Source: Spiribacter roseus
GTDB lineage: Bacteria > Pseudomonadota > Gammaproteobacteria > Nitrococcales > Nitrococcaceae
Length of the DNA: 64,000 nt
Reading direction: 5' to 3'
Assembly (NCBI RefSeq): GCF_002813635.1
Contig: NZ_CP016382.1
Coordinates: 1,426,001 to 1,490,000 of the forward strand
The notes below the pieces were generated by a model that was not told the origin of the DNA, ran no database searches, and saw only the letters and a program-made list of their open reading frames with translations. Positions 1 to 64,000 of the stretch are shown in pieces (the first letter of the stretch is position 1; each line of letters starts with the position of its first letter). The position numbers and the translations under genes are program-made.

Positions 1-2095
<2,095 letters not shown>

Positions 2096-2099
<4 letters not shown>

Positions 2100-2413
2100 T
2101 GCCCTGTATTCCCCGCATCTGTCGCCTGAAAGCCCAACAGTGTATCAACCGAACTGATCCGCGCGAGCCGCAGGAGCCCTTCCGGCACACCCACCAGCTC
2201 GAGCTGGCCCTGATCGGCGTTGAGAAGCCGCTGCCACTCCACCAGCAGCGCCAGCCCGGCACTGTCGACCTGGCGCACCCCGGTCAGATCGACCCGGTGG
2301 ACGCCGGCGGCGACCGGCAGTGTCCCCAGCAGGTCCGGCACGGTCCGCGCGGTCAGGTCGCCGTCAATGCCCAGCGCCTGGGGCGCGGTTCCCGTGATCT
2401 GCGCCGGTGTCAC
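2096..2413 (-). CDS. mlaB: STAS-domain phospholipid transport component MlaB
   Basis: MlaB is a 105-residue cytoplasmic STAS protein that binds the MlaF ATPase and stabilises the inner-membrane MlaFEDB complex. The STAS signature VDSAGLALLVEW, with the conserved DSxG turn, sits near residues 49-60. Translation starts at a GTG overlapping the mlaD stop (GTGA). In E. coli mlaC lies between mlaD and mlaB; here the two genes overlap directly, so mlaC is not in this operon. Confidence 0.88.
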
Positions 2414-2880
2414 TGGGCGTCTCCGCTGGACTGCTCGTAGAGAAACTGACCGACAATCTCTTCAAGGACCAGCGCCGACTGCGTCAGCGTGATCTCGTCA
2501 CCCGGCCCCAGCGAGTCGGGCATGCCGCCGGGCTGCAGCGAGACGTACTGCTCGCCGAGCAGCCCCGATGTGCGCACCCGCGCTGCCGTATCACTGGGCA
2601 GATCGTCATACTCCGAATGGATGGTGAGCTCGACGCGCGCCTCGAACCGGCCAGGGTCGAGGGTGATCGCACTGACCCGCCCGATCTGTACGCCGCTGAG
2701 GCTCACCGGAGCGCGCTCGCGCAGACCACCGACATTCTGGAAGTAAGCCTCCACCGTATAGCCCTCAGTGCGCTGGAATGCGGTGATGTTGCTCACCTGC
2801 ATCGCCAGCACGAACGCTGCGGCCAGGCCGGCGGCCACGAAGGCGCCGACCGCAATTTCCATCGTTCGGGAATTATCCAC
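2410..2880 (-). CDS. mlaD: MCE-domain lipid-binding protein MlaD
   Basis: MlaD is the substrate-binding MCE protein of the Mla transporter, anchored in the inner membrane with a periplasmic hexameric ring that handles phospholipids. The 156-residue protein has one N-terminal transmembrane helix (about residues 9-27, VGAFVAAGLAAAFVLAM) and a single MCE domain with the usual VGGLRERAPVSLSGVQIG segment (residues 50-67) and SGLLGEQYVSL later. It follows mlaE after 14 bases. Its usual periplasmic partner gene, mlaC, is absent downstream. Confidence 0.94.
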   Translation of the reverse strand: MDNSRTMEIAVGAFVAAGLAAAFVLAMQVSNITAFQRTEGYTVEAYFQNVGGLRERAPVSLSGVQIGRVSAITLDPGRFEARVELTIHSEYDDLPSDTAARVRTSGLLGEQYVSLQPGGMPDSLGPGDEITLTQSALVLEEIVGQFLYEQSSGDAQ

Positions 2881-2894
2881 CGGACAAACCTCCG

Positions 2895-3671
2895 TCAGTC
2901 GAACATGAGTGCCGTCAGCACAAAATCAAGTCCCAGCACGATCAGCGATGTCACCACCACCGTGCGGGTCGTGGCTCGGCTCACACCATGGGAGGTGGGC
3001 CGGCAGTCGTAGCCATTGAACACCGCGATCCAGCCGGCCACCACGCCGAACAGCACGCTCTTGATCAACCCATTCAGGATATCGTCGGAGAAGCTGACCT
3101 GGGACTGCATCTGCGACCAGAACGACCCACCATCCACGCCCAGCAGATTGACGCTGACAAGCCAGGCGCCGGTCACGCCGAGGACATTGAAGATCAGCGT
3201 CAGCAGCGGCAGTGACAGGATCGCGGCGGCCAGTCGCGGCGCGATGACGCGATGCTCGGGATCCACCGCCATCATCTCCATGCCGGCGAGCTGTTCGGTG
3301 GCCTTCATCAACCCGATTTCCGCCGTCAGCGCCGAGCCGGCCCGGCCGGCAAACAGCAGCGCGGTGACCACCGGGCCCAGCTCGCGGGTCAGTGACAGCG
3401 CCACCAGAACACCCAGCGACTGCTCGGCGCCAAAGTCCACCAGGGTGTAATAGCCCTGCAGGGCCAGCACCATACCCACGAAAAGCCCCGAGACGATGAT
3501 GATGACCAGCGTCAGCACGCCCACCGAGTACATCTCGCGAACCAGCAGACCGGGGCGTCGGACCAGCTCGCCCGAGCCCCGCAGGACCCGCAGCAGAAAC
3601 AGCACCGCCCGGCCGAGTGTGGCCGCCGTCGCCAGGGTTGAGCCCCCCAGCTGCTGGAGCATGCCGATCAT
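2895..3671 (-). CDS. mlaE: ABC transporter permease MlaE
   Basis: MlaE is the integral-membrane permease of the phospholipid ABC transporter MlaFEDB. The 258-residue length is normal for the family. It has several hydrophobic segments, with the family-typical [24 protein letters not shown] region split around residues 94-117, and the cytoplasmic coupling segment [17 protein letters not shown] follows. The start overlaps the mlaF stop by four bases (ATGA), consistent with stoichiometric co-translation of ATPase and permease. Confidence 0.95.
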
Positions 3672-4483
3672 CGATCCGCCCCGCGGAGATCCTCGGCGAT
3701 GGGAGGCGCCGGGTAATGAAATGGAACCGGCCCGTCGGGCAGCGCATTGAGAAACTGATCCACCCAGCGGCTTTCGCTATGCCGCAGCGCCTCGGGCGTC
3801 CCCGACGCGATCACCTCGCCCCCGGAGATCACATAGGCCCGGTCGGCGATGCGAAGGGTCTCGTCGACATCGTGCGAGACCACCACGCTGGTCAGCCCGA
3901 GCGCATCATTGAGCTGCCGGATCAATTGCATCAGCGCGCCCATGGAAATCGGATCCTGACCCGCGAAGGGCTCGTCATAGAGGATGATCTCGGGATCAAG
4001 CGCCAGCGCCCGCGCCAGCGACACGCGTCGCGACATGCCGCCGGAGAGCTCGCCGGGATAAAGGTCGCGGGCCCCGCGCAGGCCGACGGCCTCAAGCTTC
4101 ATGAGCACCACCGTGCGGATCAGTGTCTCCGGCAGGTCGGTGTGCTCACGCAACGGGAATGCCACGTTCTCGAAGCAGGTCATGTCGGTGAACAGGGCGC
4201 CACTCTGGAACAGCACCCCCATGCGTCGGCGCAGCCGGTAGAGATCACGCCGCGAGAGCCGATCAACCGCCTGCCCGTCGACGGCGACGCGCCCGGCGGA
4301 GGCCCGCAGCTGACCGCCGATCAGACGCAGCAGCGTGGTCTTGCCCGTCCCACTGGGCCCCATGATCGCCACGACCTCACCGCGCCTGACCTGCAGATCG
4401 ACGCCGTTGAACAGCCGATTGCTGCCGCGGCTGAAGACAACGCCGCTCAGATCGATCAGGGCCTCGGACTGGGTAACTGGCAT
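3668..4483 (-). CDS. mlaF: ABC transporter ATP-binding protein MlaF
   Basis: MlaF is the ATPase of the Mla phospholipid transport system at the inner membrane. Starting at the ATG at 4483 ([14 protein letters not shown]) gives 271 residues, the normal size. Walker [10 protein letters not shown] is at residues 42-50, the ABC signature [15 protein letters not shown] and Walker [14 protein letters not shown] follow, then an HD switch (VSHD). An open frame extends 34 codons further upstream, but a sigma-70-like promoter at 4526-4554 lies inside that extension, so 4483 is preferred. First gene of mlaFEDB-ibaG-murA-hisG. Confidence 0.95.
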
Positions 4484-4525
4484 GCGGATGGCTTCGCTGA
4501 TGTCGGTGCGATGAGGAATGCCGCG

Positions 4526-4554
4526 AGTATCCGTCAAGCCATAAAGGCGGTCAA
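4526..4554 (-). promoter_or_regulatory. sigma-70-like promoter of the mla operon
   Basis: On the minus strand TTGACC (4549-4554) and GATACT (4526-4531) are separated by 17 bases. Transcription would start near 4519, about 36 bases before the mlaF ATG at 4483. This supports the shorter mlaF start. Assigned by eye. Confidence 0.5.
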
Positions 4555-4555
4555 A

Positions 4556-4564
4556 TGCGATACT
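4556..4564 (+). promoter_or_regulatory. possible extended -10 promoter of the CaCA antiporter gene
   Basis: TGC followed by GATACT (4559-4564) is an extended -10 arrangement 34 bases before the ATG at 4598. No good -35 hexamer is present. The element abuts the -35 of the divergent mla promoter, so the two could interfere. Weak call. Confidence 0.25.
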
Positions 4565-4597
4565 TTGTGCCGTTACACCTGTCATGGAAGGGCCTGC

Positions 4598-5572
4598 ATG
4601 CTGATCGCCGCGCTGCTTGTCGTCATCGCCGCCGGATTCGTCGCCCTCGCCTGGAGCGCCGAGCGATTCGTCGACGGCAGCTCGGCACTGGCCCGCCAGC
4701 TGGGTGTCTCCAGCCTGCTGATCGGTCTGACGGTGGTCGGCATCGGCACATCACTGCCGGAAATGCTCGTCTCGGCCATTGCCGCCATCGACGGTACCCC
4801 CGGCATTGCCCTGGGCAATGCGCTGGGATCGAACATCGCCAATGTCGGCCTGATCCTGGGGACCACCGCCCTGGTCAGCCCACTGGTCATAAGCCCCGGA
4901 ATCCTCCGGCGCGAGATCCCGCTGCTGATGCTGGTGGTTGTGGCCACCGGCGCGCTGCTGGCGGATGGGGCGCTGTCCCGATTCGATGGGGTGGCACTTC
5001 TCGCCGGCATGCTGGCCGTGCTGACCTGGATGGCCTGGCAGGCCCGGCATCCGGAGCGCGGCGATGCCATGATCGCCCGCGAACTGGAATCGGCAGTGCC
5101 CGAACCCCTTCCGCTCGCCCAGGCGCTGCGCTGGACGCTGCTGGGCCTGGTGCTGCTCATCGCCAGCTCGCGCCTGCTGGTCTGGGCCTCGGTGCTGCTC
5201 GCCGGCCAGCTGGGGGTCAGCGACCTGATCATCGGATTGACCATCGTCGCCATCGGCACCAGCCTGCCCGAGCTCGCGGCAGGCCTCGCCAGCGTGCGGC
5301 GTGGCGAGAGCGAGCTTGCCGTGGGTAACATCATCGGCTCCAATCTGTTCAACCTGCTCGCGGTTCTGGGCATCGCCGGGGCGATCGCGCCATTCGCCTT
5401 TGATCAGGGGGATCTGGCGCGCGATTACGGGATCATGACCGGCTTCATGCTGGCCATCCTGGTCGTGGGCTATGGCCTGGGCAGGCGCGGCCGCCTGGGC
5501 CGATGGGAAGGCGGGCTGCTGGTGGGTGCGTACATTGCCTATCAGGCCCTGCTGTTCTTCAGTCACCGTTAA
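4598..5572 (+). CDS. Calcium/sodium:cation antiporter, CaCA family (YrbG-like)
   Basis: This is an inner-membrane cation/Ca2+ exchanger of the CaCA family, 324 residues, almost entirely hydrophobic with about ten predicted membrane helices. The two inverted alpha-repeats are obvious: VGIGTSLPEMLVSAIAAI with GNALGSNIANVGLILG in the first half, and VAIGTSLPELAAGLASV with GNIIGSNLFNLLAVLG in the second. The acidic residues in these repeats bind the ion. The E. coli homologue YrbG sits at the same place upstream of kdsD. The start is the ATG at 4598; the open frame upstream of it is antisense to mlaF. The transported ion in vivo is not deducible from sequence. Confidence 0.92.
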   Translation: MLIAALLVVIAAGFVALAWSAERFVDGSSALARQLGVSSLLIGLTVVGIGTSLPEMLVSAIAAIDGTPGIALGNALGSNIANVGLILGTTALVSPLVISPGILRREIPLLMLVVVATGALLADGALSRFDGVALLAGMLAVLTWMAWQARHPERGDAMIARELESAVPEPLPLAQALRWTLLGLVLLIASSRLLVWASVLLAGQLGVSDLIIGLTIVAIGTSLPELAAGLASVRRGESELAVGNIIGSNLFNLLAVLGIAGAIAPFAFDQGDLARDYGIMTGFMLAILVVGYGLGRRGRLGRWEGGLLVGAYIAYQALLFFSHR

Positions 5573-5583
5573 GAGCGAGAGCA

Positions 5584-6558
<975 letters not shown>

Positions 6559-7116
6559 ATGCGCCGCCGAGTGGTCATGCTGCTGGCGCTGGCCCTGGCT
6601 GCCCTGCTCGGCTGGCGGCTGTTTGGCGCGGGTGGCGACCCGGATGCGGTCAGGACGGTGACGAACCCCCGCCTGGATGCTTATGCCCGCACGGTTACAC
6701 TGACCACCACCAATGCGGACGGCGCAATCAGCTGGCGGGTACGATCACCCGACGCGCGCCACAACCCGCGGGACGGCAGCTGGCGCCTCGTCTCCCCGGA
6801 CTGGCGGGTGGAGACGGATCGGGGCCCGCCCTGGCGGGGCCGCTCGAACCATGGCTGGATCGGTGATGACGACACCCGTGCCCGGCTGCGCGGCGATGTC
6901 GTGATGACGCGCCAGACCGCCGAGGGTCGGACCCGGCTGACCACCCAGCGACTGGATGCAAGAATCCCCGAGCGTTACGCCGAGACGGACCAGCCCGTCA
7001 CAATGACCCGCCCCGGGCTGCGGGTGGATGCCGTCGGCGCACGGGTATGGTTTGCGCAGGAGCGCCTTGAACTGCTGGACGATGTAGAGGGAGTGTACGA
7101 TGCGGCTTCACCCTGA
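6559..7116 (+). CDS. lptC: LPS export system protein LptC
   Basis: LptC is the bitopic inner-membrane protein that takes LPS from LptB2FG and hands it to the periplasmic LptA bridge. The 185-residue protein has one N-terminal membrane helix (about residues 4-21, RVVMLLALALAALLGW) followed by a periplasmic beta-jellyroll with little sequence conservation. Identification rests on size, topology and position between kdsD and lptA. The ATG at 6559 begins at the first base after the kdsD stop codon. The C-terminus overlaps lptA by 17 bases. Confidence 0.88.
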   Translation: MRRRVVMLLALALAALLGWRLFGAGGDPDAVRTVTNPRLDAYARTVTLTTTNADGAISWRVRSPDARHNPRDGSWRLVSPDWRVETDRGPPWRGRSNHGWIGDDDTRARLRGDVVMTRQTAEGRTRLTTQRLDARIPERYAETDQPVTMTRPGLRVDAVGARVWFAQERLELLDDVEGVYDAASP

Positions 7117-7618
7117 GCGACTCTGGATCGGCGCCCTGCTGGCGCTTGTGGTGGCCGTGCCGGTCGCGCATGGCCAAGACGGCGATGGGGCGTCCGCCCC
7201 GCCACCGGTGGAGCTGGTGGCCGACCGCGCCGAGGTTGACGAGGCCGAGGGCATCAGCGTGTATCGCGGCGACGTCGTGCTGACGCGCGGCGCCCTGCGC
7301 ATCACCGGCGACGTCATGCGGGTATTCAGCAATGGCGCGGGCGAGCTCGAGCAGGTGACCGTGGACGGCACCCCGGCCACCTACCGCGAGACCGTGGCGG
7401 ATGCCGCCCCGCGACGGGCCGAGGCACCGCGGATGGAATACTTCGTCGCCGGTCCCGAGCGGCTGATCCTCAAACAGGGCGGACGCCTCTGGCAGGGCGA
7501 CAACACAGTGACCGGACGCACCGTCACGCATTACCCCGAAACCGCCCGCACCGTTGCCGAGAGCGGCGCTGACGACGACGAGCGCGTCAATGTCAGCGTC
7601 AACCCTGCGACGGACTGA
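7100..7618 (+). CDS. lptA: LPS transport periplasmic protein LptA
   Basis: LptA forms the periplasmic bridge carrying LPS from LptC to LptD. The 172-residue protein has an N-terminal signal peptide (about residues 1-25, cleavage after VAHG/Q) and an OstA/LptA domain with the characteristic [15 protein letters not shown] start and [20 protein letters not shown] segment. The C-terminal tail is acidic ([12 protein letters not shown]). It overlaps lptC and is followed by lptB after five bases, giving the expected lptCAB order. Confidence 0.92.
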
Positions 7619-7623
7619 CCGGC

Positions 7624-8355
7624 ATGGCGCGCAACCAGCTCGAGGCCCACGGGCTGTCAAAAACCTATCGCGGACGCTCAGTGGTGGATGGGGTTTCCAT
7701 CGGCCTGCAGAGTGGTGAGATCGTCGGTCTGCTGGGCCCGAATGGGGCTGGCAAGACCACCAGCTTTTACATCATTGTCGGCCTGATCCGGGCGGACGCC
7801 GGGGTCATCCGGCTGGATGGCGATGACATTGGCAGCCTCCCCATGCATGCCCGGGCACGGCGCGGGATCGGCTACCTGCCCCAGGAGGCATCGGTGTTCC
7901 GGCGGCTGCCGGTGCTCGACAACCTGCTCGCCGTGCTCGAGACCCGTGACGGGCTGTCGCGCCAGGCTCGGCTTGAGCAGGCGGAGGCACTGATGGAGGA
8001 GTTCGGCATCGGGCATCTGCGTGACCAGGCCGGGATCAGCCTGTCGGGCGGCGAGCGACGGCGCGTTGAGATTGCCCGGGCGCTGGCCGCCGATCCGCGC
8101 TTCATCCTGCTGGACGAGCCCTTCGCCGGCGTTGATCCGATCTCGGTGGGCGACATCAAGGGCATCGTCCGACACCTGGCGGAGCGCGGTATCGGCGTAC
8201 TGATCACCGATCACAACGTCCGCGAGACGCTGGCCCTGGTCGACCGTGCCAGCATCCTCAACGCCGGCCGGGTGATCGCCGACGGGACCCCCGGCATGAT
8301 CCTCGACAACGCCGAGGTGCGGGCGGTCTACCTGGGCGAGGACTTCCACCTGTGA
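7624..8355 (+). CDS. lptB: LPS export ABC transporter ATP-binding protein LptB
   Basis: LptB is the cytoplasmic ATPase that powers LPS extraction with LptFG. 243 residues, the usual size. Walker [10 protein letters not shown] (near residue 38), Q-loop [13 protein letters not shown], signature [15 protein letters not shown], Walker [17 protein letters not shown] and H-switch ITDHNV are all intact. lptF and lptG are not in the window. The 61-base gap to rpoN holds a GC-rich hairpin (8366-8381, six-base arms, four-base loop) with no T-run. Confidence 0.96.
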
Positions 8356-8416
8356 GACTGGCGGGCGCCGGACAGCCGGCGTTACGCTATCCAGACCAAT
8401 TCGCACGCGGGGAACA

Positions 8417-9886
8417 ATGAAGCAGTCGCTTGAACTTCGGGCCAGTCAACAGCTCACCATGACGCCCCAGCTGCAGCAGGCGATCCGGCTGCTGCAGCTG
8501 CCGGCGGCCGAGCTGGCGCTCGAGATCCGCGAAGCGCTCGAGTCCAACGTCATGCTCGAGCCCGAAGACGACACCGATCACGCCGCCGCAGCCGCCGCGC
8601 CCGAGGGGACGACGCCGGCCACCCCCGATCCGTCGGAAGAGCGTCTGGGTTCGAACGCCACCGACGCCACCGAGCTGGGCGAGGGCATGGCGGTCTCCGA
8701 GCACTGGGATGACACCGGTCATAACGGGCCGGCGGGCGCCACGGCGGAAGGCGACGGCGGCAGCGACTTTCTCGATCGCCAGGCGGCCCCCGCCGATTCG
8801 CTGCGCGATCACCTGCAGTGGCAGGTCGATCTGTCCAGCCTGGGCGCAACCGACCGTCAGATCGCCGCCGCACTGATCGATGCCCTGGACGAGCGCGGGC
8901 ATCTGGCCGAGCCGGTCAGCGAATTGCGGTCCGCCCTCGACGCCGATGTCGACGCCGACATCGACGAGGACGACATCAACGCCGTCCTCACGATCCTCCA
9001 GCACATGGACCCGATCGGCATCGGCGCCCGTGACGCCCGCGAGGCACTGCAGATCCAGATCGACGCCATGCCGCCGGACACGCCCGGGCGCCAGACCGCC
9101 CGCCAGGCCATTGAAGCCGACTGGTCACTGTTCAGCCCAGGCCGGCAGGTCGCGCTGCGCGAGCACCTGAAGGTCGACCAGGAACAGCTGGACGTGGCCC
9201 TGTCGCTGATCCGCCGACTCGACCCCCATCCCGGATCGCGATTCGGCGAAACCCGCACCGATTACGTCGTCCCCGACTGTCGGGTGCGGCGGGTCAACGG
9301 CCGCTGGCAGGTCGAGATCAACCCCGAGGCTTCGCCCCGGGTGCGCATCAACGACTACTACGCGAGCCTGATCCGGCGGGGCGACAGCAGCCGTGACAAC
9401 AGCCTGCTGCGCGATCACCTGCAGGAGGCACGCTGGCTGATCAAAAGCCTGGAGTCGCGGCGCGACACGCTGCAGCGCGTGGCCGAATGCGTCGTCGAGC
9501 GCCAGCAGGCGTTTCTGGAGTATGGTGAAGAGTCGATGCAGCCACTGGTGCTGCGCGATGTCGCCGAGGCCATCGACATGCATGAATCGACCGTATCGCG
9601 GATCACCTCGCGGAAATACATCCTCACGCCCCAGGGCACGCTGGAGTTCAAGCATTTTTTCTCAAGCCATGTCCCGACGGCCGACGGCGGTGAGTGCTCG
9701 GCGACGGCCATTCGCGCGCGCATCCGCCGGCAGGTGGCGGCAGAGGATCCGGCCAAGCCACTCAGCGATTCACGGCTGACCGAGACGCTGCGTGGGGAGG
9801 GCATTCACGTGGCGCGGCGAACCGTGGCCAAATACCGGGAAGTCATGGGGATCGCCTCGTCAACCCAACGCAAACGGCTACGCTGA
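8417..9886 (+). CDS. rpoN: RNA polymerase sigma-54 factor
   Basis: RpoN directs transcription from -24/-12 promoters with enhancer-binding activators. The 489-residue protein has the Gln-rich region I at the N-terminus (residues 1-50, with SQQLTMTPQLQQAIRLLQL), a very acidic region II (about 50-125), the core-binding domain and the C-terminal RpoN box ARRTVAKYRE at residues 466-475. Its position between lptB and hpf is the conserved gammaproteobacterial one. The acidic linker is longer and more Asp/Glu-rich than in E. coli, in keeping with the acidic proteome here. Confidence 0.97.
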   Translation: MKQSLELRASQQLTMTPQLQQAIRLLQLPAAELALEIREALESNVMLEPEDDTDHAAAAAAPEGTTPATPDPSEERLGSNATDATELGEGMAVSEHWDDTGHNGPAGATAEGDGGSDFLDRQAAPADSLRDHLQWQVDLSSLGATDRQIAAALIDALDERGHLAEPVSELRSALDADVDADIDEDDINAVLTILQHMDPIGIGARDAREALQIQIDAMPPDTPGRQTARQAIEADWSLFSPGRQVALREHLKVDQEQLDVALSLIRRLDPHPGSRFGETRTDYVVPDCRVRRVNGRWQVEINPEASPRVRINDYYASLIRRGDSSRDNSLLRDHLQEARWLIKSLESRRDTLQRVAECVVERQQAFLEYGEESMQPLVLRDVAEAIDMHESTVSRITSRKYILTPQGTLEFKHFFSSHVPTADGGECSATAIRARIRRQVAAEDPAKPLSDSRLTETLRGEGIHVARRTVAKYREVMGIASSTQRKRLR

Positions 9887-9909
9887 AGAAGAAAACATAA
9901 GGGGAAATC

Positions 9910-10236
9910 ATGAAAATCGACATTACCGGCCATCACGTCGATGTCACCAACGCGCTGCGTGACTACGTCGAGGAGAAATTCCAGCGCCTCGAGCGCCACT
10001 TTGATCATGTCGTCGACGTCCATGTGATTCTGACCGTCGAGAAAAAGACCCGTAAGGCGGAGGCCACCCTGGTGGTCAGCGGCGCCCGGCTGTTCGCCGA
10101 GTCCACCGCCAGCGAGATGTATGCCGCCATCGACCTGCTGGTCGACAAGCTGGACCGCCAAGTCGTCAAGCACAAGGAAAAGCGCAGCGACCATCATCCG
10201 GAGCAGGGACGCGTCGGCGATAATCTGGAACCCTGA
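9910..10236 (+). CDS. hpf: Ribosome hibernation-promoting factor (short form)
   Basis: HPF binds the decoding region of the 30S subunit and promotes inactive ribosome dimers in stationary phase. At 108 residues it is the short (HPF/YfiA) form. MKIDITGHHVDVTNALRDYVEEKFQRLERH and the VEKKTRKAEATL strand fit the family (quoted here as overlapping short segments of one region). An AGGGGAAATC element precedes the ATG. It sits between rpoN and ptsN as in E. coli. Confidence 0.93.
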   Translation: MKIDITGHHVDVTNALRDYVEEKFQRLERHFDHVVDVHVILTVEKKTRKAEATLVVSGARLFAESTASEMYAAIDLLVDKLDRQVVKHKEKRSDHHPEQGRVGDNLEP

Positions 10237-10241
10237 GCATC

Positions 10242-10718
10242 ATGGAGCTTACCCGACTGCTGTCGGTGACGCGCACGCAGTGCGGGGTCGACGTCACCAG
10301 CAAGAAACGCGCCCTGGAGCGCATGAGCGAGCAACTCATGGCCGATACCCGGGCGGGCGGCGACGCCACGCGCGCCATCTTCGAGGGGTTGATCGTGCGT
10401 GAGCGTCTGGGCAGCACCGGACTGGGGCGCGGGGTGGCACTGCCCCATACCCGCAGTCCCGATATCGAAACCCCGCGTGCCGCCCTGGTCCGTCTGAATA
10501 AACCCGTCGCCTTCGACGCCGCCGACAGCCAGCCGGTGGATCTGCTGCTCGCCCTCCTCGTGCCTGAGCACAGCAACGATGAGCATCTGCGCATTCTCGC
10601 CCGGCTCGCGGAGCTGTTTCGCGACGAACACCTGTGCACGCGGCTGCGCCAGTGCCGCAGCGACGCCGAGCTCTACGCCACCATGACCGGCAGCGACGAC
10701 GGGGCGCCCGACGCATGA
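10242..10718 (+). CDS. ptsN: Nitrogen-regulatory PTS enzyme IIA
   Basis: PtsN (EIIA-Ntr) is the terminal phosphoacceptor of the nitrogen PTS, a regulatory relay acting on potassium transport and other targets rather than on sugar uptake. 158 residues; the phosphorylated His is His69 in GRGVALPHTRSP. The gene lies five bases after hpf and its stop overlaps the hprK start (ATGA). The matching HPr gene is 1.7 kb downstream. The enzyme I (PtsP) that would start the relay is not in this window. Confidence 0.94.
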   Translation: MELTRLLSVTRTQCGVDVTSKKRALERMSEQLMADTRAGGDATRAIFEGLIVRERLGSTGLGRGVALPHTRSPDIETPRAALVRLNKPVAFDAADSQPVDLLLALLVPEHSNDEHLRILARLAELFRDEHLCTRLRQCRSDAELYATMTGSDDGAPDA

Positions 10719-11185
10719 GCCAGATCCCCGGGACGCTGATGCGGGTCAACGGTGTGGGCGTCCTGATTCGGGGCGAGGCGGGCATGGGCAAGAGTGACAC
10801 CGCGCTGATGCTGCTGCGCGCCGGTCATCAGCTGGTGGCCGATGACGCCGTGATGGTCATACACCGCGGTGACCGGCTGATCGGCCGGGCACCGGACGCC
10901 GGTCGCGGGCGGCTGTGCCTGCGCGGGCCGGGGATCATTGCGGTCGGCGATCACTTCGGCACCGGTGCGGTGGCCGACTGGTCACCCATCGACTGCGCCA
11001 TCGAACTGACCCGGGCCCGACGCCCGGCAAGCGCCACGGCGGACTGGCAGACCCTGACGATCCACGGCATCGGACTGGCCCAACTGGCGCTGTCGCCCGA
11101 GCGGCCGGTCGCGGCGATCATCGAGCTTTTGGCAGTGACCGCACCGCGGCCCTGGAAGGTCCCGGAGGCCAGCGCATGCGACTGA
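10715..11185 (+). CDS. hprK: HPr kinase-like protein, kinase core only
   Basis: The protein resembles the C-terminal kinase domain of HPr kinase/phosphorylase, which phosphorylates HPr on a serine. Starting at the ATG at 10715 (overlapping the ptsN stop) it has only 156 residues, against about 310 for full HprK, and the P-loop GEAGMGKSD begins at residue 20. LVADDAV follows. By eye, the His of the HG motif that normally precedes the P-loop strand is Pro, and the Glu of the EIRGLGI signature is Cys (CLRGPGI). Alphaproteobacteria also have short HprK. A regulatory or altered activity is possible. Confidence 0.82.
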   Translation: MSQIPGTLMRVNGVGVLIRGEAGMGKSDTALMLLRAGHQLVADDAVMVIHRGDRLIGRAPDAGRGRLCLRGPGIIAVGDHFGTGAVADWSPIDCAIELTRARRPASATADWQTLTIHGIGLAQLALSPERPVAAIIELLAVTAPRPWKVPEASACD

Positions 11186-12024
11186 TCATCGTCAGCGGCC
11201 TCTCCGGATCGGGCAAGAGCGTCGCCCTTGCCACCCTGGAGGACTCGGGCTTCTACTGCATCGACAACCTGCCGGTGGATCTGCTGGATGCATTCGGTCA
11301 GCACATTGCAATGAGTGGCGAGGAAGCCGACTACGCCGTGGGCATCGATGCACGCAACCAGCCCGCATCGCTGAGTCGCTTTCCCGGCATCCTCGACGCC
11401 ATCGCCGCCCACGGCCTGGACACCGAAATCGTCTTTCTGGATGCGGATGACGCCACCCTGCTCAAGCGCTTTTCGGAAACCCGCCGCCGCCATCCGCTGA
11501 GCGGGCCGGATATCCCGCTGAATGAAGCGATCAAGGGGGAACGTGCCCGCCTCGTCCCGCTCCACGAGCGTGCCGATCTGACCGTCGACACCTCGCAGAC
11601 CACGTTGCATGAACTGCGCCAGATCATTCGCAGCCGACTGGCCGAATCGCGCACGCATCTGTCGGTGCAGCTGGAATCATTCGGCTACAAGCACGGCACC
11701 CCCACCGACGCCGATTTCGTCTTTGACAGCCGCTGCCTGCCGAACCCGCACTGGCAGCCCGCCCTGCGACCGATGACCGGGCGCGACCGGGCCGTGGCCG
11801 ACTTCCTGGCCGACAGCCCGCTGGTCGCCCGCTATCTCAAGCAGATCCAGGGGTTCATGGATGACTGGCTGCCGGTCTTCGAGGCCGAGAACCGCAGCTA
11901 TCTGACCATCGCCATCGGCTGCACGGGGGGGCAGCACCGCTCGGTCTATCTGGTCGAGGCGCTGGGTGCCCACCTGCGCGAGCACGCCACCGCCGTCACC
12001 GTGCGGCACCGGGAACTGCCATGA
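11176..12024 (+). CDS. rapZ: RNase adapter protein RapZ
   Basis: RapZ is a nucleotide-binding adapter that in E. coli steers RNase E to the sRNA GlmZ and so tunes glmS and glucosamine-6-phosphate supply for the envelope. 282 residues from the ATG at 11176, which overlaps the hprK 3' end by ten bases. Walker A GLSGSGKS is at residues 8-15, the FYCIDNLPVDLL segment follows, and the conserved C-terminal CTGGQHRSVYLVE is present. The position within the ptsN cluster is conserved across proteobacteria. Confidence 0.95.
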   Translation: MRLIIVSGLSGSGKSVALATLEDSGFYCIDNLPVDLLDAFGQHIAMSGEEADYAVGIDARNQPASLSRFPGILDAIAAHGLDTEIVFLDADDATLLKRFSETRRRHPLSGPDIPLNEAIKGERARLVPLHERADLTVDTSQTTLHELRQIIRSRLAESRTHLSVQLESFGYKHGTPTDADFVFDSRCLPNPHWQPALRPMTGRDRAVADFLADSPLVARYLKQIQGFMDDWLPVFEAENRSYLTIAIGCTGGQHRSVYLVEALGAHLREHATAVTVRHRELP

Positions 12025-12449
12025 GCGCCGGGCTGCTGCTTGTCACCCATCCGGGGGTCGGCAAGGCCCTGCGCGAAACCGCCGAAGGGATTCTGCCGCG
12101 GCTGCCGCTGACCGTCGCCACGCTCAGTCCGGGCCCCCATGACCCGCCGGAGACCACCCTCGGCCGGGTCGAGGCGGCTGCGGCGGGCGTGGACAGTGGT
12201 GACGGGGTGCTGATCCTCACGGATGCGTTCGGCGCCACGCCGGCCAATATCGCCATCGCGGTGGCCCGCGGACGGGGCTATCCGGTGATCACCGGCGTCA
12301 ATCTGCCCATGCTGCTGCGTGTGCTCAATTACCCGGAGTTATCGCTGGAATCGCTGGCGCGCATGGCGTTGGCGGCGGCCCGTGATGGTATCCTCGAGGC
12401 CGTGGCGCCGGCCGTTGAGCCGCCCGGAGCGAATCATGGCGTCGGATGA
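12021..12449 (+). CDS. PTS mannose-type EIIA domain protein
   Basis: This is a 142-residue stand-alone EIIA of the mannose (EIID-associated) type. The phosphorylatable His is residue 10 (LLLVTHPGVGK) and TDAFGATPANIA is a family motif. No EIIB, EIIC or EIID follows, so it probably receives phosphate from HPr for regulation rather than sugar uptake. This arrangement (EIIA-Man next to HPr, after rapZ) is known from several beta- and gammaproteobacteria. It overlaps rapZ by four bases (ATGA) and HPr by 14 bases. Confidence 0.88.
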   Translation: MSAGLLLVTHPGVGKALRETAEGILPRLPLTVATLSPGPHDPPETTLGRVEAAAAGVDSGDGVLILTDAFGATPANIAIAVARGRGYPVITGVNLPMLLRVLNYPELSLESLARMALAAARDGILEAVAPAVEPPGANHGVG

Positions 12450-12723
12450 GGCCCTTCACCGACGCCGCGTGCAGATCGTCAACCGCCTGGGGCTGCATGC
12501 CCGGGCGGCGGCCCGCTTCGCCGCCCTGGCCGGCGGGTATGCCGCCGAGATCCAGGTCAGCCACCAGACCCACACCGCCAACGCCAAGAGCATCATGGGC
12601 CTGATGATGCTGGCCGCCGGCCAGGGCAGCGACATTGAACTCCGCGCCCGTGGCGACGATGCGCAGGCGGCACTGGAGGCCATCGCCGCGCTGATCGCCG
12701 ACGGCTTCGGCGAGGCCGACTGA
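12436..12723 (+). CDS. ptsH: Phosphocarrier protein HPr (NPr-like)
   Basis: HPr carries phosphate from enzyme I to EIIA proteins. From the ATG at 12436 the protein has 95 residues. The His phosphorylation site is His21 (NRLGLHARAAARF) and the regulatory serine is Ser52 in NAKSIMGLMMLAA, the residue HprK modifies in other bacteria. The gene overlaps the EIIA gene by 14 bases. The usual downstream partner, enzyme I (ptsP/ptsI), is not adjacent: mgtE follows after 19 bases. Confidence 0.94.
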   Translation: MASDEALHRRRVQIVNRLGLHARAAARFAALAGGYAAEIQVSHQTHTANAKSIMGLMMLAAGQGSDIELRARGDDAQAALEAIAALIADGFGEAD

Positions 12724-12742
12724 GCCCGGACAGGAACATTCC

Positions 12743-14098
12743 ATGGTCGAAGAGCGCGAGCAGAAACAGGGCCGGATCGCCGAGACGGTCACCGACCTCC
12801 TGCAGGACGGCACGGTGCCCGAGGCCCAGCGCATGCTCAACGCGCTTCATCCCTCGGAGATCGCCAATCTCCTGGAATCCTTCCCCACCGCGCAGCGCAA
12901 AGTCCTCTGGGAGCTGGTGGATGAGGAAATCGGCGGCGAAGTGCTGCTTCAGGTCAACGATGAGGTGCGCGGCGGGCTGATCCGCGAAATGGACGATCGT
13001 GAGCTCCTGGCCGCCACCTCCGGCATGGACATGGACGATCTGGCCGATTTCATGCAGGACCTGCCGAGAACGCTCACCGGCGAGATCCTGCGCTCGATGG
13101 ACAACCAGAACCGTCAGCGCCTCGAGGCCGTCCTGGCCTACCCCGAGGACAGCGCCGGCGGTCTGATGAACACCGATACGGTGACCGTGCGCCCGGACGT
13201 CAGCCTCGACGTGGTTTTCCGTTACCTGCGCATGCGCGGCGAGATGCCCGAGCTGACCGATCATCTGTTCGTCGTCAGCCGCTATGACCATTTCCTGGGG
13301 ATCCTGCGCGTCAGCGATCTGCTGACCCGCGACCCCGCCGGCCGGGTCGAGGACCTGCTGGACACCGAGGCCGTCGTCATCCCGGCCGAAATGTCGGATC
13401 GCGAAGTGGCACGCATGTTCGAGGACCGCGACCTGATCTCGGCGCCGGTACTCGACGGCCGTGGCCGTCTCATCGGGCGCATCACAATCGACGACGTGGT
13501 CGACGTGATCCGCGACGAGGCCGAGCAGTCCATCCTGAGCATGGCGGGTCTGGGCGAAGAAGAAGACCTGTTTGCACCGGTCTGGTCCAGCACTCGACGG
13601 CGGGCCGGTTGGCTGGGACTGAACCTGGTGACGGCGCTGCTGGCCGCTTATGTGATCGGTCTGTTCGAGGGCACCATCCAGGAAGTGGTGGCGCTGGCCG
13701 TGCTGATGCCAGTGGTCGCCAGCATGGGTGGCATCGCCGGTACACAGACCCTGGCGCTGGTCATCCGCGCCCTCGCGCTGGGCCAGATCGCACCGCGTAA
13801 CAGTCGCGCGCTATTGCTCAAGGAACTGGGGATCGGGCTGCTCAACGGCCTGCTCTGGGCGGCGGTTCTGGCGGGTGTTGCGCTGCTGTGGTTCGGCCGG
13901 CCGACCATCGGCATCATCATCGCCGCGGCCATGACCATCAACCTGGGCACGGCGGCCGCTTCCGGCGTGCTGGTGCCCCTGGTGCTCAAGCGGTTTGGCA
14001 TCGACCCGGCCCTTGCCGGCGGCGTCATTCTGACCACTGTCACCGACATCGTCGGTTTTACCGCCTTTCTGGGGCTGGCGACGCTGTTTCTGCTCTAG
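12743..14098 (+). CDS. mgtE: Magnesium transporter MgtE
   Basis: MgtE is a Mg2+-gated Mg2+ channel. The 451-residue protein has the three expected parts: a cytoplasmic N domain of helical repeats (about 1-135), a CBS pair (about 140-270) and five C-terminal membrane helices (about 290-450), including LMPVVASMGGIAGTQTLAL around the pore. It lies at the end of the hpf-pts cluster and meets tRNA-Met tail to tail, with six bases between the mgtE stop and the tRNA 3' end. No terminator is visible in that gap. Confidence 0.94.
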   Translation: MVEEREQKQGRIAETVTDLLQDGTVPEAQRMLNALHPSEIANLLESFPTAQRKVLWELVDEEIGGEVLLQVNDEVRGGLIREMDDRELLAATSGMDMDDLADFMQDLPRTLTGEILRSMDNQNRQRLEAVLAYPEDSAGGLMNTDTVTVRPDVSLDVVFRYLRMRGEMPELTDHLFVVSRYDHFLGILRVSDLLTRDPAGRVEDLLDTEAVVIPAEMSDREVARMFEDRDLISAPVLDGRGRLIGRITIDDVVDVIRDEAEQSILSMAGLGEEEDLFAPVWSSTRRRAGWLGLNLVTALLAAYVIGLFEGTIQEVVALAVLMPVVASMGGIAGTQTLALVIRALALGQIAPRNSRALLLKELGIGLLNGLLWAAVLAGVALLWFGRPTIGIIIAAAMTINLGTAAASGVLVPLVLKRFGIDPALAGGVILTTVTDIVGFTAFLGLATLFLL

Positions 14099-14104
14099 GG
14101 AAAG

Positions 14105-14181
14105 TGGTGGCTACGGGTGGATTCGAACCACCGACCCCATCATTATGAGTGATGTGCTCTAACCAGCTGAGCTACGTAGCC
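14105..14181 (-). tRNA. tRNA-Met(CAT), elongator type
   Basis: A 77-base tRNA with encoded CCA. The acceptor arms GGCTACG/CGTAGCC pair fully, the D-arm is GCTCAGCTGGTTAGAGC, the anticodon loop is CTCATAA (anticodon CAT, stem CATCA/TGATG) and the T-arm is GGTGGTTCGAATCCACC. The 5' end (G1-C72 pair, not the mismatch of initiator tRNA) and close likeness to E. coli metT mark it as elongator Met. It has its own promoter upstream at 14199-14228. Confidence 0.97.
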
Positions 14182-14198
14182 TGATCGGAAGACCGCAG

Positions 14199-14228
14199 AG
14201 TATCCGGTGATCGGGGGGTGGCTGTCAA
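14199..14228 (-). promoter_or_regulatory. sigma-70-like promoter of tRNA-Met
   Basis: On the minus strand a perfect TTGACA (14223-14228) and GATACT (14199-14204) are 18 bases apart, followed by a GC-rich stretch (CTGCGG), placing the start of transcription about ten bases before the tRNA 5' end at 14181. The -35 element falls in the loop of a GC-rich inverted repeat (14212-14235). Confidence 0.6.
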
Positions 14229-14235
14229 ACCCCCG
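14212..14235. repeat. GC-rich inverted repeat between ychF and tRNA-Met
   Basis: CGGGGG (14212-14217) pairs with CCCCCG (14230-14235), six to seven base pairs with a 12-base loop. It lies directly after the ychF stop and could slow polymerase, but there is no T-run. It surrounds the -35 of the tRNA promoter. Confidence 0.4.
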
Positions 14236-14242
14236 CCATGCC

Positions 14243-15334
14243 TCAGACGTTGAAGCGGAAGTGGCAGACATCACCGTCCCGCATGATGTACTCCTTGCCC
14301 TCGAGACGCATCCGCCCGGCTTCCTTCGCCGCCTGCTCGCCGCCCGCACTCAGGTACTCGTCGACGGCGATCACCTCGGCGCGGATGAAGCCACGCTGGA
14401 TGTCGCTGTGGATGCGACTGGCGGCCTCGGGGGCAGTGGCCCCCTCCGTTACCGTCCAGGCCCGCACTTCCTTGGGGCCAGCGGTGAAGAACGTCTGTAG
14501 CGACAGCAGCGCGTAGCCCGCGCGGATGACGCGGTTGAGGCCCGGCTCATCAAGATCATAGGCGGCCAGCAGCTCGTTGCGCTCGTCCTCGTCAAGCTGC
14601 GAGAGCTCGGCCTCGATCGCCGCGCACACCGGCACCACGCGGGCATTCTCCCGGGCCGCCAGCTGCTCGAGCTGGGCCAGCGCGGCATTGCCGCTCAGAC
14701 CCTCTTCATTGACATTGGCGACGTAGAGCACCGGCTTGGCGGTCAGCAGGTGCAGCTCACCGAGCACCTCCCGGCCACTGTCATCCAGCGCCTGCGCGCG
14801 GATCGGCTCGCCGGCATCAAGGCCTTCCGCCATGGATCGCAGGGCGTCACGCATCGCGATCGCGGTCTTGTCGTTGGACTTGGCGCGGCGGCCGTAGCGG
14901 TCAATGGCCTTATCCACGGTTTCCATGTCCGCGAGCAACAGTTCGGTGTTGATGGTCTCGATATCGGCGACCGGATCCACCCGACCCTCGACATGATGAA
15001 CATCGTCGCTTTCAAAACAGCGCACCACATGGGCGATCGCATCCGTCTCGCGGATGTTGGCGAGGAACTGATTGCCAAGCCCCTCCCCGCGCGACGCACC
15101 CGCCACCAGACCGGCGATATCGACGAACTCCATGGTGGTGGGGACGACGCTTTTCGGCTTCACCAGCGCAGCCAGCCGATCCAGGCGCGGATCCGGCACC
15201 GGCACAATGCCGACGTTCGGGTCGATGGTGCAGAACGGATAGTTCTCCGCCGGGATCCCGTTTTTGGTCAGGGCGTTGAACAGGGTCGACTTGCCGACAT
15301 TCGGCAGACCCACGATGCCGCACTTAAAGCCCAT
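14243..15334 (-). CDS. ychF: Redox-regulated ATPase/GTPase YchF (Obg family)
   Basis: YchF is a cytoplasmic Obg-family P-loop ATPase linked to ribosomes and to oxidative-stress responses. 363 residues, the usual size. G1 GLPNVGKST is near residues 9-17, G3 [10 protein letters not shown] follows, the altered specificity motif NVNEE replaces NKxD and explains the ATP preference known for the family, and the C-terminal TGS domain (from about residue 280, [13 protein letters not shown]) ends in [17 protein letters not shown]. It lies eight bases after pth, the conserved gammaproteobacterial pair. Confidence 0.97.
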
Positions 15335-15342
15335 GGATTGCT

Positions 15343-15915
15343 CTACTCCCGCGTGTGTAACTGCTGTTGCGCCCGGTCCCAGTCACCGGCGGCCAGCGCC
15401 GGTGACTGGGCCGCGGCGGCATCAATGGCTGAGTCAATGGCCGTACGCTCGGACCGACCCGGCGCGTGGAGCACGTAAGCGATGACCTGATCGCTGCTGC
15501 CCGGATGTCCCACCCCAATGCGCAGTCGGGCGAAGTCGCGGCTGCCCAGCGCCGGGATGATGTCGCGCAGGCCATTGTGGCCGCCATGCCCCCCGCCGCG
15601 CTTGAGCCGCACCACACCCGCGGGCAGATCGATCTCATCGTGGGCGACGAGGATGGCTTCCGGGGGGATGCGATGAAACCGCGCCAGCGCCGCCACCGCC
15701 CGGCCGCTGTGATTCATGTAGGTATCGGGGCAGAGCAGGTGCAGATCCAGGCCCGCGTCGCGATAACGGCCGATGGCACCGTGGAATTTGCGCTCGGCGC
15801 GCAGATCCACGCCGAGTCGCTCCGCGACCCGCTCCACAAACCAGAACCCGGCATTATGCCGGGTCCCCGCGTACTTGGGCCCGGGGTTGCCGAGCCCGAC
15901 GATCAGACGCACCAA
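15343..15915 (-). CDS. pth: Peptidyl-tRNA hydrolase
   Basis: Pth releases peptides from peptidyl-tRNA that drops off ribosomes and is essential for tRNA recycling. 190 residues. [20 protein letters not shown] contains the catalytic His (His20), and [18 protein letters not shown] supplies the conserved Asp and basic patch. The 3' part of the gene contains a perfect 14-base-pair hairpin (15378-15410) that encodes the stretch around ALAAGDWD. It sits between rplY and ychF as in many gammaproteobacteria. Confidence 0.96.
15378..15410. repeat. Strong 14-bp hairpin inside the 3' end of pth
   Basis: The arms 15378-15391 and 15397-15410 (CCCAGTCACCGGCG and its complement) pair without mismatch around a five-base loop. 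It lies in coding sequence 35 bases before the pth stop. No T-run follows on either strand, so it is not a standard intrinsic terminator. It could be an RNA-processing or stability element between pth and ychF. Confidence 0.6.
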
Positions 15916-15921
15916 CAGGCC

Positions 15922-16593
15922 TCAGTCCTGCTCCTCCGAGCCCTCACCGGCCTCGCTTCCGGCGCTGTCATCGCCCTCTTCGCCGCCTTCCTCGTCTTCC
16001 TCGACGGCCTTGCGCGGCATGTGGATGCTGACCAGCACCGGATCATGGTCGTGCTCGACATCCAGCCCGGGAAAGACCACGCCCTCGGGGGCATCGATCT
16101 GTGACAGGTGGATGGATTCACCGACATCCAGCTGGGCGATATCGACGTCGATCGAGGTCGGCAGATCGTCCGGCAGACACTCCACGTCGATTTCGATCAG
16201 GTCATGGTGGACCACACCGTTGCCCTGCTTGACGCCAATGGCCTCGTCCTGATGCAGCAGATGGATCGGAACCTGCTGGCGCATTTTCTCGCCGGCCTTG
16301 ATCCGCAGCAGATCCATGTGGGTCACCAGTGGCTTGAAGGGGTGACGCTGCAGATCCTTGAGGATCGCCTTCTCGGTCCGCTTGCCCTTGACCTTGATAT
16401 CGAGGATCTGGGAGAAGAACGTCTCCTCGCGCATCAGGCGCAGGACCTGTTCCTCGTCAAAGGACAGCGACACGGGTTTCTTGCCCGCCCCGTAGAGGAT
16501 GCCGGGCACCCGCTTGGCACGACGCAGGCGGCGGCTCGCACCCTTGCCCTGGTCGTCGCGTACGGCGGCATCCAGTTTCAGTTCAACACTCAT
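15922..16593 (-). CDS. rplY: 50S ribosomal protein bL25 (CTC-type, long form)
   Basis: bL25 binds 5S rRNA in the 50S subunit. At 223 residues it is the long CTC/TL5 type with an N-terminal L25 domain (about 1-95, with RRLRRAKRVPGILYG) and a C-terminal beta domain (about 100-190). The last 26 residues form an extremely acidic, disordered-looking tail made of Glu, Asp, Gly and Ser. Such tails are common in halophiles. The gene is 48 bases downstream of prs. Confidence 0.94.
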   Translation of the reverse strand: MSVELKLDAAVRDDQGKGASRRLRRAKRVPGILYGAGKKPVSLSFDEEQVLRLMREETFFSQILDIKVKGKRTEKAILKDLQRHPFKPLVTHMDLLRIKAGEKMRQQVPIHLLHQDEAIGVKQGNGVVHHDLIEIDVECLPDDLPTSIDVDIAQLDVGESIHLSQIDAPEGVVFPGLDVEHDHDPVLVSIHMPRKAVEEDEEGGEEGDDSAGSEAGEGSEEQD

Positions 16594-16641
16594 TGCAGTT
16601 TTCTCCGTCAGGGCCCCCGCGACCAGGGGCGATTGGGACGA

Positions 16642-17595
16642 TCAGTCGACGAAAAGCTCGCTGACCGACTCGTCGTTGTTCACCCGCCGCATGGTCTCGG
16701 CGAGCATTTCCGCCAGCGACAGCTGGCGAATCCGGTCACTGGCCTCGGCGGCGGGGGACAGCGGAATGCTGTCGGTGACCACCAGCTCGTCCAGATGACT
16801 GTTTTCGATGCGCTCGATGGCGGGGCCCGAGAGGACCGGGTGGGTGATATACGCCACCACGCGTCCGGCGCCCCGTTCCTTGAGCGCGGCGGCCGCCTGG
16901 CAGAGCGTCCCGGCGGTGTCGATGATGTCGTCGACAATCACGCAGGTCTTGTCCTCGACATCACCGATGATGTTCATGACCTCGAGTTCATTGGCCCGCG
17001 GCCGGCGCTTGTCGATGATGGCCAGATCGGCATTGTCGAGGCGCCGCGCCACGGCCCGGGCGCGCAGGACACCGCCGACATCCGGCGATACCACGATCTT
17101 GTCGGCATGGGTCTGGCGCCAGATATCCCCCAGCAGGACCGGCGAGGCATAGACGTTGTCGACGGGGATATTGAAAAACCCCTGGATCTGGTCGGCATGC
17201 AGATCAACGGTGATGACCCGATTGATGCCCGCGGTGGTGATCATGTCGGCGGCGAGTTTGGCGGTGATCGGCACGCGCTGCGATCGCTGCCGGCGGTCCT
17301 GACGGGCGTAGCCGTAATAGGGAACCACCGCCGTGATGCGCGCCGCCGATGATCGCCGCAGGGCATCCGCGATGACCATCAGCTCCATGAGATTGTCGTT
17401 GGTGGGCGCGCAGGTCGGCTGGATGATGAACACGTCATGGCCGCGCACATGCTCGTTGATCTCGACCTGGACCTCGCCATCGCTGAAGCTGGTGACCACG
17501 GCATCGCCAAGGCGGGTCTTGAGGTGCGAGGCCACGGCTCGGGCGAGATCCGGATTGGCGTTCCCCGCGAACACCATCATGCTTCCGTTTTCCAT
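16642..17595 (-). CDS. prs: Ribose-phosphate pyrophosphokinase
   Basis: Prs makes PRPP from ribose-5-phosphate and ATP for nucleotide, histidine (hisG in this window), tryptophan and NAD synthesis. 317 residues from the ATG at 17595; an alternative ATG six codons in matches the E. coli start more exactly. [26 protein letters not shown], the divalent-cation-binding [12 protein letters not shown] and the PRPP loop [13 protein letters not shown] are all present. The frame stays open upstream through tRNA-Gln, but that extension has no family match. Confidence 0.96.
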
Positions 17596-17621
17596 GGCGT
17601 GTGCACCCTGCTCCTGATATG

Positions 17622-17696
17622 TGGCTGGGGCGGCAGGATTCGAACCTGCGCATCCGGGGATCAAAACCCCGTGCCTTACCGCTTGGCTACGCCCCA
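17622..17696 (-). tRNA. tRNA-Gln(TTG)
   Basis: A 75-base tRNA with encoded CCA. The acceptor arms TGGGGCG/CGCCCCA pair, the D-arm is AGCCAAGCGGTAAGGC, the anticodon loop is TTTTGAT (anticodon TTG) in a CGGGG/CCCCG stem, and the T-arm is CAGGTTCGAATCCTG. It lies between ispE and prs on the same strand, as in Pseudomonas, and its first ten bases are also the last ten bases of ispE, including the ispE stop TAG. No own promoter is visible, so it is probably processed out of the lolB-ispE-prs transcript. Confidence 0.96.
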
Positions 17697-18556
17697 TTTG
17701 ATGATGCCTGCTGCATTGCGAGCCGATCGAGCAGTGGCGAGTGATTCGCTACCCGCGTCACCCAGACCGTCCCACGATCATCGACGCCCCTGCGCGCCCG
17801 CTCGGCGGCGTCGCGATCGTCAAAACAGGCAAAAAGACACCCCCCCGTGCCTGTGAGCCGCGACGGCCCATACTCCGAGAGCGCGTCGATCGCGCTCGCG
17901 ACCGGCGGATAAAGCCGCCGGACGGTTGCCTCGCAGTCATTGCGCAAGGCCATCGTTTTGAAGGCGGGTATTGTTATACGCTCAGTATGCCGTGTCAATT
18001 TGGGATCACCGAACACCGCCGCCGTGCTGACCTCGACCCGCGGGTCCACAACCACCAGCCACGGGCGGTCGGCCTCCACCACCGTCAACCGCTCGCCCAC
18101 GCCCTCCGCCCAGGCCGCCCGGCCGCGGACAAAGACCGGGACATCGGCCCCCAGCTCCAGACCGATGGCCTCCAGGGCCGTCCCGCTCAGGCCGCATCCC
18201 CAGAGCGCGTTGAGGGCGACGAGGGTCGTCGCGGCATCCGAGGACCCCCCTCCCAGGCCAGCGCCGGCGGCGATGCGTTTATCGACATGAATATGCACGC
18301 CGGCCCGGCAACCGGTCCGGGCCTGCAGGGCGCGGGCGGCGCGGACCACCAGATCATCCGCCGCCGGCAGCCCGGCAACGCCGCCGTCACGGGTAATCTC
18401 CGGGCCGTCAGTCAGCGTAAAGTCGAGCCCATCGCAGGGTTCGATGAACTGAAACAGGGTCTGGAGAGCGTGATAGCCATCCGGCCGCCGGCCGGTGATG
18501 TGCAGGAAGCGATTGATCTTGGCCGGCGCCGGCCAGCCCGTTGATCGCTGGCTCAT
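17687..18556 (-). CDS. ispE: 4-diphosphocytidyl-2-C-methyl-D-erythritol kinase
   Basis: IspE is the GHMP-family kinase of the MEP isoprenoid pathway. 289 residues from the ATG at 18556 ([20 protein letters not shown]), with the N-terminal [11 protein letters not shown] substrate motif, the ATP-binding loop [17 protein letters not shown] and the C-terminal [10 protein letters not shown]. The start overlaps the lolB stop (ATGA). The reading frame ends inside tRNA-Gln: the final codons and TAG are the first ten bases of the tRNA gene. Confidence 0.95.
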
Positions 18557-19167
18557 CCCCCCGGCGACCAGTGGCGGACCACCATGCGGACCGACGTCTC
18601 CGCCCGGGTCACGGCCACGCGTCCGGGGAGCGAGAAACCGCCCACCGACTCGAAGGCCTCGTAGCTCACCCGCCAGCCGCCCTGACGGATCACGCCCGGG
18701 CGCCCCGCGGGATCCAGAGTGACGCGCCCCTCGAGCCATGGCACCGGTTGCCCGGTCACCCAGTAGCGCAGAAAACCCACCGGCAGATCGTAACCAGTGA
18801 CCGCCCGTACCAGTTCACGCGGGCTCTCGGCACGGTAGCGTCCGCCATCGGCCGTACGCACCGTAACCCCGTCGGCGTCGCCAGTGATGCGCAGGCTTCC
18901 GGCACCCAGCGCGCCGCGCAGATCTATCCGGTATGCCGCTTGATCCTGACGCCAGGTCAGCGCCGCGGTCGCCCCCTGTTCACCCAGTTGCAGCGACGTG
19001 CGGCCGTTGAGCTGCCACGCGTCCGGGGCGGCCGGCGGCGTCCAGTCGGCCAGCCGCACGCTGTCATCGCTCACCTCGGGGGCTGGCGGCCGAACCGCGC
19101 AGCCGGCCAGCAGCACGCCCAGCGTCAACGCCGCCGCCAGACCCGCAAACCGCCGCCACCGGTTCAA
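18553..19167 (-). CDS. lolB: Outer-membrane lipoprotein receptor LolB
   Basis: LolB accepts lipoproteins from LolA and inserts them into the outer membrane. 204 residues with a lipoprotein signal (lipobox LLAGC, Cys about residue 23) and the LolB beta-barrel fold region (WQLNGRTSLQLGEQG, VSYEAFESVGGFSLPGRV). Overall conservation of LolB is low; the assignment is firmly supported by its place between the TPR lipoprotein and ispE. It overlaps both neighbours by four bases. Confidence 0.9.
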   Translation of the reverse strand: MNRWRRFAGLAAALTLGVLLAGCAVRPPAPEVSDDSVRLADWTPPAAPDAWQLNGRTSLQLGEQGATAALTWRQDQAAYRIDLRGALGAGSLRITGDADGVTVRTADGGRYRAESPRELVRAVTGYDLPVGFLRYWVTGQPVPWLEGRVTLDPAGRPGVIRQGGWRVSYEAFESVGGFSLPGRVAVTRAETSVRMVVRHWSPGG

Positions 19168-20672
19168 TTCAAACGCTCCATGGTCTCCTCCAGCACCGGG
19201 TGATCACTGTGACCGGACGCGGCCGCCCGCCAGATGGCCCGTGCTTCGTCGCGCCGTCCCAGCACCCAGAGCACCTCTCCCAGATGCGCGGCGATCTCCG
19301 GGGCGCCATCGGTCATTTCGTGGGCACGCCGCAGATACTCAAGCGCCGCGGCAGGCCGGCCCTGACGGTATTCCGCCCAACCCATGCTGTCGATGATCGC
19401 CGCCGATTCGGGGCGGATCCGGTAGGCCTCTTCGATCAGGGCGGCGCCCTCGTCGATGCGCGGAGTCTGATCCACCAGGGTGTAGCCGAGGGCATTGAGG
19501 GCCTCGGCATGGGCCGGATCGTCCCGAATGATGCGGCGCAGATCGGTCTCCGCACCGGCGAGATCATCCGTGGCAATCCGCGCCATGGCACGCGCGTAGC
19601 GCAGTTCGGCATCCGCACTCCGCCCCTCGAGCGCACGGTTGTAGACCTCGAGGCTCTCACCGGTCCGGCCGAGCCGGCGCAGCAGCCGGCCCTCCAGCAG
19701 CAGACTCCGGCGCGTGGCCGAGCCGGCGCCCGCCCTGAGCCGGCGCAGCGCCGTCAGCGCCAGTTCGTCCGCGCCGCTGCGCAACGCCAGAACAATGGCG
19801 GCATTGAGCATCCGCGGCTGTGTCGCGCCCGCCTCGACCAGCTGCCGGAATTCCTCGAGGGCGGCGGCCTCACGCTCGCGCTCGAGCAGGGCCCGGGCGT
19901 ATTCGAAGCGCAGCGAGGCATTATCCGGCGACGCCTCCAGCAATTCAGCAAAGATCGCGAATGCCGCGTCAGGCCGGTCCAGTGCCAGCAGGGCATCGGC
20001 GCGCAGCAGGCGGGCACTGCGCAGATCCGGTTGCCGATCGAGCGCCTGATCGACCGCCTCAAGGGCGATCCGCGGCGCCTCACGAGCGATCGCCACCCGG
20101 GCCAGCGCCAGTCGCGCCGCCCGGGATTGCGGCAGGGCGTCGGCAATCGCCGCCATGACCTGCAGGGACTGCGCTGGCAGTGCCCGATCGGACAGGCGCC
20201 GGGCCAGCCCATCAAGGGCCACATCACGCTCCCCGGGGTCATCCGGGAGGCTTTCAAGCAACCGGGCCGCGGCCCCCTCGACATCGTCGTTGCGCAGCCT
20301 CACAAGCCCCTGCAGGCGCAGGGCGTCACGACTGTCAGGAGCGAGCTCGATCCATCGCGCGGACAGCCGCCGGGCGGCGGCCAGGTCATCGGCAAGCAGT
20401 GCCAGCCGCGCGCCCCGCTCCACCGCGTCGGCGTCGCCAAGGCGTCCGCCGACGGCATCGTAGAGCCGGCTGGCGCGCTCCACATCACCCCGCGCGGCGG
20501 CGAGCTCGGCGGCCATCACACCGGTCAGGGGCGAGGCTTCAACGGGATCCACCGCCGCCCGGCCGTCGTCCTTCACCGGCGCACAGGCCACCATCAGGGC
20601 AACGGCCAGAAAGCCCCCCAACCCCCGCCGCCAGCGGGCCTGTCGCCAATGTCGAGTCGCGAACCTTTTCAT
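19164..20672 (-). CDS. TPR-repeat lipoprotein upstream of lolB
   Basis: A 502-residue protein with an N-terminal lipoprotein-like signal (lipobox VACA near residue 30) followed by Ala/Leu/Arg-rich helical repeats of the tetratricopeptide type through to the C-terminus (clear repeats around AELRYARAMARIATDDLAGAE, AEALNALGYTLVDQ and IIDSMGWAEYRQGRPAAALEYL; given as separate short pieces). Homologues occupy the same place between hemA and lolB in Pseudomonas. A role in envelope assembly is likely but unproven. Divergent from hemA with a 72-base shared control region. Confidence 0.82.
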   Translation of the reverse strand: MKRFATRHWRQARWRRGLGGFLAVALMVACAPVKDDGRAAVDPVEASPLTGVMAAELAAARGDVERASRLYDAVGGRLGDADAVERGARLALLADDLAAARRLSARWIELAPDSRDALRLQGLVRLRNDDVEGAAARLLESLPDDPGERDVALDGLARRLSDRALPAQSLQVMAAIADALPQSRAARLALARVAIAREAPRIALEAVDQALDRQPDLRSARLLRADALLALDRPDAAFAIFAELLEASPDNASLRFEYARALLEREREAAALEEFRQLVEAGATQPRMLNAAIVLALRSGADELALTALRRLRAGAGSATRRSLLLEGRLLRRLGRTGESLEVYNRALEGRSADAELRYARAMARIATDDLAGAETDLRRIIRDDPAHAEALNALGYTLVDQTPRIDEGAALIEEAYRIRPESAAIIDSMGWAEYRQGRPAAALEYLRRAHEMTDGAPEIAAHLGEVLWVLGRRDEARAIWRAAASGHSDHPVLEETMERLN

Positions 20673-20688
20673 CGACCCCGTATCCTAC

Positions 20689-20716
20689 TTGTGTTGAGGC
20701 AATGCTGCCCTACAAT
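20689..20716 (+). promoter_or_regulatory. sigma-70-like promoter of hemA-prfA
   Basis: TTGTGT (20689-20694) and TACAAT (20711-20716) with a 16-base spacer, about 28 bases before the hemA ATG at 20745. The -10 matches consensus at five of six positions. Confidence 0.5.
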
Positions 20717-20744
20717 CTGCCACATTCCAGTCAACCGGATCCCG

Positions 20745-22019
20745 ATGCCAGTCGTCACCCTGGGGCTCAACCACGAATCCGCACCGCTCGCCGTCCGCGA
20801 GCAGGTGGTGTTGTCGGCGGAAACGCTGGACAGTGCACTGTCCGCGCTCGCCGAGCGCCCCGGCGTGCGCGAAGCCGCGGTATTGTCCACCTGCAACCGC
20901 ACCGAGATCTACGCGGTCCTGGCGCCTGAGGCCACTCCGGCCATCCTGCATCGCTGGCTGGCCCAGCAACAGGATCTGGACCCGGACTGGCTCGATCCGT
21001 ATCTGTACACGCTCGAGGGCCGGGATGCCGTTGTCCATCTCCTGCGGGTGGCCGCGGGCCTGGACTCGCTGGTGCTGGGCGAACCGCAGATCCTCGGCCA
21101 GGCCAAACTGGCCTATCACTCGGCCGCCGGCGCCGGACTCCTGGGCCAGATCCTGGACCGGCTTTTCCAGCATGCGTTTTCGCTGGCGAAGCGCGTGCGC
21201 ACCGAGACGGCGATCGGCGCCCATCCGGTGTCGGTGGCGTTTGCCGCGGTCACCCTGGCCCGTCAGATCTTCGATCGACTGGATCGCCGGCGCGCGCTGC
21301 TGATCGGCGCCGGGGAGATGATCGAACTCACCGCCCGGCACTTCCGCGAGCAGGGCATGGGTGAGCTGGTCATCGCCAACCGTAGCCGCGAACGGGCCGA
21401 GTCACTGGCAAGCACCTGTGGCGGCAGCGCGCTGGGACTGGACGAGCTTGAGGCGTTCCTGCCCCGTGCCGACATCATCATCTCCTGCACGGCCAGCCCC
21501 GAGCCGGTCCTCCACTACGATCAGGTCCGCGCAAGCCTGCGCCAGCGCCGCCATGAGCCGGTGTTCATGGTCGATCTGGCAGTGCCGCGGGATATCGAGA
21601 CCCGCATCGACCAGCTCGAGGATGTCTACCTGTACACTGTCGATGACCTGCGCGATGTCATCGACCGCAATCAGCGCAACCGCGCGGCGGCCGCCACCGA
21701 GGCGGAGGCCCTGGTCCAGGAGCAGGCCGACCGGTTCATGGACTGGGTGCGCACCCTCGATGCGGTCAGCGCCATCCGACGCTTTCGGCGCCACGGCGAG
21801 CGACAGCGCGAGTATGCCCTCGAGCAGGCACGCCGCGAGATCAGCGCCGGCCAGCCCCCGGAACAGGTGCTGGAGGCACTGGCGCACCGACTGACCCGCA
21901 AACTCCTGCATCTGCCCACGCTGGGCCTGCGTGAGGCGGCCCGCAGTGGCGATCCGGAAACCATCCGGCAGAGTCGTCGCATGCTGGGCATCGACGAAAG
22001 CCGGGACGACGACGAATGA
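20745..22019 (+). CDS. hemA: Glutamyl-tRNA reductase
   Basis: HemA reduces glutamyl-tRNA to glutamate-1-semialdehyde, the first committed step of tetrapyrrole synthesis by the C5 route. From the ATG at 20745 the protein has 424 residues. The nucleophilic Cys is Cys50 in [27 protein letters not shown] and the NADPH-binding [15 protein letters not shown] follow, with the C-terminal dimerisation helices. The frame is open far upstream, but that part is antisense to the TPR gene and has no family match. The hemA stop overlaps the prfA start (ATGA). Confidence 0.97.
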
Positions 22020-23104
22020 ACGACAACCTGCGCCGCAAGCTCCAGAGCCTTCTGGAGCGCCATGAAGAGATCGAGCAGTTGCTCGCCGACCCCGAGGTGA
22101 TCGGCGACAACCGCGAGTTCACCCGCCTCTCGCAGGAGTACTCGCGACTCGAACCGCTGGCGGCCACGCTGACGGCGTTCGAATCGGCGGAAACCGATCT
22201 GGCCCACGCCGAGGAGCTGGCCGAGGACGGCGACGAGGCGATGCGGGCGCTGGCCGAAGAGGAAATTGCCACCGCCCGTCGCCGTCTCGAGTCGCTTGAG
22301 CGGGATCTGACGCTGCTGATGATCCCCGAAGATCCCAACGACACCCGCAACACCTTCGTCGAGATCCGTGCCGGAACCGGCGGGGACGAGGCCGCGCTTT
22401 TCGCCGGCGATCTGCTGCGGATGTATCTACGCTACGCCGAACAGCAGGGCTGGCGGACCGAGCTGCTCAGTGAAAGCCCCGGCGAACAGGGCGGCTACCG
22501 CGAAGTGGTGGCGCGCATCGCCGGCGATCGGGTCTACTCAAGGCTCAAGTTCGAATCCGGCGCTCACCGGGTCCAGCGCGTGCCCGCCACCGAGTCCCAG
22601 GGCCGCATCCACACCTCGGCCTGCACGGTCGCCATCCTGCCCGAAGCCGGGGAAATTGATGAAATCGAGATCAACCCCGCGGATCTTCGCGTGGACACCT
22701 TCCGGGCCTCCGGCGCCGGAGGGCAGCACGTCAACAAGACGGACTCGGCCGTGCGCATGACGCATCTGCCCAGTGGCGTGGTCGTGGAATGCCAGGAGGA
22801 ACGCTCTCAGCACAAAAACCGGGCCAGGGCCCTGTCCCTGCTGCAGGCGAGATTGATGGACCAGCAGCGGGATGCGGCGGTGGCCGAGCGGACCGAGACC
22901 CGACGCCAGCTGGTGGGCACCGGTGATCGATCCGATCGCATCCGTACCTACAACTTCCCGCAGGGCCGGGTCACCGACCATCGGATCAATCTGACCCTGT
23001 ACAAGCTGGAGTCGATCCTCGCCGGCCATCTTGAATCAGTGATCGACCCGCTGATCAACGAGCACCAGGCCGACCAGCTCGCCGAGCTGTCGGCCGAACA
23101 GTAA
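22016..23104 (+). CDS. prfA: Peptide chain release factor 1
   Basis: RF1 terminates translation at UAA and UAG. 362 residues. The anticodon-like PAT motif is at residues 190-192 ([10 protein letters not shown]) and the catalytic GGQ at 235-237 ([15 protein letters not shown]). The GGQ glutamine is the target of PrmC, whose gene lies 2 kb downstream here rather than directly after prfA. The start overlaps hemA by four bases. It converges on dksA with a 15-base gap. Confidence 0.97.
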
Positions 23105-23119
23105 ACCCGGCGTCGCGGC

Positions 23120-23551
23120 TCAGGCGACGCGCTGTTTCTCGCGGATCTCCTCGAGCGTCTTGCAGTCGACGCACAGCGTGGCGGTCGGCCGGGCCTCAAG
23201 CCGGCGGATGCCGATCTCGACACCGCATTCATCGCAGTACCCGTAGTCGTCCTTGCGGATCCGCTCCAGGGTCTTGTCGATCTTGCGGATCAGCTTGCGC
23301 TCGCGATCACGGGTGCGCAGCTCGAGGGCGAATTCCTCTTCCTGGGTCGCCCGGTCGGCCGGATCGGCGTAATGATTGGCGTCATCACGCATATGACTGA
23401 CCGTGCGCTCCACCTCTTCCTGCAGCTGCTGTTTCCACGCGCCGAGGATCGCCTCGAAATGCGCCAGCTGGGCCTCGCTCATGTAGGCCTCATCGTCGGC
23501 GGGCTGGTACGGCTCGATGCCGCGCACGGGCAGAGAAGCATTATCGGTCAT
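23120..23551 (-). CDS. dksA: RNA polymerase-binding transcription factor DksA
   Basis: DksA works with ppGpp in the secondary channel of RNA polymerase during the stringent response. The start at 23551 is chosen because GGAGG lies six bases before it; an ATG four codons upstream is itself part of that ribosome-binding site. This gives 143 residues with a coiled coil (about 30-95) and a four-Cys zinc site at Cys106, Cys109, Cys127 and Cys130 (CDEC, CVDC). It has its own likely promoter at 23578-23606. Confidence 0.95.
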   Translation of the reverse strand: MTDNASLPVRGIEPYQPADDEAYMSEAQLAHFEAILGAWKQQLQEEVERTVSHMRDDANHYADPADRATQEEEFALELRTRDRERKLIRKIDKTLERIRKDDYGYCDECGVEIGIRRLEARPTATLCVDCKTLEEIREKQRVA

Positions 23552-23577
23552 GGTTACCTCCATTGGCTCGACCGCTC

Positions 23578-23606
23578 ATTCAACTGCGCGCCGGCCGAGC
23601 GGTCAA
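23578..23606 (-). promoter_or_regulatory. sigma-70-like promoter of dksA
   Basis: On the minus strand TTGACC (23601-23606) and TTGAAT (23578-23583) are 17 bases apart. An inverted repeat (GACCGCTC at 23570-23577, GAGCGGTC at 23597-23604) has one arm in the -35 and the other just downstream of the -10, so it could act as an operator or as a weak terminator of the upstream aroG transcript. Confidence 0.42.
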
Positions 23607-23628
23607 GCGCGATCTCTCCTTGTCGGCC

Positions 23629-24702
23629 TCAGGCGATCCGCGCCTGAAGCGGTTGTGAGAGTTTTGCCGCGGCCTCGCGCAGCACACGCTCAGTGGTCGC
23701 CCAGTCAATGCAGCCATCGGTGATCGACACGCCATACTCAAGGGCCGACGGATCGTCGCCGAGCTTCTGCTTGCCCCAGCCGATCTGGCTCTCGATCATC
23801 ACTGCGACGATCGACCGGTTTCCTTCGACAATCTGATTGACCAGATTATCCATGACCAGCGGCTGCAGCCCCGGATCCTTGTTCGAATTGGCATGGCTGC
23901 AGTCCACCATCAGGCAGGCCGACAGCCCTTCGTCCGCCAGCGCCTTTTCGCACAGCGCAATGCTCACCGAATCGTAGTTGGGCTGATCACCGCCGCGCAG
24001 CACCACGTGTCCATAGCGATTGCCGGCGGTGCGGATGATCGCCGAGCGGCCATCGTGCTGGGTGATCCCCAGAAAACTGTGCGGGCTCGCCGCCGAGCGC
24101 ATGGCGTTGATGGCCACATCCAGGCTGCCGTCGGTCCCGTTCTTGAAGCCGACCGCCGTTGACAGGCCACTGGCCATTTCGCGATGGGTCTGCGACTCGG
24201 TGGTGCGGGCACCGATCGCGGTCCAGCTGATCAGATCACCCAGGTATTGCGGTGTAATCGGGTCGAGCGCCTCGGTACCGGCGGGCAGCCCGAGTTCCGC
24301 CAGATACAGCAGAAGATCGCGGGCCCGGCGGAGCCCCTCCTCGATGTCGAAACTGTCGTCCATGTAAGGGTCATTGATCAGGCCCTTCCAGCCCACCGTG
24401 GTGCGCGGTTTTTCGAAGTACACCCGCATGACGATGAACAGCGAGTCACTGAGCTCGTCATGCAGCGCCTTCAGTCGCCGGGCGTAGTCCTTGGCCGCGT
24501 CAAGGTCGTGGATCGAGCAGGGGCCGATCACCACCAGCAGGCGCGGGTCCCGGCCGTCGAGGATCGCCTCCACCGCAGCGCGGCCGGCCTTGACGGTCTC
24601 CTCGCCCGACGCCGAGAGGGGCTGCCGCGCCTTGAGCTCGGCCGGTGTGGGCAGCGGATCCTGGGCCAGGACGTTCAGGTTGTCGATGGGGGTCTCACTC
24701 AT
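23629..24702 (-). CDS. aroG: 3-deoxy-7-phosphoheptulonate synthase (type I DAHP synthase)
   Basis: DAHP synthase condenses PEP and erythrose-4-phosphate, the entry reaction of the shikimate pathway. 357 residues, AroF/G/H type. The PEP/metal motifs VVIGPCSIHD (near residue 60), PRTTVGWKGLINDP, GFKNGTDGS and VDCSHANSNKDP are intact. Which aromatic amino acid inhibits it cannot be read from the sequence with certainty, so the symbol stands for the family. Divergent from the Trm112-like gene across a 136-base region in which I see no other gene. Confidence 0.93.
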   Translation of the reverse strand: MSETPIDNLNVLAQDPLPTPAELKARQPLSASGEETVKAGRAAVEAILDGRDPRLLVVIGPCSIHDLDAAKDYARRLKALHDELSDSLFIVMRVYFEKPRTTVGWKGLINDPYMDDSFDIEEGLRRARDLLLYLAELGLPAGTEALDPITPQYLGDLISWTAIGARTTESQTHREMASGLSTAVGFKNGTDGSLDVAINAMRSAASPHSFLGITQHDGRSAIIRTAGNRYGHVVLRGGDQPNYDSVSIALCEKALADEGLSACLMVDCSHANSNKDPGLQPLVMDNLVNQIVEGNRSIVAVMIESQIGWGKQKLGDDPSALEYGVSITDGCIDWATTERVLREAAAKLSQPLQARIA

Positions 24703-24800
24703 GGCGTGTTGATCTCACTATGAACGTTATCGTCGATATCCGCATGGTAGCCCGGCGGCCGGATTTTCTCCACGCCCCGGGGCGCTGCCGGCCGGCAGTC

Positions 24801-24809
24801 TGCTATCCT
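24801..24809 (+). promoter_or_regulatory. possible extended -10 promoter for ycaR-prmC-moeB
   Basis: TGC followed directly by TATCCT (24804-24809) makes an extended -10 element 30 bases before the ATG at 24839. No convincing -35 is present. It lies over a TTG that would extend the ycaR frame upstream, which argues for the shorter protein. Confidence 0.3.
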
Positions 24810-24838
24810 TGGCCATCATCCCGACAGGTTCAATCGTC

Positions 24839-25105
24839 ATGGCTATCGATCGCAAATTACTCGACATTCTTTGCTGCCCGGTGACCAAGCAGCCGGTGCA
24901 TGTGCTGGGACGACGCGAGCTGAAGGCGCTGAACGAGCGCATCAACGCGGGCGACGTCCACTACCAGGACGACAGCCCCGTCGAGACGCCGCTCGAGGAG
25001 GGCCTGGTCACCGCCAATGAAGAGCGCATCTACCGGGTGGATGACGGCATCCCGGTGATGCTCGAAGAGCGCGCCATCAACCTGCGGGCCGCCGACCTGA
25101 AGTGA
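24839..25105 (+). CDS. ycaR: Trm112-like protein (UPF0434/YcaR family)
   Basis: A small Trm112-like domain protein of 88 residues, starting MAIDRKLLDILCCPVTKQPV and ending with the family's IPVMLEERAINL. In eukaryotes Trm112 is the zinc-binding partner that activates methyltransferases, including the release-factor methylase Mtq2; the bacterial role is not settled. E. coli YcaR (about 60 residues) lies near kdsB, whereas here the gene overlaps prmC (GTGA). The second Cys of the usual CPxC is Thr (CPVT), the later Cys is missing and about 25 residues are inserted, so the zinc site is probably lost. Confidence 0.85.
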   Translation: MAIDRKLLDILCCPVTKQPVHVLGRRELKALNERINAGDVHYQDDSPVETPLEEGLVTANEERIYRVDDGIPVMLEERAINLRAADLK

Positions 25106-25953
25106 CCGGGGCGGTGACGCTGGCCGAGGCCCGGCAGCGCGGGCAGCGGATGCTCGACGCGGTCAGCGTCAGTGCCGCCGTGGATGCGGACTGGCTGCTG
25201 GGCGCCGCCACCGGGCAATCCGCCGCGCAGCGCCGGGCCCATCCCGAGCAACCCCTGGCGGAGCCGGCCTGGCGGCGCTATCAGGGACTGCTCCAGCGGC
25301 GCTATCGCGGCGAGCCCGTCGCCTATCTGCTGGGCCGCTGCGGCTTCATGGACTTTGAACTGGCGGTGACGCCGGCGGTGCTCATCCCGCGCCCCGAAAC
25401 CGAACATCTGGTGGAGGCGGCACTCGAGTCCCCGGCCGCCCGGGTGCTCGAGCTGGGCACGGGCAGTGGTTGCATCGCCGTCGCGCTGGGCCGTGCCTGG
25501 CCCAACGCCCGTATCGACGCCACCGACCAGTCTGCCGAGGCGCTGACTGTGGCCAACCAGAACGCGGCGCTGCTCGGCGTCGGCAATCTGCGCCTGCGCC
25601 AGGGTGACTGGTACGAGCCGGTCGGCACCGCACGCTACGACCTGATCGTGTCCAATCCGCCCTACATCGGGCCCGCCGAGCCGGAGCCGGATCAGGGCGA
25701 TGCCCGCTTTGAGCCGCGTGCGGCGCTGCGTGCGGACGAATCGGGGCTGGCCGCGCTGCGCATCATCATCGAGGGCGCCGCCGCGCATCTCGAAGACGCC
25801 GGCCGGCTCTGGGTCGAACATGGGCATACCCAGGGGCCGGCGGTGCGGGAATACCTGGCCGCCCAGGGTTTTGAGGCCATCGAGACCCGGCGTGATCTGG
25901 CCGGGCACGAGCGGATCAGCGGTGGCCGCCGGGGAGCACAGCGCCATGAATGA
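25102..25953 (+). CDS. prmC: Release factor glutamine methyltransferase PrmC
   Basis: PrmC methylates the GGQ glutamine of RF1 and RF2 with S-adenosylmethionine. 283 residues, starting at a GTG overlapping the ycaR stop (GTGA). An N-terminal helical domain (1-75) is followed by the Rossmann domain with LELGTGSGCIAVALG (SAM loop, about 117-131) and the substrate-glutamine motif NPPY at 185-188. Pseudomonas-like order would be hemA-prfA-prmC-moeB; here prfA has been separated from prmC by dksA, aroG and ycaR. Confidence 0.95.
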   Translation: MTGAVTLAEARQRGQRMLDAVSVSAAVDADWLLGAATGQSAAQRRAHPEQPLAEPAWRRYQGLLQRRYRGEPVAYLLGRCGFMDFELAVTPAVLIPRPETEHLVEAALESPAARVLELGTGSGCIAVALGRAWPNARIDATDQSAEALTVANQNAALLGVGNLRLRQGDWYEPVGTARYDLIVSNPPYIGPAEPEPDQGDARFEPRAALRADESGLAALRIIIEGAAAHLEDAGRLWVEHGHTQGPAVREYLAAQGFEAIETRRDLAGHERISGGRRGAQRHE

Positions 25954-26704
25954 CGAGCAGCTGATCCGCTACAGCCGGCAGATCATGGTGCCGGGTCTGG
26001 ACCTTGACGGTCAGGCCCGGCTGTTGGCCAGCCGTATCCTGCTGGTGGGTGCCGGGGGGTTGGGCTCGGCAGTGGCACTCTATCTGGCCGCGGCGGGGGT
26101 CGGGCACCTGCGGGTGGCGGATTTCGATCGGGTCGAGCTCACCAACCTGCAGCGCCAGATCCTCCACGGCACGGCGGACATCGGCCGGCTGAAGACCGAC
26201 TCGGCCCGCGACCATGTCGCCGCGCTCAACCCGGAGGTCACCGTCGAGCCCATCGAGCAGGCCCTGGACGCCGATAATCTGCCCGCACTGGTCGCCGATG
26301 TGGATCTGGTGATCGACGGCTCCGATCGGTTCTCCACCCGCTTTGCGGTCAACGCGGCCTGTGTGCGGGCCGGCCGCCCACTGATCACCGGCGCTGTCAT
26401 CGGCATGGACGGACAGGTGGCCGTCCTGCGACCGGATCTGGAGGGCCCCTGCTACCGCTGCCTGTACGCCGATACCGGCGAAGAAACCCTTGGCTGCAGC
26501 GAAACCGGGGTGCTCGGGCCGCTACCCGGTGTCGTCGGCAGCCTGCAGGCCGTGGAGGCCATCAAGGTACTGACCGGGCTCGGGGAGCCGCTCAATCATC
26601 GTCTGTTGATGGTGGATGCAATGGATCAGCGCTGGCGGCGCATCGAGCTGCGCCGCGACCCCGCCTGTCCGGTGTGTGGCAGCGCCGCGAGTCAGTGGGA
26701 CTGA
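25946..26704 (+). CDS. moeB: Molybdopterin-synthase adenylyltransferase MoeB (HesA/MoeB/ThiF family)
   Basis: An E1-like enzyme that adenylates the C-terminal glycine of a sulfur-carrier protein such as MoaD. 252 residues from the ATG at 25946, overlapping prmC by eight bases. The nucleotide loop VGAGGLGSAVALYLA, DFDRVELTNLQRQ, two zinc CxxC pairs (CYRC and CPVC) and GPLPGVVGSLQAVEAIK are present. MoeB and ThiF cannot be told apart reliably by eye; the position after prmC matches moeB of Pseudomonas. The 3' end overlaps convergent hslO by 13 bases. Confidence 0.88.
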   Translation: MNDEQLIRYSRQIMVPGLDLDGQARLLASRILLVGAGGLGSAVALYLAAAGVGHLRVADFDRVELTNLQRQILHGTADIGRLKTDSARDHVAALNPEVTVEPIEQALDADNLPALVADVDLVIDGSDRFSTRFAVNAACVRAGRPLITGAVIGMDGQVAVLRPDLEGPCYRCLYADTGEETLGCSETGVLGPLPGVVGSLQAVEAIKVLTGLGEPLNHRLLMVDAMDQRWRRIELRRDPACPVCGSAASQWD

Positions 26705-27573
26705 CGGCTGTCGGGTGAGCGACTGGCAGGGTCGGTGAACATCGCCTCGATGTCGACGGCGTCAAACCGATAGGGCTCGTTGCAGAAGTCGCAGTGCACT
26801 TCCACGCGCCCCTCGGCTTCGAGGGTTTCGCGCATCTCCGCCTCGCCAAGGCCTTCCAGCATGGCCGCCACCCGCTCACGCGAACAGCGGCAGCGGAAGC
26901 GGAACGGCATCGGGTCGAACAGCCGGATGTCCTCTTCATGGAACAGGCGCCGGATAACCTCGCCCGGCGCCTGTTCGCGCAGTTCCGGCCCGGTGATGGT
27001 GGCCGCCAGCTGATCGGCCCGGGCCCAGGCGTCGGCGTCGCCATCGGCGGCATCGCTGGCCGGCAGGCGCTGGATCAGCATGCCCGCGGCATGCCCCTCA
27101 CGGGCGGACAGCCAGACCCGGGTGGGGAGCTGTTCGGACTCACTGAAATAATGCTCCAGCGCGGCGCCCAGACTGCCGCCGCGCAGATCCACCACCCCCT
27201 GATAGCGCTCGCCGTCCTTCTCGGGGTCGATGGTGATCGCCAGCGTCCCCTGCACGGCCTGCTCATCGATCGGGACATCCGCCGGCACCCGATCGCCGGT
27301 CCGCGCCATGGCGCGCAGCGATCCATCGCTGCCGGCCTGCACCAGCAGCAGCCGAAGCGGCCCGTCCGCCTGCAGCTGCAGGGTCAGATCGCAGGCCGAC
27401 TTGAGCGTGGCCGCCAGCAGCGCCACCGCCGCCAGGCCTTCGCCAATCAACCGATCGACGGCCGGCTCGTGGTCGGTGCGCCGGGTGATGGCGGTGAACG
27501 ATTCGTCGAGCTGCACGACTTCGCCACGCACGTCCGCGTTTTCGAACAGAAATCGATGAAGCCGATCAGTCAT
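26692..27573 (-). CDS. hslO: Redox-activated chaperone Hsp33
   Basis: Hsp33 is a cytoplasmic holdase chaperone switched on when oxidants release zinc from its C-terminal redox centre. 293 residues. The CxC-X30-CxxC zinc site is present (CRCS near 233-235 and CDFC near 266-269), with MPFRFRCRCSRERV just before. The N-terminal domain begins LHRFLFENADVRGEVV as in the family. It overlaps moeB tail to tail by 13 bases, so the two mRNAs share antisense 3' ends. Confidence 0.95.
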   Translation of the reverse strand: MTDRLHRFLFENADVRGEVVQLDESFTAITRRTDHEPAVDRLIGEGLAAVALLAATLKSACDLTLQLQADGPLRLLLVQAGSDGSLRAMARTGDRVPADVPIDEQAVQGTLAITIDPEKDGERYQGVVDLRGGSLGAALEHYFSESEQLPTRVWLSAREGHAAGMLIQRLPASDAADGDADAWARADQLAATITGPELREQAPGEVIRRLFHEEDIRLFDPMPFRFRCRCSRERVAAMLEGLGEAEMRETLEAEGRVEVHCDFCNEPYRFDAVDIEAMFTDPASRSPDSRQSH

Positions 27574-27579
27574 TGCGCA

Positions 27580-29013
27580 TCAACCGTCCAGCCGGCGTTT
27601 GAGGATCTCGTTGACCTGCTGCGGATTCGCCTTGCCGCCTGAGGCCTTCATCACCTGACCGACGAAAAAGCCCATCAGTTTCGTTTTACCGGCGCGGTAC
27701 TGCTCGAGCTGTCCGGGGTTGGCGGCGATCGCTTCCTCGACCATGGCCTCGATGGCGGCATTGTCGGTGACCTGACGCAGGCCGCGGTCGTTGATGACCG
27801 TGTCGGCATCGCCCTCGCCGTTCCAGAGGGCTTCGAATACCTCCTTGGCGATCTTCCCGGAAATGGTCTCGTCACGGATCCGCAGCAACAGCCCCGCCAG
27901 CATGGCGGCATCGATCGGGCTCTGGGTAATCTCGAGGCCGGCCTTATTGAGCGCTCCGGACAATTCGCCCATCACCCAGTTGGCCGACAGCTTGGCATCG
28001 CCGGCAGCGGCCGCCACCGCCTCGAAGTAGTCGGCCAGCTCGCGCGAGCCGGTGAGCACGCCGGCATCGTAGGCGGACAGGCCATAGTCGCGCTGAAAAC
28101 GCCCGGACTTGGCGTCGGGCAGTTCCGGCAGTTCGTCGCGCACCCGGTCGATGTGCGCGGAAGTGATCTCCAGCGGCAGAAGGTCGGGGTCGGGGAAGTA
28201 TCGATAGTCGTGGGCCTGCTCCTTACCCCGCATCGACCGGGTCTCACCCCGGTCGGGGTCGAACAGTCGGGTCTCCTGGATCACCTCGCCGCCGTCCTCG
28301 ATCAACTCGATCTGGCGTTCGATCTCGAAGTTGATGGCGCGCTCGACAAACCGGAATGAGTTCAGGTTCTTGAGCTCAGCCCGGGTGCCGAAACGGGTTT
28401 CCCCCACCGGCCGGACCGATACGTTGGCATCGCAGCGGAAACTGCCCTCCTGCATGTTGCCGTCGCAGATCCGCAGGTAGCGCACCAGCGAGTGCATCTT
28501 TTTCATGTACGCCACCGCCTCCCGGGCCGACCGCAGCTCGGGCTCCGAGACAATCTCGAGCAGCGGCGTGCCCGCCCGGTTGAGGTCGATACCGGTCATG
28601 CGCGTGAACCCCTCGTGAAGGCTCTTGCCGGCATCCTCCTCGAGGTGCGCGCGGGTGACGCCAATGCGCTTGCGGGTGCCGTCGTCCAATTCGATATCAA
28701 GGTGGCCGGCGCCCACCACCGGCAGTTCGTACTGCGAGATCTGGTAGCCCTTGGGCAGATCCGGGTAGAAGTAGTTCTTGCGCGCGAACACCGAGCGGCC
28801 CGCCACGTCGGCATTCAGCGCCAGCCCCAGGCGGATGGCATAGTCCACGGCGCGTTCGTTGAGCACCGGCAGCATCCCCGGCATGCCCAGATCGATCGCT
28901 GACGCCTGCCGGTTGGCCTCGGCCCCGTAGGCGGTCGGCGCGCCCGAGAAGATCTTGGTCCGGGTGGCGAGCTGCGCGTGCAGCTCAAGCCCGATCACTG
29001 CTTCGAATTGCAT
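27580..29013 (-). CDS. gatB: Asp-tRNA(Asn)/Glu-tRNA(Gln) amidotransferase subunit B
   Basis: GatB binds misacylated tRNA and carries the kinase site of the GatCAB amidotransferase. 477 residues: [16 protein letters not shown] at the N-terminus, the [16 protein letters not shown] motif, the CDANVSVRP zinc/metal region and a C-terminal tRNA-binding tail domain (YqeY-like) ending [17 protein letters not shown]. The subunit genes run gatC-gatA-gatB with gaps of five bases each. Whether the complex serves Asn, Gln or both depends on synthetases outside the window. Confidence 0.96.
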
Positions 29014-29018
29014 GTCCG

Positions 29019-30476
29019 CTACTCCTCCACCGGCGGCCGCTGACGGTGCCAGTCGGTGATCTGCTGATAGCCATGGGCCGCGCCCAACAGCCGTCCCTCA
29101 TCGAAGTGACTGCCGATCAGCTGCAGCCCGATGGGCCGGCCGCCGCCGAATCCCGCCGGCACGGACAGCGCCGGGAGGCCGGCCAGATTGACGGCGATGG
29201 TGAAGATGTCGGACAGGTACATCTGCACCGGATCGTCGGCCTTCGCGCCCAGCGGGAACGCCGTCGACGGCGCCGTGGGCCCGGCGATGACGTCCACTGA
29301 CTCGAACGCCCGGGCAAAGTCCTGCTGCACCAGTCGGCGCACCTGCTGGGCCTTGTGATAGTAGGCATCGTAGTAGCCCGCCGACAGGGCGTAGGTGCCC
29401 ACCATGATGCGGCGCTTGACCTCTTCGCCGAAGCCCTCGCCGCGGCTGCGCTTGTAGAGATCCTCGAGGTCGGCCGGCGCCTCGCAGCGGTAGCCGTAGC
29501 GCACACCGTCGAATCGCGACAGGTTGGATGACGCCTCCGCCGGTGCGATCACGTAATACACCGGCACCGCCATGCCGGCGTTGGGCAAAGAAATCTCCCG
29601 GACCTCGGCGCCGGCATCGCCCAGGGCCTGGGCGGCCGCGCTGATGCCGCCCGACACCTCGGCGTCGACGCCCTCCGCTTCGAGGAACTCACGGGGCAGC
29701 CCCACCCGCAGGCCGCGCAGATCGGTCGCGGCCATCTGTGCCCGGTAATCCGGTACCGGTCGGTCGACGCAGGTGGAATCGCGGCGGTCGAAGCCGGCCA
29801 TGCCCTGCAGCAGAATCGCCAGATCCTCGGCACTCGAGGCCATGGGGCCGGCCTGGTCCAGACTCGAGGCGAAGGCGACGATGCCATATCGCGAGACGCG
29901 GCCGTAGGTCGGCTTGAGGCCGCTGATCCCGGTGAGTGCCGCGGGCTGCCGGATGGAGCCACCGGTGTCCGTACCGGTGGCCGCCGGTACCAGACCCGCC
30001 GCGACGGCCGCCGCCGAACCGCCCGACGAACCACCGGGCACGGCCTGGCGGTCCCAGGGGTTTTTCACCGCGCCGAAATAACTCGTCTCATTGGATGAGC
30101 CCATGGCGAACTCATCCATATTGGTCTTGCCCACACTGACCGTGCCGGCCGCGCGCAGCCGCTCGACGACGAACGCGTCGTAGGGCGGCACGAAGTTCTC
30201 GAGCATGCGGCTGGCGCAGCTCGTGCGGACGCCCTCGGTGCAGAAGATATCCTTGTGGGCGATGGGGATACCGGTCAGCGGCCCCGCCTCGCCGCGGGCG
30301 CGGGCGGCGTCCGCCGCTTCAGCCTCGGCCAGCGCCGATTCAGGCGTCACGGTGATGAAGGCGTTCAGGTCGGCCGCCCGCTCGATGCGCTCGAGCGCGG
30401 CGCGGGTCAACTCGACGCTGGAGCACTCGCCGCGCTCGAGCGCCGCCGCCAGTTCGGCAATGGTCTGGTCATGCAT
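29019..30476 (-). CDS. gatA: Asp-tRNA(Asn)/Glu-tRNA(Gln) amidotransferase subunit A
   Basis: GatA is the glutaminase of GatCAB and releases ammonia that is channelled to GatB. 485 residues, an amidase-signature enzyme with the Ser-cisSer-Lys triad visible: Lys75 (AHKDIF), the [15 protein letters not shown] loop with the cis-Ser at about 150, and Ser174 in [12 protein letters not shown]. It follows gatC after five bases. Confidence 0.97.
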
Positions 30477-30481
30477 GGGAT

Positions 30482-30769
30482 TTACTCGATGACGCGGGGG
30501 ACGAGGTAGTGACCGGCCTCGGTTGCCGGGGCGATCGCCTGGAAGCGCTCGCGCTCATCCGGCTCGGTGGGCTCATCGGGCCGCAGGCGCTGGGTCATTT
30601 CCAGCGGATGGGCGAGCGGCTCGACGCCCTCGGTGTCGACGGCACTGAGCTGCTCGACGAAATCGAGAATCTCGGAGAGGTTGCGGGCATAGGCCTGACT
30701 GGCCGGTTCACTGATGGACAGCCGCGCCAGATGGGCGATCTGGCCGACTTCATTCGCATCGATGGGCAT
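30482..30769 (-). CDS. gatC: Asp-tRNA(Asn)/Glu-tRNA(Gln) amidotransferase subunit C
   Basis: GatC is a small belt-like protein that holds GatA and GatB together. 95 residues with the family pattern [14 protein letters not shown] near the N-terminus, [22 protein letters not shown] in the middle (two short family motifs run together) and a C-terminus ending in HYLVPRVIE. First gene of gatCAB, divergent from mreB. The 117-base shared region holds a clear mreB promoter at 30826-30854; on the gatC side only weak elements are seen. Confidence 0.94.
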
Positions 30770-30825
30770 CGTCGATTCCCTGGGTGTCGGTTCGTTAAGC
30801 GATTAAAACTACCATAGGCCGTATC

Positions 30826-30854
30826 TTGCCCAAACCCCCGCCGGTTGGTAGATT
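30826..30854 (+). promoter_or_regulatory. sigma-70-like promoter of the mreB operon
   Basis: TTGCCC (30826-30831), a 17-base spacer and TAGATT (30849-30854), giving a start near 30861 and a leader of about 26 bases before the mreB ATG at 30887. Confidence 0.55.
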
Positions 30855-30886
30855 GTTGCGTCTTTTCAACGCGTCTGGAATTCTTC

Positions 30887-31930
30887 ATGTTCAAGGGCAT
30901 ACGGGGTGTTTTCTCCAACGACCTTTCAATCGATCTAGGTACGGCGAATACCCTGATCTATTCCCGCGGCCAGTCGATCCTGCTTGATGAGCCCTCGGTG
31001 GTTGCCATTCGTCAGGATCGCGATGGGGGCCCCAAGACCATCGCCGCCGTCGGACGCGAAGCCAAGATGATGCTGGGGCGCACCCCGGGCACCATCAAGG
31101 CGATCCGGCCATTGAAGGACGGCGTCATCGCCGACTTCACCGTCACCGAGAAAATGCTCCAGCACTTCATCAAGAAGGTCCACGAGGCGCGGTTTTTCCG
31201 CCCCAGCCCGCGGGTGCTGGTGTGCGTGCCCTGCGGCTCCACCCAGGTCGAGCGGCGCGCGATCCGCGAATCGGCCGCCGGGGCCGGTGCCCGCGAGGTC
31301 TTCCTCATCGAAGAGCCCATGGCGGCTGCGATCGGCGCCGATATGCCGGTGGGCGAGGCGCGCGGCTCGATGGTACTCGACATCGGCGGGGGCACCTCGG
31401 AGGTCGCGGTGGTATCACTCAATGGCATCGTCTACTCGGCATCGGTGCGCATCGGCGGTGACCGCTTCGACGAGGCCATCGTCAATTACGTGCGGCGCAA
31501 CTACGGCATCCTCATCGGCGAATCCACCGCCGAGCAGATCAAGCAGCAGATTGGCCAGGCCTTTCCCGGCAACGAGGTCCGCGAGCTCGAGATCAAGGGG
31601 CGCAACCTCGCCCAGGGCATCCCGCGCAGCTTCACCCTCAACAGCAACGAAATCCTCGAAGCCCTGCAGGAGCCGCTCTCGGGAATCGTGGGGGCGGTCA
31701 AGACGGCGCTCGAGCAGACGCCGCCCGAGCTTGGCGCCGACGTCGCCGATCGTGGCATCGTGATCACCGGCGGCGGCGCGCTGTTACGCAACATCGACCG
31801 CCTGCTCATGGAGGAAACCGGACTGCCGGTGGTGCTGGCCGAAGAACCGCTGACATCCGTGGCGCGCGGCGGCGGGCGGGCACTCGAGCTCATGGACGAA
31901 AAAGGCGCGGATCTTTTCACCAGCGAGTGA
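30887..31930 (+). CDS. mreB: Rod shape-determining protein MreB (bacterial actin)
   Basis: MreB forms membrane-attached antiparallel filaments that organise the elongation machinery. From the ATG at 30887 the protein has 347 residues, the family length. The phosphate-1 loop [12 protein letters not shown], phosphate-2 [12 protein letters not shown] and adenosine motif [12 protein letters not shown] of the actin fold are intact. It heads the elongation operon mreBCD-mrdA-rodA-mltB-rlpA-dacC and has its own promoter just upstream. Confidence 0.97.
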
Positions 31931-31968
31931 CCGTGCCTGCTCCCGTGTAACCGGCACAGTGTTTCACC

Positions 31969-31973
31969 GGAGG
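31969..31973 (+). promoter_or_regulatory. Ribosome-binding site that decides an ATT start for mreC
   Basis: GGAGG lies ten bases before the ATT at 31984. No ATG, GTG or TTG is found at a suitable distance in frame; the next usable start, GTG at 32044, would remove the conserved N-terminus and half of the membrane helix. Confidence 0.6.
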
Positions 31974-31983
31974 CTGCAGGACC

Positions 31984-32817
31984 ATTAAACCGCTTTTCTC
32001 ACAGACGCCATCCGTCACCGCCCGGTTTGTCCTGGCGGCGATCGTGTCCATCAGCCTGCTGCTCGCCGATCACCGGATCGGGCTGCTCGAACCGGTCCAC
32101 CACGCACTGTCCGTGGTCACCGAGCCCCTGCGCCTGATGGCCGCCCTGCCCGCGCGGCTGGGCGATCGGGCCGAACAGACATTGACGAGCCGCCGCGAAC
32201 TGATCGCCGAGAATCAGCGCCTGGAAGATCGACAGAAGGTCTACGAGGCCCGCCTGCAGCGGCTCGACGCCCTCGAGGTTGAAAACATCCGGCTGCGCCG
32301 CCTGCTGGACTCCTCCTACGAGCTCGAGCGTCCGGTGGTCATCGCCGAGCTCACCGGCGTCGATCTCGACCCGTTCAACCATGTCACCCAGATCAGCAAG
32401 GGTCTGCGCGACCGCATCCGGGTCGGCCAGCCCGTCATCGACGCTGAGGGCGTGCTCGGACAGGTCGAGACGGTCGCCGCCTTCACCGCCACGGTGCGGC
32501 TGATCAGCGATCCCAGCCATGGGATTCCGGTTCAGGTGAATCGCAATGGACTGCGCAGTGTCGCCTTTGGCACCGGCCGGACCGATACCCTCACCATTTC
32601 GAGCCTGCCGAATAATGCCGATATCCGCGAGGGGGATCTGCTGGTCACCTCGGGCCTGGGGGAACGTTTTCCCGCCGGGTACCCGGTGGGCGAGGTGCGA
32701 CGCATTGAACGCGACGACGGCAGGGCGTTTTCCGAGATCCAGGTCGAGCCGCTGGGACGGATCGGGCAGGTCAAGGAGGTACTGCTGATCGAAGACCGGG
32801 GCAGCGGCGATGAATAG
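31984..32817 (+). CDS. mreC: Rod shape-determining protein MreC (probable ATT start)
   Basis: MreC is a bitopic inner-membrane protein of the elongasome that activates PBP2. Read from ATT at 31984 the protein has 277 residues and begins (M)KPLFSQTPSVTARFVLA, which lines up with E. coli MKPIFSRGPSLQIRLILA; the membrane helix spans about residues 14-30 and is followed by a coiled coil (about 60-95) and the periplasmic double beta-barrel. GTG at 32044 is the only later start but would give a protein without the conserved N-terminus. The MreC C-terminal disordered tail of E. coli is absent. Confidence 0.88.
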   Translation: MKPLFSQTPSVTARFVLAAIVSISLLLADHRIGLLEPVHHALSVVTEPLRLMAALPARLGDRAEQTLTSRRELIAENQRLEDRQKVYEARLQRLDALEVENIRLRRLLDSSYELERPVVIAELTGVDLDPFNHVTQISKGLRDRIRVGQPVIDAEGVLGQVETVAAFTATVRLISDPSHGIPVQVNRNGLRSVAFGTGRTDTLTISSLPNNADIREGDLLVTSGLGERFPAGYPVGEVRRIERDDGRAFSEIQVEPLGRIGQVKEVLLIEDRGSGDE

Positions 32818-33298
32818 CGCCCAGCCCCACGCGCGATGGGTGATCGCCGTCACGTTGGTGGTCGCGCTGACCCTCATGATCCTGCCGCTGCCGGCAGGGC
32901 TCGAACCCTATCGCCCGGAATGGGCGATGCTGGTCATCCTTTACTGGAGTCTGGCGCTGCCGGTTCGGGTGGGTGTGGGAGTTGCGTGGCTGATCGGCCT
33001 GCTGCAGGACGTCATCCAGGCGACCGCGCTGGGCTCGCATGCACTCGCCTTCGCCCTGGTCGCCTACCTGACCATTCAGCTGTGTCAGCGCCTGCGCAAC
33101 GTTCCAATCTGGCAACAGACCCTGACGGTGCTGGGCCTGGTGCTGCTGGCCCGCGCGCTGCTGTTCATCACCCGCGGGCTCAGCGACAGCGCGGGTGTCG
33201 ACTGGCGCTTCTGGCTGCCGGCGCTGACCAGCACCCTGGTCTGGCCACCGGTCTTTGTGCTGCTGCGTTTCCTGCGCCGGCGCTTTCAGGTCAACTGA
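32810..33298 (+). CDS. mreD: Rod shape-determining membrane protein MreD
   Basis: MreD is a polytopic inner-membrane partner of MreC in the elongasome. 162 residues, about five membrane helices. RPEWAMLVILYWSLALP and the conserved GLLQDVIQATALGSHALAF segment (residues about 63-81) are typical of gammaproteobacterial MreD. It overlaps mreC by eight bases, and the mrdA start follows one base after its stop. Confidence 0.94.
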   Translation: MNSAQPHARWVIAVTLVVALTLMILPLPAGLEPYRPEWAMLVILYWSLALPVRVGVGVAWLIGLLQDVIQATALGSHALAFALVAYLTIQLCQRLRNVPIWQQTLTVLGLVLLARALLFITRGLSDSAGVDWRFWLPALTSTLVWPPVFVLLRFLRRRFQVN

Positions 33299-33299
33299 C

Positions 33300-35156
33300 A
33301 TGGATCTCGGCACGTTCCGCGACACCCCCCGCGAGCGGCAGGTCGTTCGCCGCCGGTTACTGATCGCCGGCGTCATCGGGGCGCTGCTGTGCCTGCTACT
33401 CGCCGGCCGCATCGCCTATCTCCAGACCGCGCGCTACGACCACTTCGCCGCCCAATCCCAGGATAATCGGGTGCGCATCGCGTCCGTCGCGCCGACCCGC
33501 GGGATCATCCGCGACCGCGAGGGGCGCGTGCTTGCCGACAATCAGCCCGCCTTCCGTCTGACCATCGTCCCTGAGCGCGTCGACGATCTGAGCGGCCTGC
33601 TCGACCAGCTCGATGATCTGGTGGATATCAGCGCGGCCGAGCGGGCGGCGTTCCGTGACGCGCGGCAGCGCAGCCGCGGATTCCAGGCCATCCCACTGAA
33701 ACGTCAGCTCAGCGAAGCCGCCGTCGCCCGCATCGCCGCCAACCGCCATCGCTTTCCCGGCGTCGAAGTCCAGCCTCACCTGATCCGCCACTATCCCTAC
33801 GGACCCATCGGCGCGCATGCCATTGGCTACGTCGGTCGCATCAGCGAATCCGAACTGCGCAGCCGTGACCGCCGGGCGTATCGGGGCAGCAGCGTCATCG
33901 GCAAGACCGGGCTCGAGAAGGCCTACGAGCGCCGACTGCGCGGTGAAATGGGTTCGGAGCGCATCGAAACCAATGCACTGGGCCGGCCGATTGATGTGAT
34001 CGAGCGCGACCCGCCCACCCCGGGCGAGGATCTCACCCTGACCCTGGACATCGGCCTGCAGCGCGTCGCCGAACAGAGCCTGGGGGATTACCGCGGCGCG
34101 ATCGTGGCGATGGACCCCCGCGATGGAGCCATTCTCGCGCTCGCCAGCCAGCCCGGCTTCGACCCCAATGCGATCAGCGCCGGGCTGGACCGCCAGACAT
34201 TCGAAACGCTGAGCCGCGATCCCGATCAGCCGCTCTACAACCGGGCCATCAGCGGTCGCTACCCGCCCGGCTCGGTGATCAAGCCCTTTCTGGGCCTGGC
34301 CGGTGTGGCCGATGGCGCCATGACCCCCGATGAGGAGATCCACTGCGACGGGACCTTTCGGCTGCCCAATGTCTCGCGGGTGTGGCGGGACTGGAAACGC
34401 GAGGGCCACGGCGACGTCGATCTCAACGAGGCCATCGCCGAGTCCTGCGATGTCTACTATTACGAGCTTGCAGACCGCATGGGCATTGACCGCATGCATG
34501 ACTGGATGACCCGCTTCGGCTTTGGTGTCGACAGCGGTCTCGCACTGCCCGGCGAACGTCAGGGGGTCATGCCGTCACGCGCCTGGAAACAGCGCAATAG
34601 GGGCGAATCCTGGTACCGCGGCGAGACCATCAACACAGGGATCGGGCAGGGATTCACCCTGGCGACCCCCATTCAGATGGCCACCTCGACGGCAATGCTC
34701 GCCAACCGCGGCGCGCCCATCGTGCCGCATCTGCTGGCGGGACGCCCGGACAGCGACGGCGCCACAGCCCCCGTCGGGCCGGTGCGCCTCGAGGACGAAA
34801 CCCTATGGCAGACGACCATCGATGCCATGGTCGACGTGGTCCACGGCGAGCGCGGCACCGCCCGCGCCATTGGCGAAGACCTTGACTACCGGATCGCCGG
34901 CAAGACCGGGACGGCCCAGGTCATCGGGATCGCCCAGGGCGAGGAATATGACGAGGCCGCCATCGACGCCCGCCACCGGGATCATGCGCTGTTTACCGCG
35001 TTTGCACCGGCCACCTCACCGCGTCTGGTGGTGACCGTTCTCGTGGAAAACGGCGGCAGTGGCAGCACGACGGCAGCGCCCATGGCGCGCCGGGTCATCG
35101 ATGCATGGATGAATCGGGAGGAGCAAGGCAGTGAGCTGGGCCGAGAGTCGCGTTAA
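33300..35156 (+). CDS. mrdA: Penicillin-binding protein 2 (elongasome transpeptidase)
   Basis: PBP2 cross-links new peptidoglycan in the elongasome together with RodA. 618 residues from the ATG at 33300, with one N-terminal membrane anchor (about 19-42), a pedestal domain (about 60-240) and the transpeptidase domain. The active site is complete: SxxK at 325-328 (GSVIKP), the SCD variant of SxN, and KTG in GKTGTAQVIG. It overlaps rodA by 26 bases. Confidence 0.97.
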   Translation: MDLGTFRDTPRERQVVRRRLLIAGVIGALLCLLLAGRIAYLQTARYDHFAAQSQDNRVRIASVAPTRGIIRDREGRVLADNQPAFRLTIVPERVDDLSGLLDQLDDLVDISAAERAAFRDARQRSRGFQAIPLKRQLSEAAVARIAANRHRFPGVEVQPHLIRHYPYGPIGAHAIGYVGRISESELRSRDRRAYRGSSVIGKTGLEKAYERRLRGEMGSERIETNALGRPIDVIERDPPTPGEDLTLTLDIGLQRVAEQSLGDYRGAIVAMDPRDGAILALASQPGFDPNAISAGLDRQTFETLSRDPDQPLYNRAISGRYPPGSVIKPFLGLAGVADGAMTPDEEIHCDGTFRLPNVSRVWRDWKREGHGDVDLNEAIAESCDVYYYELADRMGIDRMHDWMTRFGFGVDSGLALPGERQGVMPSRAWKQRNRGESWYRGETINTGIGQGFTLATPIQMATSTAMLANRGAPIVPHLLAGRPDSDGATAPVGPVRLEDETLWQTTIDAMVDVVHGERGTARAIGEDLDYRIAGKTGTAQVIGIAQGEEYDEAAIDARHRDHALFTAFAPATSPRLVVTVLVENGGSGSTTAAPMARRVIDAWMNREEQGSELGRESR

Positions 35157-36267
35157 CGCCGTGGCCCGCCGGGCGACCGGGGATGTGCTGCAGCGGGCCC
35201 TGCACCTGGACGGGGTGCTGCTGGGTCTGGTGGCGCTGCTCTCCGGACTCGGCGTCGTCATCCTCTACAGCGCCTTTGGCGGCAGCATCGCAGCGGTCCA
35301 GGACCACCTCGTGCGCCTGGCAGTCGGCGCGGCCGGCATGATCGTCGCCGCCCAGATCCCACCCTGGCAGCTGCGGCGCATCGCCCCCTGGCTGTTCGGC
35401 CTGGGCGTGGTGCTGCTGGTGGCGGTACTGGTCGTGGGTGAATCGGGCGGCGGCGCGCGGCGCTGGCTGGATCTGGGGGTGGCGGGTTTCCAGCCCTCCG
35501 AATTGATGAAGCTGGCGGTGCCGATCATGGTCGCCTGGGTCATCGCCCGGTCCGCCATGCCGGTATCAACCGGGCGCGCCGCCGCCACACTGGCGATCAT
35601 CGCGCTACCGGTGGGGCTGATCGGCAGCCAGCCCGACCTGGGCACGGCCGTTCTGATTGGTGCAGCCGGCGCCGGGGTCCTGTTTCTGGGCGGCATCGGC
35701 TGGCGCTTGATCGCCGCGCTGATCGGGCTGGTGGCGGCGGCCGTGCCACTGCTCTGGCAGTTCGGCATGCAGGACTATCAGCGCCAACGCGTGCTGACCT
35801 TTCTGGACCCGACCCGTGACCCGCTGGGCGCCGGATACAACATCATTCAGTCGCAGATCGCCATCGGTTCGGGCGGCATCCATGGCAAGGGCTGGCTGAA
35901 TGGCACCCAGGCCCACCTCGAGTTCATCCCTGAGCGCCACACCGACTTCGTGTTCGCCGTCATGGCCGAGGAGTTCGGCCTTGTCGGGGTGTGCGCCCTG
36001 CTGGTTCTGTATCTGCTGATCACGCTGCGCGGGCTGTGGATCGCCTACCAGGCGCAGGATAATTTCTCGCGTCTTCTGGCCGGCGGCCTGTCACTGACCT
36101 TTTTCGTCTACTGCTTCGTCAATATCGGCATGGTCTCGGGCCTGCTGCCGGTGGTGGGCCTGCCCCTGCCCCTGATCAGTTACGGCGGATCGGCCATGGT
36201 GACGCTTCTGGTCGGCTTCGGTATTCTCATGTCCATTCATACCCACCGGCGGATGTGGTCATCTTGA
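35131..36267 (+). CDS. rodA: Peptidoglycan glycosyltransferase RodA (SEDS family)
   Basis: RodA polymerises lipid II into glycan strands and partners with PBP2. 378 residues, ten predicted membrane helices. LGVAGFQPSELMKLAVP and LPVVGLPLPLISYGGSAM are SEDS signatures, and the catalytic Asp lies in the IGSQPDLGTAVLI segment. The GTG start at 35131 overlaps the mrdA 3' end and is supported by a GGAGG nine bases before it; a GTG at 35161 is an alternative. Confidence 0.96.
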   Translation: MSWAESRVNAVARRATGDVLQRALHLDGVLLGLVALLSGLGVVILYSAFGGSIAAVQDHLVRLAVGAAGMIVAAQIPPWQLRRIAPWLFGLGVVLLVAVLVVGESGGGARRWLDLGVAGFQPSELMKLAVPIMVAWVIARSAMPVSTGRAAATLAIIALPVGLIGSQPDLGTAVLIGAAGAGVLFLGGIGWRLIAALIGLVAAAVPLLWQFGMQDYQRQRVLTFLDPTRDPLGAGYNIIQSQIAIGSGGIHGKGWLNGTQAHLEFIPERHTDFVFAVMAEEFGLVGVCALLVLYLLITLRGLWIAYQAQDNFSRLLAGGLSLTFFVYCFVNIGMVSGLLPVVGLPLPLISYGGSAMVTLLVGFGILMSIHTHRRMWSS

Positions 36268-37259
36268 ACACGCTCCATCGCCTTTTCGGCACAACGGCGG
36301 CTGCGCTGCTGATCCTGGTCCCACTGGCGCTGGGCACGAGCAACGTGGGGGCCGATCCCGGGGCGATCCGTGCCTTCAGTGAAGCGCTCGCGGCCCGGCA
36401 TGACTGGGACGCCCGGCGTATCGAGGCGCTGATCAACGATGAGGCCATCCATCAGCCCGATATCATCGAGGCCATCCGCCGACCCGCCGAAGCAATGCCC
36501 TGGTCGCGCTATCGGCCGATCTTCCTGACCGAGGCACGCATTGAAGCGGGCCGTGCCTATCAACAGCGCCATCGCCGCTGGCTCACGGCGGTCGAGGACA
36601 CCTACAGCGTCCCCGCCGAGATCGTGGTCGCGATCATTGGCGTCGAGACCTTCTATGGCCGCTACGCCGGCAACTACCGTGTCCTCGACGCGCTGCGCAC
36701 GCTGGGCTTCGGCTATCCACCCCGCGCCGAATTCTTTCGCGACGAGCTCGAGGCATTCCTTGTCCTGGCCCGCGAAGAAGGCTTCGCGCCCACCGACCCG
36801 CTGGGGTCTTACGCCGGCGCCATGGGCATTCCGCAGTTCATCAGCAGCAGCTATCGGGCCTACGCCGTCGACTTCAACGAAAACGGTCGGCGGGACCTTT
36901 TCTCGGAGCCCGCCGATGCCATCGGCAGCATCGGTCACTACCTGGCCCGACATGGCTGGCAGGCGGATGCGCCCATTGCCGTTCCGGCACGGGTCGAGGG
37001 CGAAGACTGGCAGTCACACCTGTACGAATCCCTGGCCCCGCAGGACACCGTCGCAACGCTGGCGGCCGCGGGGGTTCACCCTTCCACCCCGCTCAGCGCC
37101 GGCCTTGACGCGCGTCTGCTGCAACTCCAGGCCGAGGCCGGCGACAGGTACTGGATCACCCTGCGCAACTTCTACGCCATCACCCGCTACAACCACAGCG
37201 CCCTTTACGCCATGGCGGTTCATCAGCTGGCCGAGCGCATCGGCGGAGGGGGAAGATGA
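36264..37259 (+). CDS. mltB: Membrane-bound lytic murein transglycosylase B
   Basis: MltB cuts the glycan strand with formation of 1,6-anhydroMurNAc, feeding the recycling route seen later in the window. About 331 residues with an N-terminal signal (TTAAALLILVPLALG). It lacks an obvious lipobox, so it may be soluble or weakly anchored (SltB-like). The catalytic Glu is in IIGVETFYGRYAGNYRVLDAL; MGIPQFISSSYRAYAVD and YNHSALYAMAV are family motifs. The start could be TTG at 36264 (overlap TTGA with rodA, with a GGCGGA ten bases before) or GTG at 36255. Confidence 0.92.
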   Translation: MNTLHRLFGTTAAALLILVPLALGTSNVGADPGAIRAFSEALAARHDWDARRIEALINDEAIHQPDIIEAIRRPAEAMPWSRYRPIFLTEARIEAGRAYQQRHRRWLTAVEDTYSVPAEIVVAIIGVETFYGRYAGNYRVLDALRTLGFGYPPRAEFFRDELEAFLVLAREEGFAPTDPLGSYAGAMGIPQFISSSYRAYAVDFNENGRRDLFSEPADAIGSIGHYLARHGWQADAPIAVPARVEGEDWQSHLYESLAPQDTVATLAAAGVHPSTPLSAGLDARLLQLQAEAGDRYWITLRNFYAITRYNHSALYAMAVHQLAERIGGGGR

Positions 37260-38017
37260 GTCGGCTTGCCGTCGGCCTGTTGGCACTGCTGATGGCCGGT
37301 TGCAGCGGCCTCGTGTCCGAGCCGCAGGACGGGCCGGGGCGGGTCATCGACGATCCCATGGCCATCCCCGATGCGGTGCCCCAGAGGGTGCCCGCCAGTC
37401 GCTATGGCAATCCCGAGCAGTACGAGGTGTTCGGCCAGACCTACCGGGTGATGGACAGTGCCGCCGGGCATCGCGAGCGCGGCATCGCCTCGTGGTACGG
37501 CAGCAAATTCCAGGGCCGGCGGACTTCAAGCGGCGAACCCTACGACATGTATGCCATGACCGCCGCACACAAGCACCTGCCGCTGCCGACGTGGGTCGAG
37601 GTGCGGCACCTGGACACCGACCGGTCGATTGTCGTGAAGGTCAACGACCGCGGACCGTTCGCCGATGACCGGATCATTGACCTGTCCTACGCGGCCGCCG
37701 CCAAGCTCGGCATGCTCGAGCGCGGCACGGCACCGGTAGAGATCCGGGTGGTCACGCCCGATGAACCGACCCGCGGCGATTACTGGATCCAGATGGCCGC
37801 TTTCCGCGACGCCGGCAACGCCCGGCAACTGGCCCGGCAGTTGCAGGGGGCCCCGCTGTCGGCATCCCCCGTGATCCGCGAGGGGGGCGATGGCCTGCAT
37901 CGAGTGCGGCTTGGCCCCCTGCCCGATTCCGCGCGCGTCGATCAGCTTCGGGCCGAGCTGGAGAACGCCCGTTTTTCACCCGGACATGTCATTATTCCCG
38001 CTGACTCCAGCGACTGA
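37256..38017 (+). CDS. rlpA: Endolytic septal lytic transglycosylase RlpA
   Basis: RlpA is an outer-membrane lipoprotein that trims denuded glycan at the septum in Pseudomonas. 253 residues: lipoprotein signal (lipobox LMAGC, Cys near 15), a double-psi beta-barrel domain (about 75-165, GIASWYGSKFQGRRTSSGE and VKVNDRGPFADDRIIDLS) and a C-terminal SPOR domain (about 175-250) that binds denuded glycan. It overlaps mltB by four bases. Confidence 0.94.
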   Translation: MSRLAVGLLALLMAGCSGLVSEPQDGPGRVIDDPMAIPDAVPQRVPASRYGNPEQYEVFGQTYRVMDSAAGHRERGIASWYGSKFQGRRTSSGEPYDMYAMTAAHKHLPLPTWVEVRHLDTDRSIVVKVNDRGPFADDRIIDLSYAAAAKLGMLERGTAPVEIRVVTPDEPTRGDYWIQMAAFRDAGNARQLARQLQGAPLSASPVIREGGDGLHRVRLGPLPDSARVDQLRAELENARFSPGHVIIPADSSD

Positions 38018-38035
38018 AAACTGAGACCACCGACC

Positions 38036-39181
38036 ATGACACCGCTCAGACTCGCCATCCTGATCATCGCCCTCCTGCTCGGTGGCCACGCCGCCGCACA
38101 GTCCCAACCCATTCCGGTGCCCGACCCGCCCCAACTGGGCGCCGATGGCTACATCCTGATGGACTTTCACAGTGGTCGGGTGCTGGTGGATCAGAACAGC
38201 GATGTCCGCCGCGACCCGGCCAGCATCACCAAGGTGATGACGGCATTCGTCGTTTTCAACGAACTGCGCTCGGGCGATCTCACCATGGACGAGCCGGTGC
38301 GGATCAGTGAAAAGGCTTGGCGGGCCCCGGGATCGCGCATGTTCATCGAGGTGGGCAATGACATCCCGGTCAACGACCTGATCCGCGGCATGATCATCCA
38401 GTCGGGCAACGACGCCAGTATCGCCCTCGCGGAGCACATCGCCGGCAGCGAGTCGACCTTCGCGGCACTGATGAACCAGTACGCCGCCGAGCTGGGGATG
38501 ACCAACACCCACTACACCAACGCCACCGGGCTGCCGGGTGACGAGCATTACTCCACCGCCGCGGATACCGCCCGTCTCGTGCAGGCGCTGATCGAACGGT
38601 TTCCGGATTACTACCGCCTCTACTCCGAGCGCGAGTTCACCTGGGGCGGTATCACCCAGAGCAATCGCAACCGCATGCTCTGGCAGGATCCATCCGTCGA
38701 CGGCGTCAAGACCGGCTATACCGAGGCCGCGCAGTACTGCCTGGCCACGTCCGCCGAGCGCGATGGCATGCGGCTGATCTCAGTGGTGATGGGGGCCGAG
38801 ACGCCAGAGCAGCGGGTCAGTCAGTCGAAGAGCCTGCTCAACTATGGCTATCGGTTTTTTGAGACCCATCGTCTGTATGCCGCCGATGAGCCGATCGAGA
38901 CGCCCCGGCTGTGGAAAGGTGTGGCCGATACGCTGCCCGTGGGCGTCGCCGAGGATGTGTTCATCACCCTGCCGGCGGATACCTACGATCAGCTGGATGC
39001 CCGGATTCGTCTGAACGAGCCACTCGAGGCGCCGGTGGCGGCCGGTGACCGCGTCGGCCGCCTCAGTGTCTCGCGCAATGACGAGGTGGTGCGGGAGAGG
39101 GACATCATCGCCCTCGAGACGGTGCCCGAGGCTGGATTCGTGGGGCGCACGATCGATACGGTGCGACTATGGCTGAATTGA
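38036..39181 (+). CDS. dacC: D-alanyl-D-alanine carboxypeptidase (PBP5/6 family)
   Basis: A low-molecular-mass PBP that trims the terminal D-Ala from stem peptides. 381 residues with an N-terminal signal peptide (about 1-21). The SxxK motif is at 63-66 (SITKVM), SGN at 123-125 and KTG at 225-227 (GVKTGYTEAAQYC). The C-terminal domain ends with an amphipathic helix ([14 protein letters not shown]) that anchors the protein peripherally to the inner membrane. The E. coli paralogues are dacA, dacC and dacD; which one it equals is not decided, so the symbol is by context. Overlaps ybeD by 13 bases. Confidence 0.95.
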   Translation: MTPLRLAILIIALLLGGHAAAQSQPIPVPDPPQLGADGYILMDFHSGRVLVDQNSDVRRDPASITKVMTAFVVFNELRSGDLTMDEPVRISEKAWRAPGSRMFIEVGNDIPVNDLIRGMIIQSGNDASIALAEHIAGSESTFAALMNQYAAELGMTNTHYTNATGLPGDEHYSTAADTARLVQALIERFPDYYRLYSEREFTWGGITQSNRNRMLWQDPSVDGVKTGYTEAAQYCLATSAERDGMRLISVVMGAETPEQRVSQSKSLLNYGYRFFETHRLYAADEPIETPRLWKGVADTLPVGVAEDVFITLPADTYDQLDARIRLNEPLEAPVAAGDRVGRLSVSRNDEVVRERDIIALETVPEAGFVGRTIDTVRLWLN

Positions 39182-39444
39182 ATGACTCCCCGCCGGGACT
39201 GACCTTTCCGTGCGAGTTTCCGATCAAGGCGATGGGGCGCAGTGATGCGGCCCTGCCCGGGATCGTGGTGGAAATCGTCCAGCGCCATGCACCGGCCCTG
39301 ACGGCCGAGAGCATCACCACCAGTGAGAGCAGCGGCGGGCGGTATGTCTCTGTCACGGCCACCATTACCGCCGACAGCCGTGATCAGCTGGACGCCATTT
39401 ACGCCGACCTGAAGGCGCACGAGAGCGTTCTCGCCACCCTCTGA
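39169..39444 (+). CDS. ybeD: YbeD-family protein (DUF493, putative lipoate regulator)
   Basis: A 91-residue ferredoxin-like-fold protein of unknown molecular function, conserved between dacA/dacC and lip[21 protein letters not shown] and [23 protein letters not shown] are family landmarks (the latter in two parts). The stop and the lipB start share bases (TGATG). A link to lipoate metabolism is inferred only from gene neighbourhood. Confidence 0.9.
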
Positions 39445-40061
39445 TGAGCGACGCGATCGCGATCCGTGACTGGGGCCGGTGCGACTACGCCCGCGTCTGG
39501 GCGGCGATGAAGGCCTTCACCGACGAGCGCGATGCCGACACTGCGGATGAGCTCTGGCGCGTGGAGCATCCAGCGGTCTTCACCCTGGGGCAGGCAGGCC
39601 GGGCCGAGCATGTCCTCGATCGCGGCGACACGCCGCTGGTGCAGACCGATCGTGGCGGTCAGGTGACCTATCACGGCCCCGGGCAGATCGTGCTCTACCC
39701 CCTCATCGACCTGCGCCGTCAGCGCATGGGCGCGCGCGAGCTGGTCACCCGCCTCGAGCAGAGCGTGGTCGACTGGCTGGCCCGACAGGGCATCGACTCG
39801 GCGCCGCGCGCCGATGCCCCCGGGGTCTATGTCGATGGCGCCAAGATTGCCGCGCTGGGGCTACGCATCCGCCGCGGCTGCAGCTATCACGGACTGGCGG
39901 TCAACATTGCCATGGACCTTGCCCCATTCAACCGCATCAACCCCTGCGGCCATGCCGGCATGGCGGTCACCGACCTGGCCACGCTGGGCGTCGACTGTAC
40001 TGTGGCACAGGCCCGCGAGGGGCTGACCCGCGCGGTGGTGGCCCGCCTCAGTCCGGTGTAA
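39444..40061 (+). CDS. lipB: Octanoyl-[acyl-carrier-protein]:protein octanoyltransferase
   Basis: LipB moves octanoyl groups from ACP to lipoyl domains. 205 residues. The catalytic dyad is visible as Lys134 (DGAKIAALG) and Cys168 ([12 protein letters not shown]), with [20 protein letters not shown] for substrate binding. LipA, which normally follows, is not present: the next gene is murU on the other strand, overlapping lipB by 14 bases. Confidence 0.96.
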
Positions 40062-40716
40062 GGCGGGCATCGAGCGCGTGCAGACGCGCCGGGGTCCCCA
40101 CATCCCACCACTCACTATGATGATGGTGACCGGTGAGCTGACGCCGCTCGCAGGCGCGCACCAGCAGCGGCGCCAGCGGCGCCACCTGCGGCCGCAGACC
40201 GGCGAACAGTTCGGGGCGATAACAGCCGATCCCGGCAAAGGTATAACGCGGCGTATCGCCGTCGCGGAGAATGGCATAGCCGTCAAAGTGGAAGTCGCCC
40301 TGCGGGTGATGCGCCGGATTGTCCACCAGCACCAGATGCCCCAGCCCCTCGGGCTCTCGCGGCAGCATGGCGAGGTCGAGGTCGCACCAGACATCGCCAT
40401 TGATCACCACGAACGGCTCCGGGCCCAGCAGCGGCAATGCATTGGCGATGCCACCGGCGGTCTCCAGGGCCTGATCGCCCTCGTCGATCATCCGCACTTC
40501 AAGCCGCGTCGGCGCCAGCCCGGCCACATGCGCGCGGATCGCCTCGCCCAGCCAGGCGGTGTTGATCACCACCCGCTCGAAGCCGGCGGCCTCGAGGCGG
40601 GCCAGATGCCAGTCGAGCAGCGGCCGTCCGCCCACACTCAGCAACGGCTTGGGACAGTGGTCGGTCAGCGGTCGCATGCGCTCACCCCGACCCGCTGCGA
40701 GAATCATTGCATTCAT
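40048..40716 (-). CDS. murU: N-acetylmuramate alpha-1-phosphate uridylyltransferase
   Basis: MurU makes UDP-MurNAc from MurNAc-1-phosphate, completing a recycling bypass of MurA. 222 residues of a sugar nucleotidyltransferase: the signature [21 protein letters not shown] at the N-terminus, [13 protein letters not shown] with the metal-binding Asp, and [14 protein letters not shown] at the C-terminus. It was once annotated as mannose-1-phosphate guanylyltransferase; the pairing with amgK supports MurU. The amgK stop and murU start overlap by four bases. Confidence 0.88.
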
Positions 40717-41705
40717 GGTGAGTCCGCCCGCTCGGGCCGCGGCAGCTCGGCAATCAGCGCGGCCAGGTCATGGCCGGCCGGATCATCACCGAGCTCACGG
40801 CTGAGGTAATCGAGAAAGCGCGGCGCATCCGCCAGATAACCGGGCTTATGATCGCGGTGGTAGAGGCGCGCGAATATTCCCAGCACCTTGAGATGCCTCT
40901 GCGCGGCGGTGCGATCCAGCGCCCGGGACAGGTCCGTCGGCAGACGGATCCCGGCGGCAGCGGCGCGATCCCGATAATAGCCAACGAGGGCCTGCTCCGC
41001 GTCAGGCGTCAGACTGAAAAACGCATCCCGTAGCAGACTCGCCAGGTCATAGGTCACCGGGCCCACCAGCGCATCCTGAAAGTCGATTACACCGGGATTG
41101 GGTGTCGCCACCAGCAGGTTGCGCACCATGAAGTCACGATGCACCACGACAGTCGGCTGAGCCCGCATGGCCTCGCGCAGGACCGCGGTTCCCGCCGCCC
41201 AGCGCGACCACCAGGCGGCGTCCGGCTCGACGCCCAGATGCCGGCGCACATACCAGTCCGGAAAAAGCGCCAGCTCGGCGTCGATGCGATCGGCATCAAA
41301 ACGGGGCAGGTCCCGCCCATCAGCCCCGCCCTGCAGCTGCACCAGCGCATCGATGGCCGCGCGCAGCAGGCACTCATCGGATTCACCATCCAGGGCGCTC
41401 AGATAGTCCTGGCCGCCCAGGTCTTCGAGCAGCAGAAAGCCCGCCGCCGGCGCAGCGGCATGGATGACCGGGACATGCACGCCGGCCGCAGCCATCAGGG
41501 AGCGGATCCGGCAGAAGGCGCGGCAGGTGGATGACTGATCCGGAGCGTCCATGACCACTCGGGCGCCCCCGGCCGTTTCGATACGGAAATACCGCCGCGG
41601 GCTCGCATCACCCCCCATCGCCTCGAGGGCGTCCGGCTCGATGCCCTGATCGCGCAGCCACGCCACCATCTGGCGCCCACGCGCGTCGAGCCGGTCAGTT
41701 GCCAC
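40713..41705 (-). CDS. amgK: N-acetylmuramate/N-acetylglucosamine kinase AmgK
   Basis: AmgK phosphorylates MurNAc and GlcNAc at the anomeric position for MurU. An aminoglycoside-phosphotransferase-fold protein of 330 residues from the GTG at 41705, chosen because GGAGG lies ten or so bases before it. GGDASPRRYFRIE, GVHVPVIHAA, the catalytic loop VVHRDFMVRNLL and the metal motif VIDFQDALVGPVTYDLA are present. Divergent from lptD; the shared 95-base region has a TATACA box on the amgK side with only a poor -35. Confidence 0.9.
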   Translation of the reverse strand: MATDRLDARGRQMVAWLRDQGIEPDALEAMGGDASPRRYFRIETAGGARVVMDAPDQSSTCRAFCRIRSLMAAAGVHVPVIHAAAPAAGFLLLEDLGGQDYLSALDGESDECLLRAAIDALVQLQGGADGRDLPRFDADRIDAELALFPDWYVRRHLGVEPDAAWWSRWAAGTAVLREAMRAQPTVVVHRDFMVRNLLVATPNPGVIDFQDALVGPVTYDLASLLRDAFFSLTPDAEQALVGYYRDRAAAAGIRLPTDLSRALDRTAAQRHLKVLGIFARLYHRDHKPGYLADAPRFLDYLSRELGDDPAGHDLAALIAELPRPERADSP

Positions 41706-41800
41706 GATTGCTGCGCCCCTCCGGAGTGAATCTTCGCGAGTGTATAGGGTACCCTTCGGTTTCAAAAGCGCTTCCACCACTGACAGGGACAGCCGATTCC

Positions 41801-44044
41801 GTGCCGCGATATCAACCGATCCCCCTCATTGGAGTTGCCCTGGCAACGGCCCTTGCCGGGTCCCTCGACGCCCGGGCCAGCGAGGGCCGCTGGGCGCTCT
41901 GCAGCGCACCGCTGCTCGAGCCGATGCCCCCTGCCACCGAACCGGTCGCCGGCGATGGCGAGCGCATCGACATCACCGCCGATCGGGCGCAGGCCAGCGG
42001 GCAGCCACCGATCTACGAGTTCACCGGCAGTGTCCGGGCGCGTCAGGCCGATCAGCGCCTGAGCAGCGAACGCCTGCGCTACGACAGTGGCGACGGCCGG
42101 ATCGAGGGCGACAGCGGTGTGCGCCTGCGCCAGCCAGGTGTACTGATCAACGCCGAGCGCGCCCGCTACTGGCTTACCCCTCAGCGCGGGACATTCGAAG
42201 GCGTCAGTGATTATCGGATCGTCGCCGGCCACATGCAGGGCCAGGCCGAGCGGGTCATCCGCGAAGGGCCGACACTCAGCCGCTATCAGGGCGTGACGCT
42301 GAGCACCTGCATGCCCGGACGTGAGTTCTGGACCCTGCAGGCCCAGCGTGCCGAGATTGATCGCGACACCCGCCAGGGGCGTGCCCACCATGCCGTGCTG
42401 TCGCTGGGCCGGCTGCCGGTCTTCTATACCCCCTACCTGCAGTTTCCGGTGGGCAGCGAACGCCTGACCGGGCTGCTGGCGCCGACCATCGGCCAGTCCG
42501 ATGACAACGGCACCACCGTCTCAGTCCCCTGGTACTGGAATATCGCTCCACAATACGACGCCACTCTGCGCCCGACCCTCTATAGCCGTCGCGGACTGCT
42601 CATGGATACCGAGTTCCGCTACCTCGAGGAGTGGATCGACGGCGAATTCAACGTCAGCGTCCTACCGGATGACGACGTTTTCGGAGACAACCGCTGGGCC
42701 ATCGATCAGGACCACCAGCTGGCGATCGGTTCATCCATCCGCGGCCGGATCAAGCAGGCCCGCGTCAGCGATGCGTTCTACTCCGATGACTTCAGCAACG
42801 AACTCGACGTCCGCTCCGCGTCGTTTCTCGAAAGTGAGGCCAGCTTTGCCTGGACCGGACGCGATTCGAGCCTGTCGGTGGATACGCAGTACTGGCAGCA
42901 GATCGACACCCGCATCAGTGCAACGAGCCAGCCATACGCCCGCGAACCACGCCTGCAGTTCCGCTACAACCCGATAACAGGGCTGGGCCCGCTGGATATC
43001 GACTTCGACGCCGAGGCGACACGGTTCACGCATCCGGTCTCGCGTCGCACCCAGGGACGGCGGGTGGATATTGCCCCACGGGTATCATTGCCCTGGCGAA
43101 GGCTCGGCTATTTCATCGAACCGGCGGTGACATGGCGCCACACCGATTACGACCTGACCGGCGATCTGCCCGGCCGGGATGCCACACCCAGCCGATCCAT
43201 GCCCATCTACAGCGTTGACGCCGGTGTTTTTCTGGAGCGACCCAGCACCCTCTTCGCAGGGGTCTATCAGACGCTGGAGCCGCGGCTTTTCTATCGCCGC
43301 GCCCCGACACGCGACCAGTCCGACCTGCCCGACTTTGATACCAGCGCCTCGACGCTGACGTTCAGCTCAATGTTCCGCGAGAATGCCTTCGCCGGTCTCG
43401 ATCGTATCGAGGACGGCGAACGCCTGACCACGGGCATCACCACCCGCTTCGTGAACACCACAAGCGGGCAGGAATACCTGAGCGCGTCCATCGGCCAAAT
43501 CTTCTACTTCGAAGATCGCGAGGTGGCGGCCGACGGCGATCCGGCGGACAACCGCTCGGAAATCGTCAGTCAGCTGCGCCTCGATCTGCCGCGGGGTTTC
43601 AGCGCGGATCTGGACTACCGTTGGGATCCGGACAGCACCGGCACCGACAACCTGCGTACCCTGCTGCGTTGGCGGGGTCGGGATACCCAGGCGATCAACC
43701 TCGGCCTGCGGCGCCGTCGCGACGAGGGTGAGACCACGCTGGATCAGGCCGAACTGTCCTTCGCGTTGCCCCTCACCCGCGGTGTGAGTGTCTTTGCCGG
43801 CCTGCTCGAGGATCTCGAGACCAACAATACCCGCGAGCGTTTCATCGGCATCCAGCAATCGGGCTGCTGTCACGCCTGGCGGCTTGTCAGCGAGGAGCAG
43901 CTGCAGCGGGATCCCGACCGCGCAGATGCGCGACTCGAACGCACCGTCATGCTCGAGCTCGAACTCAAGGGTCTGGGCGGCATCGGTGATAGAATCCAGT
44001 CGTTTCTGGATGCCGAAATCGACGGCTACAACCCAAGGCGCTGA
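41801..44044 (+). CDS. lptD: LPS-assembly outer-membrane protein LptD
   Basis: LptD is the 26-stranded outer-membrane barrel that, plugged by LptE, inserts LPS into the outer leaflet. 747 residues from the GTG at 41801: a signal peptide (about 1-25), an N-terminal OstA jellyroll (about 55-165) and the barrel. The four Cys needed for the two long-range disulfides of E. coli LptD are conserved: Cys34, Cys170 and the Cys689-Cys690 pair (QSGCCHAWR). An open frame extends 34 codons upstream but lacks a signal-peptide start. Confidence 0.95.
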   Translation: MPRYQPIPLIGVALATALAGSLDARASEGRWALCSAPLLEPMPPATEPVAGDGERIDITADRAQASGQPPIYEFTGSVRARQADQRLSSERLRYDSGDGRIEGDSGVRLRQPGVLINAERARYWLTPQRGTFEGVSDYRIVAGHMQGQAERVIREGPTLSRYQGVTLSTCMPGREFWTLQAQRAEIDRDTRQGRAHHAVLSLGRLPVFYTPYLQFPVGSERLTGLLAPTIGQSDDNGTTVSVPWYWNIAPQYDATLRPTLYSRRGLLMDTEFRYLEEWIDGEFNVSVLPDDDVFGDNRWAIDQDHQLAIGSSIRGRIKQARVSDAFYSDDFSNELDVRSASFLESEASFAWTGRDSSLSVDTQYWQQIDTRISATSQPYAREPRLQFRYNPITGLGPLDIDFDAEATRFTHPVSRRTQGRRVDIAPRVSLPWRRLGYFIEPAVTWRHTDYDLTGDLPGRDATPSRSMPIYSVDAGVFLERPSTLFAGVYQTLEPRLFYRRAPTRDQSDLPDFDTSASTLTFSSMFRENAFAGLDRIEDGERLTTGITTRFVNTTSGQEYLSASIGQIFYFEDREVAADGDPADNRSEIVSQLRLDLPRGFSADLDYRWDPDSTGTDNLRTLLRWRGRDTQAINLGLRRRRDEGETTLDQAELSFALPLTRGVSVFAGLLEDLETNNTRERFIGIQQSGCCHAWRLVSEEQLQRDPDRADARLERTVMLELELKGLGGIGDRIQSFLDAEIDGYNPRR

Positions 44045-44049
44045 GATCA

Positions 44050-45324
44050 ATGATGAGAACGCTGCTTGCCATCCTGCTGTTCGCGATCGTGCAGACCGCC
44101 CAGGCCGAAGAGGTCCTGCTCGACCGGATCGTCGCTCTGGTCAACGATGACGTGGTCCTGCAGTCCGAGCTCGAGGGCGAGCTGGCCTCGGTCCGGCAGA
44201 ATCTCGAGCAGCGGGACGTGCGCATGCCGCCTGCCGACGAGCTGCGGGCGCAGGTGCTCGACCGTCTGATCGTCCAGACGCTGCAGATGAATGTCGCCGA
44301 GCGGCGGGGTATCCGGGTGGATTCCGCAACGCTTGATGCCGCCGTGCGGCGCGTTGCCGAACGCAATAACCTGAGCCTTGAGGGACTGCGCGACGCGCTC
44401 TCGGGGCAGGGCATGAACATGTCGGTGTTTCGTGATCAGCTGCGTCGCGATATCACCATCAACCGTCTGCGCCAGCAGGTGATGAACCAGCGTCTGGATG
44501 TCACCGAGCAGGAGATCCAGCAGTTCATCGAGCGCAATCGCAGCCTGGATCGTGATTACCGGCTGTCGCAGATCCTGATCAGCGTGCCCGAGGCGGCCTC
44601 GGCGGATGTCATCGAAACCGCCCGTCGCGAGGCCGACACGGTGATTGAACGACTGGACAGCGGCGAGTCGTTCGCCCGGGTGGCGACGGCCGCTTCAGAT
44701 GCCCGCAATGCCCTCGAGGGCGGCGACCTCGGCTGGGTACCGGCGTCACAGCTGCCGTCGGCCGCCGCCAGCGCGATCCGCGACCTCCAACCCGGCGAGC
44801 ATACCGCCGCGCTGCGCACCCCGGCAGGGTTTCAGATCTACCGTCTCGAGGACACCCGCGGCAGCAGTGAGGCCATGGTCGAGCAGAGCCGGGTCCGGCA
44901 TATCCTGATCCAGCCCAACGAGGTGGTCAGCAACGAGGACGCCCGTCTGCGTCTGTCGTCGCTGCGCTCACGGATCGAGTCGGGCGGTGACTTTGCCGAT
45001 CTGGCACGGGCCAACTCCGACGATCCCGGGTCGGCCAGTAACGGCGGCGCCATCGGCTGGGTGGATCCGGCCAATCTGCCTGATTCATTCGGCGAGGCCA
45101 TCAACAGCCTCGATGTGGGTGAGACCAGCGAAATATTCCGCACGCGCGGGGGCTGGCACATCGCCCAGGTGCTCGAGCGCCGTACGCGCGACGCCAGTGA
45201 ATCGATCGCCCGCGAAGAGGCCGAGCAGGCCATCCGCGAGCGCAAGCGCGAGGAAGAAATCGAGCTCTGGCTGCGCGAGCTGCGCAACGAGGCCTACATC
45301 GAAAGGCGTCTCGGGGGCGGCTGA
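44050..45324 (+). CDS. surA: Periplasmic chaperone / peptidyl-prolyl isomerase SurA
   Basis: SurA escorts outer-membrane barrel proteins, LptD among them, to the Bam complex. 424 residues: signal peptide (about 1-19, cleavage after AQA), N-terminal chaperone domain ([21 protein letters not shown]), two parvulin domains (about 165-270 and 280-385; the second has VRHILIQPN and [13 protein letters not shown]) and a C-terminal helix. Five bases separate it from lptD, and its stop shares bases with the pdxA start. Confidence 0.96.
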
Positions 45325-46241
45325 TGGCCGATCGGCCGCGCATCGCGATCACGCCGGGCGAGCCCGCCGGGATTGGACCGGAACTGGTCAACGCCCTGGG
45401 CGACGCCTTCCCCGACGCCCGACTGGTGGCCATTGGCAACCCTGACCAGCTGCAGGCCAGTGATCACCTCGAGGTGCTGCCGGTGCACCCCGCTGCGCCG
45501 GTGACACCGGGGCAGCTCGACCCTCGCAATGCCGGCTATGTCCTCGAAACCCTGCGCCTCGCCGTCGAAGGCTGTCAGCAGGGGCACTTCCAGGCCATGG
45601 TCACCGGCCCGGTGCACAAAGGGGTGATCAACGAGGCGGGCCATCCGTTCAGTGGTCACACCGAGTATCTCGCCGAGCTCACTGACGCACCGATGCCGGT
45701 GATGATGCTGGCCGCCGGCTCGCTGCGGGTGGCACTGGCCACCACTCACCTGCCGCTGCGGGCCGTCGCCGACGCCATCACGCCCGCGCGGCTCAGGACA
45801 ATCCTGCGGATCCTTGACCACGACCTGCGACGCTTCTATGCCATCGAGCGGCCTCACATCCTGGTCGCCGGACTGAATCCACATGCCGGTGAATCAGGCC
45901 ACATGGGGCGCGAGGAAATCGACACCATCAACCCCGTGCTCGAGGCCCTGCGCGCGGCAGGACTGCATCTCACCGGTCCGCTGCCGGCGGATACGCTGTT
46001 CACACCCGCGCGCCTCGAGGGCGCCGATGCGGTACTGGCGATGTATCACGACCAGGGGCTGCCGGTGCTCAAGCATGTCGGCTTCGGCCATGCCGTCAAC
46101 ATCACCCTGGGGCTGCCCATCATCCGGACCTCGGTGGACCACGGCACCGCCCTTGATCTGGCCGGACAGGGCGTCGCCGATCCCGGCAGTCTGCATGCCG
46201 CGATTCGCGAGGCCATCGACATGGCCCGTGCGGGGCGCTGA
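45324..46241 (+). CDS. pdxA: 4-hydroxythreonine-4-phosphate dehydrogenase
   Basis: PdxA oxidises 4-phosphohydroxy-L-threonine in the DXP-dependent pyridoxal phosphate pathway. 305 residues. [13 protein letters not shown] at the N-terminus, [20 protein letters not shown] with metal-binding His, and [17 protein letters not shown] are intact. It lies in the conserved surA-pdxA-rsmA order. Confidence 0.96.
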
Positions 46242-46244
46242 TCA

Positions 46245-47042
46245 GTGCATCGAGCCCGGCGCCGATTCGGCCAGAATTTTCTGCATGATCCCGCGATCAT
46301 CGAGCGGATGCTCGCCGCCATCGCCCCGCGGGCGGCGGAGCGTTTCCTCGAGATCGGCCCCGGTTCCGGCGCACTGACCCGGCCGCTGCTGGCCCGTGGC
46401 GCCCAGGTCATGGCCATCGAGGTGGATCGCGACCTCGCCGCCCGACTGGATCAATGGGACGCCGCCCGGAGTGGCGCGCTGCAGGTCATCGAGGCCGATG
46501 CCCTCAGCCAGCCGGTGGCGCCTCTGATCGAGGCGGCGGGGCAGGCGCTGCGGGTCGTCGGCAACCTGCCCTACAATCTCTCGACGCCGCTGCTGTTCCA
46601 CCTCACCGCACCGGCGACCGGCATTCACGATCTGCACCTGCTGCTGCAGCGTGAGGTGGTCGATCGGATGGCGGCGGGGCCGGGTTCACGCATCTATGGC
46701 CGGCTGTCGGTGATGATCCAGGCGCGCTGCCAGATCGAGCCGCTGTTCGAGGTCCCTCCGGGGGCCTTCTCTCCCCCTCCGCAGGTCACCTCGCGCTTCG
46801 TGCGCCTCACCCCCCATGCCGAGCCACCACTGGGTGATACCGATACGGAATGCCTCAGCCGGGTGGTGGCCGCGGCGTTTGCCCAGCGCCGCAAGACCCT
46901 GCGCAACGCCCTGCGCGGCCTGATCGACGATGCCGGAATCGCCGCGGCCGGGATCGACCCCGGCACCCGCGCCGAGCGGATTGATCTGGCCGGGTACGGG
47001 CGTCTCGCGCGGATCCTCCAACATCCATCCGAAAAGGCATAG
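46245..47042 (+). CDS. rsmA: 16S rRNA (A1518/A1519-N6) dimethyltransferase
   Basis: RsmA (KsgA) dimethylates two adjacent adenines in helix 45 of 16S rRNA late in 30S assembly. 265 residues from a GTG at 46245. [11 protein letters not shown], the SAM loop [12 protein letters not shown] and the catalytic [11 protein letters not shown] motif are intact; [14 protein letters not shown] lies in the C-terminal domain. In E. coli apaG follows; here apaH follows after eight bases. Confidence 0.96.
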
Positions 47043-47050
47043 GCACACGA

Positions 47051-47887
47051 ATGGCGGATTACGCGATCGGCGACATTCACGCCTGTCTTGGCAGCCTCGA
47101 TTCGCTGCTGCAGACGCTGGATTTCGACCCGCAGCACGACCGGCTCTGGCTGACGGGCGATCTGGTGGGACGTGGCCCGCAGCCCGTCGAGACGCTGCGC
47201 CGGGTGCGTGATCTGGGCGACGCGGCGCGCACGGTGCTGGGCAATCACGACATCCACTGCATCGCCGTCGCGCTGGGTGCGGGTCGGCAGCGGGCCAGTG
47301 ACCGGCTGGAGCCACTGCTCGCCGCCCCCGACCGTGACGACCTCATCGACTGGCTGCGGCATCAGCCGCTGCTCATCGACCTGCCGGAATCCGGTTATAC
47401 GCTCACCCATGCAGGGATCGCCCCGCAGTGGGACTCCGCCACCGCGGCGCGCTGTGCCGCCGAGGCCGAGGCCGCGTTGCAGGGCGACAACCTCGTCGGC
47501 CTGATGAACCACCTCTATGGCAACAAGCCCGATCGCTGGTCAGAGTCGCTCACCGGCTGGGCCCGCCTGCGCTTCATCATCAATGCCTTTACCCGAATGC
47601 GCTTCTGCCGCGCGGACGGCCGGCTCGACTTCAGCTGCAATGGCCCGCCGGAATCCGCCCCGAAAGGCCTGTACCCCTGGTATGCCACGCCGGATCGGCG
47701 CATCGACGGCACCACCACCACGGTCCTGAGCGGGCACTGGTCGCGGCTGGGCTGCCGTCAGGGTCCGGGCTACATCACCCTCGATACGGGATGCCTGTGG
47801 GGCGGACAGCTGACGGCCGTCCAACTGGACCGGTCACCGGCCCGCTTCACCCAGCTGGACTGCCCGGCCAATGGGGCCAGCGCCTAG
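47051..47887 (+). CDS. apaH: Symmetrical bis(5'-nucleosyl)-tetraphosphatase ApaH
   Basis: ApaH cleaves Ap4A to two ADP and also removes Np4 caps from RNA. 278 residues of the calcineurin-like phosphoesterase fold with all metal motifs: YAIGDIHACLGSLD, LTGDLVGRGPQPVETL and LGNHDIHCIAVAL, and later SGHWSRLG. It ends 19 bases from the convergent nitrilase gene. Confidence 0.95.
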   Translation: MADYAIGDIHACLGSLDSLLQTLDFDPQHDRLWLTGDLVGRGPQPVETLRRVRDLGDAARTVLGNHDIHCIAVALGAGRQRASDRLEPLLAAPDRDDLIDWLRHQPLLIDLPESGYTLTHAGIAPQWDSATAARCAAEAEAALQGDNLVGLMNHLYGNKPDRWSESLTGWARLRFIINAFTRMRFCRADGRLDFSCNGPPESAPKGLYPWYATPDRRIDGTTTTVLSGHWSRLGCRQGPGYITLDTGCLWGGQLTAVQLDRSPARFTQLDCPANGASA

Positions 47888-47906
47888 CGACGGCGCACCG
47901 CATCCG

Positions 47907-48743
47907 TCAGCCACGTCGATGGGAAAGCGATGGCAACCGCTCGCGGATGGCCTGCTGATGAGCCGGATCCAGGTCGGCCACGGCAATACCGGGGCCACTG
48001 CCGATACCGGCATTCGCCAGGCACGCCCCCCAGGGATCGACGATCAGGCTCTCGCCGTGGGTCATGCGCTCGTTGGCATGCAACCCACCCTGATCCGGGG
48101 CGAGGACGTAACAACCGTTCTCTATCGCCCGCGCGCGCACCAGCACCGACCAGTGCGCGGCACCGGTGGTGGCCGTGAACGCCGAGGGGGCCAGCAGGAT
48201 CGTCGCGCCGCCATCCACCAGGGCCCGATAGTGTTCGGGGAAGCGCAGGTCATAACAGATCGACAGGCCGAGCATTCCCGCAGGCGTTTCCGCCACCACC
48301 ACCGCGTCGCCGGGCGCGAGGGTGGATGACTCGCGGTAAACCTCGCCCCCCGGCAGGGAGACATCAAACAGGTGGCGCTTGTCATAGCGGGCCAGGCAAT
48401 CGCCATCCGGACCGAACACCAGCGAGGCGGCCCGGACCCGGTCGGATTCATCGCCCTGCAGCGGCACACTGCCGCCCACCAGGGTGATGCCGTGGTGCTG
48501 GGCGGTCTGTGCGAGAAAACTCTGGATCGGCCCCTCACCGGGCGACTCCGCCACACCCAGAACGTCCCGCTGGTGACGGCCCAGAAAGGCGAAGTTCTCG
48601 GGCAGCACCACCAGGCGGGCGCCGTGGCCTACCGCCTGGCCGATCAGACCGCCGGCCGCGGTCAAGTTGCTGGCCACCTCCATACCCGAGACCATCTGCA
48701 CCACCGCCGCACGGACCGGTCCGCTCATGGGTATCTCAGTCAT
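47907..48743 (-). CDS. Carbon-nitrogen hydrolase (Nit1/Nit2-like amidase)
   Basis: A nitrilase-superfamily amidase of the Nit type; the best-known relatives hydrolyse deaminated glutathione. 278 residues from the ATG at 48743, which overlaps the yhdP stop by eight bases. The Glu-Lys-Cys triad is present at Glu49 (VVLPENFAFLG), Lys122 (RYDKRHLFDV) and Cys163 (LSICYDLRFPE). In Pseudomonas the same gene follows yhdP and precedes tldD; tldD is absent here. The exact substrate is not known. Confidence 0.9.
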   Translation of the reverse strand: MTEIPMSGPVRAAVVQMVSGMEVASNLTAAGGLIGQAVGHGARLVVLPENFAFLGRHQRDVLGVAESPGEGPIQSFLAQTAQHHGITLVGGSVPLQGDESDRVRAASLVFGPDGDCLARYDKRHLFDVSLPGGEVYRESSTLAPGDAVVVAETPAGMLGLSICYDLRFPEHYRALVDGGATILLAPSAFTATTGAAHWSVLVRARAIENGCYVLAPDQGGLHANERMTHGESLIVDPWGACLANAGIGSGPGIAVADLDPAHQQAIRERLPSLSHRRG

Positions 48744-51700
48744 CGTCGGCATCCTCCAGATCCGGGGCGATGAGATCGAACTCGGGTTCGTCCCAGGTGC
48801 CCCCAATGTGATAAGTAAAATCCGTGAGCCGCTCGACGCCCGACTCCAGCATCCCCCGGGTCACGAACAACAGGGCTGCGGCAGCCGGCCCACCGGCGAG
48901 CCCACCGAGGAACGCCAGCGCCGAGGACAGCTGCGGCGTCACCGTCACACGTTGATCGTAACGCCGCCGCACCAGATCCGTCTCGCCGCGTAGCGACAGA
49001 TCCATCGAGGGTCCGGTCAGGGAAAGATCATCGGTGCGCATGCGACCGGCCTCGACCTGCCAGGTGCCCTGCAACTGATCAAAGCTGAGCCCCTCGCCGA
49101 CCACATCCGAAAAATCCAGCCCCAGGCGCCGCGGCAGCACCGACAGGCTGAACAGCCCGAGGGCGCGGCCGGCCCCGGGCTCAACCGCCGGCAGGCTGCC
49201 ATTGCGCAGATCGACTGACAGATCGCCAGTCAGCGTTGGCAGTGCCGGTTGCAGCATGCCGCCCTGCCAGGCCAGTTCACCGCTGACACTGCCCTCGCCC
49301 CGGTTCATTGCATCCACCAGCCCCAGAGCGCCCAGCACCTGCCCGGCATCGCGGGTATAGAGATCAAAATCCAGCTGATTGGGACGCGCGCCCTCCCCGA
49401 CCTGGTCGATCCGGGCCTTCAGATCAATCGACTCGCCGGTCAGCTGCAGCCGCGCCTCGCCGCCGGCATCGCCCCGCGACCGGCTGAGCTGGAGTCGCCC
49501 CAGCGGCGTCCCGTCCACCCGCAGTTGCCCGGCGCTCAGATCGATGTCGGTCCCGGGCAGCTCGGAGGGCGCCCCGTCACCGGCATCATCCTGCGAAGTG
49601 GCCGTCGGCCGGGGGCGCGCGCTCAGCGTTTCCAGACGCAGCACCCAGGGCGCCGCCGGCCCGGCCTTCTCGACCCGTCCATCAGCCCCACCGCTCACTG
49701 ACCATGTCCCCTGCCCATCACGCATTTCACCGGTCAGCACGGTCTCACCGATGCGCCAGCGACTGACGTCCAATCCCGCCACGGTCAATTCCATGCGCAG
49801 GGGCATCGGCAGCCCCCCGGCCGGGGCCGCTCCCTGGCCGGTGCCCGCCAGGCGCGCCGGATCCACCACCGGCAGGGTTCCGCTGACCTGTGTCGATGGC
49901 GTCGAGGGCAGTGACGGCGGGCGCTCACCAAAATGCAGCGCCGCCCGGTCGTTGCCTAGTACCGCCCGGAGTCGGTCGGCGTAGCTGAACCGCCATGCGG
50001 CATCGGCGCCCCGCCGCCATTCGAGGGCCAGCGGTGTGGAGGACTCAGCCGCCTTGGCCAGACCCAGCGGCAGATCAAGGGCAACGCCCTCAAGGCTCGA
50101 GCGTATGCTCAGCCGCTCGCCCGGCCGCGCGCCCCCGGCGGCCATAAACCCGGGACGCTCCCAGCGGATCCGCCATGCCGCGGTACCCTCGGTACGCTCC
50201 GCCAGCGCGGATGTCCCCGGCCAGTCGGCGATTGCCATGCGGGTATCCGCGGTCACCTCGATCCGGGCCTGATCGGCCTCGCCAACGGTTGCAGCGCTGG
50301 CCACGACCGGCCGGCCCGCCAGCCGCGCGCGGACGCCCGTGGCGGTAACGCCCTGCCGGTCGAACGCCACCTCGCCCCGGATATCCTCAAGGCGTATGGC
50401 CGGCTCGGGGACGGATACCGCGGCACCGTCCAGGCGCAGGGCGCCCTCAAGGGCCATGGGCTGGCCCCGGAACGGGAAGTCCAGATCGAGTGACAGGTCT
50501 CCGCGGCCCTGCCAGCGCAATTGATCGAGACGACCCGAGGCGGGCAGGACCGGTGACTGCTGCATCACCGCCAGCATCCCAGAGAGCGGCCCCCGCAAGT
50601 CCCCGCTGACCTGCAGCTGCGGGTCGAACAGATCATCAATGCGCGCCTGTGCCTGCTGCAGGTCGTTCCTCCCGATGCGCCCGCGCTCGGCGCTGATCCG
50701 CATGCCCTGATTGCGGAACCGCAGCTCGCCGGCAAGTCCGCGCAGCGGCGGCCAGTCCTGCTGATAGCGGAACTCGACATCCGCCAGCCGTGCACGCAGA
50801 TCAAAAACGCCATCTCCGGCACGATAGGGAAAGCCATCCACCGGGCCCGACCAGCGCAGCGTGGCGGCTTCCATGCGCCCACCGGCAATGGCCCGATCGA
50901 GCCATGCCACCAGCCGGTCATCCATGATCCCCACCGGTAACACCTCAAGCACCTGCGCGGCCTCGAGCGCCCCGGCACGGGCGGTCACATCCACCCGCGG
51001 CGTCTGCCCGGCGCGTTGCTCGAGCCGACCTTCCAACCGCACCGGCGCGCCATCGAAGCGGCCCTGGACATCGCCCAGGGACAGCCACCAGGCCTCCGGC
51101 CCCGACCGCGACCACTGCAGTCGTCCCCCGGTCACCGCCACCTGGACCGGGCGCCGCAGTAACGCTTCACCGTCGGGCTCAATGCGCTGCAACTGGAGTT
51201 GATCCACCACCACCTGCCCACCTTGTGGGCCGGCCTCGACCTGCAGATCCGCCTGCCGCCCGGCCAGGCCCGGCGGCCATCCCGATACGCCGACGCCCAC
51301 CAGATCCGCCGTCAGCCGCCAGTCCGACGCATCTCTCCAGACCAGGGTGGCGCGCCGCGCCTGCCCATCGAGGGTGACGGGCGCATTGATCCGGCGACGC
51401 AACAGGGGCGCCAGGGGTTCAAGAGGGGTATCCGAGAGTGCCAACCGCCAGCCACCGTCTGTCCCGCGGGCAAAGGCGATGGGACCCGGCACCGGGCCCG
51501 GCCCATCGGCCTGCGCCAGAGCCTGAGGCTGGATCTGCCCCGCCCAGTGTCCGTCCTGCCAGTCGGCGCGGGCGAGCAGCGACAGCGATTCGATACCGCC
51601 ATCGAAAAGCCCCAGCGACTGCGCCTCCAGATCCGCGGTCAGCCGGATGGCACCGGTCTCGGCCAGGTTGACCCAGAGCCGCCCGGACACCCGGGCGGCG

Positions 51701-52476
51701 GGATCCGGCTGTAGCGACGAACGCTGGAGCCAGGGCGCAATCCGCTCGCCGGTCAGGCCCTCGAGGTCGATCACTGCCCGGGCCGTCGACGCCGTCGCGG
51801 CGTCGATCTGCATACGCGCCTGCACCCGCTCATCGGCCTGGCGGGCGTCCAGGGCAAAGCGCCATTGCCCGTCGGGGTCGCGCCGCCAGCGCAGTGCCAC
51901 CGACTCAAAGCCGAGGCGCGCGGCATTGTCCTGATCCACGAGCGCCAACCGCGAATCGCGGATCAGCAGCCGATCCACGGGCAGGTCGCGCAGCGCCTGC
52001 AGAAACGAAGCCGGGGCCACCGGCGTCGCCCCCGGCAGCAGCCCGGCGAGGCGCCAGTCGCCGGAGGCCTGCTGGCGCAGCGTGACCGCCATGCCCTCGG
52101 CGCTCAATGCGTGAAACTGCAGGCTCCCCGCCTGCAGGGACTGCCAGGGCGCAATCGCCAGGGTCAGGCTGTCCAGGCTCAGGGGCTCACCGCCGTCGGC
52201 CCCACCGACGCGCACATCCTCGAGCACCAGACCCGGGCGCAGGCGCCTGAGGCTCGCATCCAGCCCGCCGATCTCCACCGGTACGCCCAGCCGATCGGAA
52301 ACCACCGCCACCACCGGCGCGGTCAGCGACGGCGCGGCGGCGAACAGCAGCCGGACGCCGGTCAGCAGCACCGCCGCCGAGACCACCAGCGTGACCCCCG
52401 TCATCAGCAGCGCGGCCTTGAGGCGCTCCTGGCGCTGCGGCCGGATCCAGCGGTGCAGCTGCTGCGCGATGCCCAT
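48736..52476 (-). CDS. yhdP: AsmA-like phospholipid transport protein YhdP
   Basis: YhdP is a very large inner-membrane-anchored protein that, with TamB and YdbH, carries phospholipids toward the outer membrane. 1246 residues: one N-terminal membrane helix (about 21-45), a long series of beta-rich repeats of the DUF3971 type, and an AsmA-like C-terminal region (LPRRLGLDFSDVVGEGLSFDQ, QGTWQVEAGRMRTDDLSL). It follows rng after two bases, as in E. coli. Confidence 0.93.
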   Translation of the reverse strand: MGIAQQLHRWIRPQRQERLKAALLMTGVTLVVSAAVLLTGVRLLFAAAPSLTAPVVAVVSDRLGVPVEIGGLDASLRRLRPGLVLEDVRVGGADGGEPLSLDSLTLAIAPWQSLQAGSLQFHALSAEGMAVTLRQQASGDWRLAGLLPGATPVAPASFLQALRDLPVDRLLIRDSRLALVDQDNAARLGFESVALRWRRDPDGQWRFALDARQADERVQARMQIDAATASTARAVIDLEGLTGERIAPWLQRSSLQPDPAARVSGRLWVNLAETGAIRLTADLEAQSLGLFDGGIESLSLLARADWQDGHWAGQIQPQALAQADGPGPVPGPIAFARGTDGGWRLALSDTPLEPLAPLLRRRINAPVTLDGQARRATLVWRDASDWRLTADLVGVGVSGWPPGLAGRQADLQVEAGPQGGQVVVDQLQLQRIEPDGEALLRRPVQVAVTGGRLQWSRSGPEAWWLSLGDVQGRFDGAPVRLEGRLEQRAGQTPRVDVTARAGALEAAQVLEVLPVGIMDDRLVAWLDRAIAGGRMEAATLRWSGPVDGFPYRAGDGVFDLRARLADVEFRYQQDWPPLRGLAGELRFRNQGMRISAERGRIGRNDLQQAQARIDDLFDPQLQVSGDLRGPLSGMLAVMQQSPVLPASGRLDQLRWQGRGDLSLDLDFPFRGQPMALEGALRLDGAAVSVPEPAIRLEDIRGEVAFDRQGVTATGVRARLAGRPVVASAATVGEADQARIEVTADTRMAIADWPGTSALAERTEGTAAWRIRWERPGFMAAGGARPGERLSIRSSLEGVALDLPLGLAKAAESSTPLALEWRRGADAAWRFSYADRLRAVLGNDRAALHFGERPPSLPSTPSTQVSGTLPVVDPARLAGTGQGAAPAGGLPMPLRMELTVAGLDVSRWRIGETVLTGEMRDGQGTWSVSGGADGRVEKAGPAAPWVLRLETLSARPRPTATSQDDAGDGAPSELPGTDIDLSAGQLRVDGTPLGRLQLSRSRGDAGGEARLQLTGESIDLKARIDQVGEGARPNQLDFDLYTRDAGQVLGALGLVDAMNRGEGSVSGELAWQGGMLQPALPTLTGDLSVDLRNGSLPAVEPGAGRALGLFSLSVLPRRLGLDFSDVVGEGLSFDQLQGTWQVEAGRMRTDDLSLTGPSMDLSLRGETDLVRRRYDQRVTVTPQLSSALAFLGGLAGGPAAAALLFVTRGMLESGVERLTDFTYHIGGTWDEPEFDLIAPDLEDADDD

Positions 52477-52478
52477 GC

Positions 52479-53945
52479 CTACATCAGCACCACATCGAAC
52501 TGCTCCGGGTTATAGAGCGGTTCGGCCTGAAACACGATGGGCTTGCCAATGAATGCCTCAAGCTCGGCCAGGCTGTCGCTTTCCTCTTCCAGGGCGCGGT
52601 CCACCACATCCTGAGCTGCGAGCACCATCAGCCGCGTCATCTCGAACTGGCGGGCCTCACGCAGGATCTCACGGGTGATCTCGTGGATGACCGTCTCGGC
52701 GCTTTTCAGGTGGCCGCGGCCGCCACAGGTCGGGCAGGACACGCACAGCTGGTTCTGCAGTGACTCGCGGATGCGTTTGCGGGTCATCTCCACCAGCCCC
52801 AGCGACGAGACCTCGCTGATCTGGGTGCGCGCCTGGTCATGCTCGAGCCCCTTGGCAAGGCTTCGCATCACCTGACGGCGGTGTTCAGCGGTCTCCATGT
52901 CGATGAAATCGATGATGATGATGCCGCCGAGGTTGCGCAGTCGCAGCTGGCGGGCAATGGCCTGGGCCGCCTCGAGGTTGGTCTTGAAGATGGTCTCCTC
53001 AAGGGTGCGATGCCCCACGTAACCGCCGGTGTTGACGTCAATGGTGGTCAGCGCCTCGGTCTGGTCGATGATCAGGTACCCCCCGGACTTGAGGGTGACC
53101 CGCCGCTGCAGGGCACGCTGGATTTCGTCCTCGACCCCGTAGAGGTCAAAGATCGGACGCTCGCCGGGATAATGCTCGAGGCGCGAGCGGGCATCGGGCA
53201 GAAAGGTCTCGCTGAACGAGAGCATGCGCTCATGCCATTCCCGCGAGTCGATGCGAATGCGCTCCACGTCCTCGTCCACCGAATCGCGCAGAACGCGCAT
53301 CATCAGTGGTAGATCCTCGTGCAGCAGCGTCGTCGGCTGCGCTTCCTGGGCGCGCGCGTGGATTGACGCCCAGAGTCGCTGCAGATACTGCCAGTCACGG
53401 ACCAGCGCCTGTTCGCTGGCGTTCTCGGCGGCGGTTCGGAAAATACAGCCCTTGTGAGGGTCGCCGTCCAGCAGCGAGGTCCCGATGGCGCGCAGCCGCT
53501 CCCGGGCCGACGCCGACTCGATACGTGCCGATACCCCCACGCCGGGGTTATCCACCAGCAGCACCAGGTAGCGCGAGGGGATCGCGATCTGGGTGGTCAG
53601 CCGCGCCCCCTTGCCGCCAATGGGGTCCTTGAGCACCTGCACGAGGATGCGTTGTTGCTCGCGCAGCAGATGCTGAATGCTGCGCGGCTCATGACTGGGG
53701 CGATCCACCAGCGCCTGGCTGGCATTGATGTCCGAGGCGTGCAGGAAGGCGGTGCGCTGGAGACCGGCATCGACAAAAGCCGCCTGCATGCCCGGCAGCA
53801 CCCGCGACACCTGGCCGAGATAGATATTGCCCACCAGACCGCGACTGCGCGCCCGCTCGATGTGGATCTCCTGGACGCTGCCGTTATCCAGGGCCGCCAC
53901 GCGGGTTTCCTGGGGAGTGATGTTGACGAGCAGTTCCCGGCTCAC
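52479..53945 (-). CDS. rng: Ribonuclease G
   Basis: RNase G is an RNase E-family endonuclease that matures the 5' end of 16S rRNA and degrades some mRNAs. 488 residues: embedded S1 domain (about 38-120, RGLVGNIYLGQVSRVLPG), 5' sensor, DNase-I-like catalytic part with the two metal Asp (TTIDVNTGGYVG and IIIDFIDM) and a zinc-link (CPTCGGRG). The long C-terminal scaffold of RNase E is absent, which separates it from rne. It overlaps maf by four bases. Confidence 0.96.
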   Translation of the reverse strand: MSRELLVNITPQETRVAALDNGSVQEIHIERARSRGLVGNIYLGQVSRVLPGMQAAFVDAGLQRTAFLHASDINASQALVDRPSHEPRSIQHLLREQQRILVQVLKDPIGGKGARLTTQIAIPSRYLVLLVDNPGVGVSARIESASARERLRAIGTSLLDGDPHKGCIFRTAAENASEQALVRDWQYLQRLWASIHARAQEAQPTTLLHEDLPLMMRVLRDSVDEDVERIRIDSREWHERMLSFSETFLPDARSRLEHYPGERPIFDLYGVEDEIQRALQRRVTLKSGGYLIIDQTEALTTIDVNTGGYVGHRTLEETIFKTNLEAAQAIARQLRLRNLGGIIIIDFIDMETAEHRRQVMRSLAKGLEHDQARTQISEVSSLGLVEMTRKRIRESLQNQLCVSCPTCGGRGHLKSAETVIHEITREILREARQFEMTRLMVLAAQDVVDRALEEESDSLAELEAFIGKPIVFQAEPLYNPEQFDVVLM

Positions 53946-54568
53946 TGCTCCGCCAGCCAGCGGGACTGATAATCGATGCCAAACTCGGTCAGCAGATCAT
54001 GGGTTTCCACCATGGGCAGGCCCATGACGCCGCTGTAGCTGCCCTCGAGCTGCTCGACGAACACCCCGCCGCGGCCCTGGATGGCGTAGCCGCCGGCCTT
54101 GTCGATGGGCTCGCCACTGCGCCAGTAGGCCTCACGCTCGGCCGTCCCCAGGTGGCGCAGGGTGACCATGCTCAGCGACAGGCGCGTGAGCTCGCGCTGA
54201 CCATCCACCATGGCGATGGCGGTCAGCACCCGGTGGGTGCGCCCCGACAGCTGCTCGAGCATGCCCAGGGCGGCGTCCCGATCGGCGGGTTTACCCAGGA
54301 GGGTGTCATCGACCACGACCGCCGTGTCCGCGCCGAGCACCGGCACATGCCCATCGCCGCCCAGTCCGGCCCAACCCGCCCGGGCCTTTTCCAGGGCCAG
54401 TCGAAACACGAACACTTCGGGGGTCTCGTCGGGCAGGACCTGCTCGTCCACGGCCTGCGGAACCGTCTGAAAGCGCACGCCCATGCGCTCGAGGATCTCG
54501 GCCCGCCGCGGCGAGGCCGAGGCCAGGAACAGGTCGGGGTCGGTGGTGGAAGGGTGTGTCGATGTCAT
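53942..54568 (-). CDS. maf: Nucleoside triphosphate pyrophosphatase, Maf family
   Basis: Maf proteins hydrolyse dTTP, UTP or modified nucleotides and limit their incorporation. 208 residues from the ATG at 54568, which has GGAGG eight bases before it. LASASPRRAEIL at the N-terminus, LGADTAVVVDDTLLGKP and SGRTHRVLTAIA are the family motifs. In the YhdE type these give dTTPase/UTPase activity. The neighbourhood (rlmH-maf-rng) is conserved. Confidence 0.94.
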   Translation of the reverse strand: MTSTHPSTTDPDLFLASASPRRAEILERMGVRFQTVPQAVDEQVLPDETPEVFVFRLALEKARAGWAGLGGDGHVPVLGADTAVVVDDTLLGKPADRDAALGMLEQLSGRTHRVLTAIAMVDGQRELTRLSLSMVTLRHLGTAEREAYWRSGEPIDKAGGYAIQGRGGVFVEQLEGSYSGVMGLPMVETHDLLTEFGIDYQSRWLAEQ

Positions 54569-54593
54569 TTCAACCTCCAGCGGCGGGCACCGA

Positions 54594-55061
54594 TCAGGCG
54601 CGGTGATAGGGATGGCCGGCGAGCAGCGTCCACGCGCGGTAGAGCTGCTCGGCGACGATGACGCGCACAAGCATGTGCGGCAGGGTGAGCGCGGACAGCG
54701 ACCAGCGACGCTCGGCGGCATTCAGGCAGCGCTTATCAAGCCCGTCCGCGCCGCCGATTACAAAGGCCAGATCGCGCCCCTCATGCAGGGCGGCGTCCAG
54801 GTACTCGGCCAGATCCGGGGTGCGCCATGACCGCCCCCTCTCATCCAGGGCGATCAGGCGTGCTGACCCGGCGGCGGCCAGCAGTGCATCGGCCTCCTGG
54901 GCGCGCGCCCGGTCGATATCGCCGCTGCGCCGGGCGTCACCCGGGTTCACCGCCTTCACCGCGAGGGGCAGATGCCGGGGCATGCGCTGCGCGAATTCGT
55001 CGACGCCGGTGCGGATCCAGTCCGGCGGACGCCGCCCCACGGCGACCATGTTCAGGCGCAT
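54594..55061 (-). CDS. rlmH: 23S rRNA (pseudouridine1915-N3)-methyltransferase RlmH
   Basis: RlmH methylates pseudouridine 1915 in helix 69 of 23S rRNA. A 155-residue SPOUT enzyme: LIALDERGRSW, the SAM-binding VIGGADGLDKRC and the conserved C-terminal YRAWTLLAGHPYHRA are intact. It follows rsfS after five bases, the usual partnership of two late 50S factors. Confidence 0.96.
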   Translation of the reverse strand: MRLNMVAVGRRPPDWIRTGVDEFAQRMPRHLPLAVKAVNPGDARRSGDIDRARAQEADALLAAAGSARLIALDERGRSWRTPDLAEYLDAALHEGRDLAFVIGGADGLDKRCLNAAERRWSLSALTLPHMLVRVIVAEQLYRAWTLLAGHPYHRA

Positions 55062-55066
55062 CGCCC

Positions 55067-55420
55067 TCAGGCCTCCTGCCCGTCGCCCACCGTCCAGATG
55101 CGCTCGAGGCGATAGAAGTCGCGGACATCCTCAAGCATGACGTGGACCACCACGTCACCGAGATCCACCAGCACCCACTCGCTGTCGTCGAGGCCTTCAA
55201 TACCGGCGGGCCGTTGCCCCTGCTCGCGGGCGGCATCGACCACCGCCTCGGCGATGGAGCGGACATGGCGACGCGAATTGCCGGTGGCAAAGGCCATGAA
55301 ATCGGTGATCGGGGTGCGTCCACAGACGTCGATGACACGCGGATCCACCGCCTTGAGGTCATCGAGTGCGGTCACCACCCGATCACACAGCGACTGGGCC
55401 TGGACAGCGGGTTCAGACAT
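55067..55420 (-). CDS. rsfS: Ribosomal silencing factor RsfS
   Basis: RsfS binds uL14 and blocks joining of ribosomal subunits when nutrients are scarce. 117 residues. ITDFMAFATGNSRRHVRSIAEA and WVLVDLGDVVVHVMLEDVRDFY (as two short segments each) are the family's most conserved parts. It overlaps nadD by eight bases, a common arrangement. Confidence 0.96.
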   Translation of the reverse strand: MSEPAVQAQSLCDRVVTALDDLKAVDPRVIDVCGRTPITDFMAFATGNSRRHVRSIAEAVVDAAREQGQRPAGIEGLDDSEWVLVDLGDVVVHVMLEDVRDFYRLERIWTVGDGQEA

Positions 55421-56117
55421 GATGGGGGTTCAACCTCCCGGGCGACGACGCCCTTGATACTTGCGGATAACCATAGCATCCACTGGAAGCCAGTTCGTGC
55501 CAGACGACATCAGGCATCAGCCCCTGCGCCGAGCGACCCAGCGCCAGGCACCGGCGGATGCCGGTGGCGGAGATCTCGAGCCGGGATACCGCCTGAAACA
55601 GCACGCCGCCGGACGGCGAGCGTCGCAGCGCCGCCGGATCATGCATCCGCCGCGGCCGCATCCACTCGACAAGCGCCGGCGGCAGCGCTTCGGCATCGCC
55701 GCCGCGGGTCATGACCACGAGATGGGCCTGGCGGGTCAACGCCTCCCACTGATGCCATTGCATGAGCCCACGAAACGCATCGCGCCCCATGATAAAGCAC
55801 AGCGGCCGGTGCCCGCCGAGCCGGCGGCGCAGACCGGCCAGCGTGTCGACGGTATAGGACGGGCCTGAGCGATCCAGCTCGCAGCGATCCACCGCCAGAC
55901 CCGGGATACCGGCGACGGCGGTCTCCAACAGCCGCGCCCGGGCCTGAGCCCCCAGCCGCGGCTGGGGGCGATGCGGCGGGACATGACCGGGCACCAGCCG
56001 GATCTGTGACAGCCCCAGGGCCTCGAGCAGCTCGATGGCCGGACGCAGATGGCCATAGTGGACCGGATCGAAGGTGCCGCCCAGCACCGCCACCGGCGCC
56101 GCCTGCGGGTCACTCAT
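55413..56117 (-). CDS. nadD: Nicotinate-nucleotide adenylyltransferase
   Basis: NadD joins ATP and nicotinate mononucleotide to deamido-NAD. 234 residues. The nucleotidyltransferase motif [15 protein letters not shown] lies near residues 14-28 and the later EISATGIRR corresponds to the ISxTxIR motif. It overlaps proA by four bases and rsfS by eight. Confidence 0.95.
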
Positions 56118-57373
56118 TCGCGCACGTGTCCCTCGCCCAGGACGATGTACTTCTGTGTGGTCAGGCCCTCCAGGCCGACCGGCCCCCGGGCGTGGAGCTT
56201 GTCCGTGCTGATGCCGATCTCAGCGCCAAGCCCGTATTCGAAGCCGTCCGCGAACCGCGTCGAGGCGTTGACCATGACCGAGCTCGAATCCACTTCGCGG
56301 AGAAAGCGCTGGGCGCGGGCATGATCCCGGGTGACGATGGCGTCGGTATGCCCCGAGCCGTGCTGGTCGATGTGCTCGATGGCCGCATCAAGGCCATCCA
56401 CCACGGCCACCGCCAGAATCGGCGCCAGATACTCGGCATCCCAGTCGGCCGGCTCGGCGGCGGTCAGGCCATCAACCAGCGCCCGACTCCGCTCGCAGCC
56501 GCGCAGCTCGACCCCATGGGCATCAAAGGCGGCCTTGAAGCGTGGCAGCAGCGAAGCCGCCACCGACGTATCCACCAGCAGCGTCTCGAGGGTGTTGCAG
56601 GTCCCGTAGCGCTGGGTCTTGGCGTTGACCACGACGCGCTCGGCCATGGCCGGATCGGCCTCCGCATCGACGTAGCAGTGGCAGACCCCGTCCAGGTGCT
56701 TGATCATGGGCACTGTCGCCTCGCGCATGATGCGCTCGATCAGCCCCTTGCCGCCGCGGGGCACCAGCACGTCAATGTATTCATCGAGGTTGATCATCGC
56801 TCCGACGGCCGCCCGGTCAGTGGTGCGGACCACCTGGACCGCGGTCTCGGGCAGCCCCGCATCGGCCAGCCCGGCGGCAATGCAGGCCGCAATGGCCTGG
56901 TTGGAGTGCAGCGCTTCGGAGCCGCCCCGAAGCACACAGGCGTTGCCCGACTTGAGGCAGAGCGCCGCGGCGTCAGCGGTCACGTTGGGCCGCGACTCGT
57001 AGATGATGCCGACCACACCCAGCGGCACGCGCATCCGGCCCACGCGGATACCGCTTGGCATGGGATCGAGGTGGCTGACCGCGCCCACCGGATCCGGCAG
57101 TGCGGCGATCTGCTCGAGGCCGTCGGCCATCGCATCGATGCGGGCGTCGGTCAGTGTCAACCGATCGAGCAGCGCGGCATCCAGGCCGTTCCCGCGCCCG
57201 GCGGCCAGGTCCTTTTCATTGGCGGTCTCGAGGGCCGCGCGGTCATCCCGCAACCGCTCGGCGATGGCCCGGAGCGCGGCATTGCGCGCGCCGGCCTCAC
57301 TGGCGGCCAGACGACGGCTCGCGGCGCGGGCGGTCTGCCCGATCCCGCGCATGGTGGCGTTGATTTCACTCAT
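56114..57373 (-). CDS. proA: Gamma-glutamyl phosphate reductase
   Basis: ProA reduces gamma-glutamyl phosphate to glutamate semialdehyde for proline synthesis. 419 residues of the aldehyde dehydrogenase fold. [28 protein letters not shown] and the catalytic Cys259 in [15 protein letters not shown] are present. ProB is not adjacent. The location between nadD and holA is typical of some gammaproteobacteria. Proline is also a compatible solute, of possible interest in a halophile. Confidence 0.96.
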
Positions 57374-58410
57374 CCGTTTTTCTCCCTGCGATCGGCGGTT
57401 GCGACGCCCCGCGCCACAACACTCGAGAGTTCCAGTAATTCATCCCAGGGCCGGCCTGACTCGGCCCCCTTTATGACACGATCCACCCGGGCCGCCCGGC
57501 TCAGCAAGCGCTCCCAGACGCCACGCGGCGTCCCGCGGGCGATGGTCTGCAGCCGGGGCTGGCGGTTCTTCCAGACCCGGTGGCGGGCCATCACCGCGGC
57601 CGCCCGCTCGCCCGCGGCCATTGAGGCCTGCAGATCGGCGAGCACACGGATGTCCCGGGCGACCCCCCAAAGCACCAGCACCGGCTCCTCACCCTCGCCG
57701 CGCAGCCGTGCGAGGATGCGCAGCGTACGCGCCGGATCGCCGGCCAGCATGGCCTCGGGCAGGTCAAAGACGGCAAACCGGGCACTGTCACTGATGGCCT
57801 CACTCGCCCATTCGGCATCCACTGCACGCCCGTCCGCCAGCAGCGCCAGTTTGTCGATCTCCTGCGCCAGCGCCAGCAGATTGCCCTCATTGCGCTCGGC
57901 AATCAGACCGGCCGTGGCGGTATCCAGATCCAGGTCCCGCTCGCGCGCCCGGCGTCGGGCCCAGCCGGTGAGCTCGTGGCGGCGCAGCGGCCAGGCGTAG
58001 CTCATGACACCGGCGCTGGCGATGGCCTTGGCCCATGCCGACTGACGCTGCGCGGTTTCGAGACGACCGGCGATCACGATCAGGATATGCCCGGGGTCGG
58101 GCGCGGCGGCTCGAGCCTTGAGCACGGCACTGCCATCACGACCCGGCTTGCCGCCGGGCAGTCGCAGTTCGATGAGCCGACGTTCGGTGAACAGCGAGAG
58201 ATTATCGGCGGCGGTGGCCAGGCGGTTCCAGTCAAATCCGGCGTCGACGTGCAGAACCTCGCGCTCGTCGTAACCCTCGCCACGGGCCCGCTGGCGCAGC
58301 CGATCCAGGGCCTCTTCGATCAGTAGCGGCTCTTCGCCGGCGATCAGATAGACCGGCGCCAGCCCGCGGTCGATGCGCTGGGGCAACTCGTCGAAGCGGA
58401 TCTCCGGCAT
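57370..58410 (-). CDS. holA: DNA polymerase III subunit delta
   Basis: HolA is the wrench of the clamp loader and opens the beta sliding clamp. 346 residues with the N-terminal [20 protein letters not shown], the clamp-binding region near [19 protein letters not shown] (residues about 72-90) and the C-terminal helical collar domain. It overlaps proA by four bases and follows lptE by eleven. Confidence 0.94.
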
Positions 58411-58421
58411 GACCGCCCGGC

Positions 58422-58922
58422 CTAGAGCCGCCGACCCACCCGCGAGAGCAGCAGCTGGAGGGCGTCGTCGCGCAGGTCGCGGCGCAGATCCTCCTCCTCG
58501 GCATCGCGCCCCTGCAGATTGCCCGGGTCTGCCGGGTAACTGGCCGAGGTGCGCACGGTCTGGCTTGAGAAGGTTGCCTGATCGGGCCCGGCCCTGCCGC
58601 CGGCCCTGAGACTGAAGCGGATTTGATAGCGCAGCTCGTACTCACTGGCGAAGCCGTCCGCATCGGTTGCCACCGTGCGTCGCCGGCTCGAGGCCTCGAG
58701 GATTTCAATGACCACCCGGGCATCGGCGGCCTGCTCCACCACCGTGGCGTCAAGGCCGCGCAGGCGCTCGGCAAGCCGGTTGCTGAAGCGATTGTCGATG
58801 GATCCGCCGATCGCCACGGGCACGCCCTCGAAACCGCCCCCACCCGCGCCGCGCAGCTGCCAGCCGCAGGCACCCACCACCAGCGCCAGCGCCACGGCCA
58901 GAGCGAGCCGTCCGACCGCCAT
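58422..58922 (-). CDS. lptE: LPS-assembly lipoprotein LptE
   Basis: LptE is the outer-membrane lipoprotein plug of the LptD barrel. 166 residues with a lipoprotein signal (lipobox VVGAC, Cys at 19) and the mature start GWQLRGAGG, matching the CGWQLRG consensus. TDADGFASEYELRYQIRFSL and the C-terminal LRRDLRDDALQLLLSRV helix agree with the family. Start and leuS stop share one base (TGATG). Together with lptCAB and lptD, five of the seven Lpt genes are within this window. Confidence 0.93.
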   Translation of the reverse strand: MAVGRLALAVALALVVGACGWQLRGAGGGGFEGVPVAIGGSIDNRFSNRLAERLRGLDATVVEQAADARVVIEILEASSRRRTVATDADGFASEYELRYQIRFSLRAGGRAGPDQATFSSQTVRTSASYPADPGNLQGRDAEEEDLRRDLRDDALQLLLSRVGRRL

Positions 58923-61516
58923 CAGGGCGCGACCACGTTGACCAGACGACCGGGCACGACAACCACCTTGCGCACGGTGCGGTCGTCGATGAATCGCCGG
59001 ACATGCTCGTCGGCCAGGGCCTGCTCGCGGATGGTCGCCTCGGCCGCGTCCGCCGCCACCGCAATCCGGCTGCGCAGCTTGCCGTTGACCTGTACCACCA
59101 GCTCGACCTCATCGCGGCGCAGGGCCGCCTCATCGACGGCGGGCCAGGGCTGATCCACCGCCGCCCCCGCCCGGCCAAGCGCCGTCCACAGGCCATGGCT
59201 GAGGTGCGGGGTGATGGGCTGGAGCATGAGAACCACCGCCTCGAGGGCCTCCTGACGCACGCCGCGGGCCACCGGCCCGGTGCCGGCATAGCGACCCAGG
59301 GCATTGCACAGCTCCATGATCGCCGCGATGGCGGTATTGAAGGTGTAACGACGGCCGATGTCGTCGCCCACCTTGGCGATGGTCTCATGCAGCTTACGCC
59401 GCAATGCCACGGCCTCGTCATCCAGCCCCTCGGTCACCCGGTCGGCGGGACACGGCCCGGCGCTGACATGGTCATGCACCAGCCCATAGAGGCGGCGCAG
59501 GAACCGCGATGCCCCCTCGACCCCGCTGTCCTGCCATTCCAGCGCCTGATCCGGCGGCGCGGCAAACATCGTGAAAAGCCGCAGGGTATCGGCCCCGAAC
59601 CGCGTCACGAGGGTTTCCGGGTCCTCGCCGTTATTCTTTGACTTGGACATGGTGGTCCAGCCCGTGGCCACCAGCTCGGCGCCGTCACTGCGACGCGTGG
59701 CACGCACGATGCGGCCCTTGCCGTCACGCTCGGTCTCGACATCGGCCGGCGCCACCCACTCGCGGCCGCCGGCGTCGCTGTCGTGATAGAAGGCTTCAGC
59801 CAGCACCATGCCCTGACAGAGCAGGTTCGTGGCGGGCTCATCGCTGCTGATATAGCCCAGATCGCGCATGAGCTTGTGCCAGAAGCGGAAGTACAGCAGA
59901 TGCATCACGGCATGCTCGATGCCGCCGATGTACTGATCCACCGGCAGCCAGTGGTCGGCGCGCTCGTCGAGCATGGCATCGGCGTCGGGGCTGCAGTAGC
60001 GGGCGTAATACCAGGAGGACTCGACGAAGGTATCGAAGGTGTCGGTCTCGCGCTCAGCCCCGCCGCCACAGCGCGGGCAGGCCACCCGGCGCCAGGCCTC
60101 GTCCGTGCGCAGCGGTGACTGCACGCCGCTGAAGGTGACATTCTCGGGCAGCGTCACCGGCAGATCCTCATCGGGGACCGGCACCGCGCCGCAGTCCGGG
60201 CAATGGATCACCGGGATCGGGCAGCCCCAGTAACGCTGCCGCGAGACGCCCCAGTCGCGCAGCCGGTAATTGGTGGTGCGCCGGCCGATGCCTTCCGCCT
60301 CGAGATGGCGGGCAATCGCATCGAACGCCGTTGCGAAGTCCATCCCCGTGAACGGGCCGGCGTTGACCGTGACCAGGTGCTCCTTCGCGGTCCACGGCTC
60401 AGCCTCGACATCGACGGCCGTGCCATCCGCCGGGCCCACCGCCTGACGGATGGGCAGACCGAAGCGGGTCGCAAACTCGTGGTCGCGGGCATCGTGCCCC
60501 GGCACCGCCATGATCGCGCCGGTGCCGTATCCCATGAGCACAAAATTGGCGACCCATACCGGAATGCGTTCACCGGAAAGCGGATTGATCGCCTCGACAC
60601 CCAGGGGCATGCCCTTTTTCTCGAGCTTTTCCATGGCCTCCTCGGTGACCGCGCCCTGACGGATCTCGTCGAGGAATGCCGCCACCGTGGCATCCTGCCG
60701 GCCGGCCTCGACGGCCAGCGGGTGGTCAGCCGCCACGGCCATGTAGGTGGCGGCATAGAGCGTGTCCGGCCGGGTCGTATAGACCCGCAGGGGCTCGCCA
60801 CCGCGGGCCAGGGCAAAGTCGAGCTCGATGCCCTGTGAGCGGCCGATCCAGTTGCGCTGCATGGTCTTGACCGCATCCGGCCAGCCCGGCAGGGCATCCA
60901 GCCCGTCCAGCAACTCATCGGCATAGTCGGTGATGCGCAGAAACCACTGCGGGATCTCACGGCGCTCGACCTTCGCGCCCGAGCGCCAGCCGCGTCCCTC
61001 GACCACCTGCTCGTTGGCGAGGACGGTCTGATCCACCGGATCCCAGTTGACCACCGCGCTCGCCCGATACACCAGGCCCCGCTCGAGCAGACGGGTGAAC
61101 ATCTGCTGCTCCCAGCGGTAATACGACGGCGAACAGGTGGTGACCTCGCGGCTCCAGTCGTAGCCATAGCCCATGCGCTGCAACTGGCGGCGCATGTGGT
61201 CAATGTTCTGATACGTCCACTCCGCCGGCGGCACGCCGCGCTTGATGGCGGCGTTCTCCGCCGGCAGGCCGAAGGCATCCCAACCCATCGGCTGCAGGAC
61301 ATTGCGGCCCTGCATGCGCTGATAGCGACTGATGACATCGCCGATGGTGTAATTGCGGACATGGCCCATGTGCAGCCGTCCACTCGGGTACGGCAGCATC
61401 GACAGGCAATAAAAGGATTCGCGCTCGGGGTCTTCGGTGACCCGAAAGCAGCCCTGGTCGTCCCAGTAGGCCTGCGCGTCAGTCTCTAAACGGGCGGGGT
61501 CGTATTGCTTTTCCAT
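58922..61516 (-). CDS. leuS: Leucyl-tRNA synthetase
   Basis: LeuS charges tRNA-Leu and edits mischarged tRNA in its CP1 domain. 864 residues from the ATG at 61516, which aligns with the E. coli start. The HIGH motif is HMGH at 49-52, the editing domain has TTRPDTLYAATYMAVA, and the KMSKS loop at 622-626 reads TMSKS, so its first Lys is Thr. No Shine-Dalgarno sequence is visible, and a TATCCT box ends eight bases before the ATG, which allows a leaderless mRNA. Confidence 0.97.
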   Translation of the reverse strand: MEKQYDPARLETDAQAYWDDQGCFRVTEDPERESFYCLSMLPYPSGRLHMGHVRNYTIGDVISRYQRMQGRNVLQPMGWDAFGLPAENAAIKRGVPPAEWTYQNIDHMRRQLQRMGYGYDWSREVTTCSPSYYRWEQQMFTRLLERGLVYRASAVVNWDPVDQTVLANEQVVEGRGWRSGAKVERREIPQWFLRITDYADELLDGLDALPGWPDAVKTMQRNWIGRSQGIELDFALARGGEPLRVYTTRPDTLYAATYMAVAADHPLAVEAGRQDATVAAFLDEIRQGAVTEEAMEKLEKKGMPLGVEAINPLSGERIPVWVANFVLMGYGTGAIMAVPGHDARDHEFATRFGLPIRQAVGPADGTAVDVEAEPWTAKEHLVTVNAGPFTGMDFATAFDAIARHLEAEGIGRRTTNYRLRDWGVSRQRYWGCPIPVIHCPDCGAVPVPDEDLPVTLPENVTFSGVQSPLRTDEAWRRVACPRCGGGAERETDTFDTFVESSWYYARYCSPDADAMLDERADHWLPVDQYIGGIEHAVMHLLYFRFWHKLMRDLGYISSDEPATNLLCQGMVLAEAFYHDSDAGGREWVAPADVETERDGKGRIVRATRRSDGAELVATGWTTMSKSKNNGEDPETLVTRFGADTLRLFTMFAAPPDQALEWQDSGVEGASRFLRRLYGLVHDHVSAGPCPADRVTEGLDDEAVALRRKLHETIAKVGDDIGRRYTFNTAIAAIMELCNALGRYAGTGPVARGVRQEALEAVVLMLQPITPHLSHGLWTALGRAGAAVDQPWPAVDEAALRRDEVELVVQVNGKLRSRIAVAADAAEATIREQALADEHVRRFIDDRTVRKVVVVPGRLVNVVAP

Positions 61517-61531
61517 GGGGCGAGAGGATAC

Positions 61532-61543
61532 CCCGGCGCCGGG
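61532..61543. repeat. 12-base perfect palindrome upstream of leuS
   Basis: CCCGGCGCCGGG lies in the 44-base gap between the ybeL-like gene and leuS, just upstream of the possible leuS -10. It could be an operator or be due to base composition. Confidence 0.3.
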
Positions 61544-61560
61544 CGTGATTGCACCTGCCG

Positions 61561-62088
61561 TCAGCCCGTCGTCTGGCGCGCGGCCCGCTCGAAACGGCTG
61601 CCGTGGCACTTGGGACACGGCGGGATATGACCAGTGCGCTTGAAGTGCAGGACCTCGCCACAGTCACGGCAGACCAGGGTGCCCGGACCGGTGACCTCGC
61701 CGGTGTGATAGCGGGCCGCCGCCTGAAGCTGCCGATTCAGGGCCTGCCACTGCAGCCGGGTCTGATCGGCCACCGACGAAAAGCGATCCCAGATCCAGTT
61801 CTCCACCAGCTGCAGGTCCATATGCAGCCAGTCGGCGTAGGTGCCCCGGGCCCTGCCGACGTACTCGGCGGCGTCCTCAAGGTCGCGCTGCAGCCACTCG
61901 GCCACGCGGTCGGCCTCCTCCCGGGTCAGTTCGCCCAGGGCCACACTGCGCTCGCGGGCGGCGTCCAGCGCCTCGTGAAAGCCTTTTTCCACGGCGTCGC
62001 CGGTGCTCTCCAGGCGCTCGCGAACACGCTCAAGCATGCGCTCATAACCGTGGACTTCGTGATCCCGCGGTTGCTCGTTGTCAGTCAT
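61561..62088 (-). CDS. Zinc-ribbon-containing protein (DUF1451, YbeL family)
   Basis: A 175-residue protein from the ATG at 62088 (MTDNEQPRDHEVHGYERML). The first two thirds are charged and helical, suggesting a coiled coil; the C-terminus holds a zinc ribbon with CRDCGEVLHF and CPKCHGSRF. E. coli YbeL, also upstream of leuS, is the nearest known relative. Its function is unknown. Confidence 0.88.
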   Translation of the reverse strand: MTDNEQPRDHEVHGYERMLERVRERLESTGDAVEKGFHEALDAARERSVALGELTREEADRVAEWLQRDLEDAAEYVGRARGTYADWLHMDLQLVENWIWDRFSSVADQTRLQWQALNRQLQAAARYHTGEVTGPGTLVCRDCGEVLHFKRTGHIPPCPKCHGSRFERAARQTTG

Positions 62089-62130
62089 TGCCCTCACTCC
62101 TCGGTGGCGTTCTGCGTGCAGTCTAACGGC

Positions 62131-62150
62131 TTCGCCGGGGTAACGGCGAA
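62131..62150. repeat. Hairpin between lnt and the ybeL-like gene
   Basis: TTCGCCG (62131-62137) and CGGCGAA (62144-62150) form a perfect seven-base stem with a six-base loop just after the lnt stop on the minus strand. There is no T-run, so at most it is a weak terminator or RNA-stability element. Confidence 0.4.
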
Positions 62151-62154
62151 TCAC

Positions 62155-64000
<1,846 letters not shown>

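Follow-up and report, generated by a model that had tools for sequence, protein, structure and literature searches.

In the bacterial order to which Spiribacter roseus belongs, whose members are mostly salt-loving, the gene for a Trm112-like protein is linked to prmC, and the link is genuine and old within the order. The gene prmC lies directly downstream of trm112, on the same strand, in all 49 of the order's loci in which the contig continues. We interpret the pair as an order-specific, translationally coupled operon that is retained mainly for expression, and assign this reading a probability of about 0.6. The window, the 64,000-nucleotide stretch of S. roseus DNA that was analysed, contains the genes prfA, dksA, aroG, trm112, prmC, moeB, and hslO in this order, with dksA, aroG, and hslO on the minus strand. 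The features of the locus are:

22016..23104, plus strand: prfA, encoding RF1, the substrate of PrmC; the usual upstream neighbour of prmC elsewhere (TIGR00019, 533.5 bits)
23120..23563, minus strand: dksA, within the block that separates prfA from trm112 (TIGR02420, 169.4 bits)
23629..24702, minus strand: aroG-like DAHP synthase gene, divergent from trm112 (TIGR00034, 490.2 bits); within 500 bp of trm112 in 24 of 48 loci of the order
24839..25105, plus strand: long-form Trm112-like gene, 88 amino acids (PF03966, 2.3e-9; length class of XF2673, PDB 2K5R, 6.4e-20)
25102..25105, plus strand: GTGA overlap, the GTG start of prmC lying within AAG-TGA at the end of trm112 (from the sequence and the conservation of AAGTGA)
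25102..25953, plus strand: prmC, release factor N5-glutamine methyltransferase, 283 amino acids (TIGR03534, 258.4 bits; PF17827 PrmC_N; NPPY at 185–188)
25946..26704, plus strand: moeB-like adenylyltransferase gene overlapping the end of prmC (NF004281, 335.3 bits); adjoins prmC in 34 of 46 loci of the order

The open reading frame coordinates and profile matches bear out the four-base overlap of a Trm112-like gene with prmC that had been described in an earlier note on this DNA. The start of moeB lies inside the end of prmC (25946–25953), so that trm112, prmC, and moeB are three overlapping genes. The genome (1.93 Mb, one contig) has no Trm112 match besides the gene at 24839–25105.

The product of the upstream gene reaches 37.4 bits against the Trm112p profile PF03966, which has a cut-off of 22. 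The protein has this Pfam family in common with E. coli YcaR/UPF0434, but differs from it in gene context and has about 25 additional residues between the CP motif and DGIPVML; the insert is located between CCPVT and YRVDDGIPVML. The identity of YcaR proper was rejected, because the protein scores 20.6 bits against the NCBIfam YcaR model NF008806 (equivalog cut-off 126; 88 versus about 60 amino acids) and belongs to a longer subfamily. The closest solved structure is that of XF2673 from Xylella (PDB 2K5R), which is of the same long-form subfamily and aligns over 80 residues at 6.4e-20, followed by the structures of short UPF0434 proteins. The two differ in that the long forms of Xylella relatives (Lysobacter, Luteimonas, Dyella, and others) are unlinked to prmC. 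The zinc-knuckle cysteines (CX3-4C ... CX2C) are absent from the 88-residue protein, which has only the adjacent C12 and C13; human Trm112 likewise binds no metal (PMC6796863). The methyltransferase-binding face, formed in human Trm112 by L8, L9, I113, P114, and L117 (PMC6796863), is kept: among 19 sequences L7, L8, P72, and L75 are invariant and I71 is at least 90% conserved, with the human and bacterial residues matched by hand according to the LL and GIPxML motifs.

The overlapping GTG at 25102 is the supported start of prmC. Taken by itself, the window would also allow prmC to start at a second GTG (25114), whose Shine-Dalgarno match is somewhat stronger (−4.7 versus −2.5 kcal/mol for GTG 25102). 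The AAGTGA junction is kept across the Spiribacter and Nitrococcus loci, and in five loci (L003, L006, L011, L012, and L017) the GTG within it is the sole prmC start before residue ~28. No further start follows in these loci for 89–242 bases, and a later one would truncate the N-domain deeply. It is this lack of another early start in the congeners that supports GTG 25102. Loci L022 and L080 have a TAATG junction, and in other loci prmC starts 1 to ~35 bases past the trm112 stop; in Halorhodospira-type members the genes are separated by non-overlapping gaps. The kept overlaps and short gaps show that trm112 and prmC are tightly coupled, and the translation of prmC would proceed by reinitiation at the junction. 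A sigma-70 consensus scan of positions 24500–26100, which can miss high-G+C promoters, revealed no recognisable promoter- or terminator-like sites.

In the family-level survey, the gene was found in 22 of 23 genomes, with prmC next to it in 22 of 22. The order-level survey identified long-form trm112 in 50 of 54 genomes, at 51 loci. Two of the loci end at a contig edge and were left out of the adjacency count, whereas locus L177, where two profile matches overlap, was read by hand and is among the 49. The adjacency is thus far from confined to one genome. The flanks of the pair vary while the pair itself persists: aroG and moeB accompany it at the frequencies given above, and the Nitrococcus loci contain the pair without aroG and moeB as neighbours. 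In L172 the pair is inverted relative to aroG-dksA-prfA and has moved as a unit. The invariant adjacency despite the varying flanks, and the joint movement in L172, speak for a coupled operon. That the arrangement arose once, in one order, is what chance adjacency without meaning would also produce; nevertheless, retention at every testable locus amid changing flanks, together with the kept start-stop overlap, makes chance highly improbable. An assembly artefact was rejected as the source of the linkage, since the arrangement is present in many independent genomes.

The four genomes of the order without Trm112 have no detectable prmC either, and their assemblies are fragmented. One of them (G007) has zero PrmC-family matches, and the others have only weak ones, at 36–39% identity and with no adjacent prmC, which resemble the second, PrmB-like match of the window's genome (L209). 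Such joint absence is expected if the two genes form one locus that lies on a missing contig. One bin (CAJXKI01, G280) contains two distinct trm112-prmC-moeB loci, L062 and L063, and may represent mixed strains or a duplication. Locus L093 (JAAYIK010000033.1) is labelled Lysobacteraceae, yet has the gene layout of the window's order and is probably misnamed.

Outside the order, the pair was not found. For the short YcaR-type Trm112, the best prmC was located within 5 kb of the gene in none of 108 genomes of the class, and prmC adjoined it in none of 30 class loci and none of 30 loci from a phylum sample. The long form, at E ≤ 1e-16, occurs in 21 of 370 class genomes; prmC was within 1.5 kb of it at none of 17 sampled loci outside the order, and no prmC was present near the outside-order long-form loci among 80 named loci, for which up to 10 kb was searched. 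Lineages with a long form unlinked to prmC include Dyella, Lysobacter, Rhodanobacter, Luteimonas, Salinisphaera, SUP05, and others, in which its neighbours are purE/purK, nadC, ATP sulfurylase (sat), DAHP synthase (aroG), or unrelated genes. Adjacency is thus seen at every testable locus of the order and at zero of the loci tested beyond it. Viral contigs that were searched contained no long Trm112 and only three PrmC relatives. Long-form trm112 is located within about 3 kb of aroG in several unrelated lineages (L070, L073, L078, L084, L095, L097, L101, L109, and L113), a proximity also seen in the window's order. Two metagenome-assembled genomes labelled Bacteroidetes and KSB1 (L079 and L083) encode long-form Trm112 proteins of 54–55% identity in a common gene context, which indicates mislabelled bins or transfer.

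The many prmC-unlinked long forms and the conserved binding face are consistent with Trm112 being the adaptor of another methyltransferase, with tRNA, rRNA, or protein as the substrate, so that its pairing with prmC would reflect only the co-regulation of translation-related methylation. The function of bacterial Trm112 was called unknown in a 2017 review, which described some of these proteins as fused to methyltransferases (PMC5372719). However, no consistent methyltransferase neighbour of the long form was seen outside the order, and we consider this explanation rather unlikely.

The eukaryotic precedent raises the alternative of a bacterial Trm112-PrmC holoenzyme, in which the GIPxML strand and the N-terminal Leu-Leu face of the long-form Trm112 would contact PrmC, with Trm112 stabilising PrmC or aiding SAM binding, as in Mtq2/N6amt1-Trm112. 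Like the Mtq2/N6amt1(HEMK2)-Trm112 holoenzyme, the pair combines a Trm112-like protein with a GGQ-glutamine methyltransferase, and the Trm112-like protein keeps the LL and GIPxML face and is missing the metal ligands, as is human Trm112. The invariant adjacency and overlap also speak for a complex. In contrast to N6amt1, which docks Trm112 via ten hydrophobic residues at a defined interface (PMC6796863), PrmC has an additional N-terminal domain and no full hydrophobic docking patch. The window's protein qualifies as PrmC, with a TIGR03534 score above the cut-off of 199.1, the PF17827 N-domain, and the NPPY motif. The N6amt1-type patch, mapped using the SAM-site residues E51, D77, and D103 as sequence anchors and not by superposition, is hydrophobic at a mean of 5.5 of 10 positions in PrmCs of the order and 5.1 of 10 in Trm112-unlinked outgroup PrmCs; the window PrmC has 3 of 10 and N6amt1 10 of 10.

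Four loci (L068, L071, L074, and L093) are naturally in-frame read-throughs of the two genes. The read-through fusions of L068 and L093, predicted by AlphaFold2 from a 46-row alignment with a short linker and few paired rows, have pLDDT values of 94.2 and 95.8, and pTM values of 0.80 and 0.83, respectively. We estimate that a floating Trm112 would give a pTM of ~0.73–0.76 and docking one of >0.9; the values obtained fall between the two and are well under the docked value. Trm112 is only loosely placed in both models, with an implied mean error of ~7–12 Å, which is somewhat better than free floating and to that extent speaks for a complex. Within the L068 model, PrmC superposes on E. coli PrmC at 1.3 Å (TM 0.96), and bacterial PrmC has been reported as active by itself (PMC5372719). 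The Trm112 and PrmC distances from 30 genomes correlate at 0.63, but the partial correlation is −0.04 once aroG is regressed out; by this measure there is no co-variation of the two proteins beyond ancestry. PrmC is the fastest-evolving of the three proteins across the order, with a median distance of 0.84, compared to 0.62 for Trm112 and 0.36 for AroG. Given the patch, the distances, and the reported activity of PrmC alone, a eukaryotic-like holoenzyme appears unlikely. It is slightly more doubtful still that the PrmC of this order depends on Trm112 as a bacterial counterpart of Mtq2-Trm112 with a contact surface unlike the eukaryotic one. The earlier suggestion of a Trm112-PrmC partnership, or at least co-regulation, thus divides: co-regulation is well supported by the order-wide adjacency, the GTGA/TAATG overlap or short gap, and a junction with no recognisable promoter or terminator, whereas for partnership nothing positive was found beyond gene order, and the same subfamily is unlinked to prmC in Xanthomonadales, Salinisphaera, and SUP05.

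For the order-specific coupled operon, the outgroups indicate the likely origin. Of 19 outgroup prmC loci, 12 have prfA immediately upstream, several with moeB near; because the outgroups mostly keep the prfA-prmC link, it is in the window's order that the link was broken. The simplest history would be a single event, in an ancestor of the order, that placed a DNA block ending in long-form trm112 between prfA and prmC. As in the prfA-prmC (hemA-prfA-hemK) operon, prmC remains second to a translation-related gene; the difference is that dksA and aroG separate it from prfA and that trm112 is directly upstream. On leaving its position behind prfA, prmC would have become the second gene of a single trm112-prmC(-moeB) transcript, on which ribosomes would pass the GTGA/TAATG junction by termination-reinitiation. 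The pair was probably retained because the expression of prmC, a gene required for normal termination, relies on trm112 upstream of it; a possible secondary benefit is that two proteins of translation-related methylation are supplied together. The Trm112-like protein is probably still the adaptor of some class I methyltransferase through its LL/GIPxML face, and the client need not be PrmC. However, the stability of the pair over ~17 genera, through several rearrangements and the gaps of Halorhodospira-type members, exceeds what a frozen overlap needs and so allows for a functional tie between Trm112 and PrmC.

The trm112-prmC link is apparently undescribed so far. It is unreported in the 2017 review (PMC5372719), and neither such a link nor a function of bacterial Trm112 was found in the later open-access literature on bacterial Trm112, UPF0434, or the gene context of PrmC; the absence of a report is not proof. 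With its invariable link to a single methyltransferase gene, this clade offers a first client candidate for bacterial Trm112. Of the groups covered here it is the most promising in which to seek such a client, and the proteins of Spiribacter, Alkalilimnicola, and Halorhodospira are well suited to this. If PrmC is not the client, the pair still clearly illustrates how an important gene can switch its operon partner.
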